A DNA stretch of 64,000 nucleotides from contig NC_092091.1 of the NCBI RefSeq assembly GCF_045679555.1, positions 83,073,953 to 83,137,952 on the forward strand, given 5' to 3'. This stretch comes from Salvelinus alpinus (taxonomy: Eukaryota > Chordata > Actinopteri > Salmoniformes > Salmonidae). Every line of letters begins with the position of its first letter. The first letter of the stretch is position 1. Below the pieces are notes generated by a model, which worked only from the letters and a program-made list of their open reading frames with translations, did no database searches and was not told the DNA's origin. Of this stretch, positions 1 to 64,000 are shown piece after piece. Position numbers and translations under genes: made by a program.

Positions 1-1704
1 AGTGTTCCAGTAGTACACTAGCTATATAGTGTTCCAGTAGTACACTAGCTATATAGTGTTCCAGTAGTACACTAGCTATATAGTGTTCCAGTATAACACT
101 AGCTATATAGTGTTCAAGTAGTACACTAGCTATATAGTGTTCCAGTAGTACACTAGCTATATAGTGTTCCAGTAGTGCACTAGCTATATAGTGTTCCAGT
201 AGTACACTAGCTATATAGTGTTCCAGTAGTACACTAGCTATATAGTGTTCCAGTAGTGCACTAGCTATATAGTGTTCCAGTAGTACACTAGCTATATAGT
301 GTTCCAGTAGTACACTAGCTATATAGTGTTCCAGTAGTACACTAGCTATATAGTGTTCCAGTAGTACACTAGCTATATAGTGTTCCAGTAGTACACTAGC
401 TATATAGTGTTCCAGTAGTACACTAGCTATATAGTGTTCCAGTAGTACACTAGCTATATAGTGTTCCAGTAGTACACTAGCTATATAGTGTTCCAGTAGT
501 ACACTAGCTATATAGTGTTCCAGTAGTGCACTAGCTATATAGTGTTCCAGTAGTACACTAGCTATATAGTGTTCCAGTAGTGCACTAGCTATATAGGGAT
601 TAGTGTTCCAGTAGTACACTAGCTATATAGTGTTCCAGTAGTACACTAGCTATATAGTGTTCCAGTAGTGCACTAGCTATATAGTGTTCCAGTAGTACAC
701 TAGCTATATAGTGTTCCAGTAGTACACTAGCTATATAGTGTTCCAGTAGTACACTAGCTATATAGTGTTCCAGTAGTACACTAGCTATATAGTGTTCCAG
801 TAGTACACTAGCTATATAGTGTTCCAGTAGTACACTAGCTATATAGTGTTCCAGTAGTACACTAGCTATATAGTGTTCCAGTAGTGCACTAGCTATATAG
901 TGTTCCAGTAGTACACTAGCTATATAGTGTTCCAGTAGTACACTAGCTATATAGTGTTCCAGTAGTGCACTAGCTATATAGTGTTCCAGTAGTACACTAG
1001 CTATATAGTGTTCCAGTAGTGCACTAGCTATATAGTGTTCCAGTAGTACACTAGCTATATAGTGTTCCAGTAGGGCACTAGCTATATAGTGTTCCAGTAG
1101 TACACTAGCTATATAGTGTTCCAGTAGTGCACTAGCTATATAGTGTTCCAGTAGTGCACTAGCTATATAGTGTTCCAGTAGGGCACTAGCTATATAGTGT
1201 TCCAGTAGTACACTAGCTATATAGTGTTCCAGTAGTACACTAGCTATATAGTGTTCCAGTAGTACACTAGCTATTTAGTGTTCCAGTAGTACACTAGCTA
1301 TATAGTGTTCCAGTAGTGCACTAGCTATTTAGTGTTCCAGTAGTACACTAGCTATATAGTGTTCCAGTAGTACACTAGCTATATAGTGTTCCAGTAGTGC
1401 ACTAGCTATATAGTGTTCCAGTAGTACACTAGCTATATAGTGTTCCAGTAGTACACTAGCTATATAGTGTTCCAGTAGTACACTAGCTATATAGTGTTCC
1501 AGTAGTACACTAGCTATATAGTGTTCCAGTAGTGCACTAGCTATTTAGTGTTCCAGTAGTGCACTAGCTATATAGTGTTCCAGTAGTACACTAGCTATAT
1601 AGTGTTCCAGTAGTACACTAGCTATATAGTGTTCCAGTAGTACACTAGCTATATAGTGTTCCAGTAGAACACTAGCTATATAGGGATTAGTGTTCCAGTA
1701 GGGA
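1..1704. repeat. 27-bp minisatellite, about 62 copies
   Basis: A 27-bp unit repeats from the first base, so the array probably continues to the left of the window. Each unit contains the near-palindrome CACTAGCTATATAGTG. Variants swap A/G in the 'tagtAcac/tagtGcac' position. Two places (about 595 and 1680) carry an extra 'gggatt' insertion. No gene is visible here; the open frames across it exist only because 27 is a multiple of three. Confidence 0.97.
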
Positions 1705-2240
1705 CACAGAATCAAGTGGCCACTCCTTCTCAAGAACACTCATCTGAGTGTTGAGGTCTTTCTATCACATATAGTCCTCCTGAGTGGATTTCATCTGTGT
1801 AGCTCTCCTGTGGCCTTGAGTGGATGGAGAGAGGGAGAACGAGATGGAGCGAGAGGGAGAGAGATTAAAGGAAAACCTTGACACCTTTTCTTTGAGAAAT
1901 AAAGAACGGCAGATTAAAAAATGCATAATGATACAGAGGGAGGGAGTCTGCACTTCAAATCCAACATCACTTACCATCTTAAAGGCCGACCCGGCAGTTG
2001 TTTTGGTAAACAGCCTGGCGACGGGGCTGGAGAAATGAAATGACTCTCAGAGCTATGGATACAAGGACTGACTATATTTCATTTAAAGTCCAAAAATGGA
2101 TGTAACAAACACCGGACTGCCCCTTTAGGTCCATTACCCAATATCCACTGCAGAACAAACAAGCAGTTTCATTTTGTTCTGAAATCTAAAACTACATCTC
2201 TCATTAATAAAATAACTGCTACAAGTTCAGAGCAAAACAA
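1705..2240. other. Apparently unique non-coding stretch
   Basis: Mixed-composition sequence with a GA-rich patch near 1820-1860. Short open frames on both strands have no recognisable domain and no convincing splice context. I see no gene here. Confidence 0.5.
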
Positions 2241-2482
2241 TTATAAATAATTCAAAAAAATATATCATGTACATTTTGAATAATTGTAAAAAATATATAA
2301 TGTACATTTTAAATAATTAATAAAAACGTAATGTAAATTGTAAATAATTATAAAAAATTGTCAATTTTGAATAATTATAAAAAAAATATACAATGTAAAT
2401 TGTACATATTTATAAAAAATTATAATGTAAATTGTAAATAATTATAAAAAATAATAATGTAAATTGTAAATAATAATTTTTA
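2240..2482. repeat. AT-rich degenerate short repeat
   Basis: Irregular repetition of an A/T-only motif built around 'ataattataaaaaat' and 'aatgtaaattgtaaat', about 35-40 bp per cycle. This is a degenerate AT-rich minisatellite with no coding content. Confidence 0.8.
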
Positions 2483-2680
2483 AGAATTCTCCATGAGCTG
2501 TTTTTTATTTGAGATAAAGGATTTATAAACAAGTCCCCTTACTCTCTGGGCTCCACACATACATCTTCCAACACGACCTCCAACCTCTAACCTCTGTTTA
2601 ACCCTGTCGATAATGTGTTATTTGACACTTAAAAGCTACGGCCCTGAAGAGCACAGATGAGTCCTAAAAGGCCCGTTTCC

Positions 2681-2775
2681 CTAGACACTGTATAGTGCTC
2701 TACTTTCAGAGCCCTATGGGCCTTGGTCAAAAGTAGTGCACTATATAGGGAATAGGCTGCGATTTGGAGTGTAGA
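2681..2775. mobile_element. Fragment of palindromic dispersed element (family A)
   Basis: Contains 'gtagtgcactatataggga', preceded by 'gggccttggtcaaaa' and followed by 'gaatagg'. The same motif set recurs in both orientations at 7380-7455, 11242-11290, 17768-17982, 43914-43972 and 53412-53523. The copy at 53412-53523 is a near-complete inverted repeat, so the family looks like a MITE-type foldback element common in salmonids (from memory). Confidence 0.7.
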
Positions 2776-2996
2776 ACAAATCTATAGCCACAATAGTATT
2801 AAATGAATAGGTTTCATTCGTCAAGGCAAGAACTGATAGTTTATAACGGTATCACTCTTTAGCAGAAGAAGAAAATACACAAATACTACGAGCAGTTATT
2901 GGTCAAATCAATACTAGCATTTAGTCAGGAGAATTACTGTTAATGGAACTAATCTCTCTCTTCTATCATGTTGGTTATTCCCAGCTAGTTGTGAAT

Positions 2997-3240
2997 AGAA
3001 ACAGACAGAGACAGACAGACAGAGATAGAGACAGATGGAGACAGACAGACAGAGATAGAGACAGAGACAGAGAGAGAGAGAGAAAGACAGAGATAGAGAC
3101 AGAGAGAGAGAGACACAGACAGAGATGGACACAGAGAGAGACAGAGATATGTAGGGAATAGAGAGAGAGATACAGACAGAGATATGTAGTGAATAGAGAG
3201 AGATACAGACAGAGACAGAGACAGCCAGGGAGATACTAAC
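2997..3240. repeat. AGACAG/GA-rich microsatellite
   Basis: Purine-rich run of mixed 'agacagag' and 'gagaga' units. The antisense frames over it are low-complexity Ser/Leu artefacts. Confidence 0.95.
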
Positions 3241-3359
3241 AAAATAAAAAAGAGGATGCTGTCTCTTTCTCCATCGGCCTCTATCCCTCTCGTTTCCTTT
3301 CTTGTCTGTCTTCCCCCTCTCCTCCTGCTCTCAGTGGATATATGTACGCCAGAGACCAC

Positions 3360-3702
3360 ACACAGTCAGACTAATGACACAACACCATTCTCTGTCTGCT
3401 GCCCAGCCATTCAAACACGATAACACAGTCAGACTAATGACAACACGATAACACAGTCAGACTAATGACACACCACCATTCTCTGTCTGCAGCCCTGCCA
3501 TTCAAACACGATAACACAGTCAGACTAATGACACACCACCATTCTGTCTGCTGCCCTGCCATTCAAACACGATAACACAGTCAGACTAATGACACACCAT
3601 TCTGTCTGCTGCCCTGCCATTCAAACACGATAACACAGTCAGACTAATGACAACACGATAACACAGTCAGACTAATGACAACACGATAACACAGTCAGGG
3701 GA
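3360..3702. repeat. Irregular tandem repeat, about 65-bp and 24-bp units
   Basis: Repeats of 'acacagtcagactaatgaca', some followed by a 'ccattctgtctgctgccctg' segment and some not. The long and short units alternate irregularly. No coding potential is seen. Confidence 0.9.
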
Positions 3703-3920
3703 TAATCGCAACAAACAATTGCAGCCTAAACAACTGTTGATGTTGGGAAAATCAACAGCCACATCGTCTTCTTAACTCAGTCACGTTGTTGTTTTTTCAA
3801 ATCCCTGATTGCCCCTTTAACCCTCCAAACAGCACGCGACTACAGAGATTTCTGTAATTAACCTCGACTTGCGTCATGAAAGCAGAAAGATCTGGGCTGT
3901 GAGTGAATGTGAGTGAGTGA

Positions 3921-3998
3921 GTGATTGAGAGAGAGAGAGAGAGAGACAGAGAGACAGACAGAGAGACAAAGAGACAAAGAGAGAGAGAGAGACAGAGA
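3921..3998. repeat. GA/GACA microsatellite
   Basis: Run of (ga)n and (gaca)n directly abutting the LINE fragment to its right. Confidence 0.9.
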
Positions 3999-4262
3999 AT
4001 AGCGAACAGTGAGCATAGCCTTGCTATTGAGAAAGGCCGCCGTAGGCAGACCTGGCTCTCAAGAGAAGACAGGCTATGTGCTCACTGCCCACAAAATGAG
4101 GTGGAAACTGAGCTGCACTTCCTAACCTCCTGCCCAATGTATGACCATATTAGAGAGACATATTTCCCTCAGATTACACAGACCCACAAATCCAATTTAG
4201 ATAAACTTTCATATCTACTGGGTGAAATACCACAGTGTGCATCACAGCAGCAGGATGTGTGA
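3999..4262 (+). pseudogene. LINE (non-LTR retrotransposon) C-terminal fragment
   Basis: An open frame of about 87 residues follows the GA microsatellite. It carries a CX2C...HX4C zinc-knuckle-like motif: 'LCAHCPQNEVETELHFLTSC', followed by 'YDHIRETYFPQI'. This arrangement is typical of the short Cys/His segment after the reverse transcriptase domain of fish non-LTR retrotransposons. No RT catalytic block or endonuclease lies upstream in the window, so this is a 5'-truncated, dead copy. I infer the family from the motif only; a protein search would settle the clade. Confidence 0.65.
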
Positions 4263-4404
4263 CCTGTTACTACACACACACACACGTACGTACAGTTTGC
4301 CCTTTCCTGTATCGGCTTTCAGTCTGGCCTGTGTGGGAGACATGTCAGTCTGGCCTGTGTGAGAGACAAACGGCCTGTGTGAGAGACAAACGATCTGTGT
4401 GGGT

Positions 4405-4460
4405 GTTACATGTCAGTCATTTAGCAGCCGCTCTTCTCCAGAGAGACTTACAGCAGTGAG
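4405..4460. mobile_element. Short dispersed-repeat fragment ('catttagcag' type)
   Basis: 'tcatttagcagccgctcttc' followed by 'tccagagagacttac' matches a short motif very widespread in teleost genomes. A second copy is at about 58,570-58,612. It abuts a Tc1 remnant here. Confidence 0.6.
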
Positions 4461-4712
4461 TGGATACGTGTTCATACTGGTCCCTGGTCTGAGACCAGCC
4501 ACCCGGACAGCTGATGAAACTGTGGCTTTGCACATCAGAAGAATTTCTGCACAAACTGTCAGAAACCATCTCGGGGAAGCTCATCTGAGTGCTCGTCATC
4601 CTTGTTACGTTCCCCAACACGAAAACCAAAAAATGTTGCTCGAACAGGAAAGGGAACAGAGTCACTGACCAACAACCAATACGAAACAGGTGGGGTTTAG
4701 GAGGGGTTCTCA

Positions 4713-5128
4713 AAGACACTCATGGGGGTGTCCACTGAAAGACACTCATGGGGGTGTCCACTGAAAGACACTCATGGGGGTGTCCACTGAAAGACACTCA
4801 TGGGGGTGTCCACTGAAAGACACTCATGGGGGTGTCCACTGAAAGACACTCATGGGGGGTGTCCACTGAAAGACACTCATGGGGGTGTCCACTGAAAGAC
4901 ACTCATGGGGGTGTCCACTGAAAGACACTCATGGGGGTGTCCACTGAAAGACACTCATGGGGGTGTCCACTGAAAGACACTCATGGGGGTGTCCACTGAA
5001 AGACACTCATGGGGGTGTCCACTGAAAGACACTCATGGGGGTGTCCACTGAAAGACACTCATGGGGGTGTCCACTGAAAGACACTCATGGGGGTGTCCAC
5101 TGAAAGACACTCATAGGGGTGTCCACTG
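4713..5128. repeat. 26-bp minisatellite, about 16 copies
   Basis: Unit core 'gacactcatgggggtgtcca'. Copies are nearly identical; one has an extra G and the last has 'catagggg'. It lies inside the solo-LTR-like insertion. Confidence 0.96.
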
Positions 5129-5369
5129 GGAGTTGACTAGCAACAACAACTGGAAACTAAAAGACAGTAACAATTAGAGACAACTAAATTTGCCCAAGAA
5201 GAGGAAAACAAAAGAAATACCCACACCAAACTTAAATACAGGTAGCAACACAAAACCCAAACAAGCCTCGTTTGTCTAGACCTCCATTAGGGAGCGTCAA
5301 CTAAGAGTGATAACCCTCCACATCTCCCAAGACAACAAGAGCTCTGCGTCAGCCACTCTTATTACATAG

Positions 5370-5500
5370 CACCTGGGCCAGCACAGGTGAAACACCTTCC
5401 CACTAACGAGACGGCAACCAGCACAGGTGAAACACCTTCCCACTAACGAGACGGCAACCAGCACAGGTGTAACACATACTGACTAACGAGGTGACACGAA
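5370..5500. repeat. 40-bp repeat, about 2.5 copies
   Basis: 'gcacaggtgaaacaccttcc' recurs at 5381 and 5421, with a diverged third start at 5461. Confidence 0.85.
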
Positions 5501-6306
5501 TCAGTGCGCCCTACGTGCTAACGAGCTACACGTGGGAAGGTCCAACCTCAAAACAGAAATGGGAAAAACAGAAGGCTGTAACATCCAGGGTCTTAACATA
5601 ACAGCATCATTACTGACTTCAGTGAAACCGTTCACCTCTGATGGCCACTGGAGAAGACTGCTCTTCACGGATGAATCCCGGTTTCAACTGTACCGGGCAG
5701 ATGGCCGACGTGTGGCGTCGTGTGGCCGAGCAGTTTGCTGTTGTGAACACAGTGTCCCGTTGTGGCGGTGGGGTTATGGTATGGGCAGGCATGAACACAA
5801 TTGCATTTTATCAACAGCACTTTGAATGCACAGAGACACCATCCTGAGGCCCGTTGTCGTGCCGTTCATCATTTAACCTTTATTTAACCAGGCAAGTCAG
5901 TTCAGAACAAATTCTTATCTTCAATAAATGTGTGTTAGGTGAGCATGTTTGGGATGCTCTGGATCGACGTGTACGACAGCGTGTTCCAGTTCCCGCCAAT
6001 AACCAGCAACTTCACACAGCTGTGGAAGAGGAGTGGGACAACATTCCACAGGCCACAATCAACAGCCTGGTCAACTCTATGTGAAGGAGATGTGTTGCGC
6101 TGCACGAGGTAAATGGTGGTCACACCAGATACTGACAGGTTTTCTGATCCACATCTTACCTTCAACATGCATCATTTACAAGATGTTACTGAGTTACAGT
6201 TCAGGAAGTCCATAGACTAGGGCCTCATGAATGTATTTCAATGGACTGATCTCCTCATATGAACTGTGACTCAGGAACATCTTGGAAATTGTTGCATGTT
6301 GCATGT

Positions 6307-6310
<4 letters not shown>

Positions 6311-6376
<66 letters not shown>
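6311..6376. repeat. (TG)n microsatellite
   Basis: About 33 TG dinucleotides immediately after the 3' end of the Tc1 remnant. Confidence 0.97.
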
Positions 6377-6382
<6 letters not shown>

Positions 6383-6496
6383 CTGAAGAAGTAATTTCTC
6401 CATCTCTCTTTACAGAGACTCCTCGTGTTATTTGGATTCAAACATTTAAAAAATAAAACAGGAACATGTCAGACAGAAAAAGACCCTAAAACTCTC

Positions 6497-6580
6497 ACAC
6501 AGACACACACACACACACACACAGACACACACACACACACACACACACAGACATAGGCAGCATGCAGACACACACACACA
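6497..6580. repeat. (CA)n microsatellite, interrupted
   Basis: CA dinucleotide runs broken by 'cagacac' steps. Confidence 0.95.
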
Positions 6581-6708
6581 GTGTGAAGGCACTGTTCACC
6601 TTGAGAAATCAGATTACAATGAAATTGGTTGTATGAGCTGCACACTGGCTCAGAGGGAGAGACAGCAACTCACAGCCACTAATCCAGACACACATATGTC
6701 ACACACGC

Positions 6709-6894
6709 ACACACTGGATAACACACAGACACTGGATAACACACAGACACTGGATAACACACAGACACTGGATAACACACAGACACTGGATAACACACAC
6801 ACACTGGATAACACACAGACACTGGATAACACACAGACACTGGATAACACACACACACTGGATAACACACAGACACTGGATAACACACAGACAA
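6709..6894. repeat. 18-bp minisatellite, about 10 copies
   Basis: Unit 'acactggataacacacag' with an occasional c for g near the end. The 18-bp length keeps frames open on both strands, so the resulting proteins are artefacts. Confidence 0.97.
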
Positions 6895-6965
6895 CAGCAA
6901 GATTGACCACCAACACACTTTCCTGTAAGCATGAATTTACCAACTGTTGTGGGTTCTGTACTCAG

Positions 6966-7580
6966 ACAGAACCTCTCTCTCTCTCTCCCTCTCTCTCCCC
7001 CTCTCTCTCTCTCCCTCTCTCTCTCTCTCCCCCTCTCTCTCCCCCTCTCTCTCTCTCTCTCCACCCTCCCCCCTTTCTCTCTCTCTTTCTCTCTCCCTCT
7101 CCACCCTCCCCCCTCTCCTGCTCTCTCTCCATGTCTCTCTCTCCCTCTCTACCCTCCCCCTCTCCCTCTCTCTCCATGTCTTGATCTCTCTCTCTCCCCC
7201 TCTCTCTCTCCATGTCTCCCTCTCCCTCTCTACCCTCCATGTCTCCCTCTCCCTCTCTACCCTCCCCATCTCCCTCTCTCTCCATGTCTTGATCTCTCTC
7301 TCTCCCTCTCTCTCCCTCTCTACCCTCCCCCTCTCTCTCTATATACAGTATGAAAGGTAGAATGTGTCAATCAGGAGGCCAGTATAAATGTCTAAATATA
7401 GTGTATTCCCTATGTAGTAAGCTATATAGAGAATAGAGGGTCATTTGGGACGCACAGTCTCTCTCCACCCTCCCCCTCGCTCTCTCTCTCCCCCTTCTCT
7501 CTCTCTCCCTCTCCACCCTCCCTCTCTATCTCTCTCTCTCCTCTCTTAGTCTCTCCATCTCTCCTCCGTCTCCCTCCATT
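6966..7580. repeat. Polypyrimidine (CT)n tract, two blocks
   Basis: Blocks at about 6966-7345 and 7455-7580 consist of ctctct/ccctct with 'ccatgtct' and 'taccctcc' interruptions. A family A dispersed-element fragment (about 7380-7455, ending 'tcatttgggacgca') separates them. Confidence 0.95.
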
Positions 7581-7689
7581 CCCCTTTAAATCAAACAGGT
7601 AAAGAGTGCCCCTATGTGGCCAACTAAGGAACTAGCACTATTCTCATCTTAGCACTAGCTTTCTCTTTTTGGGGGTGGGGGGGGTTACC

Positions 7690-9335
7690 TAGTCAGTTGT
7701 ACAACTGAATGCCTTCAACTGAAATGTGTCTTCCGTATTTAACCCAACCCCTCTGAATCAGAGAGGTGCGGGGGGCTGCCTTAATCGACATCCACGTCTT
7801 CAGCTCCCGGGGGAACAATGGGTTAACTGCCTTGTTCGGGGGAACAGTGGGTTAACTGCCTTCTTCAGTGGAACAGTGGGTTAACTGCCTTGTTCAGGGG
7901 AACAATGGGTTAACTGCCTTGTTCGGGGGAACAGTGGGTTAACTGCCTTGTTCGGGGGAACAGTGGGTTAACTGTCTTGTTCAGGGGAACAGTGGGTTAA
8001 CTGCCTTGTTCAGGGGAACAGTGGGTTAACTGCCTTGTTCAGGGGAGCAGTGGGTTAACTGCCTTGTTGAGGTGAACAGTGGGTTAACTGCCTTGTTGAG
8101 GTGAACAGTGGGTTAACTGCCTTGTTCAGGGGAACAGTGGGTTAACTGCCTTGTTCAGGGGAACAGTGGGTTAACTGCCTTGTTCAGGGGAGCAGTGGGT
8201 TAACTGCCTTGTTGAGGGGAACGGTGGGTTAACTGCCTTGTTCAGGGGAACGGTGGGTTAACTGCCTTGTTCGGGGGAACAGTGGGTTAACTGCCTTGTT
8301 CAGGGGAACAGTGGGTTAACTGCCTTGTTCGGGGGAACAGTGGGTTAACTGTCTTGTTCAGGGGAACAGTGGGTTAACTGCCTTGTTCAGGGGAACAGTG
8401 GGTTAACTGCCTTGTTCAGGGGAACAGTGGGTTAACTGCCTTGTTCAGGGGAACGGTGGGTTAACTGCCTTGTTCAGGGGAACTGCCTTGTTCAGGGGAA
8501 CGGTGGGTTAACTGCCTTGTTCAGGGGAACAGTGGGTTAACTGCCTTGTTCAGGGGAACAGTGGGTTAACTGCCTTGTTGAGGGGAACTGCCTTGTTCAG
8601 GGGAACGGTGGGTTAACTGCCTTGTTCAGGGGAACAGTGGGTTAACTGCCTTGTTGAGGGGAACAGTGGGTTAACTGCCTTCTTGAGGGGAACAGTGGGT
8701 TAACTGCCTTGTTGAGGGGAACAGTGGGTTAACTGCCTTGTTGAGGTGAACAGTGGGTTAACTGCCTTGTTCAGGGGAACGGTGGGTTAACTGCCTTGTT
8801 CGGGGGAACAGTGGGTTAACTGCCTTGTTCAGGGGAACAGTGGGTTAACTGCCTTGTTCAGGGGAACAGTGGGTTAACTGCCTTGTTCAGGGGAACAGTG
8901 GGTTAACTGCCTTGTTCAGGGGAACGGTGGGTTAACTGCCTTGTTCAGGGGAACGGTGGGTTAACTGCCTTGTTCAGGGGAACGGTGGGTTAACTGCCTT
9001 GTTCAGGGGAACAGTGGGTTAACTGCCTTGTTGAGGGGAACTGCCTTGTTCAGGGGAACGGTGGGTTAACTGCCTTGTTCAGGGGAACAGTGGGTTAACT
9101 GCCTTGTTCAGGGGAACAGTGGGTTAACTGCCTTGTTGAGGGGAACAGTGGGTTAACTGCCTTGTTGAGGGGGACAGTGGGTTAACTGCCTTGTTCAGGG
9201 GAACAGTGGGTTAACTGCCTTGTTCAGGGGAACACTGGGTTAACTGCCTTGTTCAGGGGAACAGTGGGTTAACTGCCTTGTTCAGGTGCAGAACGACAGA
9301 GTTGTACCTTGTCAGCTCGGGCGTTTGATCCAGAA
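7690..9335 (+). mobile_element. Dispersed repeat swollen by an internal minisatellite
   Basis: The left part (about 7690-7804, 'ttgtacaactgaatgccttc' through 'ctgccttaatcgacatccac') and the right part (about 9285-9335, 'gcagaacgacagagttgtac' through 'ttgtcagctcgg') are the two halves of a very common salmonid dispersed repeat. In the usual copy they are separated by a single short 'gggttaactgcctt' segment. Here that segment has been amplified into about 51 tandem copies. Confidence 0.75.
7805..9288. repeat. 29-bp minisatellite, about 51 copies
   Basis: Unit core 'agtgggttaactgccttgtt' followed by 'caggggaac'. Variants include cggggg, gagggg, gaggtg and 'aacggtggg'. A few units are truncated to 'ggggaactgccttg' (about 8480, 8585, 9040), probably unequal-exchange products. 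Confidence 0.97.
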
Positions 9336-9669
9336 ACCTATAACCTAACCTACCTAACTATTTCATTAAAACGTCTGGGAAAAAATGTACATAAAACCGA
9401 TACAATTCCATTGTTATTCTGACACCATATTAATAAAGCATCTCAGAGTAGGAGAGCTGATCTGGGATCAGGTCCCATCTGTCCATATAGTCTTATTCAT
9501 TATGAACTGAAAGGCTAAACTGATCCTAGATCAACACTCCTACTCTGAGCCGTCTCGTGGTCTATCCACACTTTAATAATGTCGAATGAGAATGAGGGAT
9601 ATCCTGAGGTGTAAAAACACAGTCTAGACAGCCAGCTATATAATATGTCATTACTGAACAGGTAGAGCC
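9336..9669. mobile_element. Non-coding stretch with a foldback element
   Basis: From about 9440 to 9552 the sequence is an imperfect inverted repeat. It opens 'ctcagagtaggag', includes 'gctgatctgggatcagg' and closes 'actgatcctagatcaacact' plus 'cctactctgag'. A diverged half copy is at 39,640-39,715. This is a MITE-like palindrome. The rest of the stretch shows nothing recognisable. Confidence 0.6.
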
Positions 9670-9670
9670 T

Positions 9671-10045
9671 TTAAAGCTGCAATATGTACCTTTTTTGGGG
9701 GGCAACCCGACCAAACCCACATAGAAATGTGAGTTATAGATCTGTCCTTCTCATTGAAAAGCAAGTATAAGAAGTGGTAGATATTTTTCTATGCGCGCTA
9801 TTTCTATGCTTCCTGTTAACTTTCCTTCTTGAGCGTTTTCCTTTTGGGTTTTTGTACACCAGCTTCAAACAGCTGAAAATACAATATTTGTGGTTATTGA
9901 CAATATATCTCACAGTGGTTTAGATGATACAATGATCTCTACACTCTGGCTGCTTGTTTAGTCAGATAAATGTGAAACTCGGCGAACTGTTAGAATGTTA
10001 GCATCCAGGAAATGAGGGACTAATTTCTGCATATTGCACCTTTAA
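9671..10045. mobile_element. MITE-like element with terminal inverted repeats
   Basis: Begins 'ttaaagctgcaatatg' and ends 'catattgcacctttaa', an inverted pair with two mismatches, about 375 bp apart. The interior is non-coding. This matches a salmonid element I remember as abundant. A TTAA-type flank is possible but not certain. Confidence 0.75.
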
Positions 10046-10154
10046 TTATCACTAGACGGTCAGCACCTTCAATGAGCAATAAGGTGAGAGACAGCAGAAG
10101 ATATTATTGAAATGTTCTGGAGACTATGGAGATTATTAGTTCTTCTTGTTCTAC

Positions 10155-10565
10155 TACAAACTACCTTTTCTCCCTCTCTCTAATCTGCTTCACCTTTTCT
10201 CTCCTCTTTTCTCCCTCTCTCTACCTCACCCTTTCTCTCTCTCTCTACCTCACCTTTTCTCCCTCTCTTTCTCCCCCTCTCTACCTCACCTTTCCTCCCT
10301 CTCTCTACCTCACCTTTTCTCCCTCTCTCTACCTCACCTTTCCTCCCTCTCTCTACCTCACCTTTTCTCCCTCTCTCTACCTCGCCTTTTCCCCCTCTCT
10401 CTACCTCGCCTTTTCCCCCTCTCTCTACCTCGCCTTTTCTCCCTCTCTCTACCTCACCTTTTCTACCTCACCTTTCCTCCCTCTCTCTACCTCACCTTTC
10501 CTCCCCCTCTCTACCTCACCTTTCCTCCCTCTCTCTACCTCACCTTTTCTCCCTCTCTACCTCGG
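10155..10565. repeat. 24-bp polypyrimidine minisatellite, about 15 copies
   Basis: Unit core 'ctacctcaccttttctccct'. Because 24 is a multiple of three, Ser/Leu/Pro-rich frames stay open across it; these are not genes. Confidence 0.95.
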
Positions 10566-10777
10566 GGAGTGAGGGAGAAATGGGGTTGGTTGTCTGAGGG
10601 AGAAAGTGAACATGGGTTGGAGAGGTGGAGAGGTGAGAGGGTGAGACAGACAAAGGTGAGAGTGTTTTGGATAAGGAAAGTGGGAAGGGACAAAGAGAAC
10701 AAGGGATGAGAGTTGGTGGCAGTGATGGCAGAGGAGAGAAAGAGCTGGGAGACACCTGTTGACTAGAAAACACTGAC

Positions 10778-11170
10778 TGACTGGCTGATTGGCTGATTGA
10801 CTGGCTGACTGGTTGGCTGACTGGCTGACTGGCTGATTGACTGGCTGACTGGCTGACTGGCTGATTAAATGGCTGACTGGATGATTGACTGGCTGACTGG
10901 TTGATTGACTGACTGATTGACTGGCTGGCTGACTGGTTGATTGACTGGCCAACTGGCTGATTGACTGGCCGACTGGCTGATTGACTGGCTGACTGACTGA
11001 TTGACTGGCTGACTGACTGATTGACTGGCTGACTGGTTGATTGACTGGCTGACTGGTTGATTGACTGGCCAACTGGCTGACTGACTGGCTGACTGACTGG
11101 CTGACTGACTGGTTGATTGACTGGTCAACTGGCTGATTGACTGACTGGTTGACTGGCTGACTGGATGGAT
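10778..11170. repeat. CTGA/CTGG tetranucleotide-derived tandem repeat
   Basis: Mixtures of 'ctgactggctgattga' with 4-bp slippage variants over about 390 bp. The antisense Ser/Gln/Val-rich frames are artefacts. Confidence 0.95.
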
Positions 11171-11435
11171 GGTGTGTCATGGTAGAAGTAGTTGTGAACA
11201 GCTACATTCTGGTTTAGACAGGACAGGGTCACAAAATGTTATCTGTGTCCCAATTGGCACACTATTCCCTATATACTGCACACAGAATCATGAGAAATGC
11301 TTTTTCAACAGTTTGAAGGAGTTCCCACATATGCTAAGCACTTGTTGGCTGCTTGGCTGCTTGGCTCCTCCACTTCCTCTCCTCCGCCTCCTATCCTCTC
11401 CTCCTCACAGTAAACAAACACACAGTAGCTTGATA
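11171..11435. other. Spacer with family A fragment
   Basis: 'gtgtcccaattggcacacta' at about 11,242 is a partial copy of the family A palindromic element. The remainder is unremarkable, with a CT-rich patch near 11,370-11,400. Confidence 0.5.
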
Positions 11436-12897
11436 GAGGACCCTGTCAGAGGCTGGTTCAGGGAGATGGAGGACCCTGGGTCAAGCCCAGTCAGAGGCTG
11501 GTTCAGGGAGATGGAGGACCCTGGGTCAAGCCCAGTCAGAGGCTGGATCAGGGAGATGGAGGACCCTGGGTCAAGCCCAGAGGCTGGTTCAGGGGGATGG
11601 AGGACCCTGGGTCAAGCCCAGTCAGAGGCTGGATCAGGGAGATGGAGGACCCTGGGTCAAGCCCAGTCAGAGGCTGGTTCAGGGAGATGGAGGACCCTGG
11701 GTCAAGCCCAGTCAGAGGCTGGTTCAGGGAGATGGAGGACCCTGGGTCAAGCCCAGAGGCTGGTTCAAGGAGATGGAGGACCCTGGGTCAAGCCCAGTCA
11801 GAGGCTGGTTCAGGGAGGTAGAGGACCCTGGGTCAAGCCCAGTCAGAGGCTGGATCAGGGAGATGGAGGACCCTGGGTCAAGCCCAGTCAGAGGCTGGAT
11901 TAGGGAGATGGAGGACCCTGGGTCAAGCCCAGTCAGAGGCTGGATCAGGGAGATGGAGGACCCTGGGTCAAGCCCAGTCAGAGGCTGGATTAGGGAGATG
12001 GAGGACCCTGGGTCAAGCCCAGTCAGAGGCTGGATCAGGGAGATGGAGGACCCTGGGTCAAGCCCAGAGGCTGGTTCAGGGGGATGGAGGACCCTGGGTC
12101 AAGCCCAGTCAGAGGCTGGTTCAGGGAGATGGAGGACCCTGGGTCAAACCCAGTCAGAGGCTGCTTCAGGGGGATGGAGGACCCTGGGTCAAGCCCAGTC
12201 AGAGGCTGGTTCAGGGAGATGGAGGACCCTGGGTCAAACCCAGTCAGAGGCTGCTTCAGGGGGATGGAGGACCCTGGGTCAAGCCCAGTCAGAGGCTGGT
12301 TCAGGGAGATGGAGGACCCTGGGTCAATCCCAGTCAGAGGCTGGTTCAGGGGGATGGAGGACCCTGGGTCAAGCCCAGTCAGAGGCTGGTTCAGGGGGAT
12401 GGAGGACCCTGGGTCAAGCCCAGTCAGAGGCTGGTTTAGGGAGATGGAGGACCCTGGATCAAGCCCAGTCAGAGGCTGGATCAGGGAGATGGAGGACCCT
12501 GGGTCAAGCCCAGTCAGAGGCTGGTTCAGGGAGGTAGAGGACCCTGGGTCAAGCCCAGTCAGAGGCTGGGTCAGGGAGATGTAGGACACTGGGTCAAGCC
12601 CAGTCAGAGGCTGGGTCAGGGAGATGGAGGACCCTGGGTCAAGCCCAGTCAAAGGCTGGGTCAGGGAGATAGAGGACCCTGGGTCAAGCCCAGTCAAAGG
12701 CTGGGTCAGGGAGATAGAGGACCCTGGGTCAAGCCCAGTCAAAGGCTGGTTCAGGGAGATGGAGGACCCTGGGTCAAGCCCAGTCAGAGGCTGGTTCAGG
12801 GAGGTAGAGGACACTGGGTCAAGCCCAGTCAGAGGCTGGGTCAGGGTGGTAGAGGACACTGGGTCAAGCCCAGTCAGAGGCTGGTTCAGGGAGGTAG
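11436..12897. repeat. 45-bp minisatellite, about 32 copies
   Basis: Unit core 'ggaccctgggtcaagcccag', then 'tcagaggctg' and 'gttcagggagatgga'. A few units lack 'tcag' (about 11,580, 11,755, 12,065). Length divisible by three gives long open frames on both strands with a 15-residue periodicity, which I reject as genes. Confidence 0.97.
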
Positions 12898-12939
12898 CAC
12901 TATATGCTAAGTTAGCACACTGACTGCAGTTATATGCAC

Positions 12940-15900
12940 ATGTAGGCTACAGTCTGTCTAGAGGATACACAGGTCAACATACAGTAGTCTGTCTAGAGGA
13001 TACACAGGTCAACATGCTGTAGTCTGTCTAGAGGATACACAGGTCAACATACTGTAGTCTGTCTAGAGGATACACAGGTCAACATACAGTAGTCTGTCTA
13101 GAGGATATACAGGTCAACATGCAGTAGTCTGTCTAGAGGATACACAGGTCAACATACAGTAGTCTGTCTAGAGGATACACAGGTCAACATACAGTAGTCT
13201 GTCTAGAGGATACACAGGTCAACATACAGTAGTCTGTCTAGAGGATACACAGGTCAACATGCAGTAGTCTGTCTAGAGGATACACAGGTCAACATACTGT
13301 AGTCTGTCTGGAGGATACACAGGTCAACATGCTGTAGTCTGTCTAGAGGATACACAGGTCAACATGCAGTAGTCTGTCTAGAGGATACACAGGTCAACAT
13401 GCAGTAGTCTGTCTAGAGGATACACAGGTCAACATACTGTAGTCTGTCTAGAGGATACACAGGTCAACATACAGTAGTCTGTCTAGAGGATACACAGGTC
13501 AACATACTGTAGTCTGTCTAGAGGATACACAGGTCAACATACTGTAGTCTGTCTAGAGGATACACAGGTCAACATACTGTAGTCTGTCTGGAGGATACAC
13601 AGGTCAACATGCTGTAGTCTGTCTAGAGGATACACAGGTCAACATGCAGTAGTCTGTCTAGAGGATACACAGGTCAACATGCAGTAGTCTGTCTAGAGGA
13701 TACACAGGTCAACATACTGTAGTCTGTCTAGAGGATACACAGGTCAACATGCAGTAGTCTGTCTAGAGGATACACAGGTCAACATACTGTAGTCTGTCTA
13801 GAGGATACACAGGTCAACATGCAGTAGTCTGTCTAGAGGATACACAGGTCAGCATGCAGTAGTCTGTCTGGTAGATACACAGGTCAACATGCTGTAGTCT
13901 GTCTAGAGGATACACAGGTCAACATGCAGTAGTCTGTCTAGAGGATACACAGGTCAACATGCAGTAGTCTGTCTAGAGGATACACAGGTCAACATGCAGA
14001 AGTCTGTCTAGAGGATACACAGGTCAACATGCAGTAGTCTGTCTAGAGGATACACAGGTCAACATGCAGTAGTCTGTCTAGAGGATACACAGGTCAACAT
14101 GCAGTAGTCTGTCTAGAGGATACACAGGTCAACATGCAGTAGTCTGTCTAGAGGATACACAGGTCAACATGCAGTAGTCTGTCTAGAGGATACACAGGTC
14201 AACATGCAGTAGTCTGTCTAGAGGATACACAGGTCAACATGCAGTAGTCTGTCTAGAGGATACACAGGTCAACATGCAGTAGTCTGTCTAGAGGATACAC
14301 AGGTCAACATGCAGTAGTCTGTCTAGAGGATACACAGGTCAACATGCAGTAGTCTGTCTAGAGGATACACAGGTCAACATGTAGTAGTCTGTCTAGAGGA
14401 TACACAGGTCAACATGCTGTAGTCTGTCTAGAGGATACACAGGTCAACATACAGTAGTCTGTCTAGAGGATACACAGGTCATCATGCTGTAGTCTGTCTA
14501 GAGGATACACAGGTCAACATGCAGTAGTCTAGAGGATACACAGGTCAACATGCTGTAGTCTGTCTAGAGGATACACAGGTCAACATGCTGTAGTCTGTCT
14601 AGAGGATACACAGGTCAACATGCAGTAGTCTGTCTAGAGGATACACAGGTCAACATGCTGTAGTCTGTCTAGAGGATACACAGGTCAACATGCAGTAGTC
14701 TGTCTAGAGGATACACAGGTCAACATGCAGTAGTCTGTCTAGAGGATACACAGGTCAACATGCAGTAGTCTGTCTAGAGGATACACAGGTCAACATGCTG
14801 TAGTCTGTCTTGAGGATACACAGGTCAACATACAGTAGTCTGTCTAGAGGATACACAGGTCAACATGCAGTAGTCTGTCTAGAGGATACACAGGTCAACA
14901 TACAGTAGTCTTTCTAGAGGATACACAGGTCAACATGCAGTAGTCTGTCTAGAGGATACACAGGTCAACATACTGTAGTCTGTCTAGAGGATACACAGGT
15001 CAACATGCAGTAGTCTGTCTAGAGGATATACAGGTCAACATGCAGTAGTCTGTCTAGAGGATACACAGGTCAACATGCAGTAGTCTGTCTAGAGGATACA
15101 CAGGTCAACATGCAGTAGTCTGTCTAGAGGATATACAGGTCAACATGCTGTAGTCTGTCTAGAGGATACACAGGTCAACATGCAGTAGTCTGTCTAGAGG
15201 ATACACAGGTCAACATGCAGTAGTCTGTCTAGAGGATACACAGGTCAACATACTGTAGTCTGTCTAGAGGATACACAGGTCAACATGCAGTAGTCTGTCT
15301 AGAGGATACACAGGTCAACATACTGTAGTCTGTCTAGAGGATACACAGGTCAACATGCAGTAGTCTGTCTAGAGGATACACAGGTCAGCATGCAGTAGTC
15401 TGTCTGGTAGATACACAGGTCAACATGCTGTAGTCTGTCTAGAGGATACACAGGTCAACATGCAGTAGTCTGTCTAGAGGATACACAGGTCAACATGCAG
15501 TAGTCTGTCTAGAGGATACACAGGTCAACATGCAGAAGTCTGTCTAGAGGATACACAGGTCAACATGCAGTAGTCTGTCTAGAGGATACACAGGTCAACA
15601 TGCAGTAGTCTGTCTAGAGGATACACAGGTCAACATGCAGTAGTCTGTCTAGAGGATACACAGGTCAACATGCAGTAGTCTGTCTAGAGGATACACAGGT
15701 CAACATGCAGTAGTCTGTCTAGAGGATACACAGGTCAACATGCAGTAGTCTGTCTAGAGGATACACAGGTCAACATGCAGTAGTCTGTCTAGAGGATACA
15801 CAGGTCAACATGCAGTAGTCTGTCTAGAGGATACACAGGTCAACATGCAGTAGTCTGTCTAGAGGATACACAGGTCAACATGCAGTAGTCTGTCTAGAGG

Positions 15901-17672
15901 ATACACAGGTCAACATGTAGTAGTCTGTCTAGAGGATACACAGGTCAACATGCTGTAGTCTGTCTAGAGGATACACAGGTCAACATACAGTAGTCTGTCT
16001 AGAGGATACACAGGTCATCATGCTGTAGTCTGTCTAGAGGATACACAGGTCAACATGCAGTAGTCTGTCTAGAGGATACACAGGTCAACATGCTGTAGTC
16101 TGTCTAGAGGATACACAGGTCAACATGCTGTAGTCTGTCTAGAGGATACACAGGTCAACATACTGTAGTCTGTCTAGAGGATACACAGGTCAACATGCTG
16201 TAGTCTGTCTAGAGGATACACAGGTCAACATGCAGTAGTCTGTCTAGAGGATACACAGGTCAACATGCAGTAGTCTGTCTAGAGGATACACAGGTCAACA
16301 TGCAGTAGTCTGTCTAGAGGATACACAGGTCAACATGCTGTAGTCTGTCTTGAGGATACACAGGTCAACATACAGTAGTCTGTCTAGAGGATACACAGGT
16401 CAACATGCAGTAGTCTGTCTAGAGGATACACAGGTCAACATACAGTAGTCTTTCTAGAGGATACACAGGTCAACATGCAGTAGTCTGTCTAGAGGATACA
16501 CAGGTCAACATACTGTAGTCTGTCTAGAGGATACACAGGTCAACATGCAGTAGTCTGTCTAGAGGATATACAGGTCAACATGCAGTAGTCTGTCTAGAGG
16601 ATACACAGGTCAACATACTGTAGTCTGTCTAGAGGATACACAGGTCAACATGCAGTAGTCTGTCTAGAGGATACACAGGTCAACATACAGTAGTCTTTCT
16701 AGAGGATACACAGGTCAACATGCAGTAGTCTGTCTAGAGGATACACAGCTCAACATACAGTAGTCTGTCTAGAGGATACACAGGTCAACATGCAGTAGTC
16801 TGTCTAGAGGATACACAGGTCAACATGCTGTAGTCTGTCTAGAGGATATACAGGTCAACATACAGTAGTCTGTCTAGAGGATACACAGGTCAACATGCAG
16901 TAGTCTGTCTAGAGGATACACAGGTCAACATACTGTAGTCTGTCTGGAGGATACACAGGTCAACATGCAGTAGTCTGTCTAGAGGATACACAGGTCAACA
17001 TGCAGTAGTCTGTCTAGAGGATACACAGGTCAACATGCAGTAGTCTGTCTAGAGGATACACAGGTCAACATACTGTAGTCTGTCTAGAGGATACACAGGT
17101 CAACATACAGTAGTCTGTCTAGAGGATACACAGGTCAACATGCAGTAGTCTGTCTAGAGGATACACAGGTCAACATGCAGTAGTCTGTCTAGAGGATACA
17201 CAGGTCAACATGCTGTAGTCTGTCTAGAGGATACACAGGTCAACATACTGTAGTCTGTCTAGAGGATACACAGGTCAACATACTGTAGTCTGTCTAGAGG
17301 ATACACAGGTCAACATACAGTAGTCTGTCTAGAGGATACACAGGTCAACATGCAGTAGTCTGTCTAGAGGATACACAGGTCAACATACAGTAGTCTGTCT
17401 AGAGGATACACAGGTCAACATGCTGTAGTCTGTCTAGAGGATACACAGGTCAACATGCAGTAGTCTGTCTAGAGGATACACAGGTCAACATGCAGTAGTC
17501 TGTCTAGAGGATACACAGGTCAACATGCAGTAGTCTGTCTAGAGGATACACAGGTCAACATACAGTAGTCTGTCTAGAGGATACACAGGTCAACATGCTG
17601 TAGTCTAGAGGATACACAGGTCAACATGCAGTAGTCTGTCTAGAGGATACACAGGTCAACATGCAGTAGCTT
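12940..17672. repeat. 35-bp minisatellite, about 135 copies
   Basis: Unit core 'gaggatacacaggtcaacat', then '(g/a)c(a/t)gtagtctgtcta'. It is the longest array in the window. Rare variants ('ctggtagata', 'tttctagagg', 'cttgaggata', 'gtcatcatg', 'gcagaagtc') each occur at least twice, at a constant spacing of 1536-1540 bp, revealing an internal tandem duplication of about 42 units. Confidence 0.98.
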
Positions 17673-17767
17673 GACTGTCGGTCCTGGCTGATTTTCCTTG
17701 GGTCATGGCTTAATACTGGATCCTGGCCCGGAAAATTGTTCTGTGTGTTTAGTTGTGGATCATAGGA

Positions 17768-17982
17768 TGTCCCAAATGGCACCCTATTGCCTAATACTCT
17801 GGTCAGAAGTAAAGTACTATATCAGTGGAGGCTGCTGAGGGGAGGACAGCTCATAATAGTGTCTGAGAGAGAATGGAATGGAAACCATGTGTTTTATACC
17901 ATTACCACGAGCCCGTCCTCCCCAACTAAGATGCCACCAACCTCCTGTGCTATAAAGGGAACATGGTGCCATTTGGGATGCT
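17768..17982. mobile_element. Family A element split by a second MITE-like element
   Basis: The outer arms 'tcccaaatggcaccctattg' (17,770) and 'gtgccatttgggatg' (ending about 17,982) belong to the palindromic family A. Between them, 17,823-17,949 starts 'cagtggaggctg' and ends 'cctcctgtg', typical termini of another abundant salmonid element. The inner copy is flanked by 'ctatat' on the left and 'ctataa' on the right, a plausible target-site duplication. Confidence 0.7.
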
Positions 17983-17994
17983 AGGTGCTTTATG

Positions 17995-18946
17995 AAACAC
18001 AAGGGTGGTGAACCATACAGCTAGAGGTAGAAAACCAGAGGGAGAGGAGGCTGTGTTGGAGCACAAGGGTGATGAACCATACAGCTAGAGGTAGTAAACC
18101 AGGGGGAGAGGAGGCTGTGTTGGAGCACATGGGTGATGAAACATACAGGTAGAGGTAGTAAACCAGGGGGAGAGGAGGCTGTGTTGAGCCACAAGGGTGA
18201 TGAACCATACAGCTAGAGGTAGTAAACCAGGGGGAGAGGAGGCTGTGTTGAGCCACAAGGGTGATGAACCATACAGCTAGAGGTAGTAAACCAGGGGGAG
18301 AGGAGGCTGTGTTGAGCCACAAGGGTGATGAACCATACAGCTAGAGGTAGTAAACCAGAGGGAGAGGAGGCTGTGTTGGAGCACAAGGGTGATGAAACAT
18401 ACAGCTAGAGGTAGTAAACCAGAGGGAGAGGAGGCTGTGTTGGAGCACAAGGGTGATGAAACATACAGCTAGAGGTAGTAAACCAGATGGAGAGGAGGCT
18501 GTGTTGAGCCACAAGGGTGATGAACCATACAGCTAGAGGCAGTAAACCAGAGGGAGAGGAGGCTGTGTTGGAGCACAAGGGTGATGAAACATACAGGTAG
18601 AGGTAGTAAACCAGAGGGAGAGGAGGCTGTGTTGGAGCACAAGGGTGATGAAACATACAGCTAGAGGTAGTAAACAGATGGAGAGGAGGCTGTGTTGGAG
18701 CACAAGGGTGATGAAACATACAGCTAGAGGTAGTAAACCAGAGGGAGAGGAGGCTGTGTTGGAGCACAAGGGTGATGAAACATACAGCTAGAGGTAGTAA
18801 ACCAGAGGGAGAGGAGGCTGTGTTGGAGCACAAGGGTGATGAAACATACAGCTAGAGGTAGTAAACCAGAGGGAGAGGAGGCTGTGTTGGAGCACAAGGG
18901 TGACATACAGGTAGAGGCAGTAAACCAGAGGGAGAGGAGGCTGTGT
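17995..18946. repeat. 64-bp minisatellite, about 15 copies
   Basis: Unit core 'gtgatgaaacatacagctag', then 'aggtagtaaaccagagggagaggagg'-type sequence and 'ctgtgttggagcacaag'. 'gttgagcca' and 'gttggagca' variants are clustered. Confidence 0.96.
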
Positions 18947-18984
18947 ACCCAATAGAGCAGGGTTTCCCCCCTGGGGACACGTTT

Positions 18985-19395
18985 AGTGTTTTTCCCAGCA
19001 CTACACAGCTGATTCAAATGATCAAAGCTTGATGATGAGTTGGATAATTTAATGAGTTGTGTAGTGCTCGGAAAACACCCAAAACGTGCACCAAGGAGGG
19101 GATCCCAGGACCGAGTTCAGAAACCCTGCAATAGAGGACTAACGCCTTGATCACACTGAGCGCAAAATAGTACGAAGCATCATCTGGATATTTTGCGCAA
19201 CAAAAGTTCAACATTCACCTTCTGCTACCATTTCTGTCAAGCCGTCAAACGCATACAGTTTGACGCATTCGTCACCATATGCACCACAGAGAACGCACTG
19301 CAAGGCAAACGCAACGTTCCATTGGACACGAAGGTACTTATGGTGTACCAAAATGCAAACACTGTCGGTGTGATCGAGGCGGAAGCAAATTAAAC
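18985..19395. mobile_element. Two dispersed-element fragments
   Basis: From 18,985 to 19,120 the sequence reads 'actacacagctgattcaaat' on one arm and 'gagttgtgtagtgct' on the other, a foldback element. From about 19,140 to 19,395 is a second element ('aaagttcaacattcaccttc', 'gaacgcactgcaaggcaaac') that I recognise as repetitive in salmonids. Neither has a sound reading frame. Confidence 0.55.
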
Positions 19396-19759
19396 TAAGA
19401 CCCATGCAGTATTTATTTTTAGGGATTTAAAATGTAATTGTATTCCTTGACGTTTCACAACTACCACGATGTGCGTTCTACATGGTTGCCAGTGTAAAGA
19501 GAGTAATGTTGCTTCCAGAATGAGAAGTGGTTACAAAACCTCTGTACTCAGTGACACCCAAACCTGCTTGGCAGGACTTGCTATTATTACGAAAGGAGAA
19601 GCGGAGTCCCTAGTTACGAAAGAGTGACTGGAAGTGTCCTTTTTCTGAAGGTGGAGAATTTAGGTTTCGCTTTTTGCCCATTCTCACAAGGCTCAAGACG
19701 ACTAAAGAGAAGTTAACATCGTTTTTGAATACCTTTTAACCGGTAATCCGATCCGCGAC

Positions 19760-20093
19760 ATGCACGCACACAGGGAGCTAAACGGTAATTACCCCACAGG
19801 TGGGCAAAGCCCCGGTGAAAAAGAGATGGAACCACCACCGGCAAACGCTGCAATCGCCATGTATCATCAAAGTCCTGCGGCGTCACGACTGTCAAGTAGT
19901 CTACTGACGCTGCCTAAAGAGTTACCGGCATTCTGTGCGTCCACCCACGGCATGCTCGTGAGGAACCCGGGGTTGCTGAATTCACGGGCCGGTTCTCCTT
20001 ATTATTCGGTGACACACATCGGTAATCTTAACAATAAACCGAAGAAACATGAGATCCAAACATGGCAGAAATGCTTCGCAGATTCCATAGCCG
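19760..20093 (+). CDS. Unidentified first coding exon (111 residues)
   Basis: This looks like a genuine first coding exon of a gene I cannot name. The first ATG (19,760) follows apparently single-copy sequence, and an in-frame TAA lies at 19,703-19,705. The frame runs 111 codons plus one base to a consensus donor, CCG|GTGAGT, after 20,093. The translation has no low-complexity repetition. It begins 'MHAHRELNGNYP', has a Ser/Leu/Pro-rich middle ('SRLSSSLLTLPKELPAF') and a basic stretch 'NNKPKKHEIQTWQKCFADS' just before the splice site. I see no signal peptide, membrane segment or known domain. No convincing downstream phase-1 exon appears before noct, so the gene may have very long introns, extend through the repeat arrays, or be a truncated duplicate. 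Confidence 0.5.
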
Positions 20094-21325
20094 GTGAGTT
20101 GGTTTTGTAACAATTGTACAGCACGATAACTCAACGAGTCAGATACATTGTGTATCTACTCTTAACTATCCAAGACTAATGCTAACGTTTGAAATGTTCT
20201 CTTCCTGATTTCAAGACGGGCATCTTGTAAAGGTGTAACTTAGATACTGTAGCAAATTCGGGGGGTGGCCCCGACTGAGACTCGAAACCACGTCAAATCA
20301 AATCAAAACCGTTACGCAAAGAGGTCCAAACCTCTTGACGAGGTCGCTAAGTGTTGGGTTCAAGTCACTACAATATAGTTAATTGCGCTGTTGTTGAGAG
20401 AAGCGAACATTTGGTAACATTTCTTTGGGCTGACACTACTCTAAAAGCATCATAAGAAAATGCAACAATGTTATGATTCATGTCAGTGGTATTGTATCAG
20501 GGGTCATCTCGCTTAAACTCTAAGAATATTCTATATACATAAATGCCTCCATTTATGCAAGTTGGGAATGTGTATGTTTGTTCCACAAATTCCAAAAGTC
20601 ATTCCGATTATTTAACCACCAAAGCGCTGGCATTACTTCAAAGGCTCTCCTCCGCCTTTCAGACAGCAACTGCAGGCTTTTGCTCCAGCCCTACTCTAAC
20701 ACCAGGAGCTTGATTCATAGATTTGGGTCAGGTATGTTAGAGAAGGGCTGTAGAAAAAGCAGACATCCATCCAGCACAGCCTCCGATTTGAAAAGGCTAT
20801 CCCTGGTTCTCTACCTCACCTTTGCGTGTGGAGGCTTTTGCTCTGGCCCTGCGCCAACATACCTAAATGGCATTTATATAGCTGCTGTTTCTCCAGTTCA
20901 CCGGTAGGTGGCAGTAGAACCGATGTTTTCACACTGACTCATTCTAATGACCTTGTAGTGCAGCTGTTGAAAAGCACAGCGCTACCACGCTTCTCCACAC
21001 ACACCACACGGTTACACACACAGCACGGCAGGAGTAAGAAACGCGCACACAGGGAATCTGCTGAGGATATACAGCAGCAACGATAGCTCCAGTCTGGTAA
21101 GATAACGTTTCAACAGTAGCCTGTCTACCAGGATTCTAACCATGTTTTAAAGAACGTTTCAACAGTAGCCTGTCTACCAGGATTCTAACCATGTTTTTGA
21201 AGTGCTCAACTCTCTTTCGCGCTCTGGAACAGTTATGTAATAATACCCTACTCTCAAGCAAACTGTTTTATTCTCTCTCTGGGGATTGTGGGTAAGATTA
21301 TGTTATATGATGAGTTGTTTGATGT
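20094..21325. other. Non-coding stretch with dispersed-repeat fragments
   Basis: About 20,225-20,360 resembles a tRNA-derived SINE piece: 'gggttcaagtcac' fits a B-box-like motif and 'gactcgaaaccacg' is its inverted counterpart. From 21,107 to 21,200 a 48-bp unit ('aacgtttcaacagtagcctg') is present twice. The rest shows no gene. Confidence 0.4.
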
Positions 21326-22260
21326 ACAGTGGCTGGGGAAAGTATTCACCCCCTTTGCATTTTTCCTATATTGCTGCCTTACAACCTGGAATTAAAATAT
21401 ATTTTTTTGGGGGGGGTTGTATCACTTTGATTTACACAACATGCCTACCACTGTGAAGATGCAAAATATGTTTTGTGAAAGAAATAAGACAAAAACTGAA
21501 CTTGAGCGTGCACCCCTCAAAGTCAATACTTTGAGCCACTTTTTTGCAGCAATTACAGCTGCAATTCTCTTGGGGTATGTATCTATAAGCTTGGCACATC
21601 TAGCCATTGGGATTTCTGCCCATTCTTCAAGGCAAAACTTCTCCAGCGCCTTCAAGTTGGATGGGTTCCGCTAGTGTACAACAATCTTTAAGTCATACCA
21701 CAGATTCTCAATTGGATTGAGGTCTGGGCTTTGACTAGGCCATTCCAAGACATTTAAATGTTTCCCCTTAAACCACTCGAGTGTTGCTTTAGCAGAATGC
21801 TTAGGGTCATTGTCCTGCTGGAAGGTGAACCTCCGTCACAGTCTCAAATCTCTGGAAGACTGAAACAGGTTTCCCTTAAGAATTTCCCTGTATTTAGCGC
21901 CGACCATCATTCCTTCAATTCTGACCAGTTTCCCAGTACCTGCCGATGGGAAAAATATCCCCACAGCATGATGCTGCCACTACCATCCTTCACTTGATGA
22001 TGGTGTTCTCGGGGTGATGAGAGGTGTTGGGTTTGCGCCAGACATAGCATTTTCCTAGATTGCCAAAAAAGCTCAATTTTAGTCTCATGACCAGAATACC
22101 TTGTTCCACATGTTTGGGGAGTCTCCCACATGCCTCTTGGTGAACACCAAACGTGTTTGCTTATTTATTTTCTTTAAGCAATGGATTTTCTTCGGGCCAC
22201 TCTTCCGTAAAGCCCAGCTCTGTGGAGTGTACGGCTTAAAGTGGTCCTGTGCTTTTTAGT
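21326..22260 (-). mobile_element. Tc1-like transposon remnant
   Basis: Begins after a TA dinucleotide with 'cagtggctggggaaagtatt', a Tc1-type terminal repeat. It continues with antisense transposase sequence, for example 'cacagcatgatgctgccact' (the antisense of a Gly-rich SIMLWG segment) near 21,962. The minus-strand frames are broken by stops and frameshifts. The right end is degraded, and another dispersed fragment ('agtccaggactaggctttat', 22,258-22,305) follows. Confidence 0.8.
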
Positions 22261-22429
22261 CCAGGACTAGGCTTTATTAGTGTCCGGGAAACCGCCCCGT
22301 TTAATTTAGTTTTCTAGAGATAGAACCCATTAGTTGCAACACTGTTGTAGGCTCTGCCCCTTTATAGTGTGGCCGACCTAACTAACAATCATTTTAGCCA
22401 CGAGCAAATCCCTTCCATGATCTAGTAGA

Positions 22430-22579
22430 TGATCACCCAGTGGAAACGCTGTAGGAGGCCGATCTGGCGGATGTCTAGATCACCCAGTGGAAATGCTGGA
22501 GGAGGCCGATCTGGCAGATGTCTAGATCACCCAGTGGAAACGCTGGAGGAGGCCGATCTGGCAGATGTCTAGATCACCC
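22430..22579. repeat. 47-bp repeat, 3 copies
   Basis: 'gatcacccagtggaaacgct' recurs three times at 47-bp spacing, immediately left of the 49-bp array. Confidence 0.9.
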
Positions 22580-22584
22580 ATCGC

Positions 22585-24532
22585 CCAGTCCCTCACCGTG
22601 CTCTAGTAGAGACCCGCTAGCTGTGTTACTGGGCCCGTCCCTCACCGTGCTCCAGTAGAGACCTGCTAGCTGTGTTACTGGGCCCGTCCCTCACCGTGCT
22701 CCAGTAGAAACCTGCTAGCTGTGTTACTGGGCCCGTCCCTCACCGTGCTCCAGTAGAGACCTGCTAGCTGTGTTACTGGGCCCGTCCCTCACCGTGCTCC
22801 AGTAGAGACCTGCCAGCTGTGTTACTGGGCCCGTCCCTCACTGTGCTCCAGTAGAGACCTGCTAGCTGTGTTACTGGGCCCGTCCCTCACCGTGCTCCAG
22901 TAGAGACCTGCTAGCTGTGTTACTGGGCCCGTCCCTCACCGTGCTCCAGTAGAGAGCTGTGTTACTGGGCCCGTCCCTCACCGTGCTCCAGTAGAGACCT
23001 GCTAGCTGTGTTACTGGGCCCGTCCCTCACCGTGCTCCAGTAGAGACCTGCTAGCTGTGTTACTGGGCCCGTCCCTCACCGTGCTCCAGTAGAGACCTGC
23101 TAGCTGTGTTACTGGGCCCGTCCCTCACCGTGCTCCAGTAGAGACCTGCTAGCTGTGTTACTGGGCCCGTCCCTCACCGTGCTCCAGTAGAGACCTGCTA
23201 GCTGTGTTACTGGGCCCGTCCCTCACCGTGCTCCAGTAGAGACCTGCTAGCTGTGTTACTGGGCCCTTCCCTCACCGTGCTCCAGTAGAGACCTGCCAGC
23301 TGTGTTACTGGGCCCGTCCCTCACCGTGCTCCAGTAGAGAGCTGTGTTACTGGGCCCGTCCCTCACCGTGCTCCAGTAGAGACCTGCCAGCTGTGTTACT
23401 GGGCTTGTCCCTCACCGTGCTCCAGTAGAGACCTGCTAGCTGTGTTACTGGACCCGTCCCTCACCGTGCTCCAGTAGAGACCTGCTAGCTGTGTTACTGG
23501 GCCCGTCCCTCACCGTGCTCCAGTAGAGACCTGCTAGCTGTGTTACTGGGCCCGTCCCTCACCGAGCTCCAGTAGAGACCTGCTAGCTGTGTTACTGGGC
23601 CCGTCCCTCACCGTGCTCCAGTAGAGACCTGCTAGCTGTGTTACTGGGCCCGTCCCTCACCGTGCTCCAGTAGAGACCTGCTAGCTGTGTTACTGGGCCC
23701 GTCCCTCACCGTGCTCCAGTAGAGACCTGCCAGCTGTGTTACTGGGCCCGTCCCTCACCGTGCTCCAGTAGAGACCTGCCAGCTGTGTTACTGGGCCCGT
23801 CCCTCACCGTGCTCCAGTAGAGACCTACCAGCTGTGTTACTGGGCCCGTCCCTCACCGTGCTCCAGTAGAGACCTGCTAGCTGTGTTACTGGGCCCGTCC
23901 CTCACCGTGCTCCAGTAGAGACCTGCTAGCTGTGTTACTGGGCCCGTCCCTCACCGTGCTCCAGTAGAGACCTGCCAGCTGTGTTACTGGGCCCGTCCCT
24001 CACCGTGCTCCAGTAGAGACCTGCTAGCTGTGTTACTGGGCCCGTCCCTCACCGTGCTCCAGTAGAGACCTGCTAGCTGCGTTACTGGGCCCGTCCCTCA
24101 CCGTGCTCCAGTAGAGACCTGCTAGCTGTGTTACTGGGCCCGTCCCTCACCGTGCTCCAGTAGAGACCTGCTAGCTGTGTTACTGGGCCCGTCCCTCACC
24201 GTGCTCCAGTAGAGACCTGCTAGCTGTGGTACTGGGCCCGTCCCTCACCGTGCTCCAGTAGAGACCTGCCAGCTGTGTTACTGGGCCCGTCCCTCACCGT
24301 GCTCCAGTAGAGACCTGCTAGCTGCGTTACTGGGCCCGTCCCTCACCGTGCTCCAGTAGAGACCTGCTAGCTGCGTTACTGGGCCCGTCCCTCACCGTGC
24401 TCCAGTAGAGACCTGCTAGCTGCGTTACTGGGCCCGTCCCTCACCGTGCTCCAGTAGAGACCTGCCAGCTGCGTTACTGGGCCCGTCCCTCACCGTGCTC
24501 CAGTAGAGACCTGCCAGCTGTGTTACCGGGTT
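22585..24532. repeat. 49-bp minisatellite, about 39 copies
   Basis: Unit core 'gggcccgtccctcaccgtgc', then 'tccagtagagacctgctagctgtgttact'-type sequence. Two units lack 'acctgcta' (about 22,950 and 23,335). 'ctagct/ccagct' and 'tgtgtt/tgcgtt' variants cluster toward the right end. Confidence 0.97.
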
Positions 24533-25130
24533 GATACCCAGCCTCCTGTTGGCTCTGGTCCTTTTATAGAGGGCTATATAACAGTTGAGTAATCAGCACA
24601 TATTATGGTTCCCTCCCAGTTAGTACCAGGCCTGTTCAAGCCTGCCTGTTTAACCAGAGCTAGGCGATGACACACACCATGTCTGTGTCAATCTGAGGCA
24701 GCTGTTGTGTAATATAGTAGAGGATTAGCTATGTTTTAATACTTCTGTAGTGGTTATGTTTTGGAAACCTGTATTGTAGAATGTTGGAGTGCATTTGATT
24801 TCATTAGACATTCCCTGCAGTGCTCTATTCTGGAATTCTACAGGATAGCCGGAATGTTTGTTTTGTAGACAATGGATGGAACAGCTAAGACATCCTTCAT
24901 AGACTGACATCCTGTTCTCTGTAGGTACGAGACCTGGTGTGAGATGGACAGACCTAGTATTACCTCTAGGTTGCCTGGCCGGCTGGTTGTCATGATTTGT
25001 AGAGTGGCTTTGGGAACTGTTAATTATCTGTCACGTGTCATTACAAAAAACATTGAGTTCTGTGTGGGCAGTCAAGCAGTATCAGTGTTAACCATAATTT
25101 ATATGGCCAGCCAACGTTTGGGCCTAAGGG
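24533..25130. other. Apparently unique non-coding stretch
   Basis: No repeat family or coding exon recognised. A possible acceptor followed by 'gtacgagacctgg' at about 24,926 gives only a short frame and no recognisable product, so I do not call an exon. Confidence 0.4.
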
Positions 25131-28100
25131 TATAGTCTAGTTTTATCTAGGGTCTAGTGGTATAGATGGGTGTAGTCTAGTGGTATAGATGGGCGTAGTC
25201 TAGTGGTACAGATGGGTGTAGTCTAGTGGTACAGATGGGTGTAGTCTAGTGGTATAGATGGGTGTAGTCTAGTGGTATAGATGGGTGTAGTCTAGTGGTA
25301 TAGATGGGTGTAGTCTAGTGGTACAGATGGGTGTAGTCTAGTGGTACAGATGGGTGTAGTCTAGTGGTACAGATGGGTGTAGTCTAGTGGTACAGATGGG
25401 TGTAGTCTAGTGGTACAGATGGGTGTAGTCTAGTGGTGTAGATGGGTGTAGTCTAGTGGTACAGATGGGTGTAGTCTAGTGGTACCGATGGGTGTAGTCT
25501 AGTGGGACAGATGGGTGTAGTCTAGTGGGACAGATGGGTGTAGTCTAGTGGGACAGATGGGTGTAGTCTAGTGGTACAGATGGGTGTAGTCTAGTGGTAC
25601 AGATGGGTGTAGTCTAGTGGTATAGATGGGGGTAGTCTAGTGGTGTAGATGGGTGTAGTCTAGTGGTATAGATGGGTGTAGTCTAGTGGTACAGATGGGT
25701 GTAGTCTAGTGGTCTAGATGGGTGTAGTCTAGTGGTATAGATGGGTGTAGTCTAGTGGTGTAGATGGGTGTAGTCTAGTGGTACAGATGGGTGTAGTCTA
25801 GTGGTACAGATGGGTGTAGTCTAGTGGTATAGATGGGTGTAGTCTAGTGGTGTAGATGGGTGTAGTCTAGTGGTACAGATGGGTGTAGTCTAGTGGTACC
25901 GATGGGTGTAGTCTAGTGGTACCGATGGGTGTAGTCTAGTGGTCTAGATGGGTGTAGTCTAGTGGGACAGATGGGTGTAGTCTAGTGGTACAGATGGGTG
26001 TAGTCTAGTGGGACAGATGGGTGTAGTCTAGTGGGACAGATGGGTGTAGTCTAGTGGTATAGATGGGTGTAGTCTAGTGGTACCGATGGGTGTAGTCTAG
26101 TGGTACCGATGGGTGTAGTCTAGTGGTACCGATGGGTGTAGTCTAGTGGTACAGATGGGTGTAGTCTAGTGGTACCGATGGGTGTAGTCTAGTGGTACAG
26201 ATGGGTGTAGTCTAGTTGTCTATATGGGTGTAGTCTAGTGGTCTAGATGGGTGTGGTATAGATGGGTGTAGTCTAGTGGTACAGATGGGTGTAGTCTAGT
26301 GGTACAGATGGGTGTAGTCTAGTGGTACAGATGGGTGTAGTCTAGTGGGACAGATGGGTGTAGTCTAGTGGTATAGATGGGTGTAGTCTAGTGGGACAGA
26401 TGGGTGTAGTCTAGTGGGACAGATGGGTGTAGTCTAGTGGTACAGATGGGTGTAGTCTAGTGGTACAGATGGGTGTAGTCTAGCTATATCTAGGGCCTAG
26501 TGGTATAGATGGGTGTAGTCTAGATGGGTGTAGTCTAGTGGTATAGATGGGTGTAGTCTAGTGGTACAGATGGGTGTAGTCTAGTGGTACAGATGGGTGT
26601 AGTCTAGTGGTACAGATGGGTGTAGTCTAGTGGTACAGATGGGTGTAGTCTAGTGGTATAGATGGGTGTAGTCTAGTGGTACAGATGGGTGTAGTCTAGT
26701 GGTACAGATGGGTGTAGTCTAGTGGTATAGATGGGTGTAGTCCTGTGGTATAGATGGGTGTAGTCTAGTGGTACAGATGGGTGTAGTCTAGTGGTACAGA
26801 TGGGTGTAGTCTAGTGGGACAGATGGGTGTAGTCTAGTGGGACAGATGGGTGTAGTCTAGTGGTGCAGATGGGTGTAGTCTAGTGGTGCAGATGGGTGTA
26901 GTCTAGTGGTACAGATGGGTGTAGTCTAGTGGTACCGATGGGTGTGGTCTAGATGGGTGTAGTCTAGTGGTACAGATGGGTGTAGTCTAGTTGTCTATAT
27001 GGGTGTAGTCTAGTGGTCTAGATGGGTGTGGTATAGATGGGTGTAGTCTAGTGGTACAGATGGGTGTAGTCTAGTGGTACAGATGGGTGTAGTCTAGTGG
27101 TACAGATGGGTGTAGTCTAGTGGTATAGATGGGTGTAGTCTAGTGGGACAGATGGGTGTAGTCTAGTGGTATAGATGGGTGTAGTCTAGTGGGACAGATG
27201 GGTGTAGTCTAGTGGGACAGATGGGTGTAGTCTAGTGGTACAGATGGGTGTAGTCTAGTGGTATAGATGGGTGTAGTCTAGTGGTACAGATGGGTGTAGT
27301 CTAGCTATATCTAGGGCCTAGTGGTATAGATGGGTGTAGTCTAGTGGTATAGATGGGTGTAGTCTAGTGGTACAGATGGGTGTAGTCTAGTGGTACAGAT
27401 GGGTGTAGTCTAGTGGTACAGATGGGTGTAGTCTAGTGGTACAGATGGGTGTAGTCTAGTGGTACAGATGGGTGTAGTCTAGTGGTACAGATGGGTGTAG
27501 TCTAGTGGTATAGATGGGTGTAGTCTAGTGGTATAGATGGGTGTAGTCTAGTGGTACAGATGGGTGTAGTCTAGTGGTACAGATGGGTGTAGTCTAGTGG
27601 TACAGATGGGTGTAGTCTAGTGGTACAGATGGGTGTAGTCTAGTGGTACAGATGGGTGTAGTCTAGTGGTACAGATGGGTGTAGTCTAGCTATATCTAGG
27701 GCCTAGTGGTATAGATGGGTGTAGTCTAGTGGTATAGATGGGTGTAGTCTAGTGGTATAGATGGGTGTAGTCTAGTGGTACAGATGGGTGTAGTCTAGTG
27801 GTATAGATGGGTGTAGTCTAGTGGTACAGATGGGTGTAGTCTAGCTATATCTAGGGCCTAGTGGTATAGATGGGTGTAGTCTAGTGGTGTAGATGGGTGT
27901 AGTCTAGTGGTATAGATGGGTGTAGTCTAGTGGTATAGATGGGTGTAGTCTAGGGGTATAGATGGGTGTAGTCTAGTTATATCTAGGGCCTAGTGGTATA
28001 GATGGGTGTAGTCTAGTGGTATAGATGGGTGTAGTATAGGGGTATAGATGGGTGTAGTCTAGTTATATCTAGAGTCTAGTGGTACAGATGGGTGTAGTCT

Positions 28101-29085
28101 AGCTATATCTAGGGCCTAGTGGTATAGATGGGTGTAGTCTAGTGGTATAGATGGGTGTAGTCTAGTGGTATAGATGGGTGTAGTCTAGTGGTACAGATGG
28201 GTGTAGTCTAGTGGTATAGATGGGTGTAGTCTAGTGGTACAGATGGGTGTAGTCTAGCTATATCTAGGGCCTAGTGGTATAGATGGGTGTAGTCTAGTGG
28301 TATAGATGGGTGTAGTCTAGGGGTATAGATGGGTGTAGTCTAGTTATATCTAGGGCCTAGTGGTATAGATGGGTGTAGTCTAGTGGTATAGATGGGTGTA
28401 GTATAGGGGTATAGATGGGTGTAGTCTAGTTATATCTAGAGTCTAGTGGTATATATGGGTGTAGTCTAGGGGTATAGATGGGTGTAGTCTAGTTATATCT
28501 TGGGTCTAGTGGTATAGATGGGTCTAGTCTAGTGGTGTAGATGGGTCTAGTCTAGTGGTGTAGATGGGTGTAGTCTAGTGGTATAGATGGGTGTAGTCTA
28601 GTGGTGTAGATGGGTGTAGTCTAGTGGTATAGATGGGTGTAGTCTAGGGGTATAGATGGGTGTAGTCTAGTTATATCTAGGGCCTAGTGGTATAGATGGG
28701 TGTAGTCTAGTGGTATAGATGGGTGTAGTATAGGGGTATAGATGGGTGTAGTCTAGTTATATCTAGGTCCTAGTGGTGGAGATGGGTGTAGTCTAGTTAT
28801 ATCTAGGGCCTAGTGGTATAGATGGGTGTAGTCTAGTTATATCTAGAGCCTAGTGGTTTAGATGGGTGTAGTCTAGGGGTATAGATGGGTGTAGTCTAGT
28901 TATATCTAGAGTCTAGTAGTATAGATGGGTGTAGTCTAGGGGTATAGATGGGTGTAGTCTAGTTATCTTGGGTCTAGTGGTATAGATGGGTGTAGTTATA
29001 TCTAGGGCCTAGTGGTATAGATGGGTGTAGTCTAGCTATATCTAGGGTCTAGTGGTATAGATGGGTGTAGTCTAGAGCTAGTTGT
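25130..29085. repeat. 23-bp minisatellite with higher-order structure, about 165-170 copies
   Basis: Unit core 'gtagtctagtggtacagatg', then 'ggt'. From about 26,480 on, the units are broken up by an insert reading 'ctatatctagggcctag', giving composite units. A distinctive block ('ttgtctatatgggtgtagtc', then 'ggtctagatgggtgtgg') occurs at 26,216 and again at 26,991, a 775-bp internal duplication. The unit contains no long open frame. Confidence 0.97.
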
Positions 29086-29101
29086 ATGTTTGTAGTCTAG
29101 T

Positions 29102-29960
29102 TAACTGGCAGCTTCATTAAGTATACCCGCCAAACACCAGTCTCAACGTCAACAGTGACGAGGTGACTCATAGATGCGGTCCTTCTAGGCAGAGTTGCAA
29201 AGAAAAAGACATATCTCAGACTGGCCAATAAAAAGAAAAGATTAAGATGGGCAAAAAGAACACAGACACTGGACAGAGTAACTCTGCCTAGAAGGCCAGC
29301 ATCCCGGAGTCACCTCTTCACAGTTCACATTGAGACTGGACAGAGGAACTCTGCCTAGAAGGCCAGCATCCCGGAGTCACCTCTTCACTGTTGATGCTGA
29401 TGTGTTTTGCGGGTATACTTAATGAAGCTGCCAGTTGAGGACTTTGTGAGGCGTCTGTTTCTCAAACTAGACACTCTAATGTACTTGTCCTCTTGCTCAG
29501 TTGTGCACCGGGGCCTCCCACTCCTCTTTCTATTCTGGTTAGAGCCAGTTTGCACTGTTCTGTGAAGGGAATAGTACACAGCGTTATTCAAGATCTTCAG
29601 GTTCTTGTCAATTTCTCGCATGGAAAAGTCTTAATTTCTCAGAACAAGATTAGACTGACGAGTTTCAGAAGAAAGTAATTTGTTTCTGGCCATTTTGAGC
29701 CTGTAATCGAACCCACAAATGCTGATGCTCCAGCTACTCAACTAGTCTAAAGAAGGCCAGTTGTATTGCTTCTTTAATCAGGACAACAGTTTTCAGCTGT
29801 GCTAACATAATTGCAAAAGGTTTTTCTAATGATCAATTAGCCTTTTAAAATTATAAACTTGGATTCGCTAACACAACGTGCCATTGGAACACAGGAGTGA
29901 TGGTTGCTGATAATGGGCCTCTGTACGCCTATGTAGATATTCCATTACGTTCATCTGTAC
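29102..29960 (-). mobile_element. Tc1-like remnant with an inverted partial duplicate
   Basis: The main copy is antisense. The minus strand at 29,385-29,621 encodes a transposase N-terminal helix-turn-helix segment including 'SGRPRCTTEQEDKYIRVSS'. The non-coding 5' part of the element follows to about 29,960. To the left, 29,102-29,280 holds part of the same transposase in the opposite (plus) sense. A segment of about 66 bp ('aactctgcctagaaggccag') is repeated in tandem at 29,280 and 29,346. The inverted arms ('ctggcagcttcattaagtat' and its complement at 29,410-29,435) could fold into a hairpin. Confidence 0.8.
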
Positions 29961-30195
29961 AAACAATAGTACGCAAGTATAAACACCATGGGACCATGCA
30001 GCCATCATACCGCTCAGGAAGGAGACGTGTTCTGTCTCCTAGAGATGAACGTACTTTGGTGCGAAAAGTGCAGATCTGACCTGACTAACTGACCTAAAAC
30101 AGGGATTTTTACTAGGATTAAATGTCAGGAATTGTGAAACTGAGTTTAAATGTATTTGGCTATGGTGTGTATGTGAACTTCCGACTTCAACTGTG
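29940..30195 (+). mobile_element. Internally deleted Tc1-like transposon of a second family
   Basis: Plus-strand transposase N-terminal sequence includes 'SVQTIVRKYKHHGTMQPSYR', a helix-turn-helix region different from the neighbouring Tc1 family. It stops at 30,079. The element then jumps to its 3' end, 'gtgaacttccgacttcaact' at about 30,170. The DDE catalytic part is missing, so this is a non-autonomous deletion derivative joined to the previous remnant. Confidence 0.8.
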
Positions 30196-30720
30196 TGTGT
30201 ATATATATGAGTTAATTGGTCTATTGTGGTATAGATATGACATGAGCAGGTAAGCCAGTGGAAAGTTGTTTGGCATTTGAGTGAAGGACACATAGGTATG
30301 TACTCTCTCTCGTACACAGTACACACACACACAGTACACACACACAGTACACAGACACCGTCTCAGAGAGAGGTTCACTCAGACAGTGTCACTTTATCCG
30401 TGCGTGACACATTGACATTTCCACCCTGGCAGTGTACTGTGTGTTCCATCCCCTCTGCTTCTCTGATGTGCCCTTCTCACACTGTCTGTCTGCTCTGAGA
30501 GAGAAGGGCATATCTGTCTGTCTACTGCTCTGATATGCCCTTCTGTCTGTCTGTCTGTCTGTCTACTGCTCTGATATGCCCTCTCTCCGTTAACACAACA
30601 TCTGAAAAACTGCATCATGGACACACATGAAAAATCCATACAGTCATTGTAGTAGGTCAATGTGGTTGTTGGTCATATCCTGAACACAGCTGCCCAGTCC
30701 CAAATCAATCCCTATACACT
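30196..30720. other. Spacer with short CA and TGTC microsatellites
   Basis: (ca)n near 30,320-30,355 and (tgtc)n near 30,540-30,565. No gene seen. Confidence 0.6.
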
Positions 30721-30907
30721 CTGGGCTGGTTTCCCGGACACATATTAAACCTAGTCCTGGACTTAAAGGCCCAACGAAGCCGTTATCATTCTAATATCAA
30801 ATCCTTTCTGGATAACAGTTAAGTTCCTTACTGTAATAGTTGTCCATTAAAATGGTCAAAAACAAACAAAAATAGTTTGTTTTCCCCTAAAAAAAATGTC
30901 TCAAGCA

Positions 30908-31192
30908 GGAGTATTGCTGAGACTGCCCGGGAGTATTGCTGAGACTGCCCGGGAGTATTGCTGAGACTGCCCGGGAGTATTGCTGAGACTGCCCGGGAGT
31001 ATTGCTGAGACTGCCCGGGAGTATTGCTGAGACTGCCCGGGAGTATTGCTGAGACTGCCCGGGAGTATTGCTGAGACTGCCCGGGAGTATTGCTGAGACT
31101 GCCCGGGAGTATTGCTGAGACTGCCCGGGAGTATTGCTGAGACTGCCCGGGAGTATTGCTGAGACTGCCCGGGAGTATTGCTGAGACTGCCT
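30908..31192. repeat. 22-bp minisatellite, 13 copies
   Basis: Unit 'gggagtattgctgagactgc' plus 'cc'. Copies are almost perfectly identical. The diverged flanking sequence 'gggagcgctctgagactgcc' at 31,194 is the single-copy form found in the host element and marks the origin of the array. Confidence 0.97.
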
Positions 31193-31384
31193 GGGAGCGC
31201 TCTGAGACTGCCTGGGAGCTAATGGGAGGGATTTGTAACTTGAATACTACCTTTTTATTGGCAGAGAGGTATGGAACTCTTTGTTATTGGTCTATTAACT
31301 TATACTGGTGATGTCACCAGGCAAGCTGAAACCTGCTGTTTAGAAGGTTCTGTGTAGATTGTATTTTCAACCAGCAGCGATTTT

Positions 31385-31925
31385 TATTATTTAATCTATT
31401 TCACCTTTATTTCACCAGGTTGGCCAGTAACACAGAGTTACACATGGAATAAACAAGCGTACAGTCAATAACAGAATAGGAAAAAAAGAAAGTCTATATA
31501 CAGTCTGTGCAAATGGCGTGAGGAGGTAAGGCAATAAATAGGCCATAGTAGCAAAGTAATTACAATTTTAGAAGATTAACACTGGAGTGATAGATGAGCA
31601 GATGATGATGTGTAAGTAGTGATCCTGGTGTGAAAAAGAGCAGAAAAGTAAATAAAAACAATATGGGGATGAGGTAGGAAGATTGGGTGGGCTATTTACA
31701 GATGGACTATGTACAGCTGCAGCGATCGGTTAGCTGCTCAGATAGCTGATGTTTAAAGTTAGTGAGGGAAATATAAGTTTCCAGCTTCAGCGATTTTTGC
31801 AGTTCGTTCCAGTCATTGGCAGCAGAGAACTGGAAGGAATGGCGGCCAAATTAGGTGCTGGATTTGGGGATGACCAGTGAGATATACTTGCTGGAACGTG
31901 TGCTACGGGTGGGTGTTTGTTAACG
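31385..31925. mobile_element. Dispersed repeat inserted in the composite element
   Basis: Contains 'gtgcaaatggcgtgaggagg', 'gcaataaataggccatagta' and 'ggcagcagagaactggaagg', motifs of a common salmonid interspersed repeat. No long frame is present. I cannot assign the class from sequence alone. Confidence 0.6.
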
Positions 31926-32334
31926 TGGAAATAACACTGATCACATTCTTTCAGAATTTTACAATGTTAGTTTCACCAGCTGTTGTACAATATGATACAA
32001 AACAGAATTGACTGCACTGGGCCTTTCTTTAAAGCACTTTGAATGGAGATTCTCCATTCATGCTTTTTAGTCTTAAAGGCCCAATGATATGGGCTTAATA
32101 CGTGTCTGGGGAAACCAGTCCTCTATGCATTTGTGCAGACCTGTCTGTATATATTTAATTCTTCTTCTTTCTCAATTCCTATGAAATATTACATGAGTCA
32201 GTGGAGAGCAAAACATGACTTGTTTTTAGTAACATTGATTCATTGTCACATGTAGGCCTCCATATCAGAATCCCCTTGATACCATCTGGCTTGGTGAAAT
32301 GCTGCTGCCGGCAATAGACAAAATAGACAGAAGA

Positions 32335-35300
32335 ATTTACACCGTATATACAGTAAACACACGATAGGAGAGGACAGTTATACATGATAGGAGGGGACAG
32401 TTACACGATAGGAGAGGATAGGACAGTTACACATGATAGGACAGTTACACACGATAGGAGAGGATAGGACAGTTACACACGATAGGAGAGGATAGGACAG
32501 TTACACACGATAGGACAGTAAACACACGATAGGAGAGGATAGGACAGTTACACACGATAGGACAGTAAACACACGATAGGAGAGGATAGGACAGTTACAC
32601 ACGATAGGAGAGGATAGGACAGTTACACACGATAGGACAGTAAACACACGATAGGAGAGAATAGGACAGTTACACACGATAGGACAGTAAACACACGATA
32701 GGAGAGGATAGGACAGTTACACACAATAGGAGAGGATAGGACAGTTACACACGATAGGACAGTTACACACGATAGGAGAGGATAGGACAGTTACACACGA
32801 TAGAAGAGGAGGACAGTTACACACGATAGGAGAGGATAGGACAGTTACACACGATAGGAGAGGATAGGACAGTTACACACGATAGAAGAGGAGGACAGTT
32901 ACACACGATAGGACAGTTACACACGATAGGAGAGGATAGGACAGTTACACGTGATAGGAGAGGACAGGACAGTTAGACATGATAGGAGAGGATAGGACAG
33001 TTAGACATGATAGGAGAGGATAGGACAGTTACACATGATAGGAGAGGATAGGACAGTTACACATGATAGGAGAGGAGGACAGTTACACATGATAGGAGAG
33101 GATAGGACAGTTACACACTATAGGAGAGGATAGGACAGTTACACATGATAGGAGAGGATAGGACAGTTACACATGATAGGAGAGGATAGGACAGTTACAC
33201 ATGAGAGGATAGGACAGTTACACATGATAGGAGAGGAGGACAGTTACACATGATAGGAGAGGATAGGACAGTTACACACGATAGGAGAGGATAGGACAGT
33301 TACACACGATAGGAGAGGAGGACAGTTACACACGATAGGAGAGGATAGGACAGTTACACATGATAGGAGAGGAGGACAGTTACACATGATAGGAGAGGAT
33401 AGGACAGTTACACATGATAGGAGAGGATAGGACAGTTACACATGATAGGAGAGGAGGACAGTTACACATGATAGGAGAGGATAGGACAGTTACACACGAT
33501 AGGAGAGGATAGGACAGTTACACATGATAGGAGAGGAGGACAGTTACACACGATAGGAGAGGATAGGACAGTTACACACGATAGGACAGTTACACATGAT
33601 AGGAGAGGAGGACAGTTACACACGATAGGAGAGGATAGGACAGTTACACACGATAGGAGAGGATAGGACAGTTACACACGATAGGAGAGGAGGACAGTTA
33701 CACACGATAGGAGAGGATAGGACAGTTAGACATGATAGGAGAGGATAGGACAGTTACACATGATAGGAGAGGATAGGACAGTTAGACACGATAGGAGAGT
33801 AGGACAGTTACACACGATAGGAGAGGATAGGACAGTTACACGTGATAGGAGAGGATAGGACAGTTACACATGATAGGAGAGGATAGGACAGTTAGACACG
33901 ATAGGAGAGGATAGGACAGTTACACATGATAGGAGATGATAGGACAGTTAGACACGATAGGAGAGGATAGGACAGTTACACACGATAGGAGAGGATAGGA
34001 CAGTTACACACGATAGGAGATGATAGGACAGTTACACATGATAGGAGAGGATAGGACAGTTAGACACGATAGGAGAGGATAGGACAGTTACACATGATAG
34101 GAGAGGATAGGACAGTTACACATGATAGGAGAGGATAGGACAGTTAGACACGATAGGAGAGTAGGACAGTTACACACGATAGGAGAGGATAGGACAGTTA
34201 CACGTGATAGGAGAGGATAGGACAGTTACACATGATAGGAGAGGATAGGACAGTTAGACACGATAGGAGAGGATAGGACAGTTACACATGATAGGAGATG
34301 ATAGGACAGTTAGACACGATAGGAGAGGATAGGACAGTTACACACGATAGGAGAGGATAGGACAGTTACACACGATAGGAGATGATAGGACAGTTACACA
34401 TGATAGGAGAGGATAGGACAGTTAGACACGATAGGAGAGGATAGGACAGTTACACATGATAGGAGAGGATAGGACAGTTACACACGATAGGAGAGGATAG
34501 GACAGTTACACACGATAGGAGAGGATAGGACAGTTACACATGATAGGAGAGGATAGGACAGTTACACATGATAGGAGAGGATAGGACAGTTACACATGAT
34601 AGGAGAGGATAGGACAGTTAGACACGATAGGAGAGTAGGACAGTTACACACGATAGGAGAGGATAGGACAGTTACACGTGATAGGAGAGGATAGGACAGT
34701 TACACATGATAGGAGAGGATAGGACAGTTAGACACGATAGGAGAGGATAGGACAGTTACACATGATAGGACAGTTAGACACGATAGGAGAGGATAGGACA
34801 GTTACACACGATAGGAGAGGATAGGACAGTTACACACGATAGGAGATGATAGGACAGTTACACATGATAGGAGAGGATAGGACAGTTACACGATAGGAGA
34901 GGATAGGACAGTTAGACACGATAGGAGAGTAGGACAGTTACACACGATAGGAGAGGATAGGACAGTTACACGTGATAGGAGAGGATAGGACAGTTACACA
35001 TGATAGGAGAGGATAGGACAGTTAGACACGATAGGAGAGGATAGGACAGTTACACATGATAGGACAGTTAGACACGATAGGAGAGGATAGGACAGTTACA
35101 CACGATAGGAGAGGATAGGACAGTTACACACGATAGGAGATGATAGGACAGTTACACATGATAGGAGAGGATAGGACAGTTAGACACGATAGGAGAGGAT
35201 AGGACAGTTACACATGATAGGAGAGGATAGGACAGTTACACACGATAGGAGAGGATAGGACAGTTACACATGATAGGAGAGGATAGGACAGTTACACACG

Positions 35301-36015
35301 ATAGGAGAGGATAGGACAGTTACACACGATAGGAGAGGATAGGACAGTTACACATGATAGGAGAGGATAGGACAGTTACACATGATAGGAGAGGATAGGA
35401 CAGTTACACATGATAGGAGAGGATAGGACAGTTAGACACGATAGGAGAGTAGGACAGTTACACACGATAGGAGAGGATAGGACAGTTACACGTGATAGGA
35501 GAGGATAGGACAGTTACACATGATAGGAGAGGATAGGACAGTTAGACACGATAGGAGAGGATAGGACAGTTACACATGATAGGACAGTTAGACACGATAG
35601 GAGAGGATAGGACAGTTACACACGATAGGAGAGGATAGGACAGTTACACACGATAGGAGATGATAGGACAGTTACACATGATAGGAGAGGATAGGACAGT
35701 TAGACACGATAGGAGAGGATAGGACAGTTACACATGATAGGAGAGGATAGGACAGTTACACACGATAGGAGAGGATAGGACAGTTACACACGATAGGAGA
35801 GGATAGGACAGTTACACATGATAGGAGAGGATAGGACAGTTAGACACGATAGGAGAGGATAGGACAGTTACACACGATAGGAGAGGATAGGACAGTTACA
35901 CACGATAGGAGAGGATGGGACAGTTACACACGATAGGAGAGGATAGGACAGTTACACACGATAGGAGAGGATGGGACAGTTACACACGATAGGAGAGGAT
36001 AGGACAGTTACACAT
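32335..36015. repeat. 28-bp minisatellite, about 130 copies
   Basis: Unit core 'aggacagttacacacgatag', then 'gagaggat'. Shortened units without 'gagaggat' or with 'gaggag' are frequent on the left. A shortened marker variant (with 'gagtagg') followed by a 'cacgtgat' unit recurs at 33,797, 34,159, 34,633, 34,927 and 35,447, showing repeated block duplication. Confidence 0.97.
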
Positions 36016-36084
36016 GATATGAGGTGGAAAAATGTAATGAGGAAATGCATGACTAAATGTGTTTTTCCTACGTCATCTGTGGTC

Positions 36085-36245
36085 AGGAACATGAGCAGAT
36101 ACAACAGGTCTGTGGTCAGGAACATGAGCAGATACAACAGGTCTGTGGTCAGGAACATGAGCAGATACAACAGGTCTGTGGTCAGGAACATGAGCAGATA
36201 CAACAGGTCTGTGGTCAGGAACATGAGCAGATACAACAGGTCTGT
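36085..36245. repeat. 33-bp repeat, 5 copies, upstream of noct
   Basis: Unit core 'gtggtcaggaacatgagcag', then 'atacaacaggtct'. Copies are essentially identical. The array ends about 370 bp upstream of the noct TATA box. Confidence 0.97.
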
Positions 36246-36615
36246 GGACGTCTCATGTCACCTTTCTATCTATGGACGTATTGAGGAACTGTGTGTGACG
36301 CTGATGTGGCTGTTTGCTAATGACTGGCATTGATTCCACTAACTCTGTAATCATGAACCAAACCACAAACCGTGTGTGTGTGTGTGGTGAAATAACCCTC
36401 CCTATGTGTAGTCTGTTTATACCAGAACGCACCCTGTGTGTGTGAATCAGCGGTTGAGATTGTGCAGCATTACATCCTGTCCCCAAACACATGATCTGTA
36501 GTGACGCCTCATATGGACTGCTGTCGTCACTCCCTCTCGCTCCCTCCCTCCGCTCCCTCTCGCTCTCTCTCTGCTCCCTCTCTCCTCTCTCGCTCCCTCT
36601 CCCTCCCTCCCTACG

Positions 36616-36624
36616 GGTTATAAG
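36616..36624 (+). promoter_or_regulatory. noct: TATA box of noct
   Basis: 'ggttataagg' follows a pyrimidine-rich stretch (36,535-36,612). A start site about 25-30 bp downstream (36,645-36,650) gives a 5' leader of about 140 nt with no ATG before 36,789. A CRE-like 'tgacgcctca' lies at 36,502. The start site is inferred, not observed. Confidence 0.6.
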
Positions 36625-36788
36625 GTGTAGTGAACATTGAGCTCACTCAGAAACACACTGAGTACGTCTCTCACACACTTGACGAGAGACCAAGTGTTTG
36701 TCAACCGTTATCAGAAGTTGAGCACCATTTTACAGACCGTTCTTTCTCAAGACTGTCAGTCAGATATACGAGGAGGCAAGAGACTATA

Positions 36789-39700
36789 ATGATGGAAACT
36801 ATGGGTGAGCATGACTGTGGTATCTTTATTAAACTCTTATGTTAGCAGGTGTATATTGGTCGTTGTAATGGGAAATGCTCTCTTACGTCTGAGGTGACTT
36901 GTTGCAGCTGCGTGGGAATTATCTGACAGTAAATTGAAAGGAAAAACCAGTACACTGCGCTTGCAAGTATCACCGGTGTTTATTCAACTGATTTGAGCTA
37001 CTGGTTGTTGTAATGTAATAGATGAATTCTCCTTCATATTGTTGTGTATATCCTAATGTTTGGTAGAACGGGTAGTGTGGTGTTTTAAGTTGTAGTCTGA
37101 TCCTTGTTTGGTTGAGGGGGGAGTTGTTGGGGGGAGGGGTGTTCTATTTCACCCAATAAGGTCAGACTTTGCTAGGGCCCCTAGTGGGTCAACACAGAGT
37201 TGTTTATGTAGGTTAAGAAGCACACCGTTGTCTTGGTCACTGTTGAGGTGAAACAAGGGACTGGTCTGCTAGCGACATCTCTATGTGTGTGGGCTCTGTT
37301 GTCTTTCTGGAATGAGTCTTCAGAGCTGCAATTCATTCAGAACGAGGTGCAGTAGTGATTCAGATGTGTTTAGATAAGGAGTGTTTAGATAAGGAGTCAG
37401 AGATAAGGGATCCTGTTGGAAAATATCCATATGATGCATGTGGTTCATTTGTCAGCGACCGACACACACACTGAAAATGGAGACCGACGTGTAGTATTTG
37501 TTTAAGAGCAAAACCCTACCTTTATGCCATCACTGTGTCTGACCTGGTTACCGACCTGGTTACCAACCTGGTTACCATAGCACCGGTTCAAACCATGCAC
37601 CTGGTCATCACACCCTGGTAAACAGCCATGTCCTGGTCTCAGAGCAACAGATAGGGACATGTGCTGTGTCCTCAGGACATATGGGCCATGTGCTGTGTCC
37701 TCAGGACATATGGGCCAGAGTGAAGTCGGCAGGACATATGGGCCAGTGTGAGGTCGGCAGGACATATGGGCCAGTGTGAGGTCGGCAGGACATATGGGCC
37801 AGAGTGAGGTCGGCAGGGCATATGGGCCAGAGTGAGGTCGGCAGGGCATATGGGCCAGAGTGAGGTCGGCAGGGCATATGGGCCAGAGTGAGGTCGGCAG
37901 GGCATATGGGCCAGAGTGAGGTCGGCAGGTCATATGGGCCAGAGTGAGGTCGGCAGGGCATATGGGCCAGAGTGAGGTCGGCAGGGCATATGGGCCAGTG
38001 TGAGGTCGGCAGGGCATATGGGCCAGAGTGAGGTCGGCAGGACATATGGGCCAGAGTGAGGTCGGCAGGACATATGGGCCAGAGTGAGGTCGGCAGGTCA
38101 TATGGGCCAGAGTGAGGTCGGCAGGGCATATGGGCCAGAGTGAGGTCGGCAGGGCATATGGGCCAGAGTGAGGTCGGCAGGGCATATGGGCCAGAGTGAG
38201 GTCGGCAGGGCATATGGGCCAGAGTGAGGTCGGCAGGGCATATGGGCCAGTGTGAGGTCGGCAGTGAGGTCGGCAGGACATATGGGCCAGTGTGAGGTCG
38301 GCAGGACATATGGGCCAGAGTGAGGTCGGCAGGACATATGGGCCTGCCATTAGACCGAGAGCTGGGAGATGTAGTCCTACTAGAAACTGAGCCTTGCCTG
38401 TCCATGTGAGAGCTGGGAGATGTAGTCCTACTAGAAACTGAGCCTTGCCTGTCCATGTGAGAGCTGGGAGATGTAGTCCTACTAGAAACTGAGCCTTGCC
38501 TGTCCATGTGAGAGCTGGGAGATGTAGTCCTACTAGAAACTGAGCCTTGCCTGTCCATGTGAGAGCTGGGAGATGTAGTCCTACTAGAAACTGAGCCTTG
38601 CCTGGTCCATGTGAGAGCTGGGAGATGTAGTCCTACTAGAAACTGAGCCTTGCCTGGTCCGTGTGAGAGCTGGGAGATGTAGTCCTACTAGAAACTGATC
38701 CTGACTGGTTCATGTGTCCAGAGAGGGCAAAAAGAGGAACACAGTCAGCTGATACTCATGTTTATCTCACACACACACAGTCACTACAAACTGGGCTAAA
38801 GGGTCACTGGTGCATGTGACTAGTTGAGAGAGAGCAAAGAGGAACGGACACACAAGCTGACAGCAGAGAAATAAATAGTACACATACACACATAATGACC
38901 GACTGAACGTGGAGAGAGACGGAGCCAGAAGAACACACTTTGGAGGAAGGAAACACACATGTACACTGACTGGCTGAAACCAGAGATGACACACACACAC
39001 ACACTCACTCACTCACTCACTCAGAGCACACAGAGCCACTGTTGTTGTCCCAGGACAAGGTAACACTCAGCAGACAGCTTTGGCAGTCAGAACCAGCTAA
39101 CAAGCAGTCTTTCTGTATCCGCTCATGAACTAAACCACACACCGTCCGATAGTCCACCCATAGATGTCCTACTCAGATAGTTTTCTATGAAACACACACC
39201 GTCTGATAGTCCACCCATAGATGTCCTACTCAGATAGTTTTCTGTGAAACACACACCGTCCGATAGTCCACCCATAGATGTCCTACTCAGATAGTTTTCT
39301 GTGAAACACACACCGTCTGATAGTCCACCCATAGATGTCCTACTCAGATAGTTTTCTGTGAAACACACACCGTCTGATAGTCCCATAGATGTCCTACTCA
39401 GATAGTTTTCTATGAAAAACACATTTTAGGTAGAAAACAAAAAGGCCTGGGTTGTCAATATGTTCTGTGTTCCAAGTCAAGTGACTAGTCAATAGGTGAC
39501 CTTTACCCCTTCACCTGGCAACAACCACAATCTCGCCTTTTGAACTTACTCCTGATTGACCAAGGGGATTAGGTTAGTGTGTTTTGGTTGGTCGGATCCT
39601 CCCTGAATTGAGAGAGAGGATAAATGTCACCCTTAAGCACAGATCTAGGATCAGCTTCCCCAAATCCTTAACCATAAAGGGCTGGAGGTAAAACTGACCT

Positions 39701-41644
39701 AAGATCAGTGTGTAGGGAAAAGCTGGTGTTGCTACAGCAGTAAACATGGATCAGTACAACACTAGGCCCTGTTACAGTGTGAGGAACCAGGCACGTGGGG
39801 AGTGAGGCCCAGGGTTCGCAGGACTTCTCCCCAGAGACTGACACCTATTTCTGGGCTGGAATCAACCTCGGGCTACCCTTGTTGGTCCTTTGTGGTTCTA
39901 TGTTGTGGGGATCACTGAGAGTTGTGGTTAAAATAGTTTGGAACTTGGTATTGGATTAAAGCGTCCTGTAAAATATCATATGACCGTTGTAACTCAACTC
40001 CTACAATGTTTTCTATCTCCCTACACCCTCTCTCTGTCTCTCTCCAGTCTGTCCAATGGGCAGTGGTGCCAGTAGACTCTACAGCTCCCTGACCCAGACC
40101 CTAGTCAACAACAGCACCACTACCACCCCGCTGGCCCATCACCAGGACCCCCAGCACCCCTCCCCCTCACAGGGGTGTCACTCTCCCCCGGAGTACCCCG
40201 CGGACCCCCTGGAGCTGCTGAGGGAGTGTGAGGAGGCTCTACGGGACAGGCCTCCTCGCCTCCTCAGAGCCTTCATCTCCCCCGGGGAGGAAGTGGACAA
40301 CAGTGCCACCCAGAGGACCATCAGGGTTATGCAGTGGAACATACTGGCTCAAGGTAAATACGTTTTCTTTATTGTAGCCTTTCTTTAGCAAATATAATCA
40401 TGAACGTTTCATCTCATTCAGGGTTATTAAATGGTATATTATTGCTCATTTTAATTGGCATCAAGGACAGTGAGATGGATAGATTGACAGATGAATTCTC
40501 TCTCTCCCTCCAGCTCTAGGTGAAGGGATGGACAGTTTCGTCAACTGTCCCCTGGAAGCCCTGAACTGGGCAGAGCGTAAATACCTCATCCTAGAAGAGA
40601 TCCTCACCTACCGACCTCACATCCTGTGTCTACAGGAAGTCGACCACTACTACGACACCTTCCAGCCAATCCTGGCCGGCCTGGGTTACCGCGGCAACTT
40701 CTGCCCCAAGCCCTGGTCTCCATGCTTGGATGTGGAGGGCAACAACGGGCCGGATGGGTGTGCTCTGTTCTATGATGAAGCCCGGTTTGACTTGGTGGAT
40801 AGTGTGAATGTCCGGCTGTGTGCTGTTTTAATACCCACCAACCAGGTTTGTAAAACTAAGCTAGTTTAAATGTCCTTTCTTCCTTGAGGTAATCACTGGT
40901 CTGACCGTAATATGATGGAAACTCTGATTTCCAAGCACAGAGATTACCTCAAGGAATGAAGGATTCCAACAGGATCCTATTTTATAACAGGCAAAAGTGG
41001 TCAACCCTCCTCCTGGACAGCTACTGTTTGTGTAGATTGTTAAAAATACAGACTGGAACGTAACCCTTAACTGTTTTATGCAATTGTCTTCCCTACAGGT
41101 GGCTGTCGTCACGACGCTGCGGTGCAGGGTGACAGGCCGGCGGCTGTGTGTTGCCGTGACGCACCTCAAAGCCCGGAGCGGCTGGGAATGTCTCCGTAGT
41201 GCCCAGGGTTCCGACCTTCTCCGGAACCTCACCACCCTCACCCAATCACCAGGGGGTCCTTCGGGTCCCACAGGCATCGTCCCAGACACCCCTCTCCTTG
41301 TCTGCGGGGACTTCAACGCTGTGCCTTCCGAGGACGTCTACCAACGTTTCGCCTCGTCACCGTTGATCCTTGACTCGGCCTATAAACGGTTAAGCCGGGA
41401 CGGGCTTTCGGAACCGGCCTACACCACGTGGAAGATCCGGCCGACGGGAGAATGTTGTACCACATTGGATTATATCTGGTACTCTAGAGAAGCGTTCAGC
41501 GTGGACGCCGTGTTGGATATGCCTACAGAGGAACAGATTGGCCCTAACAGGCTTCCGTCGTACAACTACCCCTCCGATCACCTCTCGCTGGTGTGTGACT
41601 TCAGCTTTAAAAAGCAGGAGGATCACATGGACACTTTTGATTGA
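36789..41644 (+). CDS. noct: Nocturnin, NADP(H) 2'-phosphatase of the EEP family
   Basis: Four coding exons: 36,789-36,804, 40,048-40,353, 40,514-40,845 and 41,099-41,644. All junctions are GT-AG and in frame, totalling 399 residues. Exon 1 encodes only 'MMETM' plus one base; after splicing the protein reads 'MMETMVCPMGSGASRLYSSL', close to human '..VCSMGTGTSRLYS'. The exonuclease-endonuclease-phosphatase fold shows N103 in 'QWNILAQ', E149 in 'CLQEVDHYYDTF', 'KPWSPCLDVEGNNGPDGC', 'VTHLKARSGWE', D289/N291 in 'CGDFNA', D342 in 'LDYIWY' and H379 in 'YPSDHLSLV'; every catalytic position is intact. Family knowledge: a rhythmically expressed enzyme that removes the 2'-phosphate of NADP(H), earlier described as a deadenylase. 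The predicted start lacks the longer mitochondrial leader of the mammalian long form. A Gly/Pro-containing loop before 'CGDFNA' is about 11 residues longer than in human. elf2 follows tail to tail. Confidence 0.95.
37529..37575. repeat. 14-bp repeat, 3 copies (noct intron 1)
   Basis: 'gacctggttaccga' and close variants repeat three times within noct intron 1. Confidence 0.85.
37675..38345. repeat. 28-bp minisatellite, about 23 copies (noct intron 1)
   Basis: Unit core 'gacatatgggccagagtgag', then 'gtcggcag'. Minus-strand frames with a 28-residue periodicity (three units) are open in more than one frame and are artefacts. Confidence 0.97.
38350..38705. repeat. 51-bp minisatellite, about 7 copies (noct intron 1)
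   Basis: Unit core 'gagctgggagatgtagtcct', then 'actagaaactgagccttgcc' and 'tgtccatgtga'. It directly abuts the 28-bp array. Confidence 0.96.
39125..39420. repeat. 57-bp repeat, 5 copies (noct intron 1)
   Basis: Unit core 'cacacaccgtctgatagtcc', then 'acccatagatgtcctactca' and 'gatagttttctgtgaaa'. One copy lacks 'accc'. Confidence 0.95.
39640..39716. mobile_element. Foldback element fragment (noct intron 1)
   Basis: 'cagatctaggatcagcttcc' and 'actgacctaagatcagtgtg' are the diverged arms of the same foldback family seen at 9440-9552. Confidence 0.5.
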
Positions 41645-41984
41645 CAATTCAATGGAACGAGGGATGGAGTGACGGAACGAGGGATGGAGTGACGGAACGA
41701 GGGAACAGAAGCAACATTATCCCTCCGAGTCCGAACCCATCTCTCTGGGGTATGATGACTGGAGAACAGGAAGGAAGGGAACTACCCGCTTGGTGTGAGC
41801 TTACTTTTCATGGACTAAAACACTCTGAATGAAGGAGAGACCGAGAGGAGTAGACTGCTGAAACTAGGCTCTATGGTGCCTGTCTACAGTATAGGTGTTG
41901 TTGTACCTCTGACACTGAGGATTGCACCCTACCTGCTGTTTGTACTATTCAACTATACTTGTCCTGGGCAGCGACGCTCCCCAT

Positions 41985-42262
41985 CCAACCTGACAGAGCT
42001 TGAGAGGATCTGCAGAGAAGAAACTCCCCAAATAGAGGTGTGCCAAGCTTGTAGCGTCAGACTCAAGGCTGTAATCACTGCCAAAGGTGCTTCAACGAAG
42101 TAATGAGTAAAGGGTCTGAATACTTATGGAATTATGTTTTTAATTTGCAAAAATGTCTTAACCTGTTTTTGCTTTGTCATTACAGGGTATTGTGTGTAGA
42201 TTGATGAAAAGTAATACATTTTAGAATAATGTAAAGGTGTCTGAATACTTTCCATGCAGGAC
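41985..42262 (+). mobile_element. Tc1-like 3' end fragment within the noct 3' UTR
   Basis: 'agaggatctgcagagaagaa' followed by 'gtgccaagcttgtagcgtca', then 'gggtctgaatacttatgg' and a terminal 'ctgaatactttcc', is the last part of a Tc1 transposase plus the terminal repeat. It lies between the noct stop codon and its poly(A) signal, so it would be transcribed as 3' UTR. Confidence 0.8.
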
Positions 42263-42296
42263 AGGAGTTTTATATTCAAGCTGTCAGCCTATGTGC

Positions 42297-42302
42297 AATA
42301 AA
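42297..42302 (+). terminator. noct: Poly(A) signal AATAAA of noct
   Basis: 'gcaataaaataatctg', followed by a GT-rich stretch 'tttgtctctgtgctggtgtt' at about 42,316-42,335. This gives a 3' UTR of about 670 nt. The other exact hexamers nearby are in worse context. Confidence 0.65.
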
Positions 42303-42339
42303 ATAATCTGCCATTCTTTGTCTCTGTGCTGGTGTTCTA

Positions 42340-43500
42340 GGCATTATAAATCACTTTCTACCTCACCAGTTTAAATGCCATCCAAGGCCCCCTGGTGGTA
42401 AGTTGTGGAACAACCCATTTATAACTACAGTTAACCCTCATCACCAGCAAGTGAAATGTGGATATTAACTACGACATAGTAACGTCTAGAAGTCTGCTGC
42501 TTGTGGGGATGGAACCTATAACTCTGATTAAATGGTAACATACTGCAACCACCGGAGCTACTAGACTTCTGTACTCATCTACACACTGAATTACAGTCGT
42601 TTGTCAGACGAGTGGTGAATAGTCAGTCTGTTGACACCCATTCAACTAGTTAAACCCTGGTGGATAAATGCTGAATGGAACTGTTTAAAAACAGAATCCC
42701 TGCAACCAAAGGGTTACTAGTTGTAGTCAGCTACATTACAGGTCCCAGAGAGAAGGGTTCCTGGTGGTGTAGATCGACGCTCTCTAACACAGCATTTACC
42801 GCAAATGCAGGAACATCGCCTTTGAAAGAGAATAATTTCATTAAACAAAAGACAGAATTTAATTAAAATGTTTTTTTTTATATTTCAGTAAAATCTACTT
42901 GAATACACTTTGAAACAAGAGTACAACAAAATAGAATATACTTCAAATGTTGAATATACAAACTAGTTCTGTCCGAACAGCTTTCTCCCTCTTCATTACA
43001 ACTAAGAAAAACAAAAACTGCTACAGGAAATGTAGGGGGCAGAGCCAAGATGGCTGACGAGAGGTTCATGCTGATGAGCTTTCGTTTTCAAAACCTAGAG
43101 ACAGTTACCATGGTGAAGTAGATGTAGTAAGCCTGTGGTCAAGGCCTACTAGAACCAACCAGGGTTGGAGTCAGTTCCATTTCTATTACAGTCAATGCTA
43201 TTTAGTTTTTTTTATCATTGAAGAGAATCTCAGTCTACTTCCTGAATTGAAATGGATTTGACCCCAAACCCTGCAACCGACCCACATACACGGACCTGGG
43301 CTGCAACCGACCTACAATAGAACAATGGTGTTGCTGTATTGTTTTAAAACACTGTGCTTGGTACAAGGTATCAAAAAGGTCGAGAAACCGTAACACAAAA
43401 AAAAGCTAAATCTGCTTATCTTATAAACAATGCAATGAAAAATAAAAACCAATCATTCTAAGGCTGTTTTGAATTTAATTCCCCTAAACTGTATAATAGT
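42340..43500. other. noct-elf2 intergenic stretch
   Basis: Apparently single-copy sequence between two converging genes. It includes poly(T) at 42,869-42,880, a 'ccaagatggctgacgagag' segment resembling a YY1-type motif at 43,046, and a duplicated 'tgcaaccgac' near 43,270. Part of it may be elf2 3' UTR. Confidence 0.4.
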
Positions 43501-43527
43501 TATATACATATAAAGTCCCTTTGGCTT

Positions 43528-43533
43528 TTTATT
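43528..43533 (-). terminator. elf2: Candidate poly(A) signal of elf2
   Basis: TTTATT on the plus strand (AATAAA on the minus) about 605 nt past the elf2 stop codon. A longer 3' UTR using a weaker signal nearer 42,860 is possible. Confidence 0.4.
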
Positions 43534-43913
43534 TCCCCTTGTAAGAGCTGATCCTAGAACAGCCCGCAGTCTTTCCTGTGGTTTGTTTCTGCACCGGGAA
43601 TCTGCACAGTGATCAGGCAAATAAAATGCTGGTCGTACACAAACTTTTCTATACAAACACCCTCCATCGCGCTCCTTTTCCTTTCCAGGTCACATCTTTT
43701 GGTTTTTATAATTAGCCTTTTGTTTAGTGTTTTTTTTCTGTTAAGTTTGTATTTTTCATTGTAGCTTAGTTAGCTAGTGTCTCGTCTGTCAGAAACAGAA
43801 AACGTAGTGATTTAAGTTGGACTTGGTCCCTTTTTCTGAAGGAGATTCTTCCCTTTTCAAAAGTCATTGCTGGGTTCCTATGTTGGCTGGGTGTCCTACG
43901 GTATTGTACGACT

Positions 43914-43972
43914 CAAATGACACCCTATTCCCTACAGAAGTAGTGTACTGAATAGGGGGCCATTTGGGATGC
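43914..43972. mobile_element. Family A element fragment in elf2 3' region
   Basis: 'actcaaatgacaccctattc' and 'ggggccatttgggatgc' are the two arms of the palindromic family A. It lies within the probable elf2 3' UTR. Confidence 0.6.
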
Positions 43973-44138
43973 ACCCTGGGTCTCCATGGAGATGAGGCTG
44001 TGGTTGGAAGGTAGACCACCCCAGGGTAAATCAGAGGTGGTTGTGGGTCTTTATAGTCTCTCAGACTGTCATGTAGAAAAAGAGGAACAAACTCCTAACT
44101 GTACAAACTACGAGGTGTGTGTGTCCGTACTTGTGACC

Positions 44139-47100
44139 TCAACACTCCGGATCTTCTGATTTGATCTCAGGCAGGACCTCTTCTGATTGGACGACTACCG
44201 GGATGATCTCCGGTAACGCCGTCTGGACGGGGAGGGCCTGTAGCGACACCGTTTGAACGGTCAGCGTCTTGGCTTGCTGCTGCTGCTGCGGTTCTCTCAT
44301 TGCCGTGGCAGATCTCTTGATGACGCCGCTGATGATATGGGATGCCGCCACCGGAGCGCTCTGATTGGCTGTCGTCGTCACGGTGACAACTGCTGTCCCG
44401 GTCCCGCCACCTTGCGTCGTCGTGACGATATGATGTGTCTGTTGTTGATGATGATGCAGCGTAGTGGGAACAGCCAGCCTCATCACCTTGGTCACAGGGG
44501 ATACAATTTGTAATTACATGAATGAAGACAATGTTCAAATTTGTAACAAAAATACATACACAAAAAACACATTTGAAGTCTGTGCCCAAATGCAATACTT
44601 TTTTACTTGCATTTCAGTATCTTGTGATGTTTCAAAGTATGTTTCCCAATTTCTAGCTTAAAATGGCCAATAAAAAAAACGATATATTTTTTAAAAGTCA
44701 CCTGTGTCCCTGCAGCCATGGTAGCCATGGTAACATGAGGTGCCAGGGCTCGTACCCCCCAGGAGTTTGTCCCGCCCAGGAGAGAGATGCTGCCCGGGGA
44801 GCCCCCCAGGCCAGGCTTGGTCTGCTGCTGGTACTGGGCCAGCTGGTGGGCTGGGATGGTGATGATCTTAGCCAGTTGGACCGTGATCTTGTCTCCGTTC
44901 TCCGCTGTGGCTGGAACCATGGTGGGAATGGTCTGGATCACAACCTGGAGAGAAGAGATGAACAGGTCTACACATTCTAGATCTATACAGAGTGGGGGGG
45001 GGGGGTCTGGATCACAACCTGGAGAGAAGAGATTAACAGGTCTACACATTCTAGATCTATACAACGTGGGGGGGGTCTGATCACAACCTGGAGAGAAGAG
45101 ATTAACAGGTCTACACATTCTAGATCTATACAACGTGGGGGGGGGGGTCTGATCACAACCTGGAGAGAAGAGATTAACAGGTCTACACATTCTAGATCTA
45201 TACAGAGGTGGGGGGGGTCTGATTACAACCTAGAGAAGAGATACGGTCAGGAACAGGTCTACTCATTCTAGATCTATACAGAGTGGGGGGGGGGGGGTCT
45301 GATTACAACAGGCAAAATAATTATGATGTAGAAGGTAAAGGATTAGATCTAGTCATTTTAATTTCATGAGATCAAAAGATAATATGGTTTCCAAGATTCC
45401 AGTTTTGAATCGTGGACTTGATGGTTAGGATGAGGCGTGCCTGCGTAGCTCAGTCAACCGGTCCACTCTGTCCACACTACAGAGCAGCTAGCTGACACAC
45501 CACCTGGCGTGGTTACCCACCTTCGGTTGGGCGTTCGCGTTGCCCGTTGCCGTGCCGATGGGAGAGGCGTTGGCCAATTGGTAAGTCGTTCGGCCTCCCG
45601 ACATCCCTGGCGCCTGTTGCACGGCGACCGTTGAGATCTTCTGGCCCAGTGACGTTGTCATGACTACAGGCACTTGCATGGCAACCCGTACAGTCCTGGG
45701 GACGGAAACAATAACAAAATGGAGTCAGTGACAAAGTTTTGTAAATACAGACTTACTAGATATCACTAGATAGATAAAGTATTTTACATTCAGCATGAAA
45801 CCCCCAGAGTGAATTGTATGTTTCAGGGTCAGTATCAGGGTGTGTCTCTAACCTGGGTCCTGAGGAAGTGGGGATGATGGCCGTGTGAGAATGCTGCGTC
45901 TGGGTTCCGTCTGGCGCCGTGGAAATGGTCACTATCCTCGGAACCCCCACTGCCGCCCCGCCCCCCGTCATCACCGCCTTGTTGCCCTTTGCAACCGGAG
46001 GATGGACCACGGTTCTAGTCCCACCCCTCAGGATGGTGGGCGTCGTGGCGAGCTCGGCCACATTCAGTATCGTCTCCGACGAGGGTAGGACTCTCTCGTG
46101 GTAAGACTTCTCTGAGCCAATAAGATCGTCCGATCTGGAGTCGGCCTTGTCGTCCTCGATGACAACGATGTTCTTGGGCATCTCCTTAAACTGGTAGACC
46201 AGCCGCTGACCTTCGACCTTGGCCAGTATACCACGCTGGTAGTAGTACCTGGTAGAGAGGGAGGGAGAGAGGGGATAGGGAGAGAGGAGAGGGGATAGGG
46301 AGAGAGGAGGGGGGATAGGGAGAGAGGAGGGGGGATAGGGAGAGAGGAGAGGGGATAGGGAGAGAGGAGAGGGGATAGGGAGAGAGGATAGGGAGAGAGG
46401 AGAGGGGATAGGGAGAGAGGAGGGGGGATAGGGAGAGAGGAGGGGGGATAGGGAGAGAGGAGGGGGGATAGGGAGAGAGGAGAGGGGAGGGAGAGGGAGG
46501 GGGGATAGGGAGGGGGGATAGGGAGAGAGGATAGGGAGAGAGGATAGGGAGAGAGGAGAGGGGATAGGGAGAGAGGAGAGGGGATAGGGAGAGAGGAGAG
46601 GGGATAGGGAGAGAGGAGAGGGGAGAGGGAGAGAGGAGAGGGGATAGGGAGAGAGGAGAGGGGATAGGGAGAGAGGAGAGGGGATAGGGAGAGAGGAGAG
46701 GGGATAGGGAGAGAGGAGAGGGGATAGGGAGAGAGGAGAGGGGATAGGGAGAGAGGAGGGGATAGGGAGAGAGGAGAGGGGATAGGGAGAGAGGAGGGGG
46801 GATAGGGAGAGAGGAGAGGGGATAGGGAGAGAGGAGAGGGGATAGGGAGAGAGGATAGGGAGAGAGGAGAGGGGATAGGGAGAGAGGAGAGGGGATAGGG
46901 AGAGAGGAGAGGGGATAGGGAGAGAGGAGAGGGGATAGGGAGAGAGGAGAGGGGATAGGGAGAGAGGAGAGGGGATAGGGAGAGAGGAGAGGGGATAGGG
47001 AGAGAGGAGAGGGGATAGGGAGAGAGGAGAGGGGATAGGGAGAGAGGAGAGGAGATAGGGAGAGAGGAGAGGGGATAGGGAGAGAGGAGAGGGGATAGGG

Positions 47101-50100
47101 AGAGAGGAGAGGGGATAGGGAGAGAGGAGAGGGGATAGGGAGAGAGGAGAGGGGATAGGGAGAGAGGAGAGGGGATAGGGAGAGAGGAGAGGGGATAGGG
47201 AGAGAGGAGAGGGGATAGGGAGAGAGGAGAGGGGATAGGGAGAGAGGAGAGGGGATAGGGAGAGAGGAGAGGGGATAGGGAGAGAGGAGGGGGAATGGTA
47301 AAGTTCAGACTGAACTGGAAGTGGCATCCAGCCGGTCATAACTGACAAAAACACAAACACTAATGTTCCTCGGAGGAACTCATCCAACCAACAGTATTCC
47401 CCAAACCAACAACCCACACATCTAACTCAGTTAAACCCTCTTTCACAGTCAATGCCAGTCCATTTCAAGTGCTAGACGGTTATAGGGTAAGCCCTCACCT
47501 CAGAGCCCGTCCCATGGTCTCATAGTTCATGTCAGGCTTGTTCTTGTGTTTACCCCACAGCTTGGACACGGCCTTGGAGTCCACCAGCTTGAAGATGCCC
47601 TTCTCCCTCTGAGTCCACTTGATGTACCTGGGACACGTGTTCTTGTCCTGGAGTAAGTCTAACAGGAACTCCCACAGGTACGTGGTGCTGCCTGGGGGAA
47701 CAGAGACAGACAGGTCGGTCAACAGGGAGACAATATTTATCCCTCTCTCTAAGTTCACAGGCTTAAACAACAGGGAGACAATATTTATCCCTCTCTCTAA
47801 GTTTACAGGCTTAAACAACAGGGAGACAATATTTATCCCTCTCTCTAAGTTTACAGGCTTAAACAACAGGGAGACAATATTTATCCCTCTCTCTAAGTTC
47901 ACAGGCTTAAACAACGGGTTAACGTCACAAAGAATATGGTTGATGAAAACTTGGTTGTGGTAAAATGAAGTCCAACCCCCTAATCAACACATGAAATCCT
48001 AGGAGTTGATGTGTCCTTTCTATATATTTGGTGTGTCCCACCTTTTCCTTCTCTGGGTTTCTTCTTGATGCCGAGGTCCGGGGATCCGTTGGACACAGCA
48101 GGCTGGGGAGTCTTTGGCTTCCTCCCTGCTACACAGACACGATACCAATAAAGTTTTTCAAACTAAATCAAATCATTTGACGAAGACATGAGCATTTCAC
48201 ATTGCGTGCAATCTCCCAATATGCCAATAGACGGCGCTCTTTCTGTCTACAAGATACAGCCAGTCTGACAAGTCAGTCCTATTTACCATCAACATCCTGT
48301 CTGCAAGATACAGCCAGTCTGACAAGTCAGTCCTATTTACCATCAACATCCTGTCTGCAAGATACAGCCAGTCTGACAAGTCAGTCCTATTTACCATCAA
48401 CATCCTGTCTATAAGATACAGCCAGTCTGACAAGTCAGTCCTATTTACCATCAACATCCTGTCTATAAGACACAGCCAGTCTGACAAGTCAGTCCTATTT
48501 ACCATCAACATCCTGTCTACAAGATACAGCCAGTCTGACAAGTCAGTCCTATTTAACAACATCCTGTCTATAAGATACAGCCAGTCTGACAAGTCAGTCC
48601 TATTTACCATCAACATCCTGTCTACAAGATACAGCCAGTCTGACAAGTCAGTCCTATTTACCATCAACATCCTGTCTACAAGATACAGCCAGTCTGACAA
48701 GTCAGTCCTATTTACCATCAACATCCTGTCTACAAGACACAGCCAGTCTGACAAGTCAGTCCTATTTACCATCATTATCTTTACAGTACTGTTATCATTA
48801 AAACCATTTAGGCTCTTTAGCATTACTTTGATATCTTAAATCAACAGCCGGTATCTTAATCAACAGCCGGTATCTTAATCAACAGCCGGTATCTTAATCA
48901 ACAGCCGGTATCTTAATCAACAGCCGGTATCTTAATCAACCGCCGGTATCTTAATCAACCGCCGGTATCTTAATCAACCGCCGGTATCTTAATCAACAGC
49001 CGGTATCTTAATCAACCGCCGGTATCTTAATCAACCGCCGGTATCTTAATCAACCGCCGGTATCTTAATCAACCGCCGGTATCTTAATCAACCGCCGGTA
49101 TCTTAATCAACCGCCGGTATCTTAATCAACCGCCGGTATCTTAATCAACCGCCGGTATCTTAATCAACCGCCGGTATCTTAATCAACCGCCGGTATCTTA
49201 ATCAACCGCCGGTATCTTAATCAACCGCCGGTATCTTAATCAACCGCCGGTATCTTAATCAACCGCCGGTATCTTAATCAACAGCCGGTATCTTAATCAA
49301 CCGCCGGTATCTTAATCAACCGCCGGTATCTTAATCAACCGCCGGTATCTTAATCAACAGCCGGTATCTTAATCAACAGCCGGTATCTTAATCAACAGCC
49401 GGTATCTTAATCAACCGCCGGTATCTTAATCAACCGCCGGTATCTTAATCAACAGCCGGTATCTTAATCAACCGCCGGTATCTTAATCAACCGCCGGTAT
49501 CTTAATCAACCGCCGGTATCTTAATCAACCGCCGGTATCTTAATCAACCGCCGGTATCTTAATCAACCGCCGGTATCTTAATCAACCGCCGGTATCTTAA
49601 TCAACCGCCGGTATCTTAATCAACCGCCGGTATCTTAATCAACAGCCGGTATCTTAATCAACAGCCGGTATCTTAATCAACCGCCGGTATCTTAATCAAC
49701 CGCCGGTATCTTAATCAACCGCCGGTATCTTAATCAACAGCCGGTATCTTAATCAACAGCCGGTATCTTAATCAACAGCCGGTATCTTAATCAACCGCCG
49801 GTATCTTAATCAACAGCCGGTATCTTAATCAACAGCCGGTATCTTAATCAACAGCCGGTATCTTAATCAACAGCCGGTATCTTAATCAACAGCCGGTATC
49901 TTAATCAACAGCCGGTATCTTAATCAACAGCCAGTATCTTAATCAACAGCCAGTATCTTTGGGTAGTATTATGGAAAGTTTCTTGATTTCTCAGTGGATA
50001 GCCAGTATTCTATTCTGTCTTAGAGTCATCTTAACCTTTCTGACAGGTTGGTGGACAGGCTCTGGTTCCTCTAGGAGGGTGACCCCCATGTCCTCATCAC

Positions 50101-53100
50101 TAACCTTTCTTCTTCCTGACAGGTTGGTGGACAGGCTCTGGTTCCTCTAGGAGGGTGACCATGTCCTCATCACTAACCTTTCTTCTTCCTGACAGGTTGG
50201 TGGACAGGCTCTGGTTCCTCTAGGAGGGTGACCCCCATGTCCTCATCACTAACCTTTCTTCTTCCTGACAGGTTGGTGGTCAGGCTCTGGTTCCTCTAGG
50301 AGGGTGACCATGTCCTCATCACTAACCTTTCTTCTTCNNNNNNNNNNNNNNNNNNNNNNNNNNNNNNNNNNNNNNNNNNNNNNNNNNNNNNNNNNNNNNN
50401 NNNNNNNNNNNNNNNNNNNNNNNNNNNNNNNNNNNNNCTGACAGGTTGGAGGACAGGCTCTGGTTCCTCTAGGAGGGTGACCATGTCCTCATCACTAACC
50501 TTTCTTCTTCCTGACAGGTTGGTGGACAGGCTCTGGTTCCTCTAGGAGGGTGACCATGTCCTCATCACTAACCTTTCTTCTTCCTGACAGGTTGGTGGAC
50601 AGGCTCTGGTTCCTCTAGGAGGGTGACCATGTCCTCATCACTAACCTTTCTTCTTCCTGACAGGTTGGAGGACAGGCTCTGGTTCCTCTAGGAGGGTGAC
50701 CATGTCCTCATCACTAACCTTTCTTCTTCCTGACAGGTTGGTGAACAGGCTCTGGTTCCTCTAGGAGGGTGACCATGTCCTCATCACTAACCTTTCTTCT
50801 TCCTGACAGGTTGGAGGACAGGCTCTGGTTCCTCTAGGAGGGTGACCCCCATGTCCTCATCACTAACCTTTCTTCTTCCTGACAGGTTGGTGGACAGGCT
50901 CTGGTTCCTCTAGGAGGGTGACCCCCATGTCCTCATCACTAACCTTTCTTCTTCCTGACAGGTTGGTGGACAGGCTCTGGTTCCTCTAGGAGGGTGACCA
51001 TGTCCTCATCACTAACCTTTCTTCTTCCCGACAGGTTGGTGGTCAGGCTTTGGTTCCTCTAGGAGGGTGACCATGTCCTCATCACTAACCTTTCTTCTTC
51101 CTGACAGGTTGGTGGACAGGCTCTGGTTCCTCTAGGAGGGTGACCATGTCCTCATCACTAACCTTTCTTCTTCCTGACAGGTTGGAGGACAGGCTCTGGT
51201 TCCTCTAGGATGGTGACCATGTCCTCATCACTAACCTTTCTTCTTCCTGACAGGTTGGTGGACAGGCTCTGGTTCCTCTAGGAGGGTGACCATGTCCTCA
51301 TCACTAACCTTTCTTCTTCCTGACAGGTTGGTGGACAGGCTCTGGTTCCTCTAGGAGGGTGACCATGTCCTCATCACTAACCTTTCTTCTTCCTGACAGG
51401 TTGGTGGTCAGGCTCTGGTTCCTCTAGGAGGGTGATCATGTCCTCATCACTAACCTTTCTTCTTCCTGACAGGTTGGTGGACAGGCTCTGGTTCCTCTAG
51501 GAGGGTGACCATGTCCTCATCACTAACCTTTCTTCTTCCTGACAGGTTGGTGGTCAGGCTCTGGTTCCTCTAGGAGGGTGACCATGTCCTCATCACTAAC
51601 CTTTCTTCTTCCTGACAGGTTGGTGGACAGGCTCGGGTTCCTCTAGGAGGGTGACCCCCATGTCCTCATCACTAACCTTTCTTCTTCCTGACAGGTTGGT
51701 GGACAGGCTCTGGTTCCTCTAGGAGGGTGACCCCCATGTCCTCATCACTAACCTTTCTTCTTCCTGACAGGTTGGAGGACAGGCTCTGGTTCCTCTAGGA
51801 GGGTGACCATGTCCTCATCACTAACCTTTCTTCTTCCTGACAGGTTGGTGGACAGGCTCTGAATCCTCTAGGAGGGTGACCCCCATGTCCTCATCACTAA
51901 CCTTTCTTCTTCCTGACAGGTTGGAGGACAGGCTCTGGTTCCTCTAGGAGGGTGACCACCATGTCCTCATCACTAACCTTTCTTCTTCCTGACAGGTTGG
52001 TGGACAGGCTCTGGTTCCTCTAGGAGGGTGACCCCCATGTCCTCATCACTAACCTTTCTTCTTCCTGACAGGTTGGAGGACAGGCTCTGGTTCCTCTAGG
52101 AGGGTGACCATGTCCTCATCACTAACCTTTCTTCTTCCTGACAGGTTGATGGTCAAGCTCTGATTCGTCTGGTTCCTCTAGGAGGGTGACCTCCATGTCC
52201 TCATCCATACAGTCTTCCGTAGACACCTCCACCACAGTCTCGGTCATCACGTCTGGACGCATCGCAGCGTGGATGAAGTCTGGGGTGGTCACACACCCTG
52301 CCGGGATGAACACATCTAGTGGGACAAGAGGGAAAACGTTAAGAAGAGAGAAAGTGTGTGTGTAGTGTGTGTTCTGGTGGATATGACGTTGTGTGAACAA
52401 CAACATTCTTAAGAAATCTGAGATCTATGACATCAATGATGTCTCTCTGTTCTTGTCTCTCAGCTTATGGATGGAATATGGCATGGTGAATAAAAATAAA
52501 ATATCCAATCTAGTGTGTGTGTGTTAGTTACCTGGGCTGCGGTCCCCTCTCAGGCTGGTAAAAGAGTCCATGTGCAGCAGAGCCTCGGCAGCCTCGATGG
52601 TCTTATCAGAACAGTAGATACTGGTGCCAGACTGTTGGTAATGGACGGACGCCTCCACTGAAACAGAAAACACACGTTAGTAAAGGTGAAAAGCACCATT
52701 GCAGGTCTGTACAGCTGGTGTAGACATTTCATGACTTGTACAGTACAGAGGGGTTCTGATGCATCCTACTGGAAATAACAGTTGTGTTTGGTTACTTCAG
52801 ACTGTTACCACGCTTTGTTTTTATTGTGAAAACACTGTCGGCGTTCCACCATTAACGGTTTACTACCAAACTAAAGTTTGAGACACTTGTTTACTACACT
52901 TCACACAGGACTTCTAAAGTCTGTCAAAGCTGACATTCTCTCTCTGGCGCCCCCTAGCAACCTTTCCCTCTCCAGCTACTATGGCATAACTGATGTAGGA
53001 TCAGCTGCAAATAAAAGTCCTATTCTTTACCACTATGACCTACAGCATCAGACTGACCTTAAAACAGATGTTACAGAACATTAAGTAACTAACTAACCAT

Positions 53101-56100
53101 AACTAAACGAACTAACTAACCATACAATAAGTATTGGTTAGAAGTCATGGTTTCCTCCTTTCCTTTGGGCCCTGGGGTTTTCCTTATAAAATGACACAAT
53201 CTGGAAAACCCTCTGGGCCTTTGTCTTCCTCATTATGGGCTGTCTACAACAAGGGGTCTAGAGGGTTTCCTTGGGCTCTTCTTGTCATGGTAAATCATTT
53301 GGGCTAGGAATTGTTTCACAAGGAAAAGGAGACAAGGAAAAATGAAGCAATTTATTAGTATGGGTATGCAGTCATTCTGAGGAACTAGGAGACAGACTAA
53401 GCCCAGGGATATGTCCAAAAATGGCACCCTATTCCCTTTAAAGTGCACTACTTTTGACCAGAGCGCTATGGGCCCTGGTCAAAAGTAGTGCACTATATAG
53501 TGGATAGAGTGCCATTTGGGACCGAACCCAGGGCACCTGTTGTTGTCCCTCTCTGGGAAGCACGTCTCTGGTTACCATCACCCCTGCCCATGTTTGGCTA
53601 CGCAGCAGGCACAGGGTAGGGGAGAGGGGTTATCTTTAGGAAGACTGCCTCCCCCATCCCTCTCATTCAGACCCTGACACACACACTACCCGTCGTCCCA
53701 AGCGCAAATAAAAACTGTAGCCCCACACACACACATAAACAAACATAACTACTATAAGCACCTGATAGGCCGAGCTGCACTTGAAACCAGGCAGCACCAC
53801 CTAAATAAACCCACCATAGACCATAACATAGGCTGGCCACTGGATACTTTGACACCGATACATAGGCTATAAATAAACATAGCCATTTGACCTCCACACT
53901 AAGATGCATTTACCTGTAAGCATATCATACATATGGGTTTAACTGTAAAAGTCGGTAAAAAAGTATTATGCGTTTTCATATTTCTAGGGATTCGTTCAAC
54001 AGTCAGTGTTTGGTTAAGCGAGGTTGGTTATCTGAATATTTGGTTGGGTACTGACCCGGGTTAAAATAGTACTGCTGCACTACCCTATTCAGACATTGTA
54101 TTTCTTAAGAAAATGTATTAACATCTGTAAAAAGCAATTGAGTCTAAAAGTCAGCATATTTCAAAGTATAAAATACTTGTAATGATGATAAATCATATTT
54201 ATTCACTTCTCGACAAGAAAGAATAAGCTGGTACTATTTGACCGAGCCAATAATAGCAAGTCCGACACAAAGTAGTGCTGTCCCCTATGACTTCCGTGTT
54301 TACACTCGCGTAGCCTTTCCCTCCAGTTCTCTTCGAAGACGGTGAAGACGGTCTCCATCCCCACGTCACTCACTCCCCGCCCCGGACGCCATTCGATACT
54401 TCAGTAATCTACGCCCACCCATCTAGCAGAGCTCATTGGCTGGTGGGAGGATTTCGAACGCCTCACGAGCGCCGTTGGTCAAGTGGACCTGTCAATCAAG
54501 CCACAACCCGCCTAGATGCATAACAATGCTTCCGCCATCGAAATTATCCAAAAATAATTGAAAAATATCGTTAAATCAAGGAAGAAAATATATCACTCTA
54601 GCCAATGTAAAAAAATATATATAATAACCTTTGTATGCCGAACTGAACTTAAACGAGACACGATTTGCACTTAAAAATCGCTAGCGAGTAAAACGCAAAA
54701 GCCAGCATTGAGTGCACCGTTAGCAGCCACACACTTCACGGGATAAACCACTGGGCCCATACTTAGATAACGGTCCGAATCTGACTCAGAAAAACGGAAC
54801 ATGGCTGAAAATAGATGAGAAAAAAAGTCACAAAATGACTAGAATACAGCTTTCAACTAAATGTTTACACTCACTTCCATGTCATTCAATGTTTGAAAAA
54901 ACTGGCTGTATGTGTTATTCAACAAGGAAAAATATTTCGATAGACTATTTCAATACAGGGATAAAATCACAACATAACTTATTCAATATAGGTAGATCAT
55001 ATATACAGATTGTGTATTTAAAGCCATGATAAACGCGGAATAAACATAAATCCACATGCCCTTCTGACTCAGACAGCGTGGCAAAGACGTAGGAAAGACA
55101 ACACATCTACAACACTTCCTGGTTTCAGCGGGGCTCCCTCTCTGCCCGAATAACCAGTTATTATGATACACATGGACGAACAAACTATAAATCACGATAT
55201 GCACGCGCTGCTACGTGCAGATTGCGGTCTAATCTTCCAGTGCTCAAAGCCAAGCGGTAATTTTAAACATTTTAAGAACGACTGAAGAAAAGCGGACATC
55301 GCCATGCAGGTTACTAAGCAAGGTGATCACTTCCTGCTTTGCCCTCCATTATTTCTCGAAACTACTTAACGGATATGGGGGCGCAGCGGTCGCTAAAATA
55401 AACACATAACGTGTCAACATACGGTCGCCGGTAGAACGAGTTCTAAATAAATTCCGTTACCTGCTCTGATGAGCAGATCGAGTTGGTTAGCGGGCCCCTC
55501 ATGAAGTGAAGTCGCCATGTTCTTCCCGTGTTGCAGATTCGCATTGACTTCACACTGAAATGCAAAGGCAGCCAAAATCTCAGATCACTCCGCCGTCACA
55601 GGAAATCTCAAATTCATCCAGACCGCTTCACAACCCCCACACCGCGGCAGACGGGTGTCCTTCCGCGCTAAACACAGGAAATCCTTTGGCTCTTGCCAAA
55701 GATGGTGGATACATTTAGATGTCCCACTCTGGCCGTTAAACATTTTTTTAAGTTCCTGTCTGCTTAAGGGGTGGCTCTCCCATAGGCACCAATACATTAG
55801 CAGCTGGGTCTGATTCGCTTAGTTCATTGACTGTATATGAAGCAGAAAAAAAGTAGCGAGTGAGATCTCTCGCTTCATTTTCCATCTCTGCTCTTGCATC
55901 GATCGAACGTCAACCAAAGCAGAAAAAAAGGACAATTCCTCCATAATAGGCCCGTGCATTCAACATAAAAAAAAGCATAACAGAGCATTTTAAGACACCA
56001 TTAATATAATGTATGTATTGCATTCGTAACAATGAACATTAAACGCAAGGAATAAATATTTTAAGAGCCTATAAACGTTTCTTCATTTGCATTACAGCAA

Positions 56101-58841
56101 AACGACTTTAGGCTAAGTAGGAATGATGTAAACCTGATTTAAACAAATATTTTACTAAAGTAAGTAAAAATGAAACAGTCTGCTGAGGTACATAGTGCAG
56201 AAATGTTTAAATTGATGCCAGAGCATGTAGGTACTTAGGTCATCATCCACTTTAATGGGTTCGTTTTCTGACTGGAGTCTAACTCCAAGTCTACGCCCCA
56301 GACAGCACTCAGCGACTCGCACAACAAGTCAGTCATTGTGTCAGCAACCAATGACGGAATATAAAAAGGCGAAGAATAACAAGGAGTTAAAAAATAAAAA
56401 TATGTTTAGGATGGTACAGTAGGCTGGCTACTTTAGACACTTTGAGGGAATGCTCACACACCGTTGTCTGTCTGCTTACCTGGCTGGACCACACTCCTTT
56501 CCAAAGAGAAAACTTCAGAAATAATGAAATAAATACCTAACTTTTTACATCTTACATGCTTTTGGTCTGGTGTGTTTTCCCCCCCACCTTGTCCAACTAA
56601 CTACAGGCTATAAACTGTCTGCCTAACCTTTTTGCCTAACTCAATCAATCAAATTTATTTATAAAGCCCTTCTTACATCAGCTGATATCACAAAGTGCTG
56701 TACAGAGACCCAGCCTAAAACCCCAAACAGCAAGCAATGCAGGTGTAGAAGCACGGTGGCTAGGAAAAACTCCCTAGAAAGGCCAAAACCTAGGAAGAAA
56801 CCTAGAGAGGAACCAGGCTATGAGGGGTGGCCAGTCCTCTTCTGGCTGTGCCGGGTGGAGATTATAACAGAACATGGCCAAGATGTTCAAATGTCCATAG
56901 ATGACCAGCAGGGTCAAATAATAATAATCACAGTGGAATCACAACTGCAATCAACGTATGTTTACAACTTCCAAACAGTACACTTGTGGACTTTTTATGT
57001 ACTACAGTGGACAGCCACAAGAGGGCGATGTCTACTGGCAGACAGGCCTTACATATCCGCTTTCTGAGTTTCCTAGCAACCACACCAAAGCTGTGAGTGA
57101 CTGTAGTACTGTGGATGAAGGTGTGGAAAATAATGTACATCTCCCCAAATGAATATCACACCTGGAAACTGGTGTGGGCTGTGTATGTCAAGTGAATGTA
57201 AAAAATCTAAGTGTAATACTTCACTATTCCCCTCTTAGCTTTATTATCAACAACTAGTGCCAAAGCTGAAAGCTGTCCCACTTCTATTCTTATTTTACTG
57301 TGTGTGTATTCAGGTTGTATATAAAAAAGGTACATGTATGTATGTATGTATGTATGTATGTATGTATGTATGTATGTAGGTATGTATGTATGTAAAAAGT
57401 TTGGACACACTGACTCATTCAAGGGTTTTCATTTATTTGTATTATTTTATACATTGTAGAATAATAGTGACGACATCAAAACTATGAAATAACACATTTG
57501 GAATCATGTAGTAACTAAAAAAGTGTTAAACAAAACAAAATATATTTGAGAATTCTTCAAAGTAGCCACCCTTAACCTTGATGACAGCTTAGCACACTCT
57601 TTGTTGAACACTTTTTTAGTTACTACATGATTCCATGTGTGTTATTACATAGTTGTGATGTCTTCACTATTATTCTACAATGTAGATAATAGTACAAATA
57701 AAGAAAAACAAGTAGGTGTGTCACAACTTTTGACTGGTACTGAATGTATACATACCACTAGAACATTCAGGTTGGGTAGGTATATGGTATATGTAGGCCT
57801 GTGTGTACATCCCTCTCACCTGTCTCCACCATCTCAGTCTCCACCTCCTGTTCTTCCCCCACGTCCTGCATCAGGTAGGTCCCGTCATCGTAGACCAGAA
57901 CCTGGGCAGAGAAACACTGCTCCATCCCCCTGCCTGGGACCTCCTCCACGATCACTGCTGGGTACTCCTCCTCTTCATCCAGCTCCCCGTCTGTCTCTTC
58001 TTCCACCATGTCTCCCTCCACCTCTACCTCACCATCTTCCTCCTCACACTCCTCCACCTCACACTCTCCCTCCTGAAGAACAGGGGGGAGGGAGTAGGAC
58101 AAAGAGGAACAGAGATGGAGAGAGCGACGAGGATAGAAAAACAGAAGGGGAGAAGAGGAGCTTGGTTTAGAAAACAGAACACTTTCTCTCCTGCTATACA
58201 GTCCTCAAAGTATAGGAGACGTGTAAAGGAAGCAGCCAGTGTAGGTAACATTATGTATCGCAGCCCTGATCATGTCCTTTCTTAAAAAGCAAGGAAAGGA
58301 AGCCAGTGAGTATGAATATTGGAGAGCAGCACCTGTCTAGTCCTGTCTTTAAGGAAAGGAGACGTGTAAAGGAAGCCAGTGAGTATGAATATTGGAGAGC
58401 AGCACCTATCTAGTCCTGTCTTTAAGGAAAGGAGACGAGTAAAGGAAGCCAGTGAGTATGAATATTGGAGAGCAGCACCTATCTAGTCCTGTCTTTAAGG
58501 AAAGGAGACGTGTAAAGGAAGCCAGTCTAGGTCCTAGGTGATTTCACTGCTCATAATTCAACATTACATATGAGTCATTTAGCAGACGCTCTTATCCAGA
58601 GAGACTAACAGTTAGTGAATTCATCTTCAGATAGCTAGGTGGGACAACCACATCTCAGTCATAGTCAGTACATGTTTCCTCATTAAAGTAGTTATCAGTA
58701 AAGTCAAGTGCGAGCGTTAGTTCATTAAAGGTGTTTGTTACTCAGTCCAACCCTCTCACCACTCACCTGATGAGGGTCCTCCACGGCGGTGACATACTCA
58801 ACCACCGCCCCTCCACTGTCAACGAGCACCACCGAGGTCAT
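44139..58841 (-). CDS. elf2: ETS transcription factor Elf2 (NERF), long isoform
   Basis: Ten coding exons, in transcript order: 58,841-58,767; 58,072-57,820; 52,657-52,532; 52,315-52,127; 48,125-48,042; 47,691-47,499; 46,248-45,853; 45,695-45,521; 44,944-44,702; 44,486-44,139 (stop). All junctions are GT-AG with continuous phase, giving 693 residues. The N-terminus '[16 protein letters not shown]' parallels mammalian NERF-2. An acidic activation region follows ('[15 protein letters not shown]', '[16 protein letters not shown]'), then '[20 protein letters not shown]', a basic segment (about 212-240) and the ETS domain at about 247-328. The recognition helix 'MGRALRYYYQRG' has R304 and R307 intact. 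The C-terminal half is Ser/Thr/Gln-rich. Family knowledge: nuclear activator binding GGAA/T sites in haematopoietic and other genes. The last acceptor (AAG before 44,486) is weak. Three introns carry unusual minisatellites, two of which copy splice sites. Confidence 0.93.
44945..45310. repeat. About 72-bp repeat carrying the exon 9 acceptor (elf2 intron)
   Basis: 'gatcacaacctggagagaag', the complement of the acceptor and first bases of the exon at 44,944, recurs at 45,010, 45,079 and 45,151. A diverged 'gattacaacctagagaag' is at 45,221 and a decayed copy at 45,301. Copies are spaced 69-80 bp. Each includes a poly(G) run of 7-13 and 'acacattctagatctataca'. Confidence 0.93.
45853..47691 (-). 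CDS. elf2: elf2 exons encoding the ETS DNA-binding domain
   Basis: The ETS domain is split between 47,691-47,499 ('[16 protein letters not shown]' through '[14 protein letters not shown]') and 46,248-45,853 (from '[20 protein letters not shown]'). The interruption falls inside the codon for the second recognition-helix arginine. The intron between them is 1,250 bp and mostly a 20-bp polypyrimidine minisatellite when read in the sense of the gene. Confidence 0.93.
46255..47292. repeat. 20-bp purine/pyrimidine minisatellite, about 52 copies (elf2 intron)
   Basis: Unit AGAGGGGATAGGGAGAGAGG on the plus strand; the gene-sense strand is pure C/T with one A per unit. It ends within 10 bp of the acceptor of the second ETS exon. 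A minus-strand frame of over 500 residues rich in Ser/Pro/Leu spans it, because only pyrimidine-rich codons occur; I reject that as a protein. Confidence 0.97.
47721..47912. repeat. 48-bp repeat, 4 copies (elf2 intron)
   Basis: Unit core 'aacagggagacaatatttat', then 'ccctctctctaagttcacag' and 'gcttaaac'. It lies 30 bp upstream (in gene sense) of the acceptor of the first ETS exon but does not include that acceptor. Confidence 0.95.
48232..48775. repeat. 54-bp minisatellite, about 10 copies (elf2 intron)
   Basis: Unit core 'agatacagccagtctgacaa', then 'gtcagtcctatttaccatca' and 'acatcctgtctaca'. One copy lacks 'ccat'. The open minus frame over it is an artefact of the length. Confidence 0.96.
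48838..49965. repeat. 19-bp minisatellite, about 59 copies (elf2 intron)
   Basis: Unit AATCAACCGCCGGTATCTT, with 'acagcc' and 'accgcc' variants. 'acagcc' forms concentrate at both ends. Copies are otherwise almost perfect and free of indels. Confidence 0.97.
50030..52126. repeat. 73/76-bp minisatellite made of elf2 exon plus donor, about 27 copies
   Basis: The unit is the complement of the last part of the elf2 exon at 52,127-52,315 together with its GT donor: 'ctaacctttcttcttcctga', then 'caggttggtgg', then 'acaggctctggttcctctag' and 'gagggtgaccatgtcctcat'. Units with 'gacccccatg' are 76 bp, those with 'gaccatg' 73 bp. The array abuts the real exon end. An assembly gap interrupts it. Confidence 0.96.
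50338..50437. other. Assembly gap, 100 Ns
   Basis: Exactly 100 Ns, a conventional placeholder for a gap of unknown length, in the middle of the 73/76-bp array. The real copy number is therefore unknown. Confidence 0.98.
53100..54280. other. elf2 intron, with a near-complete family A palindrome
   Basis: At 53,412-53,523 the arms 'atggcaccctattccc' and 'gatagagtgccatttggg' flank 'gtgcactacttttgacca' and its complement, a well-preserved foldback element. The remainder is non-coding intron with a CA-rich patch near 53,725. Confidence 0.65.
55461..55518 (-). CDS. elf2: Alternative first coding exon of elf2 (NERF-1 type)
   Basis: Encodes '[19 protein letters not shown]' plus one base, then a GTAAC donor. 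It is phase-compatible with the exon at 52,657-52,532, where the joined sequence continues 'VEASVHYQQ'. This matches the start of the mammalian NERF-1 isoform, which lacks the acidic N-terminal activation region. The predicted short protein is 603 residues. The surrounding DNA (about 54,280-55,700) is richer in CpG than the rest of the gene, as expected for a separate promoter. Confidence 0.9.
55519..55720 (-). promoter_or_regulatory. elf2: Putative promoter/5' leader of elf2 short isoform
   Basis: Immediately upstream (gene sense) of the NERF-1-type ATG. It contains two 'acaggaaat' ETS-core motifs (55,598 and 55,674), a 'ccttccg' (CGGAAGG on the minus strand, 55,659), and 'aaagatggtgg' at 55,698. 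There is no TATA box. The start site is not determinable by eye. Confidence 0.35.
56641..56940. mobile_element. Dispersed repeat in elf2 intron
   Basis: 'aaagcccttcttacatcagc', 'aaaccccaaacagcaagcaa', 'ggaaaaactccctagaaagg' and 'ggtggagattataacagaac' belong to one of the commonest salmonid interspersed repeats (from memory). The short open frame over it is part of the repeat, not a gene. Confidence 0.75.
57328..57392. repeat. (TGTA)n microsatellite
   Basis: About 15 'atgt' units with one 'agg' interruption, abutting the MITE to the right. Confidence 0.95.
57395..57750. mobile_element. Tc1-derived MITE with long inverted ends
   Basis: The left arm ('tttggacacactgactcatt', 'tacattgtagaataatagtg', 'catgtagtaactaaaaaagtg') and right arm ('cacttttttagttactacatg', 'ctattattctacaatgtaga', 'gtgtcacaacttttgactgg') are inverted copies. 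They flank only about 80 bp of interior. The transposase region is missing, so this is a non-autonomous deletion derivative. Confidence 0.85.
58290..58530. repeat. 73-bp repeat, about 3.3 copies (elf2 intron)
   Basis: 'agccagtgagtatgaatatt' recurs at 58,301, 58,374 and 58,447, each followed by 'ggagagcagcacct' and 'tctagtcctgtctttaagga'. Confidence 0.93.
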
Positions 58842-58964
58842 GACGCATGCCCCTCCACGCTCAATCCAGCCCCAGCCTACTCACTGCTGCCTCCTGGCCA
58901 CACCTCGCTCTGCTGCCCCACGCTGGTGGCCTCCGGTACTGCAGCCAGGCCACAGCTCAGACCA
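58842..58964 (-). other. elf2: elf2 5' untranslated exon sequence
   Basis: Upstream of the long-isoform ATG the gene-sense strand runs back to a good acceptor, 'ctgtctcttcctcag', ending at 58,965. The first 123 nt of this exon are therefore probably 5' UTR. A still earlier non-coding exon and the long-isoform promoter would lie at higher coordinates, possibly outside the window. Confidence 0.55.
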
Positions 58965-59289
58965 CTGAGGAAGAGACAGAAGTTATTTCAACTTTATAAA
59001 GCCAGTCGTTGAGAGCAAATTGTCTTTGGCATGGACAGGCCTACATGATGGTAAGAGAGACCTGTGGTCTAGAGAAACATCTAGTTGCTGCTCTCTTCCC
59101 CTCTATCCCACTGAGCCAGTACCAGGTTTCATACCTCTAAGGGCCTGTCCCCTCTCCCTCCCTCCTTCATATCTCTAAGGGCCAATGGTTGCTAAGGGCA
59201 CAAGGTCCTCATTTCCTGCTCAGAGGAAGAATGATTGGACTTTGAGAGCAGGAAATACAGACTGGACACACATTTCACTTGCTCTCTTA

Positions 59290-59412
59290 CACACACACAC
59301 ACACATTTTACTTTCTCTCCTGCACACACTACACATCACACACACACTACACATCACTGATCACACACACACTACACATGTCACACACACTTTTCACTTT
59401 CTCTCCCACACA
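59290..59412. repeat. CA-rich irregular repeat
   Basis: Clusters of 'cacacaca' and 'cactacacatcac' of no fixed period. Confidence 0.85.
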
Positions 59413-59454
59413 CAACAGCAGAGCTCTAGGAGGCAGAATTCTAGAAAGCAGATC

Positions 59455-60115
59455 ATTGACAAAACATAATGACTGTTCCCTCCTCCGATTGACACGGGAC
59501 AGGTCAATACCAAAACATAATGACTGTTCCCTCCTCCGATTGACACGGGACAGGTCAATACCAAAACATAATGACTGTTCCCTCCTCCGATTGACACGGG
59601 ACAGGTCAATACCAAAACATAATGACTGTTCCCTCCTCCGATTGACACGGGACAGGTCAATACCAAACCATAATGACTGTTCCCTCCTCCGATTGACACG
59701 GGACAGGTCAATACCAAACCATAATGACTGTTCCCTCCTCCGATTGACACGGGACAGGTCAATACCAAAACATAATGACTGTTCCCTCCTCCGATTGATA
59801 CGGGACAGGTCAATACCAAACCATAATGACTGTTCCCTCCTCCGATTGACACGGGACAGGTCAATACCAAACCATAATGACTGTTCCTTCCTCCGATTGA
59901 CACGGGACAGGTCAATACCAAAACATAATGACTGTTCCCTCCTCCGATTGACACGGGACAGGTCAATACCAAAACATAATGACTGTTCCCTCCTCCGATT
60001 GATACGGGACAGGTCAATACCAAAACATAATGACTGTTCCCTCCTCTGATACAGGACAGGTCAATACCAAAACATAATGACTGTTCCCTCCTCCGTTTGA
60101 TACGGGACAGGTCCC
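59455..60115. repeat. 51-bp minisatellite, about 13 copies
   Basis: Unit core 'ataatgactgttccctcctc', then 'cgattgacacgggacaggtc' and 'aataccaaaac'. The last units are truncated or diverged. The 17-residue periodic frames on both strands are artefacts. Confidence 0.96.
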
Positions 60116-60317
60116 AGCTAAGTCCCAGCTCAGTGCTATCTAGGACAGAACTCAACACACACCATTCTCAAATAAGAGTCTCTCCTCTCATTTCTTAGAG
60201 ACCATGGCCAATTAATCCCACTAACAATGTCTCTCTATCCTATAATTAACTTGCTCTCTCTTTTAGCCTAATTGTCACTTACTCGTGGTATTTTGGTTTA
60301 ATCTAGTAACTACCCAT

Positions 60318-63300
60318 TCCCTACTGTAATGTAGTTGTATTATTACTGGGACAGGCTGGTGTTCCCTACTGTAATGTAGTTGTATTATTACTGAGACAGG
60401 CTGGTGTTCCCTACTGTAATGTAGTTGTATTATTACTGGGACAGGCTGGTGATCCCTACTGTAATGTAGTTGTATTATTACTGGGACAGGCTGGTGTCTC
60501 CTACTGTAATGTAGTTGTATTATTACTGAGACAGGCTGGTGTCTCCTACTGTAATGTAGTTGTATTATTACTGAGACAGGCTGGTGTCTCCTACTGTAAT
60601 GTAGTTGTATTATTACTGGGACAGGCTGGTGTTTCCTACTGTAATGTAGTTGTATTATTACTGGGACAGGCTGGTGTTTCCTACTGTAATGTAGTTGTAT
60701 TATTACTGGGACAGGCTGGTGTTCCCTACTGTAATGTAGTTGTATTATTACTGAGACAGGCTGGTGTTCCCTACTGTAATGTAGTTGTATTATTACTGAG
60801 ACAGGCTGGTGTCTCCTACTGTAATGTAGTTGTATTATTACTGGGACAGGCTGGTGTTCCCTACTGTAATGTAGTTGTATTATTACTGGGACAGGCTGGT
60901 GTTCCCTACTGTAATGTAGTTGTATTATTACTGGGACAGGCTGGTGTTCCCTACTGTAATGTAGTTGTATTATTACTGGGACAGGCTGGTGTTCCCTACT
61001 GTAATGTAGTTGTATTATTACTGGGACAGGCTGGTGTTCCCTACTGTAATGTAGTTGTATTATTACTGGGACAGGCTGGTGTTCCCTACTGTAATGTAGT
61101 TGTATTATTACTGGGACAGGCTGGTGTTCCCTACTGTAATGTAGTTGTATTATTACTGAGACAGGCTGGTGTTTCCTACTGTAATGTAGTTGTATTATTA
61201 CTGGGACAGGCTGGTGTTCCCTACTGTAATGTAGTTGTATTATTACTGGGACAGGCTGGTGTTCCCTACTGTAATGTAGTTGTATTATTACTGGGACAGG
61301 CTGGTGTTCCCTACTGTAATGTAGTTGTATTATTACTGGGACAGGCTGGTGTCCCCTACTGTAATGTAGTTGTATTATTACTGGGACAGGCTGGTGTCTC
61401 CTACTGTAATGTAGTTGTATTATTACTGGGACAGGCTGGTGTTCCCTACTGTAATGTAGTTGTATTATTACTGGGACAGGCTGGTGTTCCCTACTGTAAT
61501 GTAGTTGTATTATTACTGGGACAGGCTGGTGTTCCCTACTGTAATGTAGTTGTATTATTACTGGGACAGGCTGGTGTTCCCTACTGTAATGTAGTTGTAT
61601 TATTACTGGGACAGGCTGGTGTTCCCTACTGTAATGTAGTTGTATTATTACTGGGACAGGCTGGTGTTCCCTACTGTAATGTAGTTGTATTATTACTGGG
61701 ACAGGCTGGTGTTCCCTACTGTAATGTAGTTGTATTATTACTGGGACAGGCTGGTGTTTCCTACTGTAATGTAGTTGTATTATTACTGAGACAGGCTGGT
61801 GTTTCCTACTGTAATGTAGTTGTATTATTACTGAGACAGGCTGGTGTTCCCTACTGTAATGTAGTTGTATTATTACTGAGACAGGCTGGTGTCCCCTACT
61901 GTAATGTAGTTGTATTATTACTGAGACAGGCTGGTGTTTCCTACTGTAATGTAGTTGTATTATTACTGAGACAGGCTGGTGTTTCCTACTGTAATGTAGT
62001 TGTATTATTACTGGGACAGGCTGGTGTTTCCTACTGTAATGTAGTTGTATTATTACTGGGACAGGCTGGTGTTTCCTACTGTAATGTAGTTGTATTATTA
62101 CTGGGACAGGCTGGTGTTTCCTACTGTAATGTAGTTGTATTATTACTGGGACAGGCTGGTGTTTCCTACTGTAATGTAGTTGTATTATTACTGGGACAGG
62201 CTGGTGTTTCCTACTGTAATGTAGTTGTATTATTACTGGGACAGGCTGGTGTTTCCTACTGTAATGTAGTTGTATTATTACTGGGACAGGCTGGTGTTTC
62301 CTACTGTAATGTTGTTGTATTATTACTGGGACAGGCTGGTGTTTCCTACTGTAATGTAGTTGTATTATTACTGGGACAGGCTGGTGTTTCCTACTGTAAT
62401 GTAGTTGTATTATTACTGAGACAGGCTGGTGTATCCTACTGTAATGTAGTTGTATTATTACTGAGACAGGCTGGTGTTCCCTACTGTAATGTAGTTGTAT
62501 TATTACTGGGACAGGCTGGTGTTTCCTACTGTAATGTAGTTGTATTATTACTGGGACAGGCTGGTGTTTCCTACTGTAATGTAGTTGTATTATTACTGGG
62601 ACAGGCTGGTGTTTCCTACCGTAATGTAGTTGTATTATTACTGAGACAGGCTGGTGTTTCCTACCGTAATGTCGTTGTATTATTACTGGGACAGGCTGGT
62701 GTTTCCTACTGTAATGTAGTTGTATTATTACTTAGACAGGCTGGTGTCTCCTACTGTAATGTAGTTGTATTATTACTGGGGCAGGCTGGTGTTTCCTACT
62801 GTAATGTAGTTGCATTATTACTGGGACAGGCTGGTGTTTCCTACTGTAATGTAGTTGTATTATTACTGGGACAGGCTGGTGTTTCCTACTGTAATGTAGT
62901 TGTATTATTACTGGGACAGGCTGGTGTTTCCTACTGTAATGTAGTTGTATTATTACTGGGACAGGCTGGTGTTTCCTACTGTAATGTAGTTGTATTATTA
63001 CTGGGACAGGCTGGTGTTTCCTACTGTAATGTAGTTGCATTATTACTGGGACAGGCTGGTGTTTCCTACTGTAATGTAGTTGTATTATTACTGGGACAGG
63101 CTGGTGTTTCCTACTGTAATGTAGTTGTATTATTACTGGGACAGGCTGGTGTTTCCTACTGTAATGTAGTTGTATTATTACTGGGACAGGCTGGTGTTTC
63201 CTACTGTAATGTAGTTGTATTATTACTGGGACAGGCTGGTGTTTCCTACTGTAATGTAGTTGTATTATTACTGGGACAGGCTGGTGTTTCCTACTGTAAT

Positions 63301-64000
63301 GTAGTTGTATTATTACTGGGACAGGCTGGTGTTTCCTACTGTAATGTAGTTGTATTATTACTGGGACAGGCTGGTGTTTCCTACTGTAATGTAGTTGTAT
63401 TATTACTGGGACAGGCTGGTGTTTCCTACTGTAATGTAGTTGTATTATTACTGGGACAGGCTGGTGTTTCCTACTGTAATGTAGTTGTATTATTACTGGG
63501 ACAGGCTGGTGTTTCCTACTGTAATGTAGTTGTATTATTACTGAGACAGGCTGGTGTTTCCTACTGTAATGTAGTTGTATTATTACTGAGACAGGCTGGT
63601 GTTTCCTACTGTAATGTAGTTGTATTATTACTGAGACAGGCTGGTGTTTCCTACTGTAATGTAGTTGTATTATTACTGGGACAGGCTGGTGTTTCCTACT
63701 GTAATGTAGTTGTATTATTACTGAGACAGGCTGGTGTTTCCTACTGTAATGTAGTTGTATTATTACTGGGACAGGCTGGTGTTTCCTACTGTAATGTAGT
63801 TGTATTATTACTGAGACAGGCTGGTGTTCCCTACTGTAATGTAGTTGTATTATTACTGAGACAGGCTGGTGTATCCTACTGTAATGTAGTTGTATTATTA
63901 CTGAGACAGGCTGGTGTTTCCTACTGTAATGTAGTTGTATTATTACTGGGACAGGCTGGTGTTTCCTACTGTAATGTAGTTGTATTATTACTGGGACAGG
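60318..64000. repeat. 45-bp minisatellite, about 82 copies, running off the window
   Basis: Unit core 'actgtaatgtagttgtatta', then 'ttactgggacaggctggtgttccct'-type sequence. Every copy appears to be exactly 45 bp. Variation is confined mainly to 'ggg/gag' and 'ttcc/tttc/tctc' positions. The array has no right boundary here. Confidence 0.97.

Follow-up and report, generated by a model that had tools for sequence, protein, structure and literature searches.

The elf2 gene and its repeated 5′ splice sites

The window analyzed here is the whole stretch of 64,000 nucleotides, C6:83073953-83137952. On its minus strand lies a gene whose product matches the Pfam Elf-1_N model over 32 residues (25.7 bits, cut-off 22.9), and which we take to be elf2, with an ETS domain in its product. 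Ten coding exons with GT-AG junctions were joined into a frame of 693 codons with a single terminal stop, and the features relevant to its splicing are presented in Table 1. The 3′ end of exon E_b reads CCTGTCAGGAAGAAGAAAG|GTTAGT, also written AAGAAGAAAG|GTTAGT, and the Elf2 frame passes through this first donor. Both the open frame and the ends of the paralogous exons described below support the E_b junction, at which the first donor is presumably the one used.

Table 1. Features of the elf2 gene considered in this work (positions in the window).
Feature	Position	Strand	Basis or remark
elf2 coding exon E_b, source of the donor-array unit	52127..52315	-	Intact joined frame, GT-AG junctions, like-ended paralogous exons on C4 and C7
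True 5′ splice site of E_b, GTTAGT	52121..52126	-	Needed by the joined 693-codon frame; then codons GGT TAG
Donor array	50032..52120	-	Counts of unit starts and donors, TRF, comparison of copies
Assembly gap (100 N) inside the donor array	50338..50437	.	In repeat register
Terminal degenerate copy of the donor array	50032..50098	-	
elf2 exon E_c, required partner of E_b	48042..48125	-	Joined frame; E_b-E_c intron of 4,001 nt
AG-free zone before the E_e acceptor	46251..47309	-	
Acceptor array	44930..45309	-	
elf2 exon E_g, source of the acceptor array	44702..44944	-	Joined frame

Directly after E_b, the end of this exon is repeated in about 27 tandem copies, as a preliminary description of this DNA had proposed. 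The unit start GATGAGGACATG occurs 28 times (E_b and 27 copies), with a regular spacing of 73 or 76 nt except for 85 nt from the exon and 173 nt across the assembly gap (Ns included). The 27 copies comprise 25 full copies, one broken by the gap and a shortened terminal one. Units run from GATGAGGACATG to AAAGGTTAGT; besides its occurrence at the true junction, the latter was counted 26 times in the array, which makes 27 in all. The donor GTTAGT had been attributed to every copy, and it stands in 26 of the 27, while the terminal copy (50098) reads GTTAAG after a loss of 7 nt. The unit is exon-derived, as claimed, but its exact shares are 67 or 70 nt of exon and 6 nt of intron, about one base away from the 68-71 and 5 first given; the border between both parts is ambiguous because of a 5-nt match at the seam.

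On the two sides of the gap, TRF scored the array at 3116 and 540, with 95% matches, and these scores together with 27 copies in register rule out chance similarity. The units are arranged head to tail, are highly alike and fall in the range of about 10-100 bp, so that the array is a minisatellite; with the exon end and GTTAGT in nearly all units it is also an exon-intron boundary repeat. We ruled out that the array is itself a coding exon, since the reading frame meets a TAG before reaching it and both unit lengths (73 and 76 nt) leave a remainder of 1 on division by 3. To the preliminary description we add the 100-N gap and the observation that the window contains 36 separate minisatellite stretches, the array being one of them. 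The gap sits in exact register, and the true copy number is therefore uncertain. For a 25-mer spanning unit and donor, 25 matches were found in the 2.37-Gb genome (928 contigs; exact matching, which diverged copies would escape), all at the elf2 locus and including the true junction. This restriction to one place does not fit an introner-like dispersed element.

Relation of the copies to the exon

The 25 full copies (the gap-broken and terminal copies were left out and gap columns ignored) differ from one another by 1.32 substitutions on average and from the exon by 3.72, in agreement with the earlier claim that the copies are closer to each other than to the exon. Likewise, the 9 extra bases reported for the real exon are absent from all 26 gap-free copies, which fall into 13 sequence types. 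As these 9 nt sit between two CAGA words in the exon, a deletion in a founder copy would be the simpler direction for the difference. The 73-nt type of copy lacks a further 3 nt. Copy types are interspersed along the array, neighbors, which differ by 2.54, being hardly closer to each other than random pairs (2.68; gap columns counted). Separate homogenization had been put forward; the copies do stand as a group distinct from the exon, but such a process is not needed, as the expansion of one 9-nt-deleted copy would suffice. The word GATGA is present both in the exon (TATGGATGAGG) and past the array end (TTAAGATGACTC).

Conservation specific to the donor was not found: 0 of 10 variable columns lie in the donor 9-mer (chance 0.27), and selection on the donor is unsupported by this test. 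A zone of 39 columns, covering the donor and the purine-rich exon end and chosen after looking, contained 1 of the 10 variable columns (P=0.006), a depletion that is at most a hint of selection.

Paralogs on C4 and C7

Two further genes, on C4 and C7, possess an ETS exon 97% identical to that of the C6 elf2 gene, and this pair fits a genome-duplicated fish. Their corresponding exon ends in AAGAAGAAGAAAG|GTCTGCC and is followed, at the same place, by introns of about 135 nt (C4) and 960 nt (C7). No TRF array was detected in the intron after this matching exon, and the only one in the two 4.4-kb stretches was a 19-bp array in the next intron of C7. Because the C4 and C7 exons end alike without an array, the exon end is old and the donor array would belong to the C6 gene, as far as seen in one assembly and with paralogs distant from the C6 gene. 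A protein search (E up to 10) for an ohnolog of the C6 exon led back to the elf2 locus in each of its 11 matches, but it also overlooked the C4 and C7 exons, which were located by place, and the absence of an ohnolog is unproven.

Splicing potential of the array donors

The array was said to offer dozens of near-identical donors in series, and the identity of the 26 array donors with the true site indeed extends 11-22 nt upstream and 18-168 nt downstream. Since the letters are the same, the predicted pairing of the array donors with U1 equals that of the true donor (-7.5 kcal/mol), and the score from a weight table is also equal. The nine elf2 donors have predicted U1 pairings of -7.4 to -13.4 kcal/mol, the E_b donor being among the weakest. 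The immediate stop predicted past the true junction was correctly read as AAA GGT TAG: the use of a later donor would add at least 73 nt beginning with an in-frame TAG, and every later donor retains GGT TAG, the configuration of unproductive splicing in which an alternative site adds a premature stop.

As the array donors are locally the same as the true one, the choice between them would be set by position, wider context or transcription order. The true donor lies 189 nt from the E_b 3′ splice site. Identical competing donors often favor the intron-proximal site. In the available part of one study, five of ten tested exonic enhancers increased the use of the intron-proximal 5′ site (PMC1877881). 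The motif GAAGAAGAAAG, a putative enhancer only, is found in each array copy. A special RNA fold was not found in the 471 nt of exon end and first copies (51740-52210; z 0.37 versus 100 shuffles).

Acceptor and pyrimidine arrays in elf2

In three elf2 introns, splice signals lie within minisatellites or abut them. The acceptor array (5.2 copies by TRF) repeats the intron end, the acceptor and the exon start of E_g, its 72-nt unit containing 14-15 nt of E_g plus the 3′ splice site. Counting the true one, it presents five acceptor AGs, four of them with CTCTTCTCTCCAG and the outermost in the changed context CTCTAG. Use of the acceptors at 45160, 45088 and 45019 would give early stops; the outermost one, at 45230, would keep the frame into E_g and add 95 codons. 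Before the E_e acceptor we observed an AG-free zone of 1,059 nt, 95% pyrimidine and made mostly by a 20-bp array (46258-47294), and the AG-free zones of the other eight elf2 acceptors measure 1-91 nt. The sole YTNAY in the E_e zone, a predicted motif and not a mapped branch point, is at 1,052 nt; YTNAY is a loose guide, two of the eight other zones (E2, 86 nt; E_c, 1 nt) being without any.

Regional and genome-wide background

According to TRF (unit of at least 10 bp, at least 3 copies), 54% of the window is minisatellite, and its stretches number 37 if the gap is taken to split the donor array. In twenty 10-kb samples of C6, the mean was 24% and the median 9%, and the five samples from 78 Mb on reached 31-96%. 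The sample at 3 Mb, near the opposite end (L010), had 49%, and single mid-contig samples had up to 21%. We then placed the seven elf2 arrays with units of at least 19 bp blindly in 20,000 trials: 0.48 junction-spanning arrays were expected compared to two seen (P=0.078), or 0.47 (P=0.076) with slightly different exon ends.

Genome-wide, triplets of AGGTRAGT spaced 60-90 nt apart numbered 12,058 versus 13,629 for the reversed motif (overlapping matches, so that copies and not arrays are counted). An excess of serial consensus donors over the reversed-motif control was therefore not found for these triplets, and an enrichment of donor arrays across the genome is unsupported by this control. The looser acceptor-like triplet CTTNCAGGT, a motif that differs from the E_g acceptor, gave about equal counts (2,846 versus 2,560 reversed). 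Taken together, the regional richness in minisatellites, the seeding trials and the motif controls make blind seeding enough to explain the junction arrays of elf2, though it is not proven. A second serial-donor array was observed on C1 (L043), with 21 copies of CAACAG|GTGAGT in a 33-bp unit.

Interpretation

The structure observed after E_b is confirmed as real. We consider it probable that a passive minisatellite was seeded across the splice junction, with the true donor still used and any leakage non-productive. A tandem duplication across the E_b exon-intron junction would have come first, plausibly between the exonic GATGA and the GATGA just inside the intron, as the seam and the far end of the array suggest. 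One copy may then have lost the 9 nt between the CAGA words, and the deleted form would have expanded to about 27 copies in a region overgrown with many sorts of minisatellites, the donors being unselected and carried along. Splicing would still run from the true donor to E_c, presumably because this donor is close to the exon 3′ splice site and is transcribed first. Messengers from array donors would presumably be degraded by nonsense-mediated decay, and for this reason the array would be tolerated. The anatomy, the stop, the frame, the array-free paralogs, the regional excess and the lack of a serial-donor excess are observations, from which we infer the steps of origin, the donor choice and the decay.

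Some observations speak against passive seeding. Two junction-spanning arrays and an acceptor-abutting one in a single gene are somewhat above blind seeding, the post hoc 39-column zone is depleted in variable columns, and the preference for intron-proximal donors meets a putative enhancer in each copy. In addition, minisatellites are not confined to chromosome ends, as the L010 and mid-contig samples indicate.

Could the copy number act as a rheostat, in which array donors compete with the true one, the number of copies sets the unproductive share and array length tunes the dose of Elf2? The match of 26 donors to the true one, which extends at least 11 nt upstream and at least 18 nt downstream and gives the same U1 pairing, would suit such a device, as would the in-frame TAG kept with every later donor, but two paralogs do without the array, the donor shows no specific constraint, and serial donor motifs are not above the reversed control across the genome. 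We regard this reading as unlikely, and a role of the donor array in dosage control as possible but unsupported. It is slightly less credible still that array donors are used often enough to disable the C6 gene, with the C4 and C7 paralogs carrying the function. The two other genes with a nearly identical ETS exon and the three introns with splice signals in or against minisatellites are in line with such a loss, whereas the open frame, the ten exons and their GT-AG junctions argue for continued use.

Assembly might also account for the number of copies or for part of the array, if two contigs ending in it were joined by the 100-N gap; the exact repeat register of this gap would fit such a join. 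Against this, the 26 gap-free copies are of 13 types, the array has the exon on one side and different intron sequence on the other, and the 25-mer occurs at no other place of the assembly; we give this explanation little weight. Because the copies differ, the ends are distinct and the 25-mer is found nowhere else, an array is surely present, contrary to the earlier concern that misassembly might make it vanish, and only its length is in doubt. Least probable in our estimation is that the splicing of elf2 is carried by its minisatellites, with the donor, acceptor and 1-kb pyrimidine arrays jointly setting the share of productive mRNA through fast-changing lengths. If true, heritable differences in expression could quite generally arise from splice junctions tuned by length wherever a genome is rich in minisatellites.

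Under passive seeding as well, the donor array is a striking structure whose value is that of a natural experiment. Since the array donors are locally the same as the true one, elf2 on C6 lends itself directly to testing exon definition and 5′ splice site competition in vivo, and the repeated acceptors and the 1,059-nt AG-free stretch offer parallel tests. Should such arrays be widespread in fish genomes rich in minisatellites, they will have to be considered in the gene models and expression studies of those genomes.

Comparison with known systems

The nearest kind to the donor array, to judge from the available parts of the sources, is a group of internal tandem repeats described at the exon-intron boundaries of duplicated genes in humans (PMC2812944). 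As in elf2, a tandem repeat lies at an exon-intron boundary and could alter splicing, but the human repeats, which are variable, have on average 4 copies of a 30-bp unit and are reported to yield novel introns. The elf2 array, by contrast, lies in a pre-existing intron and has about 27 copies of 73/76 bp, all but one of them with the donor. The preliminary description, which knew of no described case of so many copies, had over-read the uniqueness of the array, as serial matches to the donor consensus are frequent in the genome and boundary repeats of this kind are described in the accessible text on human genes. A boundary array with this copy number was not present among the matches listed from the open-license literature.

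In the Rogers model, introns are gained via tandem duplication of exon sequence bearing AGGT, as discussed for potato RdRp in a paper whose available part also cites a multi-copy 24-bp case in fission yeast (PMC4974935). Tandem duplication of sequence holding AG|GT is common to such gains and to elf2; an intron gain of this type was ruled out at elf2, the C4 and C7 paralogs having an intron at the same place. Intronic minisatellites are also reported in fish genes, namely GH and MSTN-2 of sparids (PMC3045353). In intron 1 of MSTN-2 the repeats lie at the 5′ end of the intron, as in elf2, and are polymorphic in length, but they consist of a 150-bp block present once or twice, and the part of that source available to us makes no mention of exon sequence and donor in the unit. 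For the E_e zone, a parallel is provided by distant branch points up to 400 nt away, with an AG exclusion zone of 381 nt in the available text (PMC1431707): both have a long AG-free run before the acceptor, that of elf2 being the one made by a minisatellite.

Minisatellite content along contig C6

Tandem repeats with a unit of at least 10 bp and at least 3 copies (TRF) made up 54% of the whole window. Across twenty 10-kb samples of contig C6, the median minisatellite share was 9%; it reached 31-96% in the five samples lying between 78 Mb and the contig end, and 49% in the sample at 3 Mb. Minisatellites of C6 are thus overgrown towards the contig ends.

Arrays at splice sites of elf2, and a donor-motif array elsewhere

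The donor array of elf2, built from copies of the end of exon E_b, contains an assembly gap in exact repeat register, and its apparent copy number may differ from the true one. A second array, of donor motifs matching the consensus, lies on contig C1. As listed in the table, array copies were also observed at an elf2 acceptor, that of exon E_g: the outermost acceptor is in frame and would add 95 codons, and all three inner acceptors would result in stops. On the plus strand, the candidate exons presumably resemble nocturnin, and array copies were found at the edges of these exons in none of three tested.

A 20-bp unit repeated about 53 times makes up most of the AG-free zone just upstream of the acceptor of elf2 exon E_e. 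The zone suggests that the branch point of this acceptor is degenerate or lies very far away. At E_c, the exon following E_b, the acceptor could allow a one-codon addition.

Coordinates of the features (window positions unless a contig is named)
Feature	Position	Strand	Description
Nocturnin-like candidate exons	40080-41640	+	Ranges guessed from open frames
E_g acceptor array	44930-45309	-	Intron end joined to 14-15 nt of E_g, 5.2 copies
AG-free zone	46251-47309	-	1,059 nt, 95% pyrimidine, immediately upstream of E_e acceptor
E_c acceptor	48126-48133	-	NAGNAG type, terminating in TGTAGCAG
Gap in donor array	50338-50437		100 N
C1 array (L043)	G000:C1:5894800-5896300		33-bp unit, 21 copies, CAACAG|GTGAGT in every copy
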